A DNA stretch of 64,000 nt from Steinernema hermaphroditum (taxonomy: Eukaryota > Nematoda > Chromadorea > Rhabditida > Steinernematidae): assembly GCA_030435675.1 (NCBI GenBank), contig CM059622.1, positions 9,362,001 to 9,426,000 on the forward strand, written 5' to 3'. The notes under the pieces are model-generated. The model was not told where the DNA came from. It did no database searches and was given only the letters and a program-made list of their open reading frames with translations. Both the position numbers and the translations under genes were made by a program. This document shows, in pieces, positions 1 through 64,000 of this stretch (positions are counted from its first letter, which is position 1; every line of letters begins with the position of its first letter).

Positions 1-1
1 A

Positions 2-229
2 CTCTCCGGAATGGTGGAACCGATAGCGGCGTTAGCAGGAGCAGCTGCCGTGATTCTAATGGAGCCGGTGCTCCCCTACGCACTTAGCTTTGCCGCCGGA
101 GCGATGATCTACGTCGTTGCGGATGATATCATCCCTGAAGCGCAGCGGAATGGTAACGGAAAGTTGGCCTCTATCTCAATGATTGGCGGTTTCTTGGTCA
201 TGATGAGTTTGGACGTCGGCCTCGGCTAG
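2..229 (+). CDS. SLC39A11: ZIP11-type zinc transporter, C-terminal end (partial)
   Basis: The last roughly 75 codons of a ZIP-family metal transporter that moves zinc into the cytosol; the rest lies left of the window. Two hydrophobic segments are visible. The second, with the motif SFAAGAMIYVVADDIIPEAQ, matches the metal-binding helix of ZIP proteins (small residues followed by DD and PE). The protein ends in MMSLDVGLG, the characteristic end of the ZIP11 branch. The frame is open from the first bases of the window and stops at 227-229. Followed by a poly(A) signal near 419. Confidence 0.85.
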   Translation, partial: LSGMVEPIAALAGAAAVILMEPVLPYALSFAAGAMIYVVADDIIPEAQRNGNGKLASISMIGGFLVMMSLDVGLG

Positions 230-418
230 TAGCGACGAGCTCAGATAACACCCTATGTTTCACTTGCATAATTTGCCATCTGTAAATACTGTGACCCTCT
301 TGTCCCCCCTTTATGTATCAACTGTGATATTATATTTGATTTTCGCCACACAGGTTCTTCGATCTTTCAGAAAGCATTCTTCCCTTCCAGTCAGAACAGG
401 ATTTCGTGAACTTTAAGC

Positions 419-424
419 AATAAA
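419..424 (+). terminator. AATAAA poly(A) signal of the ZIP11 gene
   Basis: AATAAA lies 190 bases after the stop codon and before the foldback repeat that begins at 541; no other plus-strand gene is near. Confidence 0.5.
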
Positions 425-540
425 TAAGTTGATAAGTTTATCTGGTTGTGCGGCGATGTTTATGCGTTGCATGTATACCTTGATCTCCTCACCGGATTTC
501 TTCGTGTTTATCGACTGTGAAGTGCATTTTTGTTATGACG

Positions 541-1372
541 TATACTCAGATTAAAAAATCTCTCGGCAAAACGGCGAGTCAGGTATGTTCGTGCAGCGCC
601 GAAATTTCAATGGGATTTTTGAGTTTCTGGATGAATCGCTTGTTTCCTTTGCGTATGAGGTGTGATTTCGAAAAAAAACTCAACATTATGTTGTAGATCT
701 ATCTCTGGCGGATCGTTTGCGCCATCATTGAGCGCCAGAGGTGGAATTTCCACGGGGGAGATAGCTTTTTTATCTCACCGACTTGTGTTTTTTCCTAGTT
801 TCTCGCCTTCTACACTGCGCGTCTTGTTCAAACTGGCACAACAGATCGCGCCGCCCGTCCTTGTCATCACAGAATCCATTTGGACCGATATGAAAGCTAT
901 TCAGCGCGGATCAGATCAATGCACTCAGAACATCGCATTTACACGCTGAGGTCCGTACCACGAATGTCCGCTTTTTATTCGCTTTCATTGTTCTTATTCA
1001 AATCGCTTTCATATCGGTCCAAGTGGATTCTGTGATGACAAGGACGGGCGGCGCGATCTGTTGTGCCAGTTTGAACAAGACGCGCAGTGTAGAAGGCGAG
1101 AAACTAGAGGAAAACAGAAGTCGGGGAGATAAAAAAGCTATCTCCTCCGTGGAAATTCCACCTCTGGCACTTAATGATGGCATAAACGATCCGCCAGAGA
1201 TAGATCTACAACATAATGTTGAGTTTTTTTTCGAAATCGCACCTCGTACGCAAAGAAAACAAGCGATTCATCCAGAAACTCAAAAATCCCATTGAAATTT
1301 CGGCGCTGCACGAACATACATCTTCATAAGTCGTGGCGGGAGCCTCCAAAGAGATTTTTTAATCTGAGTATA
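541..1372. repeat. Foldback element with about 360-bp inverted arms
   Basis: Bases 541-897 are an imperfect reverse complement of 1005-1372, separated by a loop of about 107 bp. The ends read TATACTCAGATTAAAAAATC and its complement, consistent with a TA target duplication and a mariner-like or foldback MITE. The open frames inside (for example 662-949 and 998-1183) are mirror images of each other and are not genes. The same terminal sequence occurs at 61714, so this is a dispersed family. Confidence 0.85.
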
Positions 1373-1380
1373 GCTGTTGT

Positions 1381-1520
1381 AACTGTGGGAGAGGGTGCGT
1401 CCTGGTTTGTTGAACAATGAAGCTCGTACCTTCGTGATTTGGTACACCACAGGGTAATCGTGCTAGGGTCATCCCCGCGAATTGGTACAGCGAATGCCGT
1501 ACGTTCGCTTTGAATTGGTA
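1381..1520 (-). repeat. Dispersed repeat, inverted copy of 2693-2812
   Basis: The reverse complement of this stretch resembles 2693-2812: both share a TGTACCAATTCG block, a CACGAT(C/T)ACCCTG block, a TGTACCAAATC block and GTTCAACAAACCAGG in the same order. No protein is recognisable. The function is unknown. Confidence 0.7.
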
Positions 1521-2012
1521 CAGAGTGCGCGGTGCTGATCATTTTGCAGACAACACGAGCACCGTTACCGATCATAATCGGTCCGAATTTGAAGATACGG
1601 GTTACTGAAGAAACTTTCGACTTTTTTGAGCCGTATTTTGACAGTTTATCGAACTTTTCTCGACACACAGGACATTAAATAAAAATCCAACAGGTGAATC
1701 TATGGCAAATTCTCTGCTGAGCATTTTGCGTGGGCGACTTCATTGCGAATTGAGAAAGTTCATCCATTTCTATGGTGTGGCTTTCATGGACTTTCATGAA
1801 AATATCAGAAATTTGTTAAATTTCCGTTAAAAATTGATCGGTTTTGGCTTTCAATGGTGGAATGCGTCTCGCTGAACATCATGCGGGCAACAAGAACACT
1901 AGTGCCTATCATAATAGCTGCAAACAGTGCTGGCGGATCGGATTGAAACTTGCAAATCCGAATCCGAAATCCGAATCCGACTTTTCGGAAATCCGAAATC
2001 CGAAAAGAAATC

Positions 2013-2625
2013 CCCCAGCGATCGGTCGGGTCGTCCGCTCGCTCTCTCTGAGGCTGTCTGAGCCGATTGAGTTGAGTGAGCGGTCGTTCTCGGCCGTCGT
2101 TGTTGGCGCAATGATCGCCCCGGCTCCCAGAAGGCCTGGAATACCAGGGAGCCGTAGTTCCACCGTCTTGCCAAGAAGCCCGTCACTGCCGCCCGACTCC
2201 ACTCGCGCCGCCAGAGAAGCCGAAGAACCGCCACAATTCCGAAGTCCGCGTCGCCAGCTGCCCTGATGGTCCCGGTTCGCCTGTTATGCTCCGACAACGC
2301 GTTTCGCCTGCATGCCTGTTCTTCACTCGTGCCGCCCGCGGAAGCCGCCGAAGAAGCTCCTCAACTCCGACGTCCGCGCCGCCACCTGAGCTGAAGATGG
2401 GTTTGCTGTGCTCCACCGTCTCCGGAATCAGCTCTTCGCCTCTCTGATGCCCGCGCACACTAATGGGATCGCCGTGCTCTACTCTGATGTGCCGAAGTCA
2501 GAAGAAGACCGGCGACTACGGAGTGATAATGTGTTTCTTGTGCATATATATAACGTCTCGCAAGGCGTAAGCCTTTGATACGAGAAATAAACTCGTGAAA
2601 CTCGTGAAATCCGAAAAATCCGATC
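2013..2625. repeat. Dispersed repeat, copy 1 (partner at 26829)
   Basis: Closely similar, with small gaps, to 26829-27332. Shared blocks include CCCAGCGATCGGTCGGGTCG near the start, GGCGCAATGATCGCCCCGGC in the middle, and a tail with GGCGTAAGCC followed by AAACTCGTGAAA-type short repeats. Open frames on both strands are shadows of this repeat. It may be a long terminal repeat or a non-autonomous element; no typing domain is present. Confidence 0.75.
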
Positions 2626-2692
2626 CGAAATCCGCCAGCACTGGCTGCAAATCGCACTAAACGAGTTAAGGAAGATCTGGCTAAATTGGTTT

Positions 2693-2812
2693 CCGAACGT
2701 GCGACATTTACTGTACCAATTCGTGGTCCTGGCACGATCACCCTGTACCAAATCAGGTGTACCAAATGTACCAAATCGTTCAACAAACCAGGCAATACCG
2801 TGGGAGAGTTTC
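2693..2812 (+). repeat. Dispersed repeat, partner of 1381-1520
   Basis: Plus-strand copy of the repeat described at 1381-1520. It lies immediately before the MRPL24 coding region and may contribute to that gene's 5' leader. Confidence 0.6.
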
Positions 2813-2858
2813 AGGATCCGCTATGTGGGTTACTCGAGTGTGCCATCTTCCTCGACGC

Positions 2859-3836
2859 ATGTACATCGATTATGACTATGCGCGTCACTTTCCTAAGTCG
2901 TACATGGAGAAGATGAAGCGAAATGTTCCTCGAAAGATCTACGACAACCGATTCGGAGCGCCGGCGATTACTCGCTGGGTGTAAGAACTGTATAGCTTGT
3001 AACTTCACCGATTGGGAATTTAGCCTACATCCCGATGATTACGTTCCCGGTGTCAAGCGAGCTTGGGAAGACGAGGAACTCACCGTGAACATGAAGAAGT
3101 CGGATGAGTACCACGGAAAGAAGATCATGCAGAGGTACTACGAACTGGCGGAGCCTCAGCAAAAGTCGATACCCTCGGAAGAATGGACCTTCTTTCCTGG
3201 AGACCTCGTGCAAGTTATGGTTGGGAAGCATAAAGGTTGCCAGGGATCTATCAGTCACGTTATTCGCGAAACCAATGTTGTATACGTTGATGGCCTCCAT
3301 ACGGTACGAATGCCGAAGGTTCGCTGATCGTGATGGCTGAAGTTCAGGTTCTCGAGAGTGAAATCAAGGATGCAGCGAAATTGGGACTGCAAGACATGAA
3401 AAGGTTCAAGGAACAGCCACTCTACGTCGCCAAGAATGAGGTGCAACTTGTGGACCCCAACGACAAGTAGGCTGGATTCATTCGCCCGTTTTTATGCATA
3501 TATTTGCAGCATGCCGTGCACAGCTAAGTGGCTACTCAATGAATCGAAAACGGAGTACGTCAGAATCAGTGAACGGACGGGCTACGAGATCCCCGTACCC
3601 GAGCAGGCAAAGGTCACCTATGAATACGTCACAGCTGACAAATACATCGGTAAACGGATCCACTTCTCTGGCCCACTTATTGTTTTACTATTTCAGAGGT
3701 GGAAGGGAAAGACACTCCGTCCGCAAAAGTCCTGGAACGCACCTATGTACCCAAATTGATGACCTTCGAAGAGGAAATCATAAAGTCGCTGGGCATCGAA
3801 GAGGAGAGGACATCGAAGCCAACTTACTGGTATTAG
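2859..3836 (+). CDS. MRPL24: Mitochondrial large-subunit ribosomal protein bL24m
   Basis: Component of the large subunit of the mitochondrial ribosome. Five exons can be joined in frame: 2859-2980, 3024-3303, 3348-3466, 3510-3649 and 3697-3836, giving about 266 residues. A KOW motif is clear in exon 2 (EEWTFFPGDLVQVMVGKHKG, then QGSISHVIRETNVVYVDGL). The protein ends in the family signature LERTYVPKLMTFEEEI...PTYWY. The start is the least certain part: ATG 2859 precedes a basic stretch that could be a mitochondrial targeting region, and a dispersed repeat abuts it upstream. Introns are 43-47 bp. Confidence 0.88.
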
Positions 3837-3999
3837 AGCTAGGTTGACATTTGCTGTTTTTGTTGATGATAAAACATTTCTTCCATGTATCAGGAAAACA
3901 AACTATCTACAACATCGACAAAGCTAAGACCTCTCCGAATAAATAAGCTTATTAGTGCTAAAACAAGTTGCATTACCCATATTCACACGCATCACAGAT

Positions 4000-5944
4000 T
4001 CAAAGCTCCGGCTTCGACGGGACGGGACTATGCCCCTCCTTGTCATCGTCTTTCGCCGTCGGAGTGCTCGTGGCAGCTGGTCCGTGTATCACTGCTACGA
4101 CTTCCTTCTTGAATTTCGCCTTCGAGGGCTTCACCTCGGCCGCGGCCTGGTCCACTTCATCTTTTACGACGTCGTTTTCCACGGTCTCTTCTATGGACCG
4201 TTTTCTGTCCATCGACATAAGTCCGAAGTCATCAGCCGTTTGCATTTCGCTGCAGAGAAGCGGAGAGTCCACTCCCAGGACGTACTGGCACGTGGACGGT
4301 TCCAGAAGGAACAGGCTGATGTCCAGATTTCCGGCGTTGGGGCGGCACCGCATCCTAACTTCCACGCTTCTGGAAAAGACCGAAATTAAGGTCACAAGAT
4401 TGGTTAACATGCCTGTGGACATTGCCTTCACAAAGGTCCCCGGCGCCATATAGATGAGTGACCTCCGTTACCTTACCGTTAACCTAAAGCGCAAGTTGGA
4501 TTTTCCTCATCACTCTAGGGAACTTACAATAACGGGTCCCTTTTTTGGGTTCTGCTCGATGAAAGCTTCGTGGATCTTTTGGTCAAAGTAGCCCAACACA
4601 ATCTCCGTCCGCTCCCCATTCTTTTCTTCGTGATATTGAGTTACCTTAACGACATTTCCAACTGCGAAATAGAAACGTTGACTGTGATACCTTCTGTCCG
4701 TAGCACAGTTCGTATCTCCACCAGCCGGTTCCACCCTTAAGACAGCGGCTTGACAGAATCTCACCAATCGAACCGTCACTTTCTTCGGACTTGGAAAACT
4801 TAGGGCCAGCTTCCTTCTTCAGCTTTTCGCGAATACGCTCCACCATCTCCTTCTTGTACTTCTCGAGCCCTTCCATGTCCGGCAGCGAATCAAGCATGCG
4901 AATAATCTCCTTGTACTCGTCCGTATCCAGTTCGTCGAAGAACTTGATCTTGAAGGCTGTCGGGTCTTCGTCGCTACTTTCCTCGTCCACATCCGAAGAA
5001 GATCGCGTTTTGTAATCCTAAACGGAATGTACTTGCTGAAGTGCCTGGAAAACTACTCACACTACGGAAACTCTTCTTCAAATCTTCTTCCATACGGAGA
5101 ACGCTCTTGGGACGAGGTTCCGTCACATCGTGTTTGGCATAGCAATTGAGGTCGTGCTCCTTGGACACGGGCGCCGGGAAGGACGGATGCGAACAGAGTC
5201 GCTTCGTGTAGATGAAGATTTCGTACACACACGATGAAGTTTCTCTGACAGAGTGAATATAATCCTCGGCGTTCTGAAGATTTGCTTGAAACACAAGAAG
5301 GTCGCTCAGAGTTACCGGCCAGCAGACGTAGTTCATTGTGGTGACGCGAGGGGAGCCGCTGATGTCGCAGAGGGAACCTTGACGATAGACGACTGAGTAG
5401 TAGGCCGAGTCCTTGTCGTCAATTCTTTTCGTGGGGGGATTCAGTTCGTCGAATACGCGAGCCTCCTTCGCCACCTCTTCCCCGCGGTAGTAGCCCATGT
5501 AGTATTCGAGGCCAATGGATCCTCCTTTTTCTTCGTGAAACTGCCGGATGTAGCGCCCGTGACAGATCTCGTAGGTCCAGTAGCCGTCGTTCCTATAGGC
5601 ACACTGCTCTTCATTCATCGGGGCGATCAGTTCCGCCGGACTAGGTCCGGAATATGAGTTTATCTTCGTTCTCTTGGTCTGAAAGGCATGTAGAAAATCG
5701 GTTCCTTATAGTCACGTACCTCAGAGATGAGCTCAGGAAACGTACAAAGATATGGTTCGTTGTCCACACTGACCACCGGCAACATCTGATCCTCGAGCAA
5801 GTTGGACGGCAGGGTTGCCCTGGGCAGGTAGTTGATACGGTAGGCGATGGAGTCATCAATGTCCCGCAGGTGCGGAAGTATCTCTGTGGCCAAACAGAGG
5901 CACACAGCGCTCAGCGTGACGACTGAGAGAAGGTGGCGGACCAT
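4000..5944 (-). CDS. ERLEC1: ER lectin with two MRH domains (ERLEC1/OS-9 family)
   Basis: Luminal lectin of ER-associated degradation that recognises trimmed N-glycans on misfolded proteins and passes them to the SEL1-HRD1 ligase (family knowledge). Six exons: 5720-5944, 5061-5678, 4691-5017, 4528-4644, 4413-4483 and 4000-4369, 575 codons. A signal peptide follows ATG 5944 (MVRHLLSVVTLSAVCLCLA). MRH domain 1 contains GYWTYEICHGRYIRQFHEEK. MRH domain 2 contains GWWRYELCYGQ joined to VTQYHEEKNG across an intron ending in AAG. Between them is an acidic stretch with EESSDEDP, and the tail is charged. The last intron appears to start with GC rather than GT. Two MRH domains favour ERLEC1 over OS-9. 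A splice acceptor (TTTCCAG) lies 17 bases before the ATG. Confidence 0.82.
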
Positions 5945-6549
5945 GGTGGTCACATCAACTCTGGAAATAAAACTGCGTTCAAACAACGTATCGGGGAGAT
6001 TCGAATGCATTTCACGACCTTCAATTGCACACTGGTTCGCCAACACGCACTCTTCTACAGAAGTAGAGCCGGAGGCACCTCTCGAAGTCGAAGAAGGCGA
6101 ATGACGACGCCGCCAGATGACAGTTGGAGGCGGACCACCCACGAAGACAGCAGATCCACGCATGTCAACAATCGGCTTTCCAATCTTTTCCACTCGGAAC
6201 TCCGCATCAAGTCCCTCTTAACGTCGTCTTTTCTGAATCCTCCGATTCAGGCCTTCGAAGACGTTGCGCCACAGAGCGCCTCACTGAACAGATTCGCCAC
6301 TCTGGCGGCGCTTCGGTGACGTCTTGTCACCGGCATCGGGCGCCGCCTACCGTACCCCGAAGTGTTACGCGTACACTTGGCGTGCTGTGAACGTCTCACG
6401 TTCGGAGTTTGTTCTGCGTGGAGTCGCCGCGACGGTCACTTCTCGCGCGAATTCCGCTAAATCATCCGATCTCTTCAGAGGCGCCGCCATCGCAGATTCC
6501 GAAGCGTCGCCGATGAAGCAGAGCTGAAGAAGGCTGCAACGATACGAAC
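5945..6549. other. Divergent intergenic region between ERLEC1-like and SLC30A5
   Basis: About 600 bp between two genes transcribed away from each other. Both strands have open frames, but none shows a recognisable domain. It probably holds both promoters. No TATA box or other site can be named with confidence. Confidence 0.4.
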
Positions 6550-9442
6550 ATGCTTGCGCACGATTTCCTGCGACACGAGGAGGGCCGCACTTTCGTGCCC
6601 ACTTCTTCGTCAAGGTATCTGCTCCCATATGTCCACTGTTTCATTGCCTCCTTCAGGTCGGCGTGGTTCTTCTCCTTCCTCGTCGTCGCCAAACTTCTAC
6701 GATGCGTCGGAATCTTCCTTGTCGATGTGTTGGCGAAGTCTCTCCATGTCATGGGATTGTTGTGGATCTTTAAAATTGTGTATGTTCAGAATTCCGTGTT
6801 TTGCCGCTCAGGGAGGGATGTTTCAGCTCGTCACTGATTCTCCTACCTATTCACAAGCCTTTCAATAATGGAAAACCGATTAGAAGATCTTTGGTAAGTA
6901 CTTTTCTGCTTTCGAGTATGGTTGGCTTTCTTTAGTATGTCCGCATTGGACAGATCGCACTGTTCAACTGTGTCATAGAAGTCATCTGGTTCTACGGAAT
7001 TACGCTCTGCGGTCCCCTCCGCTCGGTTCTCATTTTCGAACAGAGCTCTTCCGTCGTACTGGCGGCTCTACTGGCCTTCTCGAAAGGAGGTTCCTCTCCA
7101 TCGAAGACTCGCGGACTGATTTCGCTTGTCGTGGGATACTTGGCGCTTATGTTTATGGACAGTGACTCTACGGTCGAACTCAACCACTGTAGGCTTAAAG
7201 TTCATTTGGGCAGTGTATCACTTACTCCTTGCAGCATCGACCCACGGCCACCACAACGGACTGAACCACATGTTCTACCATGTCATCAACTGGTTCGGCG
7301 TTTCGGATCACAAAGGCGGCGTCTTCCTCCTTATATTTGCGATTCTCGTTCGGATCGCGTATGACTCTCAGTTCCGTCACATGGCTGTTGAAATTGGAGG
7401 ACCAAAACGTCTCTATTCTATGGTGAACGCCGCATCTGCTGTATTTCTTACACCCTTAGCCGTTCTTTCACTAGTTGCTAGCAACGTAAGAGACGTTTTG
7501 ATATGTTCCATATCCTGGTTCAGGCTCATATCGAATCGTACTTCAACTTCCTCTTTCTTCTTTTTGTGGCTGTGTGCTTCGTCGTGATTATCGACTTTTA
7601 CGCCGAATCTATTTGCTTCCAGGTGCATATTCTGAAGAGACGTTGATTCGTATATATCATTTGCAGCATGTTGCCGATCCTGTCATGGCTCAAGCTCGGT
7701 GGTCTCCCATTACCATGTTCTTGTGTGCGTTGATCCTAGCATGGCTGTGGTACCAGCCCTCCGTAGATACAGTCATAGGGTCACATGCGTTATCCGGCGG
7801 TGTCGTGGTTACCGTAATCTCGTTCAGTATAGGTAAGGTGGTAACTATTCGGCAACCAGGCCCATCCCCGCAAATTTCAGCTTCCTTTGTGCTGACCTCT
7901 CCGAACACGTCCAGATCGCGAGCCGGGCACTTTGTGGGAATGTCCGACAGCGGGCTTCCGCTGTATACCTCCGGCGAGGCGTTTCTTCAGCGGACTTCTC
8001 GCTCGATGCTTCTGTTTCTGAAAGAGACGCTGCGGGATATTCTTGCCAACTCGGATTCGCGGCGTATATTCTGGTTCCTGTGTGCCAATCTAGCGTTTTG
8101 CGGAGTCGAATTCACCTACGGGTTCCTCACCAACAGCCTTGGACTGATCTCCGATGGATTCCATATGCTCTTCGATTGTACAGCCCTTGTAAGTCTTCCT
8201 TACCGTACTCCACGACACTTGGCGGCTCATTGATTGAATCTTTGATCTACCTTTTCCAGTGTCTCGGTCTCGTCGCTTCTGTGATGTCCAGATGGCCAGC
8301 CAGCAGAAGATACTCTTACGGATACGGACGTTTTGAAGTTCTTTCTGGCTTCGTTAACGCCATGTTCTTAATCGTCATCGCATTATTCATCTTTCTCGAA
8401 GCCCTTGAGCGTCTCTACGATCCCCCAGATGTCCACACCGACAAATTGATGGTTCTTTACAGTGATGTTCCCTCTTGACCACATTTGTTTAGCTTGTGGC
8501 GGTTGCTGGCCTCTTGGTCAATCTGTTCGGAATGTACGCGTTCCATGGTGGTGGACATGGCCATTCGCACGGAGGGGGGGATTACGGTCACTCGCATGGG
8601 GGCCATGGACACTCTCATCATGGACATTCACACGGTGGAGGCAACGCAAACATGCAGGGTACGTCGTCTAAATAACTGAAGAGCTGACTTCGCTGTTGTA
8701 GGTGTCTTCCTTCATGTGCTCGCCGATACTTTGGGATCAGTCTTCGTCATTATCAGTACACTCCTGATTCAGTGGCTCGGATGGAAGTGGGTCGATCCGT
8801 TCTGCTCTCTCATTCTATCGCTGCTTATCCTTGGATCAGTTTATCCTCTCTTGAAGGCCTCCGCAGCAAATCTGCTGCAGAATATTCCTCCCGAACTCGA
8901 ACATGACTTCGAACACGCTCTTGACGAGGTACTGTAATACGATTCTTCGGAAGGAACACCTTTTCGTGTTTCAGATTCTTCATGTCGAGGGAGTTGAGTC
9001 CTATTCGCGGGCTCACGTCTGGCAGCTCAAGTCCGAGATGAACGTCGCCAGCTTGAACGTCCAAGTGAAGGAGGAAACAAATGAGCAGATGATACGGACG
9101 AGAGTCGAAGAGATTATGAAGGAAGCGGGGGTGAACCAGTCGACGATCCAGGTGGGTGTGGCCTTCCTCTGTCGGTTTGTAGCGTAATGCGTTTCAGGTT
9201 GAGAAGCAGTCCTTCTTCAATAGGATTCAAGCGCTTTGTCCGTCATACAGAGTACCCCATGTGGTTACTAGAGGGGCTTTAATACACTCCTCGAAGAAGT
9301 ATGACGATGACCATGGACATGGTCACTCGCATTCCGGGGGTCACGGTCATTCCCACGGGGGACATGGTCATTCGGTGAGTTCTGTGCCTAGAATCGAGTT
9401 CCTAACTCTTCTCTTTTTCAGCATAATGGGCACGCGCATTGA
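6550..9442 (+). CDS. SLC30A5: Zinc transporter ZnT5 (cation diffusion facilitator)
   Basis: Loads zinc into the early secretory pathway, usually as a heterodimer with ZnT6 (family knowledge). Fourteen exons join in frame to about 763 residues, close to human ZnT5: 6550-6614, 6657-6779, 6827-6893, 6936-7188, 7235-7485, 7524-7622, 7667-7832, 7881-8188, 8260-8451, 8493-8658, 8702-8928, 8975-9151, 9198-9374, 9422-9442. The long extra N-terminal membrane region typical of ZnT5 is present (GITLCGPLRSVLIFEQS; VSDHKGGVFLLI). The CDF core carries LGLISDGFHMLFD, a histidine-rich loop and FLHVLADTLGS with the HxxxD zinc site. The C-terminus has an added histidine-rich tail, which human ZnT5 lacks. ATG 6550 is the most plausible start but is not proven. 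Confidence 0.93.
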
Positions 9443-9694
9443 AGCGGCGTTTTGTCTTTGTTGTTACTCAGTAATTTATGAACTGTACAGTCTCTCAAAC
9501 AGGTCTTGGGTTGGGTAGCTAAGAGACAAAGAAGAATATGTGATGATTGTTGATATGAAATTTATAAATTATTTAAGAGATTCGAAGGATAAATGAATAG
9601 ATGTTTTCTCGGTATGCCTTCGGTGCCACGAGGATCCTCCTATCGTACTTTCTGCATCTGTTCACCCCGAGCCGACGTTCTTCAGGACGTCGGG

Positions 9695-10911
9695 ATGAGT
9701 GACGAGGACATCTTCGCGCCAGTATCGCCACTTAACATCAGCCGATTCTCGTTTGGAGTGCTCGACTCTCCGCGGTCACCAGCCCAGAAGCGTCCCCGGA
9801 GATCTCTTTCGCAGATAGGGTCGTCGACTTCGAATATCCCTGCCTGGACTCTGTCCACTGCTTCCCCGCTGACAAATGCGCTTGTGTCGCCTGTGAAACG
9901 CCGCGTGCCGAAGCCGGTGACGGTGCTCGACGAATTCTTCGGAGTTTATTGTTTGATCAGTCAGAGTCCGCTGAAACACTACAAGGTTTATCCTCTTGCT
10001 TGGATACTCATCGTGATTGCTTTCAGAATCGGTGTTACATTGGGTATACGGTAGACCCGAACCGAAGAATACGACAGCACAACGGCGGAGCACAGAAGGG
10101 TGGCGCGAACAAGACTGACAACCGTGGACCGTGGTGAGTAGTTAATTCTTGAGGATCTGGTGTACTTCTGTGTTCAGGGAGATGGTGTGCATCGTGCACG
10201 GGTTCCCGAACTCGGTGTCCGCCCTCCGCTTCGAGTGGGCGTGGCAGAATCCGGACAAGTCGCGGCGTCTCCGTGACCTTCACCTCAAGAAGTCCCCGAA
10301 AGAGTCCCCGTTCGCCTTCCGCCTGCGCATTTGCTGCCACATGCTGAACTCGGAGCCCTGGAATCGACTGGCTCTAACCTTCAGGTGGCTCCAACCTGTA
10401 AGTCCCTCCACAGCCTTTTCTTAACAGATTCGCTTCAGCAGTTCGAGCTCTCATTTCCCTTGGAAGTGCTCCCGCCCCGCCACATTGATGTTCAGTACGG
10501 CCTCGTGGAGAAGACCTCCAGCGTGGTGCCTACTGCTTTGGAAGAGTACGAGATGATCCGCTCCTGCGCCATCTGCGCCAAAACCATCCAAACGGTAAGT
10601 CGTCGAAAGTCGTTCTTTCGCTGAGCGCTGTCACTCAGATCTCCGACATGCTCCGTTGTCCCTCCCTCGCCGCTTGTGGACACTTCCACGTGAGATGCCT
10701 CGCTGAGCACTCGATCGCCGAGTCGAACGAGGCGGAGAACTTCCTGGTACCGATATCAGGCCGCTGCCCTAAATGTGCCAAGCCGTTCCGATGGGGCGAT
10801 CTGGTACGCGACCAGAGGAACCTCCAAACTGTTGATGCAAACAAGCCGATGTTTGAAAACGAAAGAATCGCTGTCGGAATGGTGCCGAAGCAGGAGCTCA
10901 GAAAATGTTGA
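9695..10911 (+). CDS. SLX1: Structure-specific endonuclease subunit SLX1
   Basis: Catalytic subunit of the SLX1-SLX4 nuclease that cuts branched DNA such as Holliday junctions (family knowledge). Five exons: 9695-9985, 10027-10133, 10178-10397, 10439-10594 and 10639-10911, 348 residues. The GIY-YIG domain begins FFGVYCLIS and continues [20 protein letters not shown], with the conserved Tyr and Arg. A C-terminal zinc-binding RING/PHD-like domain follows: CAICAKTIQ, then [17 protein letters not shown] and [16 protein letters not shown] roughly 90-residue Ser/Pro-rich N-terminal extension precedes the nuclease domain. ATG 9695 is preferred because a TTCTTCAG acceptor lies just upstream; an in-frame ATG exists at 9593. 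The gene begins about 250 bp after SLC30A5 on the same strand, so co-transcription is possible. Confidence 0.92.
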
Positions 10912-11091
10912 GCTGTTTATTTTCATTGTATCTTACTATTCAGAATTAAAACTGGTACGAGTTTGTATGGGAGGCAGGCAACTCAAACACATTTTATAAC
11001 GGCTAACAAGTAAAAATCTCGTAACAACTTTTTACATGAAACGTTAGGAGGGCAGTTTGTTATATATAATAGCTTAGAATTCTGTAAACTA

Positions 11092-13027
11092 TCAAGAGTC
11101 GTACTCGTACCTCCGACTCTCGCTGACATCAAACATGCTGGCAAAAGCATTTGTCGTTCGTGACCGTTTCACAAGCGACTGTAAGTAACGCTCCAAAGCG
11201 ATGAAGTGGCTGATGTTGCTATCTGTACACGTCATACCCTTCATCTGAAACTCACAAATGAAAACGTCGCAGCTGACAGAGGTCAAGAAGAACCAACCTG
11301 CTCGTAGATGTCGATAGCCTTCTGCACGTTTCCCACTTTAGCGTGGAGAAGGGAGGCGTTGTAGGCAACTGTCGTCAAACCTAAAATTTGTGAGGACATA
11401 GTTTGGCCAGCAGCTGTAATTTGATCCAAAAGAGCGATTGCCTGATGAACCTGACCAAGTGCCACCAAGGCTTCGGCCTAGAAGCACATAGCATGGAATG
11501 ATCACAAGCAATGAAACGAAAAACCTTGAGAAGTGCGCCTTTGATGTATAAGTAGGGGTTACTTGACGACTGTGGGAGGGTCAGTATAGCCGTAGCAGCT
11601 CTAAGAGCTAATCCGGGAGAGCGCAGTTGAAGACTGACGAAGGCGGTTAGTTCATGAATCGCAGAAAGAAGCGAAACGAAGTTACGGTCGTCGCCCCCCA
11701 AAGTGTGAGCGTTCCTCAGGCAAGTCAGAGCGTTGCTGAAGCTGATCGAAGGCAGCTGCCCCATTCGCAGATTTTGGATCATGTCATCGGAAGCGCTTTC
11801 AGCTGAACCGAGTGACTGCGACTCCGGAAGAACACCTTTTCTGAAGCGTGCTTGCATAACCACGCTCTTCGCCAAACTGGACTCCGTCGGGTTCTTGTTA
11901 CCCAAAGTACTCTGAACAGAAGCTTCTAAAGTTCTAAATCTTGCAAGGAGAAAATCCACCTTATCACTCAGTAAAGCTGCGGTGCAGCATTCAGCAAGAC
12001 GAAGCCAAAATCGGGGTAAGTGTTGAAAGTAAGGCACTGTCAGCACAAACAACTTGAAGGCGTCTTCGTATTTCCCTTGACTCAGAAGGCAGAGCGCGAG
12101 GTTGTACACAAGAACAGCTCGTGGTACGCTTCCGAACGATCTAAATTTGGGTGTCGATTTAGAATCAATGGTAAATTCGATTTTACCCTAAGATAGGGTT
12201 CTCGAGATGCGCCTCTTTCATCGCAGATCGGAAGAAGGCCTCCGCAAAATTATGATTCTTCACAGCAGAGGCATAGACGCATCCAAGAGCGTTGTCGATC
12301 ATGACCTGGTTTTCTTTCTAAATTTTAAAAACTGCAGTTCGTGAAGGCGAGATAAGGTCACCTACCGACGCTTTAGCGCGCGCTTCCAGGAGTCGACTGA
12401 TAGATTTTTTGAACTCTCCGTTCCGAGCATCCACTTTGGCGTGACACACAAGCCATGACAGGGAATCATGCTATAATACCTCCATATATTAGCAAACAGC
12501 CGAGAATACGTACATCCAGATGGTGGGGCTGAAGAACAAACTTCTCAACGGAAACCATGGCCCGAGCTCGAACAATCAGCCTTTCAGCCGTTTCTTTTTG
12601 TCTCAGCGTTGCGGTAGCCCACCATGGCTTTGTTTGGAAGGTCCTCACAACGGCAATGATAGGCTTCGATTGTCGAAAGTCGAGCAAGATGTTCATTTCC
12701 AGAAGGGACGCTTCACACATCAACGATTCTAAATGGAAGGTTGAAACTGGATAGAAGTCAGGCAGAACGTACCAGGCATGTTCGGCGACCGCTGGATTGA
12801 GCGAATGATATTCAGCGCCGACTGTTTCCTCATTCGGTGGAAGAGCAATACGGCCATGTTGTAGCCGGCCGTTGCGGCCACAGGATCGGGAAACGCCGCA
12901 GGGAAGTCGCCATTCTCCAGCTGGAAACGGAGAGATCCGAAAAAACTCAGTAAAAACTCACGTCGATGCCGGATTCTTGACGGGCGACAAGGAAGTAGCG
13001 CTCTCCGAGCGTTTTCTGTTCGTTCAT
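11092..13027 (-). CDS. CNOT10: CCR4-NOT complex subunit 10 (TPR protein)
   Basis: TPR-type subunit of the CCR4-NOT mRNA deadenylase, normally paired with CNOT11 (family knowledge). Eight exons: 12962-13027, 12773-12920, 12514-12728, 12366-12470, 12187-12317, 11525-12140, 11298-11477, 11092-11244, giving 537 residues, shorter than human CNOT10. Helical repeats include GYNMAVLLFHRMRKQSALN, YNLALCLLSQGKYEDAFKLF, the family motif PRFWLRLAECC, and near the end YNASLLHAKVGNVQKAIDIY. The start ATG at 13027 lies about 30 bases after a TTTTGTAG acceptor. It is divergently placed from the neuroguidin gene, about 300 bp away. Confidence 0.8.
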
Positions 13028-13321
13028 GGCAGTCGGAAACAGCTTGCGACGATCTACAAAAGAGCGATCAGAAGACGGCACGAAGCGAAGGGCAGGCACC
13101 ACGAAGCGCCTCGGAAGGCGACGCGGAGAAGTTGGCGAGGAAAAAAGCATTCCGCTGGAAAGTTTCTTCCTGCACGGGATGCCTGCAGTTAGCATGTGTA
13201 ATTACGGTAGTTGTCGAGTTTCGATGAGAGCGCGAATTTTCGAAAAACTGTACTTCTCTATGTTCCGCGTTTCGTTCCGTTTTCTTTTCCTGGACTTACC
13301 ATCCTAAGACGACGTTTCAGG

Positions 13322-14236
13322 ATGGTAGATGACGCTTCGCGGTTCGGTTCGGTGGTCGCCGAGTGCCTGAAGACGTCGACGGAAGCACTCAACGAGACGC
13401 GGAAATTCGCAGAAGCACTTTCGAAGGACAAGAATCGTGACGGCATCAGTCTCTTGGAGGTGAAGAACCGCGACATGATTGGATATCTCACCGAGCTCTC
13501 CTACTTGATGAGCGTGATGAGCGCCGGGGAGAGCATTCAGGACGAGACGAGCATCTTCCGTTCCGTGAAGTTGCGAACGATCCTGGAGCGCATGAGACCC
13601 GTCGAAGCTAAGATGAAGTCACAAGTGGACAAACTGCTGTCCACTGGAAATGCCGCAGCCGCGAAGGCCATGAAACCACGTCCGGACATGATGGAGGTTG
13701 AAGACGGCGAAGATGAGCAAGACAGTGACTCTGATGATGGCGACGAAGAAGAGGCCAAGCCGAAGAAGTACGTCCCTCCGAAGGTTATGGCCATGCACTT
13801 CGACGAAGGCGAAGACGCTAAAGAACAGCGCGCTATTGAACGTGCCAAGCGTCGCGCCCTACAGAGCAGTCTCATTCAAGATCTCCGTGAACAGTATAGT
13901 GATGCGCCACAGGAAGTCCGCGATGAATTCGCGCCTCGTCGCTCAAGGGTCGATGAGGAGAAGAGGCAGTTCGAAGAAGACTACTTCATCAGATTGCAAA
14001 TGACAAAGAAGGAGAAACACGAAGAGAAGATGCGGAATCGTCAGAATATGCTGGATAACCTGCTTTCGTTCGGAGACTACATGGCAACTGAACGCGTTGG
14101 CAACTCAGAAGGCCAGAGTGGAAAGCGGAAAGGCGGACCAATGCGTGGCAGAGACAGCAAGCGATTCAAGAGCTCCAAGGGTGGAAAAGGAGGCTCGAAG
14201 GGCAGGAAGAAGGCCAAAGGAAAGAAGAGAATATAA
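13322..14236 (+). CDS. NGDN: Neuroguidin, Sas10/Utp3/C1D-domain protein
   Basis: Nucleolar protein of the small-subunit processome (the Lcp5 counterpart in yeast) with an additional reported role in translational control (family knowledge). Single-exon frame of about 304 residues. The Sas10/C1D region includes ISLLEVKNRDMIGYLTEL and LRTILERMRPVEAKMKSQVD. A middle acidic stretch is followed by the family block KKYVPPKVMAMHFDE, then RAKRRALQSSLIQDLREQYS. The C-terminus is Lys/Gly/Arg-rich, as expected for a nucleolar RNA-binding protein. The upstream frame continues to 13211, but an acceptor ACGTTTCAG ends at 13320, one base before this ATG, so 13322 is chosen as the start. Confidence 0.9.
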   Translation: MVDDASRFGSVVAECLKTSTEALNETRKFAEALSKDKNRDGISLLEVKNRDMIGYLTELSYLMSVMSAGESIQDETSIFRSVKLRTILERMRPVEAKMKSQVDKLLSTGNAAAAKAMKPRPDMMEVEDGEDEQDSDSDDGDEEEAKPKKYVPPKVMAMHFDEGEDAKEQRAIERAKRRALQSSLIQDLREQYSDAPQEVRDEFAPRRSRVDEEKRQFEEDYFIRLQMTKKEKHEEKMRNRQNMLDNLLSFGDYMATERVGNSEGQSGKRKGGPMRGRDSKRFKSSKGGKGGSKGRKKAKGKKRI

Positions 14237-14601
14237 ATAACTGTTGCTTTTGTTGTTATTGTTTGTTGATTTGCTTTTTTTTGCGCCATACAAACTCTAT
14301 GGTCCGAAAAGTGTGCAGTGACCGAATCCAGGATTGCAGTCCATTGAGAATATCTTCCTTGAGCCTGTGTGTATCAGTTGAGGCAGTGGCGTTCTTTCTA
14401 CTACGGGGCGTTTCTTTAATTTTCGCATCTCTCTGGGCGCGAATAGCATCGTCATTTTAGAGCAATGCCAGTTCTAAGGATCATCCATAAAGAGGGCATT
14501 ACTGTTGGCGTGATCCTGTGCCGAATGTGAATCGCGTCCATATTGTGCTGTTTGCATTTCACTAATTTTTGCCTTCTTCAGGTCCAGTGCCTCTTCAGAC
14601 C

Positions 14602-17600
14602 ATGCATCTGTACAACCTCACTTTACAAGGTCCGTCCGTGATCAACCAAGCGGTCCACGGATCTTTCTCTGGAATATCGAAACAGCAGGTATAACGACGT
14701 GCACGCCTGCTACGTTCTATGCTGTATCGTTTCAGGAAGTATGTATTGCACGGGGATCCGTGCTACAGCTTCTCTACTGCGACCCGAATACTGGGAAGAT
14801 ATCCACTCTTTGTAGCCAGGAAGTTTTCGGGATTATGAGGTCTTTGTTGGCGTTCCGTTTGACTGGAGGAGTTAAAGGTACTGGTTGAAGTTCCTTTCAT
14901 TGCAAATGCAATTATTTACAGATTACATTGCTGTAGGATCCGATTCCGGTCGCATTGTCATTCTCGAATACAATCCCCAGAAGCACTGTTTCGAGCGTGT
15001 GCACCAAGAAACTTACGGAAAGACGGGATGTCGCCGAATCGTCCCTGGTCAGTACTTGGCTGCCGACCCGAAAGGACGTGCGATTCTAATCGGTAATTTT
15101 GTTTCGATTTCTGCTTCAGTAGAATGAGCTGTTTTAGGTGCCGTTGAACGACAGAAGCTGGTATATATCATGAATCGCGATGCAGCTGCTCATTTAACGA
15201 TCAGTTCCCCGTTGGATGCTCACAAAAGTTACAGTATATGCTATGGAGTAGTTGGTGTGGATGTGGGTTTTGAGAATCCCACATTCGCCTGCCTTGAAGT
15301 CGACTACGAAGATGCTGATCATGATCCCAATGGCGAAATGAAGGCGGCTCAGCAGACCTTGACGTTCTACGAGCTCGATTTAGGTCTGAATCACGTAGTT
15401 CGAAAGTATGCAGAGCCGCTCAGTGATAAAGCCAATCATATCATTTCCGTGCCAGGAGGTCAAGATGGTCCTAGCGGAGTTATTTTGTGCTGTGAGAACT
15501 ATCTGGTTTACAAGAATTTGGGAGACCAGCCCGATATCAAGTGCCCCATTCCAAGGAGACGAGTAAGACTTTCCTTTTCAGCGATTAATTACTTGTTGCT
15601 ATTTTAGAATGAGCTCGATGACGGTGAACGCTCGGTCATGGTGATCTGTTCCGCTACACATAAGACCAAGTTAATGTTCTTCTTCCTTATTCAAACCGAA
15701 AATGGTGATGTCTTCAAAGTGACGCTCGAAAGTGACCAGGATATTGTACGTTTTACCAAACTGTTTCGGGCTGACACTCGATTTCAGGTTACTGAAATGA
15801 AAATCAAGTATTTTGATACTTTGTCACCCGCAAATGCTATGTGTATTCTGAAGACTGGTTTCCTCTTCGTTGCTTCCGAATTCGGCGACCAGTGCGTTTT
15901 GTGTTGCTTATCGTTTTGCCTCATACAAGTTTTTGCAGCCATCTTTACCAGATTTCGAAGCTGGGCGATGATGATGATGAACCAGAGTTCTCCTCACGAA
16001 TGGTCTTGGAAGAAGGTGAAACCTTCTTTTACGGCGTCAGAGATTTTCAGAATCTTGTCTATGTGGACAGGATGACCAGTTTGGCGCCCCTCATCTCGTC
16101 ACACGTGCGTCTTTGATTAGTGATTCTATGTGACGTATTTTTGCAGGTGGATGACTTGCTTCATGAAGATGCTCCTCAGGTTTACACTCTCTGTGGTCGA
16201 GGTCCCCGCTCGTCTATGAAAGTGCTCCGCAACGGTTTGGAGGTGGGCGAAATGGCCGTATCTGAGTTGCCCGGCAACCCTAACGCGGTGTGGACTGTGA
16301 AGAAAACCGTGGACGGTATGTGTGCTGGAATATATTCCGATATATTTCTTATTGCTTCCAGACATCCATGATGCTTACATCATTGTGTCCTTCCCAAACG
16401 CCACTTTGGTTTTGTCTATTGGCGAAACAGTAGAGGAAGTTCCCGATTCCGGTTTTCTCGGAACGACACTCACTTTGGGCTGTGGACTCATTGGGGACGA
16501 TTCCCTCCTTCAAGTATATCCGGATGGCATCCGCCACATCAAGGCAGATCGTCGCGTAAACGAATGGAAAACACCAGGAAAAAAGACGATTTTGAAGTGC
16601 GCAATCAATCGACGTCAAGTAGTAATTGCTCTGAATGGAGGAGAAATCGTTTATTTCGAACTGGACATCGTACGTTGAGAGTGAAGTTCGTGATATTAAT
16701 TGCATGTCTATTCAGAATGGTCATCTGAACGAATTTTCTGAAAGAGGGCAGTTGGCCGGAGAGATATTGTGCATGGGAATGAGCGAAGTGCCGGAGGGAG
16801 AAGTACGGTCACGGTTCCTCACTGTTGGCCTCTCAGATCGAACAGTGCGCGTTATTTCTCTGGATCCTGCCGACTGTTTGTCTTCATTGAGGTACGCTTT
16901 TTCGTCTTAGCTCTGAAAGAACCTTCATTTTAGCATGCAGTCCTTGCCATCGGAGCCTGAATCTCTTCTGGTTCTTGAAGTATCCCATGAAGACATTGGC
17001 ACAGCATCGTCTGCCATTCACTTGAATGTCGGATTGCAGGTTTGCTCGTGTTCTGTTTTCTTGGTGAGTCATTGCTCTGTGATTTTAGAATGGCTGTCTT
17101 CTCCGGACTAGCTTGGACCAAATCACCGGCGACCTCACCGACACACGCACACGATATCTCGGCTCTCGTACTGTGAAGCTCTTCCGTGTCCGAATTCAGA
17201 ACAAAGACGCGGTCAGTCGACAATAGTCGGCTTGATTCTAATCATCGTTGTAGATTCTTGCGTTGTCCAGTCGCCCATGGCTCCTCTATCTCCATCAAAA
17301 TCGATTCCACTTAACACCTTTGAGTTACACGGCTCTGGAATATGCTGCCAGTTTTTCCTCAGAGCAGTGCGCCGAAGGTGTCGTTGCCATCGCCGAAAAC
17401 ACTCTGAGGTAGCGTACAATATGTATCGCATATGATTTCCCCCAAAATTTCAGAATATTGGTCCTCGAGAAACTAGGAGCCGTATTCAACGAGGTGGAAT
17501 ACCCTTTGAGCAAGACTCCTCGACGGTTCATTGTCCACAAGCCCTCAGGAAACCTCATCATCACCGAAAACGATCACGCCGCGTTCACGGACCGCGCAAA

Positions 17601-19151
17601 GACACAGCGTCGCAACGAGCTGGCAGATGAAATTGAACGCGTTGCAACAACTGACGAGGAAAAAGCTCTCGCTGCGGAAATGGCGAATTCTATCCGTAAT
17701 GACCAAACCAATGAACGGGTCTTCGGTCCCCCGCGCGCTCCCTTGCACCAGTGGGCGTCATCTGTGCGTATGATCAATGCCAAAAACGGGAACACGTCGA
17801 CGCATTTTGAATTCTCTGATGATGAAGCAGCCCTATCGTAAGTCTTAAGTTTTTTTTTGTCCTTGTAATTCTAGCGAGATGATTTTAGTGTGTGCATGGC
17901 CACCTTCGCCGTGCAGCCGGACATCTCCTTTGTTCTTGTGGGCTGTGCTGTTGGATACAAATTGAATCCCCGAGAAGTCCGTGGTGGGTGTATCTACACG
18001 TTCGTGATGCTCAACAACGGTGAGAGGTTTGAATTCGTGCACCGGACACCCACTGATGAGGCCGTGAATGCTATCCAAGAGTACCGTGGTATGGTTCTCG
18101 CCGGTGTGGGAAAGAAACTTCGAATGTATGACTTCGGAAAGCGAAAACTGTTGGCTAAGTGTGAAAACAAGGTAGCCTCGTGGTGTTCGGTATTGCAATC
18201 CAATCTTCTACTGTTTCTAGCAAATCCCTGTTCAAGTGACGGATATCAAAGCGATGGGACAGCGAGTTGTTGTTAGCGACAGCCAGGAATCCATTCACTT
18301 CCTTCGATACAATAAAATTGTTAGTTTCCACCGTATATGTTTTTGTTTACGATTTGCTGTGGTTGCAGGAAAACCAGCTGATTGCTTTCTGCGACGACAC
18401 GACTCCCCGTTATGTTACGGCGACGTGTCTGCTGGATTACGATACTGTAGCTATCGGTGATCGCTTCGGCAGCATTGCTATTGTATGTTTTCTTAACTGA
18501 AAATTCAAGACTACTTAGTGTCATTTAGGTTCGTTTGCCCAAAAACGTGAACGACGATATCCAAGAAGATCCCACAGGTGTGCGCGCGCTTTGGGACAGA
18601 GGCCATCTCAACGGTGCCGCGCAGAAGGTCGACCATCTCTGTCAGTTCTACATTGGTGACTGCATTACATCCCTTCAAAAGAGAAGCATGGTTCCTGGTG
18701 CCGAAGACGGTCTCGTGTACACCACCCTTTCGGGCTCCATCGGTATTTTAGTTCCATTCAGGTCAAAAGACGTAAGTTCGTCGACCGCTGTGCTGCTTGA
18801 CACGAAGTGTTCAGGAATTCGACTTTTTCCAAACCTTGGAAATGCACATGCGCGTCGAGCACCCCCCTCTCTGCGGCCGGGACCACCTTTCTTACCGTTC
18901 GTTCTACGCTCCTGTGAAGGTATACCGATTTGCCCCGACGATTTTCTACCTTTAGGTGATTTCAGTTCGTTGTCGACGGAGATTTGTGCGAGCAGTTCAG
19001 CTCCATCGACCTCGGAAAGCAGAGAGAAGTCGCGGATCATCTCGGACGAAAGCCATACGACGTAAGACATATTTATTTCGGCTTTCCCTTACAGGTTGCT
19101 GCTTAGGTGAGCAAGCGGCTGGAGGACCTGCGGACTCGATTTGCCTTCTAA
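14602..19151 (+). CDS. SF3B3: Splicing factor 3b subunit 3 (SAP130)
   Basis: Core beta-propeller subunit of the SF3b module of the U2 snRNP, needed for branch-site recognition (family knowledge). The gene can be read through 21 exons and 20 short introns and is close to full length, roughly 1,200 codons. Diagnostic stretches in order: [12 protein letters not shown] at the start, [127 protein letters not shown] and the terminal [14 protein letters not shown]. Two CAG acceptors lie just upstream of ATG 14602. It follows neuroguidin by about 370 bp on the same strand. Confidence 0.96.
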
Positions 19152-19430
19152 GACGATTGTCCCGTGGTGCATTAATTTATATTTCCATCGTTTTTATTGT
19201 TTGTTCCACGAGTCAATGGATTCTTCCCGTTTCCCTCTGTTGTTGTTCGACTAGTGAGAGTTCGATCTCATTTTGTGAATGCTCCCTTCCATCTAAGTTG
19301 TTCTTGTAGAAATACAGTGAATTCGCGGAGGAGGAACCGATGTTTATTAGCAGTCATCGTTTCAGAGGAAACCCGGATTTCGAAGGAGGTGTCTGGCTGA
19401 GATCGGAGAGAGATTCTGGAGGTGGCTCTG

Positions 19431-21496
19431 TCACGAGCGGCGGTAGGGAGGCGGCGCGGCGTCGAGGAGCGGCACCCGCTGCGGCGTCGGCGAGGCGCCG
19501 ACTCGTGGAGACGCGCCGACGGTGGCGTTGAAGTAGGGCGGCGCCGAGGCGGAGCTGTAGCCGAACTTGGCAGTGGAGGGTCGCATCTGCGAGTTGTAGG
19601 AGTTGTACTGCAAGAGGAGGTCCACCTTCGGAGGGGAGGGGTGACTTACGAAGTTCTGCTGCGTGAGCGACTGGGGGCGCGCGAAGAGGAGGTGGTTGCA
19701 GGTGAGCAGCCGCTTGAAGCAGGTTCTGAAACGGAGGGTGAGTCAGCCGGGAAAGGAACTTGCCTGAATTCTCTGTTGAAGACGGTATAGATGACTGGGT
19801 TCAGCGCCGAGTTCAAGTAGCCGAGCCAGAATACGATGGACCTGAATAGGACGCTTAGGTCTCTGGATTCTGAGGGAAAGTGCCTACCAGAGGACTTGGT
19901 TCGTTTCGATGTTGAAGCCGTAGAGGATGGAGAAGCCCAGCCAGCAGAATATGAAGCAGCCTGTGACGATGGCCACGGTCTTCGCTGCCTTGATCTCCAG
20001 CGAGAGGCGCTTCTCGTAGGCGCAGCCGACCCGCTTCGGGGCGCGGCGCCGGAGCAGGCGCGAAAAGACGCTGCGTGTGGTGGCGCCAGGCGTCGCCACG
20101 CCGTTCTTCACCTTCTTCACGTCGCCGTCATTCTCCGCGGCGTCCCTTGGAAGGCGCTCCTCTACGGAAAGGTGCCTCGAGGCTTCGGAGTCGTCGAGAT
20201 GCCGCTCGTCGATCGGAGGGAACTGCGAGGCGCTAGTGGCCCATGGCGGCGCATCGAAGTCACTCGGGAGGAGCGAGTGGACGCTCCCCGTGGAGCGTCT
20301 GGAAGGACTGGCGCTGTGGGAGCCCCGGCGGTAGGCCTGGTCGTCCTCGCGGTCGAGGAGCCTTGAGCGGTCCTCGTCGGAGTGCCTTCGGGGAGAGCGA
20401 CTCCGCGAAAGCGTCGACGAGGGTCTCGGAGGCGGATTCTGTGCGCCGAGGGCGACATTCGAGTGGCTCGACCAGCACGACGTATGCGCGTTCCTGGAAA
20501 AGTAGGTTACGGTAGTCGATGGAGTAGGGGAACCTGGGGCGCTCAGATTCGGACTGGCTGGCGGTGGAGCCGTTCTTGACGGCGACGCCGGAGCCGCGGT
20601 GGACGCGGAGCATCGGGAGTTGCTCGCCCTTGGTGAGCGCCGTCGGATTTTGCATTAGGAGGTTCTTCGGGTTGACGTTGGCCGTCGCCGTCACCTGCAT
20701 CATGCCTGCAAAGGCGGAGGAGACCGTTTAGGGGGCCGGGGGCCTACCGGAGTAGATGCTCTTGGTGGCAGCTCGCGCGGCGATGTAGATGCGGACGTAG
20801 ACGAAGATAACGACGATCATGGGGACGTAGAAGGAGCTGGAGGCGCTGAAGACGATGTAGACGGTTCCGGCGTTGGCAGGCGTGCACTTGCAGTGCTCCT
20901 CGTCCTTCTTGTGCGACGAGGCGACGATGAAACTGGGCGAGCAAATGAGGAAGGAACCGATCCAGACGCCGACGACGATGCAGCGCGCGCGGAACTTCGT
21001 GATGAGCATCGGGTAGTGCATCGGCTTGATGATGGCGATGTAGCGGTCGACGGAGATGGCCACCAGGTTGTAGATGGAGGCCGTGCACATCCAGATGTCC
21101 ATCGTCAGCCACATCGTGCACCACGTGTCCCCGAAGATCCAGAAGCCGTTGAGCACCTCGTTGGCGATGCTGAAGGGCAGGATGACGGTGCCCACCTGAA
21201 GGAGGGGGTGTGAGGGGCGTCGGGCGTCGAAGACTCACTAGAAGGTCGGCGACGGCGAGCGAGAGGATAAGAAGCCCCGTGGCGGAACGGAGTCGTCGCC
21301 GGAGGAGCACGGCGGCGATGACGAGCGAATTTCCGAGGACGACGATGACGACGAGGACGGTGAGCACGGAGATAATGGAGAAGATGCGCAAGAAGCCCGG
21401 CTGGTTGGGCGCGCGACTCCACTCTGTGAAGGAGCACTCGAAGCGCGGCGTCGCGTTCGCCCCGACGACGCCCTCCGACGGCGACATCGTATTCAC
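19431..21496 (-). CDS. Biogenic-amine-type G-protein-coupled receptor
   Basis: Class A receptor of about 603 residues over seven exons: 21239-21496, 20748-21195, 20482-20705, 19888-20438, 19764-19841, 19650-19725, 19431-19607. TM1 has the GN motif ([14 protein letters not shown]), TM2 has [10 protein letters not shown], and TM3 has [19 protein letters not shown] with Asp 3.32, the amine anchor, followed by [11 protein letters not shown]7 has [17 protein letters not shown] (NPxxY). The third intracellular loop is very long and Arg/Ser-rich. TM6 reads [12 protein letters not shown], so the usual CWxP proline is Gly. One intron has an AG|GCAAGT donor. Dopamine-, octopamine- and tyramine-type receptors are all possible; the ligand cannot be assigned from the sequence alone. 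Confidence 0.85.
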
Positions 21497-24400
21497 GTCC
21501 CGGCTGCAGGCATCAAGAGGGTACGGTAGAGAGGCGGAGGAGCGCCGTTCTTCCTGAAGCGCATCGACTACGCCTTCGGGAGAGAATCGCGCCGCGACAG
21601 TATCAGTAAAGGTGTGTGGCGCGGGGGAGGACTGTGATGAGATCCAATCGATGAGACTTCCTTTGAGGGACTAATTAAGGAGCACTGAGCCGTTCGTTAG
21701 AAGTGCACTAACAGAGGAGGTTTTCGCCTCGTGATTCGCTATGCGTCGGAGAAAGGAGTGGGAAGTGATTAGACGAGGATTGCAGGAAAGGAGAGGACTC
21801 TACAGGTTCCTAAGGCTCGGCTACATGTGCACTTTTAGCCAAGGGAAGCCGGTTGGGACACCGACGGAGCAATTGCGACCCGGGGAAAGGACAAAAATCG
21901 ATCTCGGAATCGACCAATGATCTCTCCCCCGATTCTGGGATAAAAGCGACCTTCGACGGCCGAGGACGCGGTCACGCCTCAAATCGATGAGCATCAGCTG
22001 AGCGCGCGCGGGAAACGCCTAATTCGTCGAAGGTGCCGAGGAGCCGACCGCGGAGTAATTGGATTCGAAACGATTTCTGACTTTGCGTGTGTATCCGCGG
22101 AGTCTTCTGACCGAGACTCGGACTCCAGTGGGTGGGGGGGGGAGGCACAGGCCTGGCCGCGAATCCCGTCTACTGCGCTAATTTAATTGGTCGACAGGCG
22201 GGACGCCTTCCACCCGACGGTTTCCGGGGTAGAAGACACCCCAACGACTACGGTACCGGGGACGGGGCATGGTCGGAAACGGCGGAAGTGTTTTGGCGGT
22301 GCGCGGCGACGAAAATAATCAGCGGACAACAATAGTAATAGGAGCGCCGCAGTGGCCTTATTAATAGGCTTAGAGAAGGAGGCGGCGGTGGAGGATGCTC
22401 CGACTCTCCGGCGGAGGGAAAACAGCGCGGATTCGACCCATCTTGCGAGGAGGATGCCCCGGAGGGAGGCGCAAAGCAGCGCAGTTTGGGGGATTGGGTG
22501 GCGTCGGAGGGCGATTCCGAGGAGGGATTAAAGGTGAAAACAAAATAGTTCTCTTGTCGCGAACGGAGGCGCTCGACCGAAAGAAGCGAGGGGGAGGGGC
22601 TGGCTAGGGGTGCCCGTGAACAGGCGAACTTCTAGGCGCGCGAGGGACAAAAGGGATCTCGATAATCTCCTTTGGCGCCGGAGTGCACGTTTGTGGCGAA
22701 GAGCGAAGGAGATGACGTCGCCGTCGCGGCTCCACAACAGAACGCGCCGAAAATAGAAGGCGAACAAAAATATAACAGCCGATCGGGCGATAAGGGATAG
22801 CGTGGGATCGCGTGGGGAGACGGCTCTCCTCGCCGAAGACGACGGTGGCCGGTGCGTAGATCGGGGAGGCCCCTTGCTCCGGGAGATCCCGGGGGAGCGG
22901 CGGGGCGTGAAAGGACCGTCGCCGAGTCCATCAATCATCTCCGGCGATTCCAGACATCTTCCTTGGGGAAGGTGGCGGTCTTTGGCCCTTTGACTCCTCT
23001 ACATCGACTCCGTCCTCTGAATAATTCGGAGTATTCGGCGAACGGAGATTCCGAGGGATTCTCGGCCGGGGGAGGGGCGTCTCCGCGGGCGAAAACAACT
23101 CCCGCGGGGACCTTTCAATTATGCATTCGGGGCGCAGTCTCGGGTGCCTCCGAAGATCAGAAGCCGATGGGGTCGAGGAGGGTGGCGCTGTTTTGGAAGA
23201 ATCGAGCCGGCGCCGGCAATTAATGATACTGACTCGGGGGACGTCGGCTGTTTTCGGCGATCTCCGCGAGTAATCGAGTCGCGTGGAGCCCCCGGAGACG
23301 CGTCCCCTGCTCCACAATTAGGGCATAGAGTGGGGTACGCTAGGGAGGGAACGATCACGATCAGCTGGGGGAGCAGGTGGGAAGGACGCCTCTGGGACGT
23401 GCTAATCAACAAACACTCCTAAAGGAGGAAAACGCCGATGACGTGGGAGGGAAACTATGCGAGCTATTTATAAGACTGCTCCACGAGGCGTCAGGGGTGC
23501 TCCGGCGACCGGGTGTGATTCCTGGTAGACGATCCCTCGGCGGTCCAATCAGCCGGGGAACGGGTTGGGAATCCCGAAATACCTCGCGAAATGGAGTTTC
23601 AGAAGAAGTGATGAATAGCGGCGACCTTTCGGCGCCGACTTGGGGCGTCGAGGCGAATCGAGGCGACCACGTGCGCCGAATTCGAAAAAGCAGAGGAAAT
23701 GGAAGGCTATCCTGGAGGGGAGGGTCACGCCCCGAGGTCGAGGATCAGGGCTGCGCCTTCGTGCCCCATTAGGCCTGTCCGAAAACGTTTTCGTCGCGAG
23801 GCCGGAATCGAAAAGGGCGCTATTATTAGCGTGATTTGGGGAACGCTGAATGAATGGGTCGGTTATTGGGGTCTCGGGGGGAGTGCCCCTGAGACTCGGA
23901 GATCGCCCCGGGAGCCCGAACGAATATGACCCTGTACAGCCCTATGTACTTTCGACCGTTTTTGCCGCAATCGGCAGAAATTTGGGGTCCTTAGGGGTGC
24001 ACTTTCCGAGTACCGCTCCGGGTCGTCTCAGGCGTGCGCCGGCCGAAAGTCGGAGGGCCCGACAACTCGAAGAGCGAAGGTCGCCGGGAAAAACACCCTC
24101 CGCCGGAGTCAAAATACAATTATGACGGATTTGCACAATCCTAATGCCGACGCGCGTTTGTGTATCGAGGGATCTCCGCACCCCTAACACGTCCAGAGGG
24201 AGATTCTCATCCAGAAGCGGTTTCAGGGGAGATAGAGAGACCGGAGTGCGCTTGGGCATCCTCGTTTAGGCCACACATTTAGTTGGCGAGGTGTTGACGA
24301 AAGCGAGAAGTGAAATTCAAATGAGCGGAAAGTGGCGACAATTCATCGAGGAAGTCTCTAATCCACTTTCGCGATGAAAACATCGAAGTGACGCTGGGGT

Positions 24401-25950
24401 TTATGAAGTTCGCGCTGGGTCTCAGCGACGGATTCCACAAACACGGCGGGAGGACGCTTCCAGAGGTGGTGCAGGCAGCGCACTACAATCTGTTCTGTTC
24501 CCAGAAAGGGTCTAGCGGGAAAGGCCTGCACTCGGCACTTGTACTCGGACGCCTACACAGAACTCCCACAGGTGGGATTCCGAGGACGATTCTAGAAGTG
24601 CGGCCTTTCTTTTGCACCAGAACCCACGCTGTGGGCACTTTCAGTCCTCTTCTGCTTTGTCCTGGAGGAAGTTCCGTCGGACAAAGCGCCCCTTTCGGCG
24701 ACACTTCTCACTCCGAAAGAGAAAACAATTTGGACTCTGTGGGCTCTGAGCGCACAGAGGGCCCCCGGCCTCTTCTTGACATTCGGCTGCCGTCGAGGAT
24801 GACCTTTTGAGGACACGGAGGACCGCGCAGACAAGGAGCGTGCACGCATACAAATCGCCCGAAGAAGTCAGAACAAAGTAACGGGGAGACGACGCGGTGC
24901 TTCCAGAGGACGCGGCACTTCTGCTAGGATTCGAAGACCAAGGGAGTGGCTTTGTAAAGATCGAAGAAGGCGAACGATCGTCGAGGTGTCATCGGTCAAC
25001 CACCCAGGAACAGAGTCCTCTCGGTGGGTGCTTTCAGCAGGATCTCTTGACAAAGTGTGAGAGGCGAGAGACCTGCTTTCCACGTGCCTTCCTGGCGTCA
25101 CTCGCGATCTTGTCTTTGTCTTCAAAACACACGAAGATGAGGCCTCCAAAGAACAGAGAGCCTCGCCGGCGACGCGAAAATCGAGTTGAACGCGATTGTT
25201 TGTGCCACAAAGCAAGTTCGAGTCGAACAAAGAGCTTCGGGACTCCGTTCCTAGGTCGCGTGCTCTCGTCCCACGAAGGTCCTTAGGGTCGCCAGAGGGG
25301 CACACCGTGGAATCAGGGAGGGCAAAAGGGGCCTCTGATTCCCCCCTCTTTCCCGCTGTGGACTGGACATCGACGTGAGTTACGGTCGTATTCGGAGGAC
25401 GACGCCCAGCAGTTCTGAATAATTCATCGGCGTGGAGATGTGCACTGGAAGATAATGGAATTCTAGAGGGGGAGCGAGTGAGTAACCGAAGTCAATAATT
25501 AATCGGAGCGGAGAGGTTCTAGGGGAACCGCAGGTCTGCAGGTGAAGGGCGCGGGAGGAAGTAACGCTGGGGTAGAGCGATCGTCGGGGGAGTCGAGAAC
25601 AACGCAACCAAGAACAAAGACGATTCGAATTAAAAAGCCGATCGGAGCAGCTGAGCCAGGCGACTTCCTCAAAGCGCGACATTGTTTTTCGAAGCAGCAG
25701 CGGATGTTATCCTCTGGAAGGGCGAGTCCCGAGTCGCCTTTCGACAGCTGTTGGCGGGCTCCAGACCACAGAGGAAAACACAGCGCCAGGGAGGTCCTTT
25801 CGCGAAGCGTTGTATCAGAGAGCACATGGCTGAAAACAGTGATTTTTGGGAACTCCACGTCTGCGTCAAGTCACAAGTGTCTGTGCTATAAGGCGGTCAA
25901 ACAACTATCCTTGATATTGCGAAAGAGGATTCCAGTCATAGTGATTGTTG
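21497..25950. other. Gene-free GC-rich region upstream of the GPCR
   Basis: About 4.4 kb without a supportable coding region. It is purine- and G-rich with scattered AT-rich islands (for example TTAATTA-type runs near 21670 and 25495). Many open frames occur on both strands but none shows a domain or a consistent exon structure, as expected for GC-rich non-coding DNA. It plausibly holds promoter, enhancer or 5' leader sequence of the receptor gene. Confidence 0.45.
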
Positions 25951-26569
25951 TTGATTTTTTGTACATTTTGCCCCCTGATTTCCACTACCATTTTCGGGCC
26001 ATCTGACTACAACGACCCTTTTTTCACACCTATTGATCTTTCAAATGGCATACAAGCGTCTCATAGTGGTTGATTAATTAACGTTCACAAACGCTGTCGT
26101 GAGTTCTCGAGCAGGTTGCTTTCGGATTCAGCTCAACAACCTCTTTTAATGCTGCGTCACCCAAAAATTTGGGACGTTTTCCATGTGCTTCGTCTTTAAA
26201 GCACTTATCTCCATCTCAGAATCGCTGAACCCACCACTCGCACATGCATTCGGATGGGACATCTTCTTCCAGCACTTAACACGGGCTACTGTGAAATTAG
26301 GCAAGAAACTTGCTTTGTTTGAAGTTGTGTGGTATGCAAATCCGCACTGGGCACTTTTTCTCGATCATGTTTAACGTAAAATTTTATTTTAATTAGAAAG
26401 GGCCAGCGGGACGGAATATATATCAAACGATGCGCGAGTGCAAGCTCTACAAGAACTATTAATCATGTCATACAGAAACTTATTATAATGAAAGAAAGAA
26501 CAAAATCAACATGATCGACATTTCTTTTGCATCAACCTAATAATTGATCTCATTTGTGCGCTTTAATTT
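25951..26569. other. AT-rich stretch with nothing recognisable
   Basis: No gene, tandem repeat or inverted repeat was recognised here. Composition shifts from the GC-rich region on the left to AT-rich at the edge of the transposon island. Confidence 0.4.
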
Positions 26570-26815
26570 TCAACGCAGAAAGCGGTGTTTTGCGTGGTTT
26601 GGGAGCTGTTGGCGAAGATTTACGTAATTGGCGGAAGAAGATTTACGTAATTGGCGGTTGGACAGGTCTTCGCTTGTCCTTATCGATTCCAGAGGAGGTG
26701 TTGTTCTCCGAGCTGTTCGATTCAGCGCGCACGTATCGCAGGAGTGGTAGAAGTCTTCGCAGCATTTGCGCATATTGCGCCAGTAATATTCGCGAGACAG
26801 AGACTCATATGAGGT
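26570..26815 (-). pseudogene. Retrotransposon integrase zinc-binding fragment (Ty3/gypsy-like)
   Basis: Reads on the minus strand through an H2C2-type integrase N-terminal zinc-binding region: YYWRNMRKCCEDFYHSCDTC, followed by a basic stretch. An in-frame stop lies just upstream and the catalytic core is absent. It is a relic abutting dispersed repeat copy 2 at 26829. Confidence 0.75.
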
Positions 26816-26828
26816 CTTTCATTTGTGC

Positions 26829-27332
26829 CCCCAGCGATCGGTCGGGTCGTCCACTCGCTCTCTCTCTGAGGCTGTCTGAGCCGAATGAGTTAAGTGAGCG
26901 GTCGTTCTCGGCCGTCGCTGTTGGCGCAATGATCGCCCCGGCTCCCAGAAGGCCTGGAACACCAGGGAGCCGTAGTTCCACCGTCTCGCCAAGAAGCTCG
27001 TCATGACCGCCCGACTCTACCCGCGCCAGAGAAGCCGAAGAAGCGTTGCAACTCCGAAGTCCGCGCCGCCAGCCGAACCGAAGATGCCCCTCCGTTCCGT
27101 TCGCTGTTCTCCGCCGCCGCGCCACTTCCGGAATCAACTCTTCACGACTTCGACGCCCGCGCATACTGATGGGAACGCTGGATTCTCTTCGGATTCGTCT
27201 GCTCCACCGAAACCAGAAGAAAATCAGCGGCTACGGTGTGACTTTGTTCTTCTTTGTGCATTTATGAGACGTCCTGCACGGCGTAAGCCGTTGATTCGGG
27301 AAGATAAATCGTGTAAAATCGTGTAAAAATCG
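26829..27332. repeat. Dispersed repeat, copy 2 (partner at 2013)
   Basis: Copy of the repeat described at 2013-2625, with the same order of blocks and the same tail with short GTGTAAAATC-type repeats. It sits directly beside the integrase relic. Confidence 0.75.
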
Positions 27333-27388
27333 AGACTCATATAACTTAGGTCCCGATGCATGGACTCCTATCGCTCCTGACAGTGCTG

Positions 27389-27552
27389 GGCAAAGGTGGG
27401 CCGATTTCAAAAAAGGTGGGCTTACCCCCCTAACCCCCTGTAAAGTCATAGTGAAGTGGACTCCAGTCATAGTGAAGTGGGCTCCGCTTACCCCCTAACC
27501 CCCTGTAAAGTCATAGTGAAGTGGACAAAGGTGGGCCGATTTCAAAAAAGGT
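27389..27552. repeat. Local tandem duplication
   Basis: The block CTTACCCCC(C)TAACCCCCTG followed by TAAAGTCATAGTGAAGTGG occurs twice in tandem, and the flanking AAGGTGGGCCGATTTCAAAA occurs on both sides (from 27394 and from 27526). It is non-coding. Confidence 0.7.
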
Positions 27553-27638
27553 ACAAAAAACTACAAGATACTGCAAAAAAAAATACGCGATCGTCATTAC
27601 AGGTATGAGTCAAAACATTGAAGTGAAGGTTTAGCAGG

Positions 27639-27946
27639 TAAATACGGTAGATTTACATAAAATGACCTGTTTACCCCATTTTTCTCGGCCGGGGGGGGGG
27701 GAGTAAAGGGGGGTCTAATAAATAGAGCTTGTCTAGCTCTATGCAGCAGTGCATCGAAATTACTATGTTTCATTGCTGTTTTTGGCCTAAGAGGCTGACT
27801 TCTGTGGAAAAATAGTCATTTTGCCTTATGTTTTGCAATATGATCGTCTATCAAGCCATGTACTATCGGGTAGACCCTTTTATCCCTACCCCAGCCGAGA
27901 AAAAAGGGGTAAACTGGCCATTTTTACTGTAAACTGCCTACAAATC
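27639..27946. repeat. Short inverted-repeat element (MITE-like)
   Basis: Arms at about 27639-27718 and 27870-27946 are imperfect reverse complements containing TTTACCCCATTTTTCTCGGC and its counterpart, around a 150-bp centre. It is about 300 bp long with no coding capacity. Confidence 0.6.
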
Positions 27947-28037
27947 CACTGTATTTTACACTCACTCAGGGACACCGCTGCGGGACCATCATGACTTGTG
28001 ATGAAGATGGCCCATTTAGGCCAGAATGAGGCTGTTT

Positions 28038-29778
28038 TTACACACCATCTGTTAGAGGAAGGGATGGCTTACAAAAAAAACCATGAGCGCTCTTTAACTC
28101 CGCTCCCACGCGACCGTCGCGGTACATTGCGAATTTAGGGATTTCGTTGCGGGATAACAATCGAACCATCCCTGAGTGTAGTTCCCTTAAGAGTGCAATT
28201 CTCTTCTCGCTGGGTACTACTTTCCTTCTTGTTCCATCCTTTTCAACCAAGTAGAGGTGGTTATCGTCGATGCTGCACGATGTACACAATTGCAGAACTT
28301 TGCTGGATTCTCCAGCATCTTCCGGGAGCGAACCACTATCCAAGTAGGCGATCAGAGCTTTATATTCCTCGTCTTCGCGCAAAGAGGATATCCATTCCCC
28401 TGGTTTAATGGTGATGACCATGGCGATGTCGTGTTTCTTTCTTGGATTCTCGTCTACTGGTTGTGTCGCTCCGAATGCTCTGGACATCGCATCAGCCATT
28501 ACGTTTTTCTTTCCAGCGATGTGGACGATCTCCAGTTGGAAGTGCGTCAGCAACTCTGATACATACCGATCCACACGCTTGCTATCGCATCTGCGGTTTG
28601 AGAAGGCTCCCACGAGCGGTCGGTAATCGGTAAGCACCACGCACGGAGTAAATCGTATGTACTGCTCAAACTTTTCACACGCGAAGCGGATTGCAAGCGC
28701 TTCTAAGTCGAAGGCGGGGTATTTCCGTTCTGCTTCAGAAGATCGGCGGGATGCGAAGTGTATTGGCCGATAGTGCCCATCGCGATCTCCTTGACATAAC
28801 ACCGCTCCTAATCCATCGACGCTGGCGTCCGTCATGATAACGAATTTCCTCAGAGGATCGGTTAGTGCGGCATCGAAATCCGGGAACTGGAGAGTTACTT
28901 CCTGGCATAGTTTTTCCTTCAGTTCCTCAAAGGCTTTCCGGCAGCTCTCGTCGAACACAAAAGGTGATTTTGGCTTCATAAGTTGGTGAAGCGGCGAGGC
29001 AATCTGTGCGAATCCTTGAACAAATTTACGATTATAAGAAGTCATCCCCAGGAACCGCTGCAGTTCCTTCGCGTTCTTGGGTTCTGGAAAGTCTCTGATT
29101 GGCGCCACTTTCTCTGGATCCATCTTCAGTCCGTCAGTCGTCAGCAAGTGACCTAAGAACTCGTTCTTTGCCAAACAGCATTTTTTCGCCTTTAGACGGA
29201 GGCCTGCGGCTTTGAGACGGTCGAGCACTTCCTTTAGGTGCGATACGTGCTCCTCCCATGTCTCAGATGCAACCAGTATGTCGTCGACATACACAAACAC
29301 GAACTTCGTCGATGACCTCGAATATCCCTTCGATAGCCCGTTGAAACGTAGCTACCGCGTTCGTCAGACCAAACGGCATCACTGTGAACTCGTATAGTCC
29401 TATAGGTGATGTAAATGCAGTCTTTTGCACCGAATCGGGATCCATTCGAATTTTCCAGTAACCGGAGATAAGATCGAATGTCGAGAAAAACTTCTTATTG
29501 CAGAAGGAAGACAGCAGGTTGTTGATGTTGGGTACGGGAAATGCGTCCTTTTCGGTAACACTGTTCAGCTTTCTGTAGTCGACGCACATCCGGATCGATC
29601 CGTCCTTCTTTTTCACCAGCACGATCGGGCTTGCCCACGGGGTATGGGACTTGCGGATGATTCCTTGTGCTAAGTATTTGCGCACCATGTCTATCACTTC
29701 TCCTCTCATCGCTTGCGGCACGAGCCTACGGTTGCACTTGATAGGCGAAGCCGAACCTGTATCGATCTTGTGCGTCAA
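28038..29778 (-). pseudogene. Ty3/gypsy polyprotein fragment: reverse transcriptase and RNase H
   Basis: Two overlapping minus-strand frames: 29263-29778 covers the N-terminal half of reverse transcriptase and 28038-29300 covers the rest. The catalytic YVDD motif lies in the second frame, so the frame is broken near 29300. RNase H follows, with TDASVDGLGAVL and conserved acidic residues, and then the start of the integrase zinc region, which ends in unrelated sequence and a stop. This is a decayed retrotransposon; no intact polyprotein exists here. Confidence 0.9.
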
Positions 29779-29792
29779 ACCCTATGTCGGTT

Positions 29793-30912
29793 TACGGTCA
29801 AAATGTCCAAAACCAAAATGGCCAATGGACAGAATGTCCAACGAAAAAATGTCCAATGACAAAATGTCCAAAATACAAAGGGTGGGGTACGAGAGGCTCT
29901 GGAAATTAATTCTGTTAACATAACAAAAAAAAAACAAAGGAAAAAAAAAACAAAAACGCGATTTTTTTTCTTCGCTCTTCGTGCGGTTCTTGCTAACGCT
30001 GGCGCACTCCCAAGTAATCCTCTTGAGGCAGGATGAACTTCGCTGCGAACCACTGTGACAATCTGATCCGTTGACATACTCGTCAGTTCGACAGCCATTT
30101 GCTTCAAAGAGGCCTTCGCTGTGCGTGCACTTCCTCTGGCGCTGTCTGCTAGATGTTCTGGATGTATGTTATTCGAGATCTTGACAACTGATCCACCTGT
30201 AGCAATAAACCTTGAAGATGAAAACTATACTCAAGCTTACTCAGATCAGTCACGATCCTGCCAGGACAATTCAGATCTACTCTCCTAGTGCACCGCCAAT
30301 ACACAGAAGTCTTCACGGAACTGTGGCGATGGAATTCGAAACCAAGAAAGTTGGCTAGTTGCTTTTCTTTCTGCGAGATCGTGAAAGTGACCGGTCTTCC
30401 GATATGTCTAGGGGAAGTGTCGTCTTCTGACAGAGAAAAGTCATCAGCGCCGAGCTCATCTTCGGACGCAAGCTCGTCTTCTACATCTTCCGCACTTTGC
30501 AGTAAGTCCGACTCGAATCCGGAATCATCGGATGACAGGGAACGCGCTACTTCAGCAAATTCGGGACTGCTAGAAGTAGAAAATGTGAGATTATGTATTG
30601 GGCGAACAGCAGATATACCTTTGCATCACAGGTGGTTGCGCAGATGCTTCCAAAGATGGACACTTTGTACTTTACTTCGTAGATATACGACAGCGCAACC
30701 GCTCGTTAGACAGCGGAGACATCGCATGGACACTTACGGTAGTTTAGGGGACCTGCACGCAAATTCGTTGCAGGGCCACGGGATTTTGACCATTTTGGAC
30801 ATTTTGTCATTGGACATTTTTTCGTTGGACATTCTGTCCATTGGCCATTTTGGTTTTGGACATTTTGGTTTTGGACATTTTTGATTGGACATTTTGGTTT
30901 TGGACATTTTGA
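29793..30912. mobile_element. Long-TIR DNA element inserted in the gypsy relic (MULE-like)
   Basis: Both ends carry inverted repeats beginning GGTCAAAATGTCCAAAACC. They consist of runs of a 'AAAATGTCC' phrase repeated with variations; the right end has extra copies. The element is about 1.1 kb and splits the retrotransposon between its protease region (right) and reverse transcriptase region (left). Long internally repetitive TIRs plus the FLYWCH-like segment inside suggest a non-autonomous Mutator-like element. No clear 9-bp target duplication was found. Confidence 0.65.
29975..30580 (-). pseudogene. FLYWCH-like zinc-finger segment inside the long-TIR element
   Basis: Read on the minus strand, an acidic Ser-rich stretch is followed by a FLYWCH-like pattern: QLANFLGFEFHRHSS, VYWRCTRRVDLNCPGRIVT, and after a probable intron a HPEH. 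FLYWCH fingers are common companions of MULE transposases. No transposase domain is present, so the unit is incomplete. Confidence 0.5.
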
Positions 30913-30951
30913 CCGCACGCCGTTTCCCACATCTCCTGTGAACAGTTCTTC

Positions 30952-31720
30952 TTAGTTGAACCAGTTCTTTTTCCCAGTTGAACCACAGTTCTTCTTTATC
31001 CGGTCGAGCAGATCTTCAGTCCGTACCTTTGCATCGTGAGTGGATTCCGCGTCGTTCATTAAGTTAAGTGTGAACGGGAGATCGCCGTCGTCTTCTTTCG
31101 AAAAGCAAGTGAACGCCGTTTCGTATTCTCCTTTAGCGGTCTGCGTCTTGTAATATTCGTCATCGAATACTTGCACTACTTCACTAGCGAAGCCGAGCAC
31201 GCTGTTGCTCTCCAGGTGGATGGGAAGCCGGCTCGTATTGTGCACAAGTCACTGAACTGCTTCTGCTTCTTCTCCTACCAGAGCTGATTCCAAGCGAGCA
31301 GTGTTCTCTGCGAATTCAGAATTCATGCGGTTCCATGATGTACAGCGCCTAGTGTTGTCGGGCGAAATGTACCGTTATCACTTTTGACTCGTTCGGCTGT
31401 GCCCGTGTCGTACGCATAATACGAACAGGAATCCTCGATTCTTTTGTAGATCGGTCGGTTTCGTGCAGCGAAGACAGGCTGTGGTGATTTCCGTTTCGGA
31501 GATCGAAGAATTCGAATCCTAGCTGATCTAAGAGATCAGTGCCAATGATCATATCGTGACCGAACGTGTCTGCTGCCACTGTGAATTTAACGGTCGGTAG
31601 TTCTGTTTCCTTATATTGGACGGGGAGATCTATTTCGCCAACAACCTTGAGAGGTTGACCATTGGACGCAATGCACGGGCGTCTGTCCACCGTATGAGTG
31701 GTATGTGGACAATAGATCCC
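30952..31720 (-). pseudogene. Ty3/gypsy fragment: aspartic protease region and downstream linker
   Basis: Minus-strand frame 31349-31720 has the C-terminal part of a retropepsin-like domain, including DMIIGTDLLDQLGFEFFD. A second frame at 30952-31245 is a charged linker without a known domain. Together with 28038-29778 it represents one retrotransposon read right to left and interrupted by the element at 29793-30912. Confidence 0.7.
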
Positions 31721-32030
31721 CGGGACAATAGATCCCCGGGACAATAGATCCCCGGGACAATAGATCCCCGGGACAATAGATCCCCGGGACAATAGATCCC
31801 CGGGACAATAGATCCCGGGACAATAGATCCCGGGGACAATAGATCCCAGTGGGACAATAGATCCCCGGGACGATAGATCCCCGGGACAATAGATCCCCGG
31901 GAAAATAGATCCCCGGGAAAATAGATCCCCGGGAAAATAGATCCCCGGGAAAATAGATCCCCGGGAAAATAGATCCCCGGGAAAATAGATCCCCGGGAAA
32001 ATAGATCCCCGGGAAAATAGATCCCAGGCA
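31708..32030. repeat. 16-bp minisatellite with an embedded CCCGGG palindrome
   Basis: About 20 tandem copies of CAATAGATCCCCGGGA, shifting in the second half to a variant with AAAATAG in place of ACAATAG. Each unit contains GATCCCCGGG(A), nearly self-complementary. The period is not a multiple of three, so the long open frames across it are by-products of repetition. Confidence 0.95.
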
Positions 32031-32107
32031 ACACATATCCTACAGCGAATCGGTCCTACAACGGAAATGACGGAAATGAGGGAACAGATTATGGAAATTT
32101 TGTTCGT

Positions 32108-33778
32108 ATGCTGCTGTTTTATCTGCTGTTGTTGTTGCGTGATGCGTCATTCAGAAGATTCGTTGTTAGCGTTCCAAATTTTGTATTTTTTCTTGAGATG
32201 AATCACTCCGGTGAAGAGAGTGTTATGCCCGGTGGTGAAGGCGATCAGCTTGTTCCAGAGTCTGTCATTGGAACGCCTTTACCTGTTGAATGTGGTAAAA
32301 GCGGGCGAAATAATAATACTGTACTTTGGAGAAGCCGAGTGCACCCCAACACAACTTTTGTGTTCACTTATAAAAATCCAGATGTGACTCAAAAAGGACA
32401 AGCTCCCAACGCAGCCTGTTCCATACATCAGGGTTGACGGTGGAATCTGGAGTCAGGACCCGGATAATCCAAATAACCCTCATTTTTGTGTCGATCGCAA
32501 GCTCGTTTCCACATCAACATCAAAGTCTTTATCTCAGCAGTTTTCCGGTAGTTATTCTATACAAGTAAGTAGTAATTTAGCAGTGATTTAGGTCAGAAGT
32601 TAGATGCATTAGTGCTAATTTGAAAAGGCCGAAAGAGGCTCATAATGACATGTGTGGCAAAGTTTCTGAAGTAGTTAGCGGCAATGCCAACTTACATTTG
32701 GAGGTTAATGATGATCTACCTAGTTATGAGGTTGCGCGTCGCACGTTCAATAGGCAAAAAGCGGTATCGTTTCTGAACATTGATACGTTTCACACGTTTC
32801 ACACCTCAGGAACTGCAGGTATTTTTGGAGTTGTGAATTAACTTTGGTAAGTACTACTTAGGCACCACTATCTCCTAGGCCAGTAGGTATCGGCAGTAAC
32901 TTAATTGACAACAAGTGGATAATTTATCACGAAACCGATGCTGCGAAAAAGCCTATGGTTGTTAAGGCATCTGTTGTTGGTCTAGCCGCGTTCCGAGATT
33001 GTGAGCATATATCATGCGATGGAAACTTTAAATATCAGCCTCAAGAAGGTTCGGCTTTTCGGCAGTTATACACGTTGCACGCAATCTACCAGGTGGTGTC
33101 GTACTTTCTTCTCAACTTCTAATCGAGTATCGTTAGGAATTGCCCAACCACTCGGAATCGGTTTTGAGTGTTACGGCGCTTCTGCCTACAAAGGATACAG
33201 CTGAAGTTGATGTTCTATAGGTTGATGTTCAAACACAAACACGGGACGCTCTGCTGCTAGAGTTCGGGGATACCGGCGTGGCTAAAGTATTCCACTTCGA
33301 CATGGAGCCGGCAGCAATGAATGCTGCAAAACAGGTTTTTCGAAATTCAACTGTGAAGTCATGCTACTTCCATTTTTCGAAGGTTAGCACACGTTAAAGG
33401 TCGCATATTTCGTGTCCCATGTATAGAACGTTACGGACAAAGTTGCCACCTTAGGCTTGAAAGTTATTTACGATCGTTCCACAAACGCCTCCTTCTGCAC
33501 ATGGATCAGAACTTTCAGCGCTACAACTTCTAAGACGGCAACGTGATATTCGCATGAGAGCAACTGTCTATAGCGAGTCGGAGCGCCGTGTTCAGGATGC
33601 AAAGGAGAAACTGAGTCTCTATTTGGCTCAACTTGAAGAGGAAGAGGATCCCGATGTCGATATATTAGTGCGCCATTGTCGCCACCAAGCATTCAATTGT
33701 GCTAAGAAATCCTTGTCGACCCTTGCACGAAACGATGAAAATGATATGTTTCACGTTGATGCCGATTTCAATATTTAG
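32108..33778 (+). pseudogene. MULE-type transposase relic, copy A
   Basis: Pieces in different frames resemble a Mutator-like transposase: an N-terminal segment with VDGGIWSQDP, a middle segment with FRDCEHISCDGNFKYQP and LYTLHAIYQ, a catalytic-region fragment with HFDMEPAAMNAAKQVF and CYFHFSK, and a C-terminal segment (33554-33778) with LVRHCRHQAFNCAKKSL. Compared with copy B at 47745, the stretch between WIR and the C-terminal segment is missing. Several stops and frame changes mark it as dead. Confidence 0.7.
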
Positions 33779-33913
33779 TTGAAAAGTGTAAGCAGTTGTG
33801 CCCATCTGTGATGAGTGTCATATCTTTAGGTTTAAATTAATGAATCTGGAAATGCTCGAAATGCAACTTGTGTGGAAATCTGGAAATGCTCGAAATGCAA
33901 CAAGCAAATGCAA

Positions 33914-36374
33914 CCTATGTTTTGAGTGGTCGGGTTCGAACCCCTGAGGGGCTTTTTTACTTATCTTCAATCAACCTCTCTTATATGTTTTGTGCGTTAC
34001 TCTGATCATTATTGCCACGGTCTACCTATCCGAATAAAGGAAAAAAGATCAATTCCTTTAGAAAAGATCAATTCCTTCAACCGAACCGAAAATCACGAAC
34101 TTCTGATCAACTATTTCACAAACACTTTTTAATTACACTGTATACCGGAAACATTAAAGGTGAACAACATTGCATATGTGAGTTGAAAGAACAATGGTGT
34201 GGTCGATACAAAATAGTTCGGAACAATGAGCGCATTTGAAAACAACAGGACGCCCACAATGACACAATGAATCGACATCAGGAAAATTGAAACAAAAACT
34301 ATCAGGAGTCAGAAAAGGCACGTTTGCGCGTTCCATCAGACCGGCCTTTTGCCATGCCAATTGAATCATGGGGCGGAACCGAGTGGCAGTAAATTGGAAT
34401 ATAAGCAAATTAAGCATTTTAGCAAGATTTCGTCTTACTGACACAACAAAATCCGGTCTCAAGCGGCAAAGAAGTTCAGTGAGATGGCGGTGGAACGCCT
34501 TGAGTTGTCGATTAAAAAATACATCAAGGGGTTGTACATCCCCGGTCGTGTGGGGCGGTATAATATGGAATTCAATTTGACGGTTTTGGGCTCCAAATTC
34601 GTTCATGGCGCGGCTGTATCCCGTCCACGAGTCTACAAGTAGAACGGAATCCTCTCCACCGTTCGGCAAAAATACATCGGCGATCCAGTTGCAGGCTAGA
34701 TCGGAGGTCATCATGCCGCTCGTCGAATGTATGTAGTGTAGAAATTGAAATTCTGCTAATTCTTCACGGAATTTGGCTGGAGGGTGGCGCTCAAGAAAGC
34801 AAACCACCACGGGGGTATGCAGAAACCCATCGGCAGAGATGACAGGTTGGAGAGTCAAGCTGTGGGTGAGAGCGTTCTCCCTCTGAGCGACAACTCTGAT
34901 GTGCTTGGAACCTTTGATCGCCAGAGTTCGACCAGCACGTAGTTCAAGCTTTAATCCGGTCTGGTCGGAATTGAAGATCTACAATCCAACCCACGTTACA
35001 CTTTCTCTTGAAACAAGGTTTACCTTGTTTTTGCTCGGATGGCTGGAGATTAATGACTTCATGTCATCACGGAACTCTTGGCAAATGATCTTTTGATGCT
35101 CCACATCGACGAATTGTTTTGTTGTAGACGAATGGGTAACCTTTCGGCTCACGATGTTGTTTCGCTTCTTGAATCCCGCGATAAAAGTTGTGCTAGCCTG
35201 CAAAATCATCAAAGTCACAAAAGGTGTAAGGTGGCAAACCTTGAAATTGGCATGGTTCTTACGCCGCGCGATGTCTAGCGCTTCCAGGTGTAAATCACGG
35301 TCATTGATATGATACCCTTTCCTCACCCAATCTTGAAACGTTATCAAGAGATCGTCCTTTATCTCGGCTTCTTCGAGTCGCCCAAAATGGTTTACATACT
35401 TGCGCATTCTTCAAACAGGGAATTAAAACCCATACTATGCGATTTTTCTCTTACCTCGCAAAGTCTGCTCTAGACTTTACCATTTTATACTGGTGTTGAA
35501 TCTTGGCGAAGGACAGCCCGTTTTCATCGTAATCCCTCACTATTCTTTCCATTTGAGTTCGAGAGTACTTGAACGCCGTAAGTTTGCGTTTAGTTTCTTC
35601 GATCTCTGCAAAATCCTCACCGCTGCTCTCATCATCGTTACTACTGTCACTGTCCTGATGGCGGAATATGAGAGATTCGTCGGCTTCTCGGACGCCGAGA
35701 ATATATTCTAACAATAAGAAGAATTTAAATGGAAGTGCAGAAGTTGAAACTAACCAATGATCGAGGTGCACATTGATTCTTCGGCATCATTAAACTGCTG
35801 GTCAGACTGTTCAAGAGGGAATCGCATTGAGAGCAGTTTTACGACATTGCTTGGATTAAATCCACGGTCTTTTGAAGGTTCCATTGGTGCTCTCCTCTTC
35901 CTCGTCTCCACCTTATTACAGAGCAATATATGTTCATTGGAGAAAAGAATTTACATACGTTCTGACCTCGGTAAGCTTCGGGGGCAATGCGATGAATCGA
36001 GTAGCCGGCCTTTTGTTTGGTTGAAGTCGCCTCTTTCTCCGCTCCTGGGAGTTTTGGATCGCTCGCCATAGTCGTAACGTTCCTAAACAGAAATGGATCA
36101 GTGCAAAACGCGCAAAGAACGCGGTGGATGCACGTAGTTCTTGTAGGCAACCCTATATTTTTGCACAGATGCAAAGGGGTCCTGGAAAGTCCTACTTTCA
36201 GTAGCAGCAAATTGAGTTTGTGTGTTTCCGGTGAAACTGGTGCTGTTATTCGGATAGGTAGACCGTGGCAATAATGATCAGAGTAACGCACAAAACATAT
36301 AAGAGAGGTTGATTGAAGATAAGTAATAAAGTCGGGACCCTCAGGGGTTCGAACCCGACCACTCAAAATATAGG
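33914..36374. mobile_element. Tc5/pogo-like DNA transposon
   Basis: About 2.46 kb bounded by inverted repeats of about 125 bp (33914-34037 and 36246-36374) that start CCTAT(A/G)TTTTGAGTGG. Each contains a perfect GGTTCGAACCC, the pol III B-box sequence. It encloses a transposase gene on the minus strand. No clear target-site duplication was found. Confidence 0.75.
34154..36069 (-). CDS. Tc5/pogo-superfamily transposase
   Basis: Multi-exon minus-strand gene starting near ATG 36069 (MASDPKLPGAEKE) and ending at 34154. A helix-turn-helix region includes KYSRTQMERIVRDYDENGLS. The DDE domain includes IFNSDQTGLK (first Asp) and VLLVDSWTGYSRAMNEFG (second Asp), followed by FHIIPPHTTGDVQPLDVFFN, the pogo-family block. 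The C-terminus has a Cys/His cluster (CHCGRPVVFKCAHC...FCIDH) resembling the zinc-binding tail of Tc5 transposases. Exons in approximate order: 36069 down to about 35960, about 35900-35755, about 35705-35455, about 35405-35240, about 35195-35030, about 34975-34154. No disabling stop was noticed, so it may be recent. Confidence 0.72.
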
Positions 36375-36407
36375 CGTCCGAGAGCAATACCACTCGACCA
36401 CCGACAC
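36331..36407 (-). other. tRNA-like segment (A box plus B box)
   Basis: On the minus strand, TGGTCGAGTGG fits the pol III A box and GGTTCGAACCC is a perfect B box, about 44 bases apart as in tRNA genes. Acceptor and T-stem pairing are poor, so it is more likely a tRNA relic or tRNA-derived repeat head than a working tRNA. The B box lies inside the terminal repeat of the Tc5-like element and the A box just outside it. Confidence 0.4.
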
Positions 36408-37432
36408 ACCCGTTACAATGGGCATTGCAGTCGTACTAGTACCGACTGCTGTGAATTTTTGCAACTTCGTGGCCATGTTTTGGGCACATGCCTTAATTTA
36501 GGGCCGCGGAGTTTATGTGCGTTCCACTTCCCAGCCCACCCTCTATCCGTCCCGCCACACCGCAGCCCGATCGGCGCGTATCACTTCGAGTAGTTCCCTT
36601 GTGAGTGTGTGCTGGATTCAGAGATCTTCATGGACCTTTTCACATCGTCAAGCTGCTACAATTGTTTCAAAGAATGGGCGGAGCAGTTCATCTGAATGCG
36701 TTGTCATTACCATAAAGAGTTCATTTGTATATGTTTCGCATAATAAACTGTCAAAAGCGATTTATTTTGTTGTGTTCTGGATATTGGGTTCTATGAACCT
36801 CAATTTGATTATCTCGTATGTCCTTATCGTGGGTGGCAGAAAGTCCTTGGATTCTGAGATAGACACAGTGCAAGATCGTCCATTTCGTGTATTGTTGCGC
36901 CACGGAATAGGAAGCAACAATGATTTCTCCTTTGTTCAACTGCAGGTTGAGCGCTTCATAGCATGCCTGGCCTAAGCCGCCCATGTTGACTCTGTGATTC
37001 TTCAGTCTTCCATCTCCGCGACCTCTATTACATGCTTATCGTCTGGCGTTTTCACCTTACTCACCATGTTCCTTTCCATTTGTTGTACGTATGAGCAAAC
37101 CATTTCAGAGGCAAAGAACATCACCTCAAAGGAAATTATGGATTCATCTAAACCGGAAAAGGCCGAACTCGGGGAAGCCATCAGAATCACATGCTTTTGG
37201 ACCGTCATATGACTCAGAACCGCATCATCCCTCCACTGACCTTCTAGGAAATCAGTCCTATCATGAGGACACAACAAAAACAGTCCTTATCACCGACCAT
37301 ATCAGGTTTGTTGTCCATTCTATTCCACTACACAAACCGAGAACGAGAAGGTACTCGCTGCTCTTTTAGGCGAGTGCTGGGAAACATCTCGAATATCAAT
37401 ATCGCCCCGGGAGAAGGCTGAGGCTTTATTAA
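36408..37432. other. Unassigned stretch left of Harbinger copy A
   Basis: About 1 kb with two modest minus-strand open frames (36751-36984 and 37002-37277) that lack recognisable domains and convincing splice structure. A minus-strand CPHDR...W phrase near 37270 hints at a zinc-binding motif but is not enough to call a gene. The last three bases (37430-37432, TAA) are the left target-site duplication of Harbinger copy A. Confidence 0.4.
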
Positions 37433-37433
37433 T

Positions 37434-37815
37434 GCTACGGCCACGATCGCTGCGTCCTGCGTCGTGCGTCGTGCGTCCTGCGTCGTGGGGTGGCCACGAT
37501 CGCTGCGTCGTGCGTCGCGCTCCGTGCGTCCTGCGTCGTGCGTCGTGCGTCCTGCGTCGTGGGGTGGCCACGATCGCTGCGTCGTGCGTCGCGCTCCGTG
37601 CGTCCTGCGTCGCGCTCCGTGCGTCCTGCGTCGTGCGTCGCTCGCTGCGTCGTGCGTTTTTTGGAGGGTGGCCACGATCGCTGCGTCGTGCGTCCTGCGT
37701 CTTGCGTCCTGCGTCGTGCGTTGCTCGCTGCGTCGTGCGTTTTTTGGAGGGTGGCCACGATCGCTGCGTCGTGCGTCCTGCGTCGTGCGTCCTGCGTCGT
37801 GCGTCCTGCGTTTTT
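37434..37815. repeat. Left subterminal minisatellite array of Harbinger copy A
   Basis: Tandem phrases built from GCGTCGTGCGTCCTGCGTCG, punctuated five times by GGCCACGATCGCTGCGTC. The same arrangement in reverse complement fills 39930-40188, so the long TIRs of this element are themselves tandem arrays. Copy A has one extra unit of about 20 bp compared with copy B. Confidence 0.9.
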
Positions 37816-37819
37816 TACA

Positions 37820-38437
37820 ATGGCGAAAAAACGCGTCGACCTCGACGCGTTTTTTTCGTTTTTTTTTTCGACGATATAGACAGCTTGAAGAAAAAGTGGC
37901 GAAGCTTGCGTGATCGATACAAAAAGCTGAAGAAAGCGGGACCATCCGGAAGCAGCGCTGAAGTCCGCGAGGAGCAGCAGAGCTGGCCTTATTATGAAGC
38001 GCTCCGCTTCACTGATGCATACGACGAGGATCGTGAATCGTCAGTTCAGGAGAAATGTGGATTTACTTATCCTGACCAATTCTAGGATTTCCTGCGCAGT
38101 TCCGTCTTCGTTGTCAGCGGTTTCTTTGAGCGAGTCGGAAGACGATCTCTTCTCCAGTTCGCCGGCCCCCAAGAGAACGAAGCGAAGCCGAAAAGCCGAA
38201 GAGGATGTGAATCAGTTGCTTCAAAAAGCAAATTCATGTTTGGAACAAGTTTTGGCCCCAGCAACTGATGACTGCGAACTATTTGGACAGACTGTCGCCG
38301 CGACACTTCGACGTTTCCCCCTTCAAGCGCGAGAGTACGCCAAGGTCGAAGTTCAGCGATTGCTGTACAATTTGGAGTTTCCTTCGCAAAGACCTGCCGA
38401 GGTTCCATCCGAGCATTTCTTTTACACTGATATGTGA
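37820..38437 (+). CDS. Harbinger-encoded MADF-type DNA-binding protein, copy A
   Basis: Second gene of the element; in this superfamily it helps bring the transposase to DNA and into the nucleus (family knowledge). After ATG 37820 the frame is interrupted at a 10-T run near 37860; one extra T would restore it. The frame then reads DDIDSLKKKWRSLRDRYKKL and SWPYYEALRF, typical of MADF. A 43-bp intron (38057-38099) leads to exon 2, which is Ser-rich with a PKRTKRSRK basic patch and a helical C-terminus. The same T run is present in copy B, so the lesion, if real, predates their duplication; an unrecognised intron or start is also possible. Confidence 0.7.
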
Positions 38438-38557
38438 TTTAATGTTGTTACCATTGCCATGAAACGTTTGTTGCCATGTCGTATAGTCTTGGTTCGTGGT
38501 GATTTCCAGATGTTACCGTAATCATTCTGTTGTGCTAAAGCCAACCTCTGATTTCAG

Positions 38558-39849
38558 ATGAATATACGAAAAAAACGAATTGCTGCCGCCCTTGTGGTCC
38601 AGCAAGCGTTACTGGTCCTCAAGAAGAGTCAGATCAAGAAGCGTCGATTCGGAGTGCACGAAATCTGCCGGGATCGGTCAACATTGGGCGAATTCTTCCA
38701 CCTTCTACCGCAACTAAAGAAGGACGATGCGAAGTTTTTTGAGTACTTGAGGATGAAGCGAAGTACCTTCGAGAAGCTGCTCGGTCTGGTGGAGTCAGAT
38801 CTCAAACCGAAGATGCAGAAGAAGATGAGCATTTTGCCGGAACAGATGCTCGTAATAACTCTTCGATTCCTTGCGACTGGGATGTCGTTCCGCAGTCTTC
38901 ATTTTGCCTTTCGTCTTGGACGGTACGTTTTTTGATGCGGCATACTAGTTCTTGCTGTTTTAAGATCCACCATAGCGAATACCGTCCGGGAAACGTGTCG
39001 TGTTCTTCTGAACTCGCTGAAATCGTACGTGACGTTCCCGTCATCTCCATCCCAGTGGAAAGCGATCAGCGCTGAGTTTCAAAGATGGTGGGACTTCCCG
39101 CATGTTCTGGGTAAGAAATGCCTCTTGACTAGTAAATTACAAGTGATTTAGGATGCATAGACGGGAAGCACATTCATGTCAACAAGCCTATGAAGTCTGG
39201 AAGCCTCTACTTCAACTTCAAAGGAGGATTTTCAACAGTCCTTCTGGCCGTTTGTGACGCGCGCTATCGCTTTTTATACTATGACGTCGGCTGCTACGGT
39301 CATCAGCACGATAGCCATGTGTTCGCCCGAAGTTCGCTTGGTAAAGGGATCGAAGACAATAGCATCGCCTTTCCCGAAGATGAACCTTTTCGATCAGATG
39401 GTCAGAACATACCGTATTTCTTTCTTGGCGACGGTGGTTTCCCGCTAAGCAGTCGATTAATGAAGCCGTTTTCCGGAAATACGAAGCCAGAAGAGGCTAC
39501 GTTCAACTTCCGGCTTTCTCATGCCCGAAATGTCATCGAAAATGCGTTTGGTATTCTTTCGGCTCGATGGAGAATTCTGCTTAAGGATATTGAAACAAGC
39601 GTCGATCTTTCGGATCTCATTGTCGCTTCCTGCATCCACCTGCACAATTTCATTATGGAGGAGGAATCGCCTGGAGCTCCACGAAACGAAGAAGCCAGCG
39701 AAAATTTGAGACTCCAGTCAGCGCCTGTCCAACCTCTGCGATCATCGTCTGCCACTGTTATCGCTCGCAATGTTCGCAATTATCTGATGGACTTCTTCGA
39801 AAACGAAGGCGCAGTGCCGTATCAACACTCGCGGGTGATATTCTTTTGA
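38558..39849 (+). CDS. PIF/Harbinger DDE transposase, copy A
   Basis: Three exons (38558-38922, 38965-39110, 39152-39849) encode 402 residues without stops. DDE_4-type features: VLGCIDGKHIHV with the first Asp, NFKGGFSTVLLAVCDARYRF, YDVGCYGHQHDSHVF, FLGDGGFPLSSRLMKPF with the second Asp, and RLSHARNVIENAFGILSARW with the catalytic Glu. The N-terminal part is helical with KRRFGVHEICRDRSTLGEF. An acceptor GATTTCAG directly precedes the ATG. The protein is identical to that of copy B over every stretch compared. Confidence 0.95.
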
Positions 39850-39929
39850 CGTGATCTTGGTTGTGATGTTTTGATACAATAAATGACCCACAGTTTACAG
39901 TAGCTCATTAGAACGCATCGGATGACGCA

Positions 39930-40188
39930 GGGGGGTGGCCACGACCGCAACGCAGCGACCAGAAGACGCAGGACGCAAGACGCACGACGCTGCCGTACGA
40001 CGCAGCGATCGTGGCCACCTCAGCAAAAACGCGCGACGCAGGACGCACAACGCAGGACGCACGACGCAGGACGCAGCGGCACGACGCAGCGATCGTGGCC
40101 ACCCTCCAAAAAACGCACGACGCAGCGAGCAACGCACGACGCAGGACGCACGACGCACGACGCAGGACGCAGCGATCGTGGCCGTAGC
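39930..40188. repeat. Right subterminal minisatellite array of Harbinger copy A
   Basis: Reverse-complement counterpart of the array at 37434-37815, with repeated GACGCAGCGATCGTGGCC and ACGCAGGACGCACGACGCA phrases up to the element end. Confidence 0.9.
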
Positions 40189-40189
40189 A

Positions 40190-40910
40190 TCTGTCCCAAA
40201 TGCGGAACAGCCTACCTGAGCCCCTTTGTGCTTCCTTGTGGTCATTCGATCTGCAAAAACCGCTACGAGGAGAATGACTGCGAGGGCATCTGTGGCGAAC
40301 AAAGCTGCCAAAGACGTTTCCACAAGGAGGACCGAGTCGTGGAGAACAAGACGCTGAACGGTAGAAGCAGCCTCTTCTCACAATGCCTGACTGATTCTAG
40401 GACTTGTCCAATGCATTCTTTCCCTTCAATGTGAAGAATCGAGGAGCGGATCTGCTCACTCTTTGTCTTTCGGGTGCGCTCACTGCAAGGACGACGTCGG
40501 TATTACGTTAAAGGTGCCTACCGTACCCTTTGTGATGTAACAAATGGCTTTAGATCACGGTTAAAGACAAACGAAGAGAGGAAAAAAAGAAGAAGAAATC
40601 AACGCCTCCTACAGCCCCAATTGAGCAAAGAAGGGAGGAAGAACCGACGTCTCCTACAGCTCCAATAGAGCACAGAAGAGAGGAACCGACGCCTCCTACA
40701 GCTCCAGCAGAGTACAGAGGGGAGGAAGAATCAACGCCTCCTACAGCCCCAGTCGAAGAAGAGTTCGTTCAACCCTCAGCGAATCCGTTTTTGGATGAAC
40801 CCGAAGGTGCGCTGTTCCCCACACCGCCGCCATCTCCCCCAAGGCCCACAGAATTCGCCAATGATCAGAAGATCAGAAGAAAGGAGCTAACTGATATCCC
40901 TGGAATCTAA
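40190..40910 (+). pseudogene. RING-type zinc-finger gene, 3' part (displaced from its start)
   Basis: Open from the transposon edge: CPKCGTAYLSPFVLPCGHSI followed by further Cys/His residues, a RING-like pattern, then after an intron a second Cys cluster (CAHCKDD), then after another intron a tail in which an STPPTAP-type phrase with intervening acidic/basic residues repeats four times. A stop is at 40908-40910. A further short open segment (41001-41102, ending NGEDA) could be an extra 3' exon. The start codon and first eight codons lie at 44035-44059 on the other strand (see findings). As arranged here the gene has no start of its own, so it is probably inactive. Confidence 0.75.
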
Positions 40911-41231
40911 CAGAAGGATGTGATGCAATTCGAGGTGGGGCGAAGTTCCCCAATCACTTTATCTCGAGGAACGTTTCAGGCGAAAAGAATTAGAAACGCC
41001 AAAATGCTTCTTGGATATTATCTGGACATCATGGACCAAGACAGAGAGAAGTTTCTCCGAGAGTTAAAGGACGAGTTCAAGTTGAATGGCGAAGATGCGT
41101 AGGCGTGCTGTGACGCGATCGCTGGATTCTCTGAGAAATTTGTCGCTAGTCGAAGGTAATAGTGAATAAGGCGGGGAACGCACTCCCCCTCTCTGAAAGA
41201 GAAAAGCCAGAATTGATAAAATGGTGATCGA

Positions 41232-41237
41232 AATAAA
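41232..41237 (+). terminator. AATAAA poly(A) signal of the displaced RING gene
   Basis: AATAAA lies inside the inverted segment, about 320 bases after the stop at 40910 and 130 bases after the possible last exon, on the same strand as the gene fragment. Confidence 0.5.
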
Positions 41238-41635
41238 GATTGTATTTGAACATTCCCATGACTGTACGCCCGTCGGTTAAACCGTAGGCTCTTATGCTAC
41301 GGCCACGATCGCTGCGTCCTGCGTCGTGCGTCGTGCGTCCTGCGTCGTGCGTTGCTCGCTGCGTCGTGCGTTTTTTGGAGGGTGGCCACGATCGCTGCGT
41401 CGTGCCGCTGCGTCCTGCGTCGTGCGTCCTGCGTTGTGCGTCCTGCGTCGCGCGTTTTTGCTGAGGTGGCCACGATCGCTGCGTCGTACGGCAGCGTCGT
41501 GCGTCTTGCGTCCTGCGTCTTCTGGTCGCTGCGTTGCGGTCGTGGCCACCCCCCCTGCGTCATCCGATGCGTTCTAATGAGCTACTGTAAACTGTGGGTC
41601 ATTTATTGTATCAAAACATCACAACCAAGATCACG

Positions 41636-42927
41636 TCAAAAGAATATCACCCGCGAGTGTTGATACGGCACTGCGCCTTCGTTTTCGAAGAAGTCCATCA
41701 GATAATTGCGAACATTGCGAGCGATAACAGTGGCAGACGATGATCGCAGAGGTTGGACAGGCGCTGACTGGAGTCTCAAATTTTCGCTGGCTTCTTCGTT
41801 TCGTGGAGCTCCAGGCGATTCCTCCTCCATAATGAAATTGTGCAGGTGGATGCAGGAAGCGACAATGAGATCCGAAAGATCGACGCTTGTTTCAATATCC
41901 TTAAGCAGAATTCTCCATCGAGCCGAAAGAATACCAAACGCATTTTCGATGACATTTCGGGCATGAGAAAGCCGGAAGTTGAACGTAGCCTCTTCTGGCT
42001 TCGTATTTCCGGAAAACGGCTTCATTAATCGACTGCTTAGCGGGAAACCACCGTCGCCAAGAAAGAAATACGGTATGTTCTGACCATCTGATCGAAAAGG
42101 TTCATCTTCGGGAAAGGCGATGCTATTGTCTTCGATCCCTTTACCAAGCGAACTTCGGGCGAACACATGGCTATCGTGCTGATGACCGTAGCAGCCGACG
42201 TCATAGTATAAAAAGCGATAGCGCGCGTCACAAACGGCCAGAAGGACTGTTGAAAATCCTCCTTTGAAGTTGAAGTAGAGGCTTCCAGACTTCATAGGCT
42301 TGTTGACATGAATGTGCTTCCCGTCTATGCATCCTAAATCACTTGTAATTTACTAGTCAAGAGGCATTTCTTACCCAGAACATGCGGGAAGTCCCACCAT
42401 CTTTGAAACTCAGCGCTGATCGCTTTCCACTGGGATGGAGATGACGGGAACGTCACGTACGATTTCAGCGAGTTCAGAAGAACACGACACGTTTCCCGGA
42501 CGGTATTCGCTATGGTGGATCTTAAAACAGCAAGAACTAGTATGCCGCATCAAAAAACGTACCGTCCAAGACGAAAGGCAAAATGAAGACTGCGGAACGA
42601 CATCCCAGTCGCAAGGAATCGAAGAGTTATTACGAGCATCTGTTCCGGCAAAATGCTCATCTTCTTCTGCATCTTCGGTTTGAGATCTGACTCCACCAGA
42701 CCGAGCAGCTTCTCGAAGGTACTTCGCTTCATCCTCAAGTACTCAAAAAACTTCGCATCGTCCTTCTTTAGTTGCGGTAGAAGGTGGAAGAATTCGCCCA
42801 ATGTTGACCGATCCCGGCAGATTTCGTGCACTCCGAATCGACGCTTCTTGATCTGACTCTTCTTGAGGACCAGTAACGCTTGCTGGACCACAAGGGCGGC
42901 AGCAATTCGTTTTTTTCGTATATTCAT
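41636..42927 (-). CDS. PIF/Harbinger DDE transposase, copy B
   Basis: Exons 42563-42927, 42375-42520 and 41636-42333, the mirror image of the copy A gene, with the same 402-residue product and the same DDE motifs. Both copies keep open frames, so either could supply transposase. Confidence 0.95.
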
Positions 42928-43047
42928 CTGAAATCAGAGGTTGGCTTTAGCACAACAGAATGATTACGGTAACATCTGGAAATCACCACGAACCAAGACT
43001 ATACGACATGGCAACAAACGTTTCATGGCAATGGTAACAACATTAAA

Positions 43048-43665
43048 TCACATATCAGTGTAAAAGAAATGCTCGGATGGAACCTCGGCAGGTCTTTGCG
43101 AAGGAAACTCCAAATTGTACAGCAATCGCTGAACTTCGACCTTGGCGTACTCTCGCGCTTGAAGGGGGAAACGTCGAAGTGTCGCGGCGACAGTCTGTCC
43201 AAATAGTTCGCAGTCATCAGTTGCTGGGGCCAAAACTTGTTCCAAACATGAATTTGCTTTTTGAAGCAACTGATTCACATCCTCTTCGGCTTTTCGGCTT
43301 CGCTTCGTTCTCTTGGGGGCCGGCGAACTGGAGAAGAGATCGTCTTCCGACTCGCTCAAAGAAACCGCTGACAACGAAGACGGAACTGCGCAGGAAATCC
43401 TAGAATTGGTCAGGATAAGTAAATCCACATTTCTCCTGAACTGACGATTCACGATCCTCGTCGTATGCATCAGTGAAGCGGAGCGCTTCATAATAAGGCC
43501 AGCTCTGCTGCTCCTCGCGGACTTCAGCGCTGCTTCCGGATGGTCCCGCTTTCTTCAGCTTTTTGTATCGATCACGCAAGCTTCGCCACTTTTTCTTCAA
43601 GCTGTCTATATCGTCGAAAAAAAAAACGAAAAAAACGCGTCGAGGTCGACGCGTTTTTTCGCCAT
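43048..43665 (-). CDS. Harbinger-encoded MADF-type protein, copy B
   Basis: Mirror of the copy A gene: exon 1 at about 43429-43665 with the same 10-base homopolymer frame problem, intron 43386-43428, and exon 2 at 43048-43385 with the basic patch and helical C-terminus. Confidence 0.7.
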
Positions 43666-44034
43666 TGTAAAAAACGCAGGACGCACGACGCAGGACGCAC
43701 GACGCAGGACGCACGACGCAGCGATCGTGGCCACCCTCCAAAAAACGCACGACGCAGCGAGCAACGCACGACGCAGGACGCAAGACGCAGGACGCACGAC
43801 GCAGCGATCGTGGCCACCCTCCAAAAAACGCACGACGCAGCGAGCGACGCACGACGCAGGACGCACGGAGCGCGACGCACGACGCAGCGATCGTGGCCAC
43901 CCCACGACGCAGGACGCACGACGCACGACGCAGGACGCACGGAGCGCGACGCACGACGCAGCGATCGTGGCCACCCCACGACGCAGGACGCACGACGCAC
44001 GACGCAGGACGCAGCGATCGTGGCCGTAGCAAGA

Positions 44035-44059
44035 GACATTCCTTGGGCAGCGAACGCAT
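44035..44059 (-). pseudogene. RING-type gene, first eight codons (displaced 5' end)
   Basis: Minus-strand ATG at 44059 opens a frame MRSLPKEC followed by one base, then the AGA/TCT site and Harbinger copy B. A splice acceptor (CAACTTCAG) lies two bases before the ATG, as in other genes here. Joined through one TCT to 40193 onward on the plus strand, the frame runs directly into the RING-like cysteines. Confidence 0.7.
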
Positions 44060-44334
44060 CCCTGAAGTTGAAGGAGTAGAGGCACACGGTACACAGGCTA
44101 TTTGGGGCGTTGTGTGTTTGTCACACAGAAATGTGCAAGTTGGTCGGTCTTGATAACGATAGAACTCTCTCGTCACGCTTCTGGCACCGATAACGCCAAT
44201 AACGACCCCAGTTACACTTCGGAAGGCATCATAATCTGAGGCTAATAGGAAGTTCAGACCCTAATCTAATTGATTGCAGCGGCGCTAAGGGAGTCGTCTT
44301 CAGGCATCCTTTCGGGATACGTTTTCGCGCGTGA

Positions 44335-44380
44335 CGCAAATAGGAAGTTACCGATAATTATCGGTAACTTCCTATTTGCG
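44335..44380. repeat. Perfect 46-bp palindrome
   Basis: CGCAAATAGGAAGTTACCGA followed by TAA and then the exact complement, with no loop. It could extrude as a cruciform. It abuts the next palindrome with no spacer. Confidence 0.95.
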
Positions 44381-44430
44381 AATTAAGGCGGACAATGTTC
44401 TTATCGATAAGAACATTGTCCGCCCTAATT
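44381..44430. repeat. Near-perfect 50-bp palindrome
   Basis: AATTAAGGCGGACAATGTTC then TTATC and its complement; a single mismatched pair (44386 with 44425) in 25 pairs. It begins at the base after the first palindrome ends and lies about 30 bp before the splice acceptor of the BAF gene. Confidence 0.95.
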
Positions 44431-44471
44431 CACAGTAATGCCCTAAGCGTTGCTTTTTCAGTGTGGTCGCG

Positions 44472-44788
44472 ATGGTGAAACCCTCGAAGCACTACGACTT
44501 CGTTCCCGAAAAAATCAACGACAAATATGTGGAGGCACTGCCTGGCATTGGTGCCGCTCATGAGGGCCGCCTCACAGGGAATGTAAGTCTCGCAAAAAGA
44601 ATTTGTAGCAGGTCATTTAGGGTTACGGTAAGGTGGCGAAACTTTTCGGTCGGTACCTTATGTGCGATGAAAACATCGGCCAGTTCGACTCTTTTCTATA
44701 CACGCATGGAGTGACATACTGTAACCATCGTGGAAACGTGTGTGAAGCTTTCCAAGAGTGGTCCGATAGGCATCTGGGTCCTCTTTAA
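44472..44788 (+). CDS. BANF1: Barrier-to-autointegration factor
   Basis: Small dimeric DNA-bridging protein that links chromatin to LEM-domain proteins of the nuclear envelope (family knowledge). Two exons (44472-44582, 44621-44788) encode 92 residues, against 89 in human. Family features: KHYDFVPEKINDKYVEALPG near the N-terminus, then GIG of the helix-hairpin-helix, and C-terminal NVCEAFQEWSDRHLGPL matching the CFxxLxEWCDxHL end. It differs from typical BAF at several positions (for example HEGRL for the usual GxxL region). Acceptor CTTTTTCAG lies 11 bases before the ATG; AATAAA at 44820-44825. Confidence 0.85.
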
Positions 44789-44819
44789 CAATGGTGCTGT
44801 GAGAGATATTCTTGTGTGA

Positions 44820-44825
44820 AATAAA
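44820..44825 (+). terminator. AATAAA poly(A) signal of BANF1
   Basis: AATAAA 32 bases after the BAF stop codon, in the expected range for a compact gene. Confidence 0.6.
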
Positions 44826-45065
44826 TTCTCGAGAGCTTATGCCCCTCTTCGTCACACCTCAGTTCCTGTCTAGACAAACATTCCAGACAATGTCAATCTT
44901 TTTGCCAAGAATTCCCGTCTGAGATCGGTCGGTTTTCCACCGCTCCAAACTGAATTTCACTACAAATGACCTCCACTTTCTGCAAGGCTTTTCTGGTAGA
45001 CAGACACTGAAGGCGGTGCGTTTTTTTTTGGTGATGTACTTGAAACTTAGACAGTCTCTGCAGTC

Positions 45066-46353
45066 GTTGCTGCACCGGACTCTCGGACTGTGTCGCCGCT
45101 TCCGTCTTCTGAACTCTGTAGCCATGGGCGACGTCCACCTGAAGCAAAGTCCTTTACGATACAACTGCTGTGGACAAACCTCGATCTCCAAGTCAAGATC
45201 CTCGGTGCACCGAGGACATTTTAAGGACTGTGAGAGAACTTTTAGAGCGCTGATTCTAGACCGTTAGTTTCACGTTATAATCACCAAACCCTTTGTCTGC
45301 TTCCAAGTCAAGGAATCAACGAATGACAGTTTGCCTTTAAATAAGGATACCGGGTCGTGTATTCAAGGGAAAGGTAGTTCGAGCCGACGACGTCCACAAC
45401 TTCGCCTCCTTCTTGTCAGAGATCAAAGACCGTCAACGATTCTCCTCGTTTTCTGATAAGACCCTTACTTCCCATTATGTCGAGCGACGAGGAGTCACTT
45501 TCTTCCGGGCATTCATCCTATTCACACGTAGATTCCTCTCCAGGCGCCCCTTCCGACTCGTCCGGTGCATCAGATCTGGACTCTTCTGAGAGCGGAATCG
45601 AGAACTCAGGTACAGACTCACACCACTTTCACCTTTCAGTTGCCATTTCACAGATCTCCAGATGCCAGAGAACATCAGCGCTCCAAAAGTTCTCTCGATT
45701 TTACGATTTTATTTCGCGAATCAAAGGCATTATGCCTTGCGCGACACCGAAAATAGACAAACAGAGGATGTCTGGAAGACGACTTCATCCCTGGCGCGGC
45801 GTAGATGTCGAACCGGTGGTTGGCGGAGAGCTTCATGGGGCTTCTGGGAATCGGCAAATCTTCGGATTCAGGAGCGGAACATCGTTTGCGGCACAGCGCA
45901 CGCTTCTGTGCTCGAATCTGATGGTCCGTGGTCCGGGAGTTGCGTCTTCGATGGTGATGGCGTCCTCAGAGCGTCGGCGACCTTCGGGATGACTTCTCAC
46001 GTGGCCGGATTCTTGACGTCGGACATCTTGTTTGTCAGCGGTGGTGGGACTACGGCTTCCGGGTGTCCCAATTCCCTCTGGAAGCCGGAACAGTCACAAC
46101 TGCCACGGGGTTTGCCATCTGACCGACCAGACACTCAGAGAGCGACGGGAGGGACCGACCGCTCGCCACCGCGACACAAGTTCTCTCACAGTCCTTAAAA
46201 TGTCCTCGGTGCACCGAGGATCTTGACTTGGAGATCGAAGTTTGTCCACAGCAGTTGCATCGTAAGGGACTTTGCTTCAGGTGGACGTCGCCCATGGCTA
46301 CAGAGTTCAGAAGACGGAAGCGGCGACACAGTCCGAGAGTCCGGTGCAGCAAC
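45066..46353. mobile_element. Inverted-repeat element with 176-bp arms
   Basis: 45066-45241 and 46178-46353 are reverse complements with few mismatches, both containing the palindrome CCTCGGTGCACCGAGG. They enclose about 940 bp. No transposase domain was recognised, so the superfamily is unknown. Confidence 0.75.
45477..45612 (+). CDS. Acidic Ser-rich N-terminal exon of unknown protein
   Basis: Starts MSSDEESLSSGHSSYSHVDS and stays Ser/Asp/Glu-rich until a plausible donor at 45613. The following sequence has no recognised domain and the downstream exon structure could not be established. It lies inside the inverted-repeat element and may be a fragment captured by it. Confidence 0.35.
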
Positions 46354-46520
46354 AACCTCTCCAAAGAACGCTTGATCATGAACCCACCGGTAGCTACAGT
46401 TACACCGAGAAGGACTTGAAGGTTTACATGTATGAGTTGCGATAATTGTCACCGAAAATGCCACAAAAAGAGGTTGTCATGGATAAGTAGCCGGGTCAAG
46501 ATAACATATCATGGAATGAA

Positions 46521-47399
46521 TTAGTGGAGCTCCACGAGCCTCTCCCGCATCTCAGCGGCCTTCGTCTTAATTCCCTCAGCCTTCCTGCGCACATCTGCCT
46601 CCAACCCATCCAGGTGCTCCTGGGGAAGAAACGCCTCCTTGACATTCCTTTCGGCCAGTCCAAAGTCCGCCAATTCAGAAGTTAGTCCCTATAGTACACG
46701 ACTGGCTACCGTACACCGTCTCCTAACCTGCACCGCCACGCTCAGCCGACTGTGGAGGTCCTCGACCGCCTCCGTGAGCCTTAGGATCGCCTTCACCGTC
46801 TCCTTCTTCTGCTCGGAGATCGACTTCGTCGCCGAGCGCCTCGATTCCGCCGAGGCGAAACGGACGGCGACGATGGAGTGGACGCCGTGTGTGGAGAGGT
46901 GCAGGAATCCACAATGGCCACACACGATGTCCTAGAAGGGAGTTGAAGTCTTTAGAGGGGGCCGACCTTCTGAAGGACGGAGTCCGTGCAGGTCTTGCAG
47001 ACCAGCACCTTGTCGCTCTTAACGGTATCGGCGCACTTAGAGCACGGGAAGGGGACCTCCTCGCCCGGCCACTCTTGGTTCTGCTGGCGTTTGTACTGCT
47101 CGACGATGTCTAAAGAGAGTCAGAGGAGTGACTTTCTCCAACTGACCCTTGAGGATGTAGTTGACGGGAAGGCGACCTTCCGTCTTCGTGGGGCTTCTGC
47201 AAACGGGACAGGCGACAGTTTCGGCCCTCCTGTGGACCTTGAGCAGTTGCGAATGGCACCTCCGGCAGACCGTGTGGCCACAGGCCATCTGGATGGGTTC
47301 CTCGAAGAGTGTCCGGCATATGGGGCAGTCGAGAGAGTTCGGGGAGAGGCAGACGGTAAAAGTTGCGCTTTCACCCATTTCGTAGAGGAGAAATGACAT
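46521..47399 (-). CDS. RING-finger and coiled-coil protein (TRIM-like, no C-terminal domain)
   Basis: Four exons (47147-47399, 46967-47109, 46728-46931, 46521-46688) encode 255 residues. RING: LDCPICRTLFEEPIQMACGH then CRRCHSQLL and CPVCRSPT, a C3HC4 pattern, so a probable E3 ubiquitin ligase. A second zinc-binding region (FPCSKCADTVKSDKVLVCKTC, then CGHCGFLHLSTHGVH) resembles a B-box. The C-terminal half is helical and likely a coiled coil. An acceptor CCCTCTAG directly precedes the ATG. No direct evidence links it to the broken RING-type gene nearby, but both are RING proteins within 8 kb. Confidence 0.8.
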
Positions 47400-47744
47400 C
47401 TAGAGGGCGTCGGCGACGCTGATAAGCCTTCTGACCGCCGCTTGGAGGCATTCCAAATAAACAAATCTGTTTGCACGTGATCTAAATTATGAGTCAAACG
47501 TGACGAAATGACCAAAACAACACGGTTTGTTAGTTAAGAAGATACGAAATTGTGGAAAAAGGGTACAAGGTTGTGAAAGATCATGAACGCGGCTTCGTTG
47601 TGCGAGTTGCAGTAGTTCGAAGCAGAGAAAATCGTCACCACGTGACCGTTGTGGCGCCATTCGCAGCCCTGAAGGAGGGGATAGAGCACATAGAGGAGGG
47701 GAGCGTACCTGTTGGACGGCTTCGTGCGCCCTTGCGATGAAGTT
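47400..47744. other. Short region between RING gene and MULE relic
   Basis: About 340 bp; a 62-residue open frame at 47552-47740 has no known domain and may be the decayed upstream part of the MULE relic. Confidence 0.4.
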
Positions 47745-48797
47745 GAGTCCGTTGTTGTGAGTGCTCTCCGTTATCGCACTACTGCCCTCGAAGGACAGAG
47801 AAGTCTACCAGAAGCTGTTTACCGAAGTGAAAAACGCGCTGATCGCAGAATTTGGCGATTTGGGGATGCCTAAGCGATTCCATTTCGACATGGAAATTTC
47901 AGCGATGAATGCATGCAGACAGGTTTTTCCGGAATCCCGCATAACTACGTGCTACTTCCACTTTGCTAAAGTAGGTCCTGTTTATACTGGTAGATCTGTT
48001 ATTAAACTCTTTAGAACATTATGGACAAAGTGCATCGTGTGGGACTACGAGATTACTACGCCGACCGTGATGACACATCGATGTACAACTGGATCAGAAT
48101 CTTCATCGGAAGTGCACTTCTACCCAGGGACTTGTTTGACGAGCGGATATGGCCATATATCGAAAGAAACGTGCCTCAAGGACGCGACTCCGCAGAAGAA
48201 GTCAATGTTCGCAGCTTTGCGACTAACTACATTGGTGACTACCGGAAGAACCATAGAAAAACTTGGGATCAATTCGACAATGACGGGCCACGGACGACAG
48301 ATCATGCTGAGGGATGGCATAATCAACTCCGGTCGTTATTCCCTGCAGTGCATCCTCAATTAGGACTATTCCTGAAAGAAATGCGGAAGGAAGTCAATAG
48401 TCAAGCCATCAGAGGCGAAGAACTCTTCAAGGGTCAGGAATCCTGATCAGGAATCCTGACTCAGGATCTGCCGAAACTCCGAAGAAGAGACAATAGTCGG
48501 GCTGAAGAACGGATGCTCGTCGCGAAAACTAAGTTGATTAACGCGATCGCTTCGCTTAACGACCGCGAATTGAACATATTGGTAGGATCTAGTATTTTCT
48601 CATTGACCATATTATTGTTTTAGGACCTTGTACGGTACTGCAAGCACCAAGCTAAGAATTGCTCAGCGAAAACGATCACCAGTTTGCTGGTACTCGGTTC
48701 TGGAAACCAATCGGATGACGAGTTCGATCTCGTCCTGGACCCAGAGGAGCCACCGTTGAGAACAGACGATGAGTTGATGCTCGACTTTGGGGATTAG
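47745..48797 (+). pseudogene. MULE-type transposase, copy B, 5'-truncated
   Basis: The catalytic region is well preserved: LLPSKDREVYQKLFTEV, HFDMEISAMNACRQVFPESR, CYFHFAK, an intron, then MYNWIRIFIGSALLPRDLFD, YIGDYRKN, and DHAEGWHNQL, the MULE signature. A stop-containing stretch near 48445 is followed by a C-terminal segment (LVRYCKHQAKNCSAKT) ending at 48797. The N-terminal FLYWCH/MULE start is missing. Clearly related to copy A at 32108 but much less decayed. Confidence 0.75.
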
Positions 48798-48897
48798 CAA
48801 GAACATATCGGGTTTGTGTACTTCTTGTTATGTTATCACGTTTCTTAAATTGCTAACCGGTTTGGCAAAGCTTCGCGGGTGTCACTGTTATTGTTGG

Positions 48898-48953
48898 GTT
48901 TTTTTCTCCCGGGTTTTTTTCTCCCGGGTTTTTTTCTCCCTGAGTTTTTTTCT
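48898..48953. repeat. 15-bp tandem repeat TTTTTTTCTCCCGGG
   Basis: Three to four copies, the last degenerate (CTCCCTGAG). It shares the CCCGGG core with the larger minisatellite at 31708 but with a different unit. Confidence 0.8.
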
Positions 48954-49032
48954 CCAACAACCGTCTAGACAATTATGGCTAGACAGTCGATTATGTGCCG
49001 GGACCGGCACCTCGACTACAGCCACTTGATTC

Positions 49033-49875
49033 TGAAATCTGCATAGACAGTGGTGTTTCACTGGCGAACCGTACCTAGGCACCCTTGCGGAGAAGTGTGA
49101 AAAAGAAAAAGTACGGTATTGTATTCGTCAAAAGTCTCTAGCAAAAACGGAGAAGGCTCCCACCACGAAAATTTTGCGCGCGCATTTCACGCGCCAAAAA
49201 TTTCGCAATGGGATATGCTCAAAATCATAGTAATTCGCTATTTTCTCGTTTCTGACGCGATTTCGTCAAATTTCATGAACGGACTGTTGTTGATCAGACT
49301 CTGCCGCGTCGAATGAGCCCTGGATCGACTGCCAGCATGCTTTCCCCGCTGAGTTATTAGCAAATCATTAGTTTGCATTTGAGAGTTGAACAGTTAGCTG
49401 GAGATTCATATGTTGGAGGCGTTCTAGATCACAGTAGGATCCATGTACAACATGTTGATGGGCAGCTAATCCATTATGTTCTTAAAAATCCATGTCACAC
49501 GATTCAAACGCCATTGTCCACCATTGATTCCTGATAACTCAGCGAGGAAAGCATGCTGGCAGTCGAGCCAGGGCTCATTCGACGCGGCAGAGTCTGATCA
49601 ACAACCGTCCGTTCATGAAATTTGACGAAATCGCGCCAGAAACGAGAAAACAGCGAATTACTATGATTTTGACCATATCCCATTGTAAATTTTTTGGCGC
49701 GTGAAATGCGCGCACAAAATTTTCGTGGTGGGAGCTTTGCTAGAGACTTTTGACGAATACAATATGTGCCGAAAAAAAATATTTCTGCTACACCGGCCAG
49801 TAGACCTATGTTCAGTTCATGTTTTTTCTCCTTCTGCCATAATTTGATGATGCATGGGGCTAGGTGGGAGCACCA
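49033..49875. repeat. Dispersed repeat interrupted by a foldback element
   Basis: 49033-49119 and 49764-49875 together match 61479-61680, which is uninterrupted. Shared phrases include AAATCTGCATAGAC, GGAGAAGTGTGAAAAA and CATGGGGCTAGGTGG. The site at 61479 therefore shows the state before the insertion. Confidence 0.8.
49120..49761. mobile_element. Foldback element with TA target duplication
   Basis: Arms 49120-about 49355 and about 49530-49761 are reverse complements starting TGTATTCGTCAAAAGTCTCT. TA flanks the TTGTATTCG terminus on both sides. About 170 bp of non-repeated centre, no coding capacity. Confidence 0.8.
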
Positions 49876-50053
49876 ATTGTAGGATGCGATGGCTGTTTCA
49901 CGGGGGAAGGGGGGTGCTGCCGTTTGTTTCTAGTGGGAATGAGTACAGCTGGGCGAGATGGCGCGCGGCATCGAACCACCACACACTCACGCCCGAATTG
50001 TCATTTATCCAACAACAACATACGGTAGCAACAATAACAACCTAACAACAACT

Positions 50054-53000
50054 TCAAAGCGCGAACAGCTCCTTAACAACCGAAATATGTGGAGATCCAA
50101 ACGACTCCGCAAAAGGATTCCTCGCGCACGCGTCGAAGACTCCTTCCAGCTCCTCTGGCTCTGCCGAAGCGCCTTGGAAAGCAGAAATCTTCATGGCAAG
50201 GTTGGGATGCTTCTTTAGCGCGAAAGACCAACAAATTTCTGCGCTCAGAGCGCGTGTTTTGTCCCCTTCGATCTTTTGCAAACCCGATATTGCCTTAGCT
50301 GCCTAGAAACAGGTAATTAGATAGTGGCAGGTATCGGTAGATTTACCTCTTCACGTACTTCTACATCTTCGTCTTGTAGCAGCAAAGCGAGCAAATCATA
50401 CAGTTCAGCTTCACATCCATCTGTAACGAGCACATACGACGCCTCAACTGTTCGATGGGTCTAGGGTTACCATGACGAGTCAAGATGCCAACAATCATTT
50501 GAACAACGCTCAGCCTCACTTCCACGTCGTCCGACACAGCTGCATCCCTGATCCAGTTAAGCACTACTGACGAGAGCGGCTGGACATGCGTCAAGACGTG
50601 CACATAAGACTCTAGGGCTTTCTCCGAGAATGAACTGAGGTCTCGTGAAATATCTTTCAGGGCGTGGTTGTCTTTCAACGTTTGCACCGATAGCGCAACT
50701 AATCCCCACACCCAAGGTGAGGAAGACGAAACCGCATCCTTCACAGCCCACGCTAGAATGGGGGACGGTGGCTCTTTCTTGGACAGGAACAGGCTACGAT
50801 ACGCTTCTATTCTCAACTTTTCAGGTACAGCATCCCGTTCCCAGAATTCCTAAATTCCACAACTCAGAACAACTTTAGTCAGTGTGCATACCGCGAAGGA
50901 AGAAAAAAGTTTTCCCAAAGGTCGAGCGGTCAGATCCAAAGACTTCTCATTCCAATTCATAATGGCGAACGAGGCTGCACTTCTCCGAAGATCTGTCGAT
51001 CCAACTTCATTCACCAGATTGACCAGAAGCTGCACATTAAACTTCGGCCAGTTTCCTGTTCTACATGAATTGTCCCACAGGGTTTGAGAGATTCTTGATA
51101 TTTTTTCGATGATTGCATGGTCTGTGCTCCACGTCTCGACGCATCCCAAAAGCTAAAATTAAATATCTGCATAGAATAGAAGGTCCCGTCCGATAGACCT
51201 ACCATCAGTAAAACTGCATTCACTTTGTTAGAGGGAAGGCTAAATTCCTTGGTACTTTGGAGAGTATCGGCTAAGTACAAAATGTCCGCCTTTTCGCTGA
51301 TGGAGACCAGCGATGCAACAGCAAGCTCGCGAGTCTTTTCGCCTTTCGCCGACATAAGAATTTTCCACACCATGGATATAAAGGTGGACAGCTCCAAACT
51401 GCGACCCCGGTGCGTTCCCACGATTTGTGGTGTTGAGGGGAACAGATGGCAAAGAAGAATCAGAATCGGAAACACACGAAACTCATTCTGGCCGTCCAAT
51501 TTCAATGACAGCTGTTCGTGGATGAAATCGAATAACGTTGGAAATCTGAATGCGTATATTGTAGTTCAAGGAAGAAAAGTACGCAACGCACCTCGAAAAG
51601 AATTCGAACGCAGAGAGTTTGCATTTCTGCTGCACCGTGAGTGACCGCTGCGGTTGACGAGATACGCCAAAAACACGGACCAAAAGGGCTGCAAATAATT
51701 GTGAGAGAGCATTTCGAAGCGGCCACTGTTCGGATCCCGCTCCTTCGATACATATCCGGAAAGCCCACTCCACGCCCACAAGCACGGCTTCTCTGACTCG
51801 ATTATCGTTGAAAACGGACCGAAGAACGTTGACGGCGTGTATCCTAAAGCATCGTATAGCGAAAAGGCCTCTAAATGGAGCAGCAACTTCGAATCAAAGT
51901 CCAGCGATTCCAAATCCAACAATGTACACAGTGTCAGCTTCAAACTTTCCGACTGTCTTTGGCTCGGTTCTGTGCCCAGAATCGCACAAACGAGGAAGGG
52001 AAGCCCGGCACTACGACGTGTGAGGCACAACTTGTCCATTTCTTCAAACATGCTGAATTTAAGGCACGCACGCTCGAGATATTTACCTTTCCCGTCTTTG
52101 ATAGCACTTAGTATTTGATGGAGCCACTGTTCAGGAATAGGCGTTTCTGTGTTCAGATTCCAAAGACGCTGACACAGAGCTTCAAAACCTTCAACAGCTG
52201 TTTCAAACGCACCACAGTGTTTGCATTCCGTCAGCTGCAGCATATAATATTTCCCTATTGCGTCCAGGATGTCGTCGCTAAGAACTGACGGGTACGGCAA
52301 CTATACAACGCTAATTAGTAAAATACGATGAACATAGATATATATATATACCTTCTCGACGAAACCGTGCAGGATGTTGGATACACATTTCTGTGTTCTC
52401 CATGAACTCACTAAAAGCGCTTGACACTTAAAGGCCTTCTTCTTGGAACTTTCTAGACCACTATGACCACCTACAAGTTACAAGTATAAAAAATTCACGT
52501 TTTTCCACTGCTTGCCAATTTGCTCAACTACATCATCATGTGCATAACCTTCCGGTGACATGCTATGAACAACTGGAGTGACGATGTCATTAACCTTCAT
52601 GCAAAGAGGGAGCAGCCGGGAAATCAATCGTTCTTTCCATTCCTTTTGTGATCTGCAAATAAGATGTATGTTTTCGGTTCCGGTTGGGAACTATATATCG
52701 CAAAAATACCTTTCAAATTGTAAACCTCCCACAATGCTGCCAATGACGTTCAAAATCAAATGAAGAGCTCCATCTTCCTCCGTGATGGCCCACAACGACG
52801 AGGAAACAACCCTCACTCTGCTTTCAGCCTCTTCGAGCAATCTATCGAACACGGACGGTAAAGCAGCTTTGTTGAAGTGGCAGTAGAATCGAATCTTGTA
52901 CGGGCCATCCAAATCGTTCCGTATTTTGGAAGTGGAGAACAAATTACTCAAAGTAGCCTCCAGGAACTTCTCGAACCAGTCCTCAAACGGAAAGATGTAA

Positions 53001-54801
53001 TTACCTAGAGATTTTGACCGACACTTACCTTGTCCAATACTCGCCCGAGCTTCTTCAGGATTTGAAGTGCCGTTTCTTGACAGATTTGATAAGGATCTTC
53101 CAAGAATTCGACAAGTTTAAAAAGATGTTTTTTGTGCAGCAATTGATCGAGCCTCAACTGTTCAGCAAACGCATCTGCAACATAATGATCCTAATAGCGC
53201 AAAAGTCGTCACTGATACTTTTTTCCTTTGACGACAAGAAGTCCTGGCAGTGGAGGTGTGAGATAAAGCACAAAGCAAAATAGCGCCGATTGAAGTTGGC
53301 ATCCGAACGCAGGCACTCGAAAGAGAACTCGTGAACCTTCTCGATGAACCTGATGTAGGACTTGAAGATCTCGTTTTGTGGATCTTTGCTCAAAGTCTGT
53401 CCGCTATCACGCATTCTAATCAGTATCTTCTTAAAATTCGATAGTATCTTCTGGCGAGCGGCAGGAGATTGTTCCGACAGATTGAAAAAGATGAACGCCT
53501 CATAAAGCAGGAAATCCGCCTTCGCTATAGGCAGTGACGGTTTCGGATGGTCGCAAATTAGATTTAGCGCGCACAGTCGGACCTAAAAAGCAAATTTAGA
53601 GCGCTTCACTAAAGCCCTTAAACCTGTAGGTTTGTGTGGCACACAGCTTTCCGCACTACGTCGAACGCAATGAAGTCGCTCCAAACGCGTCGGTTACCCA
53701 GTGACTGTTGATTGAAGAGGCAAAATCGAGCCAGTGACAGCCTGGCCTCTAAAGCCGTGTCGGAGATGTCTTCGCCAAACTCTGAAAGCCATCAACACAA
53801 CTTTGCACGACAAAGTATATCACATACGCACGATTGATGGAGCTTCGATTAAAAACCACGCGGCTAGCTTGGGCGTTTTGAAGAGTATAGGGAGAAGTCT
53901 GTCATTCGCGGCACTACGCAGCAAAGACGATTCCGAAACAATCGCCTGCCGTATGAGGTCCAAGTGGAAAGCGTTACGAACGCCAGGATGAGCCACAGTC
54001 AAATCGAAGACGATTAAATCACTTATCTGCACAAATCAGCAATACAATGACGATATACCAGCTATATCTTACCACCGTGGACAAAGAGGCATTGGCAAGC
54101 AGATGGTAGCATTGCGTTAAGAACCCCGTTGAAAGGACCTCATAGAGCGACGAATTCCCCTTCAACGTTGCTATCTAAATAAACTCAGTAAACTAAAATT
54201 GCCAATTTATTACGTAATGCTCACCAAACACCGAAAGCGGGATTTGTTCAGAACCGAACACTCCCTCAAAAAATCTGCGATCTTCCGAATCCACTCGCAC
54301 GTATCCTGACCACACGAGCAGAACTCGCAATCGTTCGAGTGAATCTCCAACAGAAGCTTGAAGATGTCGACGCATTCGTAGCACACGACGTCTTGTACGA
54401 AATCCCAGAAGCAGAAGACAAAATCTGTGATCACGGTCTCCGTATTCCGATGGAGGGGAGCTTTCTCGTTCCTTAATCAAACGTGCATAAAAACACGCCA
54501 TTCTGAGGGCAAACCGTACCTCAAAATTGTGACGAGTCGGGAAAGAGAGTGGGTTATTTCGTAAACTCTTTTCGTAGAGTTCGCGTCTCTGGAACAGGAA
54601 AGCTTAATGCAAAAAGAATCGATAACCCAACCTCAGTGATTCGGATATGATCTTGGGAAGGCAGCAGTCGATCAGAAAATTCTCGTGCTTCTTGCAGCAG
54701 GCTCCCTTCAACAACGATGAGTCCACAAAGAGGAACTCGAAGTTCGCGGACTGAGATTCTCTCAATCGTCTGCAGATGTCCGCGGGTGATTCTGCGGCCA
54801 T
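50054..54801 (-). CDS. THADA: THADA (HEAT-repeat regulator, DUF2428 family)
   Basis: Large HEAT-like helical protein; its yeast relative Trm732 partners the methyltransferase for tRNA position 32 (family knowledge). About 18 exons, roughly 1,320 codons, shorter than human THADA. Exons include 54632-54801, 54520-54588, 54225-54471, 54073-54174, 53828-54026, 53624-53781, 53219-53582, 53029-53174, 52710-52981, 52499-52652, 52352-about 52470, 51888-52300, 51592-51843, 51203-51545, 50892-51152, 50471-50849, 50347-50420, 50054-50302. Family hallmarks: LCLTRRSAGLPFLVCAIL, then IHAVNVLRSVFNDNRV and PLRNALSQLFAALLVRVFG, then FEFFSRFPTLFDF. One junction (52499 to about 52470) does not resolve in frame by hand. 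ATG 54801 follows an AAATCTTCAG acceptor by 11 bases. Confidence 0.85.
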
Positions 54802-55057
54802 TTCGCCAGAATCTGAAGATTTTTCAAAATGAGCAGAGCAACACGGGACTGGCGACAGAGAGATGGACACAGAGAGAGAAAATAGAAAAAAGCCCACCTT
54901 TACTCACAACTCCAAAGAAAAATGATGGAATGGAACGTCCTCAAACGACTTGCCTGGTACGCAAAGCGACAAGTGAAGCGGACCGTATCTCTCACTTACT
55001 TTTCAAAAGGGAACAACCGCTTCAAATCTGCCGCTTCCTCGTCTTCTGACTTGGAAG

Positions 55058-55474
55058 CAGGGCTACGCACGAGACTTTTTCGAGACTCAAGAATTTCGTA
55101 GCAATACTAGGTGATGTTGAATAGAGTTTGAGACAAAATTTCTTTATACGGTTTCAATAATCTGTCCAGAAGGCATTACACGACAGTTCACTTTTCGTCA
55201 CTATGATTTTATTCTTTAATATGTCCCGATTTATGTCTCGATTTACGAGTCTCGAGGGCTTCGAGACTCGAGACTCAGAATCGAATTTGAAAAAACACGA
55301 GCTTAACAACAAAATCATAGTGACGAAAAATGAACTGTAGCGTAATGCCTTCTGGAGAGATCACTGAAACCGTATATAAAGCTATTTTGTCTCAAACTTT
55401 ATTCAGCATCACCTAGTATTGACACGAAATTCTGTTTGAAAAAAAGTCTCGAAAAAGTCTCGTGCACGGCCCTG
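55058..55474. mobile_element. hAT-type MITE with 8-bp target duplication
   Basis: 417 bp. Termini CAGGGC(T)ACGCACGAGAC and GTCTCGTGCACGGCCCTG. The flanking 8-mers are CTTGGAAG and CTTGGAAA, matching at 7 of 8 bases; CAGGG ends with 8-bp duplications are typical of hAT elements. Most of the element is an inverted repeat (for example ATAGTGACGAAAA arms). No coding capacity. It sits between the divergent THADA and CIAO1 starts, about 60 bp before the CIAO1 ATG. Confidence 0.85.
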
Positions 55475-55534
55475 CTTGGAAACTGCGATATGTCAGATGC
55501 CTCGCATATCTTTCTATACTCCATGCGTTTTCAG

Positions 55535-56760
55535 ATGGCAGCTTTAAAGCAGCTGGAGCGACTGGAGCACTCAGGTGCCGTGGGAGCTGAACGAACGTGG
55601 TGCGTCCGCTGGAACCGGAACGGCGTGCTTCTGGCAAGCTGTGGTGAGAATAAGTCCATTCGCATATGGCGACGAAACGCCGACAGTGGTGGATTCGAAC
55701 CTCTCAGCGTTCTTAAGGGCGACCACGAGCGCGCAGTCAGGTATCTGGATTTTTCCCCGTGCGGAAACTACCTCGCTTCCGTCGGTTTCGACGCCGTCAT
55801 TATCATCTACCAATTCGAGAAGTAGGGTTATGTGTTTGTTCTTCATGTCACTTTCTTTCCATTTAGTGGAGATTTCGAGGAAGTTACGCGAATGGAAGGC
55901 CATGAGAATGAAGTCAAATGTTGTATGTTCTCACCTTCCGGGCGCTACTTGGCTTCTTGCTCCAGGGACAAGTCGGTTTGGTTCTGGCAAAGTGAGTATT
56001 TATATTTTGTTGAAGCTTTCTTGAGGCACGCTTTTATTTAAGTGGACGAGGATGAGGACTTTCAAGTATGCTCAATTCTCCAACCTCACACAGGAGACGT
56101 AAAATTTGTGACTTGGCATCCGACAGAAGAGGTGTGCTATACAGTAAGCGTTCATGTATTCATCGTCTGTGATCTAGGTGCTGGTATCCTGCAGTTACGA
56201 TTGCTCGCTAAAGTTTTATCGTTTCGATGGCGAAGACTGGGTCACTCAACAAAGGATAGAAAACGCTCATGAGTCCACTGTGTGGTCAGCTTCATTCAAC
56301 TCCGACGGGAACTACCTTGCTACAGCGGGTGCTGATCACCGAGTCAATGTACAACAAAAATCTATACCGACGACAAAAAAAACAATTTCAGATCTGGAAA
56401 CGTGTATACGACGATTCGACAACGTCCGTTGCGTGCAGTTCGTGGAAAAAGCTCATTGGCTATGAGATAGATAACTGCATTTGGCCTCTGTACACAATTT
56501 CTTGGAACCAGTACATCGACATAATTGCAGTGGCCGGAGGTGATTTTCGGATCAGGTACTGTGACTTCTGAATGTAAACAATATTGGTGCCAATTGCTTA
56601 TAGGCTGCTACAGTTTGATCGCTCTTCTGAGACTATCACCGAGTTGCTTTCCTTGATGGCAGAGGACGAAGTCAACAGCGTTTCGTGGAATCCCGAAGAT
56701 CCCGCGATCCTGGCTGCCGCAACTGATGACGGGTTTGTGACTGTATACGAATTGGTTTAG
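55535..56760 (+). CDS. CIAO1: Cytosolic iron-sulfur assembly protein CIAO1
   Basis: Seven-bladed WD40 protein of the CIA targeting complex, which delivers Fe-S clusters to cytosolic and nuclear proteins (family knowledge). Six exons (55535-55821, 55867-55991, 56043-56131, 56178-56348, 56392-56555, 56604-56760) encode 330 residues. WD blades include [86 protein letters not shown] and [20 protein letters not shown]. The acceptor CGTTTTCAG directly precedes the ATG, so the hAT MITE just upstream need not be in the coding transcript. Confidence 0.92.
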
Positions 56761-57117
56761 TTTTCCCAGATTTTTATTGATTTCTCAGATGAATTTTTAT
56801 GTGACTCATGAAAGCGCAATCGAGTCCTTGGTTTGGCAGACATATCGTGGGTACACCTGTTCATGGTTGCGAAGCACTTATGATACCATGTTGCAAAATC
56901 AAGGCGCATGTTGCCAAAGATTTTTACTAACATTAATCTTCTAGCACCATGAGATCATCACTGAGGATATGAGAGAAAATCGCTACTCTACAGAAGGCTG
57001 AAAACGAAATTGCGTTCGCGGTCCTCATCCCACTTTGGCGACAGTTCGACGCGTAGTTGCTCCCAACGCTGTCGCCGTCTAAATGGTTTAGGATATGGTA
57101 GTCCAGTCGGACCACAC

Positions 57118-58089
57118 TCACAGCTTCTGCTTCCGCCGGCGGAGCATCTCCCTCTCGCTGTCGGACATTTCCGCGTCATCACTCGACTCATCGGCCGTTG
57201 GACGGAAAGCGCGCGGGGTCCTCGAGTTTGGGTCGGAATCCTCTGATGCCTCCAGGCTCGCGGGCGCCCTCCGTCCCCATAGAGAGGCATCGGAGTCGGA
57301 CTCCTCATCAGAACTTCTAGGAATACATGAGGGGAGGCGCGCAAAGAAAGGACTCACGAGGAGGCTTCAAGACGGTAGATCTTGGGGAGTACGTCGGAGT
57401 CGTCTCCAAGGTTGGAATGCATCGAAGCGACGGATGGCTCCGAAGAAGCCGATGATTCGGAGTCCGAGGCGAAGGAGCACTCAGACGAGGAAGAGGACAT
57501 TAGGGAGGACGAGGGGGAATGCTCTCGATCAGTCCGCACTGCTCTCTCCTCGCGGATACGGGCCATTACACGCACGCTCGGCTGCTTGATGTGTAGGAAA
57601 TTGCAGAATCCGGCACGGTTGCACTCTCTGCCGGGGGAGTCAGAAGCGATTCGGGACGGGGGCTCACTTACCCGATCTCGTGCTGCCGGCAGCATGCATC
57701 CCTGAAGTCGGTCACCGGGGAGAGCTCCGCGTAGATGGGTTGCCGCGCGAACCAGCGACGGTTCAGATCGTCGACGGCCCTCCGCGCGGTGCCACTGCTT
57801 TCGAACTGAACGACGTCGTCATCAAATGGCTGCAAGAGACTCACCCTGATGTATACGTTCCCGATAAGGTGCTCGGCGATGTTCTCGCACACTTTGAGGT
57901 CGGCGATTCTGCCGTACTTCCGCTCGATCTCCGTGAACACCTCGTAAAAAAAGGACTCGAACTGAAGACGGCGAGGACTTCGACGGCCGCGAGAGGAGCG
58001 CTCACCTGCCTGGATCCATCTTCAGTGTCGAGGAGCTGAGGCGTAAGGAAGGGCTCGACCGATCGGTAGAAGTTGCGAAGCAGGATAGT
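57118..58089 (-). CDS. U2AF1: U2AF35-like splicing factor lacking its first zinc finger
   Basis: Small subunit of U2AF, which contacts the AG of the 3' splice site (family knowledge). Exons 58006-58089, 57845-57961, 57672-57805, 57358-57627 and 57118-57316 join in frame. RRM: FYEVFTEIERKYGRIADLKV, then HLIGNVYIR joined to FESSGTARRAVDDLNRRWF. Second zinc finger: LSPVTDFRDACCRQHEIG then CNRAGFCNFLHIK. The first recognised exon begins TILLRNFYRS, equivalent to the segment after zinc finger 1 in human U2AF1; a stop lies in frame 4 codons upstream and no CCCH exon or start codon was found before PIGT-position neighbour at 58124. Instead of an RS domain the tail is acidic and Ser-rich. Confidence 0.75.
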
Positions 58090-58123
58090 CTGGAAGGTTC
58101 ATTTTAGTCGGTGCCTTCTCAAG

Positions 58124-60498
58124 ATGCGGTCGCTCTGCGCGCTAATCGGAATCGTTCTCGTTTTCCACTGTGGCGTATGCGAGGAGGCGAATCTTTTCTA
58201 CCTTCTCCACAGTCTTCCGGTGGACAACACGTACCACAACCTGTGGAAATTTAAAGCTCCCCCGGAGTACATCGACGGGCGGTTAGTTCTTGCCCCACTA
58301 GCGTTACCTCGTCTTTTAGATGCAAGAAGAAAGAAGGATGCAATTTACTTTTTGGAGAGAATCGCCATCAGATTCCGTTCGATGAAGGCGTGCTCTCAAA
58401 TTCGACCTGGTTCCGGACATCACCAGGTTTTGTGAATAGCAACGGCAGTTGGAACCCGGAACTTGCCACCCTCAACAGCGTTTACAATCTTGACGCCTTC
58501 GTCATCTCGATGCAGTCAAGAAACGAGTTTCGTAACGTCGCCCACTCCACAGAATTGTAAGCTTATCTCGGGGTCACTGACGCTCTCTCCGTTTTAGTTG
58601 TCAGGCACGAAAGAAGCGTTTTGACACCGATCAGAAGACGATCTTCGTGGAACACGAGCTGAACATTCCCTTCGAGATGCCCTGCTTCTCGTGCTACCGC
58701 TGGGTCCACCGTGCTGGCTTCCTCACGAACTTCCACATCCAGAAGTCGGATCACCTTAAACACCCAGCCCACATCTTTCGAAAGATTTTCAATGAAAATG
58801 AGACGGCTCTATGGAATTTTGTCGCAAACGGATCAAAGAAGTCGCCATCGGCGCTCTACTCTTTGCAGCGCGCGCGCCCTCTGGACGTCGATACCACCGA
58901 GTTCGTCGACCTGACCATTTTCAACGATGGACGTCTTCTTGTGAATCCAACTCAGGACCAAAGTGTGCGGCTCAACTCCCTCTCCACGAGATGTTCCATT
59001 GTATGTATTATTTTTCGGTTTCCGCTCATATGTGCGTTCAGGTGGTGGACAGTCACTTGCAACGTTTGGATACGGTATTGACGGCCACCACAGTAAGCAA
59101 AGATCCGAGTGGTATCCAACCTTTGAGCCGCTTTCGTGTGAGCGACCTCCAGGAAAAGCAGAATATCGGGGAAAGCATGTAAGTCGCAAGTGCTTTTCAC
59201 TCCAAAATGAGTCGTTTAGAACGAAGACAGAATTTAACCTAGTATACTCCCTACAGTGGAGACCGTGGAGCTGCTGCAGCGCCTGTTGCTGCAAGGCTAC
59301 TGAGTGTGGAGTCAACTTCGCCACTTCCGACAGGGACTGGTAGGTGACGATCGCGTCTTCTTACAACACCCCTTTCAGCAAGGAAACCGTGAAGAGCCTG
59401 CGAAAGCGCGTGGGCTATATGTCAATCTCGAAATACGATCCGTTAAAGGCAATTACGGGTTTCTCAGAGGTATCTTTGAAGTGCCGAAGTGAAAATACTT
59501 TCGGTCAGTCTTTGTAGGGAGTCGTACAGGAACTTGAGTTTCTGCTCTCCTCGGAGCCGTTCGTACGCTATGGAGTCCCTCTCTACTCCACAGCACTTTC
59601 GAACAACGCGCGTTCCGAAATCAAGAAGGTGACTCTGACCACAGTCTTGCTCCCTATGTCTATCTCTACTTCTAGCTGTTCAATAAAGAATCGGAGACCG
59701 ATACAGTTGGAATGGTCTTCGACGTCAGTGTTTGCGGCACGAAGGGACGGAGTTGCGCTGATTTGGAGGCCTGCAAAAGGCGCGAGGCAGCGTTAATCTA
59801 CAGCTATTCTACGAAGAAAGGCGGGTCGAAGAAATCGAGTGACCTGGACGAGAGCTGCCGGCTGCTCAATTTCTACGCATTTGAAGTGCAACGCTTCAAG
59901 GTGGATTTGACCCTTAACGTTGCCGAGAACTACCAGATTCGGGTGAATGAGAAACTGTTCGGGAAGCTCCGGTACATCACGTGGAGCTACTTGTTCGACA
60001 AAAAGCAAGTGGCTATCCCGAATTACGACTCGAACACGCTCTGCAAAAATCAGGAGAAGTTTGTCGTCATCGGCAATAAGAAGGATCTTCTGATTATCAA
60101 CGCCACGTCCAAACACGCGGGTATGGTCCTGATCGGGAAACTCGGCATGTACGACAAGAAGGTTGAGAAGACGATCAAGGTCGCCTTGCTATTCGCATCC
60201 ACTGAAGGCATAACGAAGAAGACCACGCAGGTGCTCCGATGGATAGGCATATGCGCAGGTGATCGCTGGTCGCAACCGTCTCCCTCACTCACCCAGCCGT
60301 TGTTTAGGTACCCTCAGCGTGGTGAGCATCGCCGTATGCAGCCTTCACTCGATGAGTGACCGTCAGATGCGCAAGAAGTTGGCGCAGAAGAAGGCCGCCG
60401 CTGACATCGAAGCAACCAACGACGTCATCGCAAAACCAGTAATTCCGAACCCCACAGTCGCTCCGAGCACCGTGGTGGCGAAGAAAAAGTCCAAATGA
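58124..60498 (+). CDS. Unrecognised type I membrane protein with C-terminal KKXX (probably ER)
   Basis: Not assigned to a family. A signal peptide follows ATG 58124 (MRSLCALIGIVLVFHCGVC). The luminal part has N-glycosylation sites (NST, NGS, NET) and many cysteines, including a WSCCSACCCKATECG cluster. Near 60230-60345 a hydrophobic segment of about 22 residues (VLRWIGICA joined across an intron to GTLSVVSIAVCSL) forms a membrane span. A short basic cytosolic tail ends AKKKSK, a dilysine ER-retrieval signal. Exons include about 58124-58278, 58320-58559, 58602-58960, 59042-59178, 59258-59338, 59384-59470, 59519-59629, 59677-60259 and 60309-60498. The joins near 58960 and 59178 were chosen because they alone keep the frame open. 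Nothing here indicates a function. Confidence 0.65.
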
Positions 60499-61478
60499 AG
60501 AGACAATTTCGTGGTTGAAAGGGCATTCGATGCAGCTGTTCATACAGCGCCGCCCTCTCTCCTTGTCAGCTGATTTTGGTCCCCACTTGTTAATAAACAA
60601 ACAACAACCCTCCGTTTAAAAAAGGAAACAGTGCGAAACACAGGATTTAGAAAGAGAGCTGACTTACTTGGCTTTTTTTTGGCTCAGTATGCAGCCGGGA
60701 GCATTTCGGCCCGTGCCGACATGCACCTATTTTAAAGTAGAAGGAACAGTTGGTTCTGAACAGATGGTAGAAGAACTACAGTGGCGCCAGAAACGAACCT
60801 CTCGGAAGCAGCGCTTCCGTTGGCCGAAGAGGACGGACTCGACGACTCTTCTCGCATCCCAAGCTCAGCGCAAGGGCTACAGTGCCTACAGAAGACTAAG
60901 CAGAAGAGGAGGGCGCAAAGGGAAATGGCAGGAAAGGAAGAGGGCGCTCATCGTGGCGACGCAGTCGAGCGACAGATGGCCCTTCGGGAAAACGGCGGAG
61001 TTTCCCTCAGCAGAGAGACAATCAATCGACCGTCAGTCGTTGGGAGCGAGGGTGGCGACGAAAAGGAGCGTAGGAAGCGGACGCGCCGAAGCGATGGAGG
61101 ACTAATCGGGCAAAGTCCGTGCGAATCGCGGCGCGCAGATCGATCGGTTTCTCCAGCTGACTGGAATCCTCGTGGCCACCCGCGCGCTTCCCACGGAACA
61201 TCACTCACTCGGGGGACACGTGCATGGACACGACACGTTCCGCTTACTAGTAGTGGCTCTTTCAAAGCTTACTAGTAAGCGGAACTGCGGAAACGGTTAC
61301 TAGTAAGCGGAACTGCATGAGGAGAAGAATGATGTATTCTCCGAGTCTCTTGAAACGACCATCTGCTAAATACAATTGAGCATACGGTAGCACTCAAAAG
61401 TTCTCGGAAAAGGATGGGGGATGGGTTCACTAAAAAGAAACGACTAAAGGGCCAGTTATAGTTGTTATAGTTATAGTA
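60499..61478. other. Gene-free region with a repeated 20-bp motif
   Basis: About 1 kb without a convincing gene; open frames on both strands at 60670-61275 are basic, low-complexity and lack domains. The 20-mer TTACTAGTAAGCGGAACTGC occurs at 61269-61288 and 61297-61316, with a partial copy near 61251; its first half is the palindrome TTACTAGTAA. Confidence 0.5.
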
Positions 61479-61680
61479 TGAAATCTGCATAGACTGTCGT
61501 GTTTCACTAGCGAAACGTATCTAGGCACCTTTGTGGAGAAGTGTGAAAAAAGAAAATGTATGGTATCTACTGAAAAACAAATATTTCTGTTACGCCGGCC
61601 TGAAGGCCTATCTTCAATTCATGTTTTTTGCTATTCTCCCATATTTTGATACTACATGGGGCTAGGTGGAGAGAAAAACG
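61479..61680. repeat. Dispersed repeat, uninterrupted copy (partner at 49033)
   Basis: Matches the two halves of 49033-49875 and shows the empty insertion site for the foldback at 49120-49761. Confidence 0.8.
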
Positions 61681-61713
61681 AGAACGCATGCAAGTTTGCC
61701 GATGAACTTGATG

Positions 61714-61740
61714 TATACTCAGATTAAAAAATCTCTTCGG
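61714..61740. repeat. Terminus of the TATACTCAGATT foldback family
   Basis: Same first 20 bases as the element at 541-1372 plus GGAGGCTCCCG-type continuation seen in that element's right arm. The partner arm is not adjacent, so this is a partial copy. Confidence 0.6.
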
Positions 61741-61788
61741 AGGCTCCCGGACGCCGCGAAAGGCGAGCAATCGTGTTGCGTGGCGGGA

Positions 61789-62602
61789 GCAATCGTGTCG
61801 CTACCGTAATTTATACTCTGTTTTTTTTTCGATTGTGGGAAATCTGATCCAACGCGTTGAAAACGACGAGCGAACATGCGGACTTCGTGCGCTTGTTTCA
61901 TCGTTTTCAATGCGTTTGCGTCAAATTTCTGAGTCCCACAACGAGATGATTGAAGGCTGAATTTGTGATCGAAAAAAACAGAGTATATACTGAAGATCAG
62001 GGTGTTCGCGGCGGGACCGTCATCCTGAATTTCTGTAGCCGTATCCAGCTCACTGGGAAATGCATCCCGGGAGGTCCCGGCTACTTCCAGTTCTGTGGGA
62101 AGTGAGAAGAAGTAACCAATAAACTGACAACGCCTCCCAGTTCCTTCCCAGTCCTCCCACCTACATATGGAAGTGGACTTCCCAGTCACTGTTCTGGAAC
62201 TTTTTTGACGTGAAAACTTTGTGACACACTACTTTATGGTATTTTTAACGTTCCGAAGCTGTTTCCAAAGGAATTTGAGAGTTTGAACTAGATATTACAG
62301 TCTGTGTCCACGCTCGGTCAAGACCACACACAACGTTTTTTTTTTTGCGAACGGACGCCGCCGTCGTGTGTGATCTGTTCTTTCTTGATGGGTCGGGGAG
62401 AAAGTTAACGCTAAATCGTCAGAGGGGAAACTACTGTTGAATTAGTCGAAGATATGTGGTTAAGATCTGCTTATCAAAAAAAAATTAATGGCATTTCAAA
62501 AACTTATCCATCTTCTCCTGGAATTGCATATTGCGGTAGATTCACGGGTCCCGCCGCGAACACCCTGATTTTCAGTATAAATTACGGTAGCGACACGATT
62601 GC
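61789..62602. mobile_element. Inverted-repeat element with a second one nested in its left arm
   Basis: The outer element ends in GCAATCGTGTCGCTACCGTA (61789) and the complement (ending 62602). The left arm is then interrupted at TATA by a smaller foldback, 61812-61987 (CTCTGTTTTTTTTTCGAT and its complement), after which the arm resumes with CAGGGTGTTCGCGGCGGGAC, matching the complement at 62548-62572. No coding capacity. Confidence 0.7.
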
Positions 62603-62843
62603 CCGAGCGACACGATTGCCCACAACACCTGTCGACAATGTTGGTTCCTGCCGCGATTGCCCTTGCGCGCCAAGTTCAGGGTACAATCGTTGTTCCGTTG
62701 GGTGCTGCCGTTTCTTTTTAGTGATGGATTCTCTCATCACTGATTTTCTCTGGTGGTCTGTTCTGCTATATATTCTTTGTGGTTCAGTGCTGTGTGTGCG
62801 TGTTCAGTGCTGCAAGTACTTCTCAGCGACCTTCGCTTTCCAG

Positions 62844-64000
62844 ATGCCGTCGAGTGATCTCTTCAAGCGCCTAACCTTCGGAGTGAAACGCTCGGGAACG
62901 TCGTTTGAAACGTCAGCAAAGAACGCAGCTTGCACAGGTTCCCAGCTGAGAATGCGAAAGCTCTTGGACGAAGACGTGGAGCCCGTCGCGAAGAAGCAGA
63001 AGAAAGCTGAAGACGTGGAAGCAGAAGACGAAGAGTTGGAGTTGTTCGTCGGCAAGACGGTGTCCCTCTCCCGGAAGACGAAGAGAAACAAGAAAGTGAA
63101 GAAGATTGACGAGCAGCACTCAGAGAGGATTCTTCGTCTTCGCAAACTGAACAGAATATTCACATGGGGCAATGACATCCCCGACCCGTTTATCAATTTC
63201 GAAGATCTGAAGCTCCCGCAGCAAATGCTGAACAATCTCAAGGAGTTCGGGATCGAGGAACCCACTCCGATCCAGATGCAGTCGATCCCGATCATGATGG
63301 CCAAACGAGAACTGCTCGCCAGCGCACCTACAGGTACCTACTTTTCGGTGCCATTCTTTACATCGACGTCGTTCGAGGCTCCGGGAAGACGTTGGCATTT
63401 GTGCTTCCTGTTGTGCTGGACACGCTGCGACTGAAAGAACTGAAGAAATTCAAGAATAAGCCCGATCGTTTGGTTGCGATCGTGCTGGAACCCACAAAGG
63501 TTCTGGCCAAGCAAACCTACATGCAGTTCCTGAAATTCACTCAACACATGGGTATTTCTGTGGCGCACATGGACCAAAATGAAGTGCCCGAGAACGGTAC
63601 GATGCCCATAGTCGTTGAATTCTCTGTTTCTTCGATTTAAGTCAGCGTTATCGTCAGCACACCGAACCGCCTGATTTATGCAGCCGAGAAGTCGGAGACC
63701 TTTCGTAGTTCGTTCGAAACGCTCCGATGGCTGGTTGTCGATGAAAGCGACCGTTTGTTTGACACCACCGAAGGCGAAGGCAGCTTCAGGTACCAGGTAG
63801 TTCCAGTGAATAACTCACGTTAAATACATCCGCATTATTTAGCTGGCTAAAGTTTACAAGATGTGCAACGGAAAGTTTACCCACCGGGCGTTCTTCAGCG
63901 CTACATTCTCTTTTGAAGTAGAAGAGTGGTGCAAGGACAACTTGGACAACACGGTCATGGTTTGCATTGGGGCCAGAAACAGCGCCAACACCTCCGTGAC
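62844..64000 (+). CDS. DDX52: DEAD-box RNA helicase DDX52/Rok1, N-terminal part
   Basis: ATP-dependent RNA helicase of small-subunit ribosome assembly (family knowledge). Exons 62844-63333, 63378-63596, 63642-63796 and 63843 to the window end. The N-terminal extension is charged and Lys-rich. Q motif: FGIEEPTPIQMQSIPIMM. Motif I APTGSGKT is split by the first intron. Motif Ib region: STPNRLIYAAE. Motif II is VVDESDRLFD, so DESD instead of DEAD, as in the Rok1 branch. Motif III: FFSATFSFEVEEW. The acceptor GCTTTCCAG directly precedes the ATG. The gene runs out of the window. Confidence 0.93.

What the first reader, a model, noticed from the sequence alone, without database searches (positions are those of the whole stretch)
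37430..44034. Two near-identical Harbinger elements whose target-site duplications show the segment between them was inverted
Copy A is flanked by TAA (left) and TCT (right); copy B by TTA (left) and AGA (right). Neither copy has matching duplications as the sequence stands. If 40190-41294 is reversed, one copy is flanked by TAA/TAA and the other by TCT/TCT; PIF/Harbinger elements make 3-bp duplications. Two independent 3-bp matches appearing only after reversal are unlikely by chance. This fits recombination between the inverted copies, either in the genome or, less likely, as an assembly artefact.
Basis: partly seen in the sequence, partly recalled or inferred. Interest (0 to 1): 0.88.

Follow-up and report, generated by a model that had tools for sequence, protein, structure and literature searches.

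The report
Transposon pair flanking an inverted segment
In an insect-killing nematode, a stretch of about 1,100 DNA letters between two mirror-image copies of a jumping gene appears flipped; a second, transposon-free copy of the same region elsewhere in the genome shows the original order, so the rearrangement can be read clearly, though its general type is already known.

Summary
Copies A (37433-40189, +) and B (41295-44031, -) of a PIF/Harbinger transposon have no substitutions between them and carry mismatched flanks TAA/TCT and TTA/AGA. A transposon-free duplicate on C4 (2.0% mismatches) is collinear with the window except that 40190-41294 lies the other way round; its aligned pieces overlap by exactly TAA and AGA, one copy of each predicted duplication. 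A host RING-type gene reads through the AGA site on C4 and in a Steinernema glaseri relative, but is split onto opposite strands in the window. So the inversion followed insertion, on C2. The mechanism is open: recombination between two inverted copies is my first choice, but one aberrant transposition with ends from sister chromatids (hybrid element insertion) predicts the same exchanged duplications and identical copies. The AGA target is odd: 14 of 16 other two-ended elements have TAA or TTA duplications. Assembly error cannot be excluded without reads. Known kind of event; modest interest.

The parts
37433..40189 (+). Copy A of the PIF/Harbinger element (2757 bp)
   Evidence: terminal inverted repeat of about 60 bp (37432-37492 with 40130-40190, 97%)
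41295..44031 (-). Copy B of the same element (2737 bp), inverted relative to A
   Evidence: 0 mismatches to A, 22 gap columns
37430..37432 (.). TAA, outer half of target-site duplication 1
   Evidence: single TAA at the matching empty site C4:6245556-6245558
41292..41294 (.). TTA (TAA on the other strand), displaced half of duplication 1
44032..44034 (.). AGA, outer half of target-site duplication 2
   Evidence: single AGA at the matching empty site C4:6246570-6246572
40190..40192 (.). TCT (AGA on the other strand), displaced half of duplication 2
40190..41294 (-). Inverted middle segment, 1105 bp; lies in the opposite orientation in the element-free duplicate on C4
39190..39849 (+). Transposase exon of copy A with DDE_Tnp_4 domain (E 9.8e-25)
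41636..42295 (-). Same transposase exon in copy B
37994..38437 (+). Open frame of copy A with a weak BESS match (E 0.023, 15 bits against a cut-off of 21); possible accessory protein
44032..44059 (-). First codons of the broken host RING-type gene copy
40192..41159 (+). Remainder of the broken host RING-type gene copy, now on the other strand; one Cys of the RING-like motif reads Arg (zinc-binding role is my reading), two in-frame stops before the normal end
   Evidence: window fragment zf-RING_UBOX E 8.3e-4, 19.8 bits, below the cut-off of 25.2
36651..37432 (+). Left flank, 98% identical to C4:6244777-6245558
44032..47763 (+). Right flank, matching C4 from 6246570 on in two pieces (44032-45696 at 96%, 46175-47763 at 98.6%)
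   Evidence: first piece

Best explanation
A PIF/Harbinger transposon inserted at a TAA in one copy of a duplicated host region. A second copy, probably a daughter of the first, inserted about 1 kb away in the opposite orientation at an AGA inside the first exon of a RING-type gene copy. Homologous recombination between the two identical inverted copies then flipped the segment between them. This moved the inner half of each target-site duplication next to the other element and put the two pieces of the host gene on opposite strands. Shown, for the assembled sequence: both empty sites, the ancestral orientation, exchanged duplications, insertion before or together with the inversion. Inferred: that the flip was by crossing-over between two pre-existing copies rather than in one aberrant transposition.
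For: Element-free C4 duplicate with opposite middle orientation and exact 3-bp overlaps TAA and AGA. No base lost or gained at the four junctions as printed. Inverted copies, 100% complementary over 2344-bp and 261-bp stretches and 1105 bp apart, are good substrates for recombination (general knowledge). Host gene continuous on C4 and in S. glaseri but split in the window. The same pattern of exchanged duplications was taken as consistent with ectopic recombination for a Galileo inversion in Drosophila (PMC2775673, passages).
Against: Chimeric copies, the signature that separates recombination from hybrid element insertion, cannot be seen because A and B have no substitutions between them. Two separate insertions within 1.1 kb are unlikely unless hops are local: 1.5e-4 for random placement of the four near-full-length copies that one search listed. 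The AGA target is unlike 14 of 16 other two-ended copies.
Confidence: 0.55

Rival explanations
1. Hybrid element insertion (sister-chromatid transposition) in one step. After replication of a single element at the TAA site, transposase pairs the 3' end of one sister's copy with the 5' end of the other and inserts them at the AGA about 1 kb away on one sister. The product is the second inverted copy and the flipped middle segment at once, with TAA halves and AGA halves distributed exactly as seen.
For: Predicts every junction seen, as worked out here and as stated in PMC2775673 (passages): outcome strikingly similar to ectopic recombination except that the two copies are identical. A and B have no substitutions between them and share a base (alignment column 1733) not found in the two other near-full-length copies. 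Explains proximity and inverted orientation without a second event; an aberrant reaction could tolerate the unusual AGA target (inference).
Against: Copies from a recent ordinary local hop would be identical too. One other copy (C4:16.09 Mb) has non-TWA flanks TTC/TTC, so an odd target does not require an aberrant reaction. No case for this superfamily stood out in the listings (12 of 74 shown), so the reaction is assumed for PIF/Harbinger.
Confidence: 0.33
2. Assembly artefact: the middle segment was placed the wrong way round between two identical inverted repeats, and the real chromosome has two ordinary insertions.
For: The repeats are free of substitutions over more than 2.7 kb, and restoring the orientation gives perfect duplications at both. 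No reads were available, and the assembly paper (PMC12606440) is not held.
Against: The whole structure of 6.6 kb is shorter than ordinary long reads (general knowledge), the window holds no N, so there is no marked scaffold join here, and the five large contigs seen are 16.7-18.4 Mb. The sequencing method itself was not verified.
Confidence: 0.08
3. Transposase cut both inner junctions, released the middle segment, and end joining put it back reversed.
For: Would give the same junctions if no bases were lost.
Against: Requires two precise cuts and scar-free rejoining; the four junctions are perfect.
Confidence: 0.03
4. The C2 orientation is original and the C4 duplicate was inverted; the 3-bp matches are chance.
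For: Only the C4 locus was available as an empty-site comparison in this genome.
Against: C4 alignment pieces overlap by exactly the two 3-bp sequences; the RING-type gene reads through the breakpoint on C4 and in S. glaseri.
Confidence: 0.01

Closest known systems
Galileo-mediated inversion 2z3 of Drosophila buzzatii (PMC2775673, passages)
   Same: Two copies of one DNA transposon in opposite orientation at the breakpoints, exchanged target-site duplications, single copy of each target in the uninverted state
   Different: Galileo is in the P superfamily with 7-bp duplications, and its copies are chimeric; here 3-bp duplications and copies with no substitutions, so chimerism is untestable
Alternative transposition (reversed ends, sister chromatid) of maize Ac/Ds (PMC8225341, passages)
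   Same: Transposon copies at both ends of an inversion with precise junctions
   Different: 8-bp duplications (hAT superfamily, recalled). The six inversions described there are reversed-ends events: they start from two linked elements and lose the DNA between them, which is not seen here. The passages describe sister-chromatid events as giving inverted duplications and composite insertions, not an inversion like this one
Harbinger transposons of nematodes, e.g. Turmoil-1 of C. elegans (PMC2572040, passages)
   Same: Harbinger-type transposase; 3-bp target-site duplications are usual for the superfamily
   Different: Turmoil-1 is 5,024 bp with 760-bp inverted repeats that hold captured host gene fragments. 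This family is about 2.7 kb with GC-rich subterminal arrays; captured host fragments were not looked for, and the sequences were not compared

Membership tests
PIF/Harbinger superfamily | DDE_Tnp_4 (HARBI1-like) transposase | tested here: met
   PF13359 E 9.8e-25, 87.4 bits, cut-off 24.8; 120 relatives, several named HARBI1 or ALP1-like, closest in S. carpocapsae (64%)
PIF/Harbinger superfamily | Terminal inverted repeats | tested here: met
   61-nt arms, 97% complementary, at the ends of copy A
PIF/Harbinger superfamily | 3-bp target-site duplications (the preference for TWA is recalled) | tested here: met
   14 of 16 other two-ended elements have matching TAA (9) or TTA (5); the other 2 read ATA/TAA and TAA/TAC. 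At this locus one site is TAA, the other AGA. 11 further places with a single or odd end were left out; their flanks are TTA in 4 of 11 and other in 7 of 11
PIF/Harbinger superfamily | Second gene with Myb/SANT-like protein (recalled) | tested here: inconclusive
   only a weak BESS match (E 0.023, below cut-off); a MADF-like stretch is my reading by eye
Inversion by recombination between inverted transposons | Two copies in opposite orientation flanking the segment | tested here: met
Inversion by recombination between inverted transposons | Exchanged target-site duplications, one copy of each in the empty state | tested here: met
Inversion by recombination between inverted transposons | Chimeric copies | tested here: inconclusive
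   no substitutions between A and B, so a crossover would leave no trace
Hybrid element insertion (sister chromatids) | Identical copies, no deletion or duplication at junctions, exchanged duplications | tested here: met
   two small indels (21 bp in A, 1 bp in B) in repeats are taken as later changes, which is an assumption
Hybrid element insertion (sister chromatids) | Ancestor with a single element and no uninverted double insertion | not testable with these tools
   Needs other isolates

The most novel reading that the evidence does not exclude
A natural, one-step hybrid element insertion by a PIF/Harbinger transposon in an animal: ends of two sister copies attacked a non-canonical target 1 kb away, making a second copy, an inversion and a gene break in a single reaction, with the untouched duplicate locus as built-in control.
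Probability: 0.33. Interest if true: 0.6.

Novelty: new member of a known kind. Interest (0 to 1): 0.42.

Why it matters
Here a duplicate locus, 2% diverged and in the same genome, supplies both empty sites and the old orientation, so order and junctions of a transposon-bounded inversion can be read directly. The case also poses a testable question that the exchanged duplications leave open: recombination between inverted copies, or one aberrant transposition. S. hermaphroditum is described as a genetically tractable system (start of the abstract of PMC8874337, listing), so comparison of isolates could answer it. The inverted pair could also yield double-stranded RNA and silence the family, as reported for inverted transposon copies in maize (PMC8225341, passage); that was not tested here.

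Tried and rejected
Composite element (A, middle and B moved as one unit): rejected, because the outer flanks TAA and AGA do not match and the middle is host DNA with a duplicate on C4. Inversion on C4 instead of C2: rejected. Chance match of 3-bp flanks: rejected by the exact 3-bp overlaps on C4. Chimerism test between A and B: impossible, no substitutions. A second haplotype or alternative contig with the other orientation: none listed; one search gave the middle segment only on C2 and C4 (the tool scores best candidates only). Assembly method: paper PMC12606440 not held; in PMC12629237 the words long-read, PacBio and Oxford Nanopore do not occur (passages), and the two passages of PMC13195034 do not give it.

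Literature on exchanged duplications, hybrid element insertion or Harbinger-linked inversions: 15 of 24 papers listed; 10 of 33; 12 of 12; 10 of 10; 12 of 74; 8 of 123; 2 of 2. I opened passages only, in PMC2775673, PMC8225341, PMC11122324 and PMC2572040; the rest I saw as listings. PMC11122324 reports Harbinger MITEs among the repeats near inversion breakpoints in Anopheles, and the passages I saw mention no exchanged duplications. No PIF/Harbinger case stood out, but most listed papers were not opened, so this is no proof of absence from print.
Full report
What was checked. Copy A spans 37433-40189 on the + strand, copy B 41295-44031 on the - strand. They differ by no substitution and by 22 gap columns: a 21-bp tandem unit present only in A and one G present only in B. 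The flanks are TAA|A|TCT and TTA|B|AGA. With the window's own trinucleotide frequencies, one flank match after reversal has a chance of 0.0165 and both 2.7e-4.

Where it is. The window is C2:9362001-9426000 of a 90.6-Mb genome in 60 contigs. The lengths of C1 and C4, 18227500 and 16891469, recur in protein records named Steinernema hermaphroditum, so I take the species to be that entomopathogenic nematode; its taxonomy was looked up.

The decisive comparison. The middle segment 40190-41294 was found at one other place, on C4, in two pieces at 96-97% identity and in minus orientation. The left flank was found at two places, C2 and C4. Alignment of C4:6238000-6255900 with the window gives ten rows. 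Five make up the collinear picture: window 36651-37432 forward, 41294-40680 and 40664-40190 reversed, then 44032-45696 and 46175-47763 forward. The other five rows are repeats within the region. At the two breakpoints the C4 pieces overlap by exactly three bases, TAA at C4:6245556-6245558 and AGA at C4:6246570-6246572. These are single copies of the two predicted target-site duplications, and C4 holds no element there. With the middle reversed and elements left out, window 36651-45696 aligns to C4 over 3429 columns with 69 mismatches (2.0%) and 117 gap columns; 87 of the gap columns lie in the 45-bp repeat of the host gene. With the middle as in the window, BLAST gives two forward and two reversed pieces instead (one further row is a palindrome).

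Polarity. The duplications match only in the C4 orientation. So the C2 segment had that orientation when the first element arrived, and the flip came later or, in the one-step model, with the second copy. Independent support comes from a host gene. On C4 a RING-type gene of three predicted exons starts at C4:6246597 on the minus strand and reads MRSLPKECL-CPKCG through the AGA/TCT site. The protein QR680_004811 (P0121), recorded on a contig of C4's length, is identical to this prediction over its first 201 residues; a 15-residue stretch is absent after that, and its last five residues differ. A relative in S. glaseri (P0122, 43-44% identical) has LPKECLCPKC without interruption. In the window the first 28 bases of this gene lie on the minus strand at 44059-44032, and the rest lies on the plus strand from 40192. 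This copy has a Cys to Arg change in the RING-like motif and two in-frame stops before the normal end, so it looks like a decayed copy; whether decay began before the insertion is not known.

The family. The transposase exon matches DDE_Tnp_4 at 9.8e-25, and its closest relative is from S. carpocapsae at 64%. A search with 1293 bases of the element listed nine matches: four at about 100% (A, B, C1:9.87 Mb, C4:16.09 Mb) and five partial ones at 65-70% (counts are lower bounds). The terminal repeat pattern with up to 2 mismatches occurs at 40 places, with 0 control matches. A variant pattern occurs at 46 places with 2 control matches, so a few of its weakest hits may be chance; the two lists overlap. 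Among 16 two-ended elements other than A and B, 14 have matching duplications, 9 TAA and 5 TTA; one has ATA/TAA and one TAA/TAC. Eleven further places have a single or odd end and were left out of this count; their flanks are TTA in 4 of 11 and other in 7 of 11. One of the seven, the C4:16.09 copy, begins at an internal TGGGGTGG and is flanked by TTC on both sides. So the AGA target of one insertion here is unusual but may not be the only unusual one.

Mechanism. Two routes give exactly these junctions. In the first, a second copy inserts near the first in reverse orientation and the pair recombines. In the second, one reaction uses the 3' end of one sister copy and the 5' end of the other and joins them to a target nearby. 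The second route keeps the old left junction at A and carries the old right junction, with the reversed segment, to B, and it makes the AGA duplication anew. The Galileo paper says the same: the outcome is strikingly similar and differs in that copies are identical after hybrid element insertion and chimeric after ectopic recombination (PMC2775673, passages). The maize paper lists non-identical flanking duplications as the mark of recombination when compared with reversed-ends transposition, a different reaction from the sister-chromatid one (PMC8225341, passages). Here the copies are identical in substitutions and share one base, column 1733, not found in the two other near-full-length copies, which fits a mother-daughter pair, though it is one site. 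That is what one step predicts, but also what a recent local hop predicts. The unusual target and the closeness (1.5e-4 for random placement of four copies) lean slightly to one step; the general ease of recombination between long inverted repeats (general knowledge) leans to two. I give 0.55 to recombination and 0.33 to one step; these weights are judgement.

Limits. No reads, no other isolate and no outgroup chromosome were available. Assembly error is unlikely because the structure is 6.6 kb with no N in the window, but the sequencing method was not verified.

Verdict. A well-supported, small transposon-bounded inversion of a known kind, with an unusually clean internal control and one open mechanistic question.

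Noticed in passing
G000 C4:16095432-16098100 (L045): Near-full-length copy lacking the outer 53 bp of its left end; it begins at an internal TGGGGTGG repeat and is flanked by TTC on both sides, as if an internal terminus-like repeat had served as transposon end.
   Followed up: partly
window 37450-37811 and 43674-44013: GC-rich subterminal arrays of 7/14-bp units that contain repeated terminus-like motifs. In the C1:9.87 copy the left end differs and its frame shows more of what I read by eye as a MADF-type protein, with a stop in frame; in A and B the array occupies that place.
   Followed up: partly
window 36651-47763 and C4:6244777-6249781: Interchromosomal duplication of about 5 kb of host DNA (elements excluded) at 96-99% identity, with sharp ends.
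   Followed up: partly
window 40602-40751: Host gene's 45-bp coding repeat (about 3.4 units) is 87 bp longer in the window copy than in the C4 copy.
   Followed up: no
window 44335-44434: Two adjacent palindromes of about 46 and 55 bp, also present on C4.
   Followed up: no
window 45063-45254, 45697-46174 and 46175-46353: Inverted repeat of about 180-190 bp, and a stretch of 478 bp in the window absent from the aligned C4 pieces.
   Followed up: no
window 31707-32025: Array of about 20 copies of a 16-bp unit, 96% matches.
   Followed up: no
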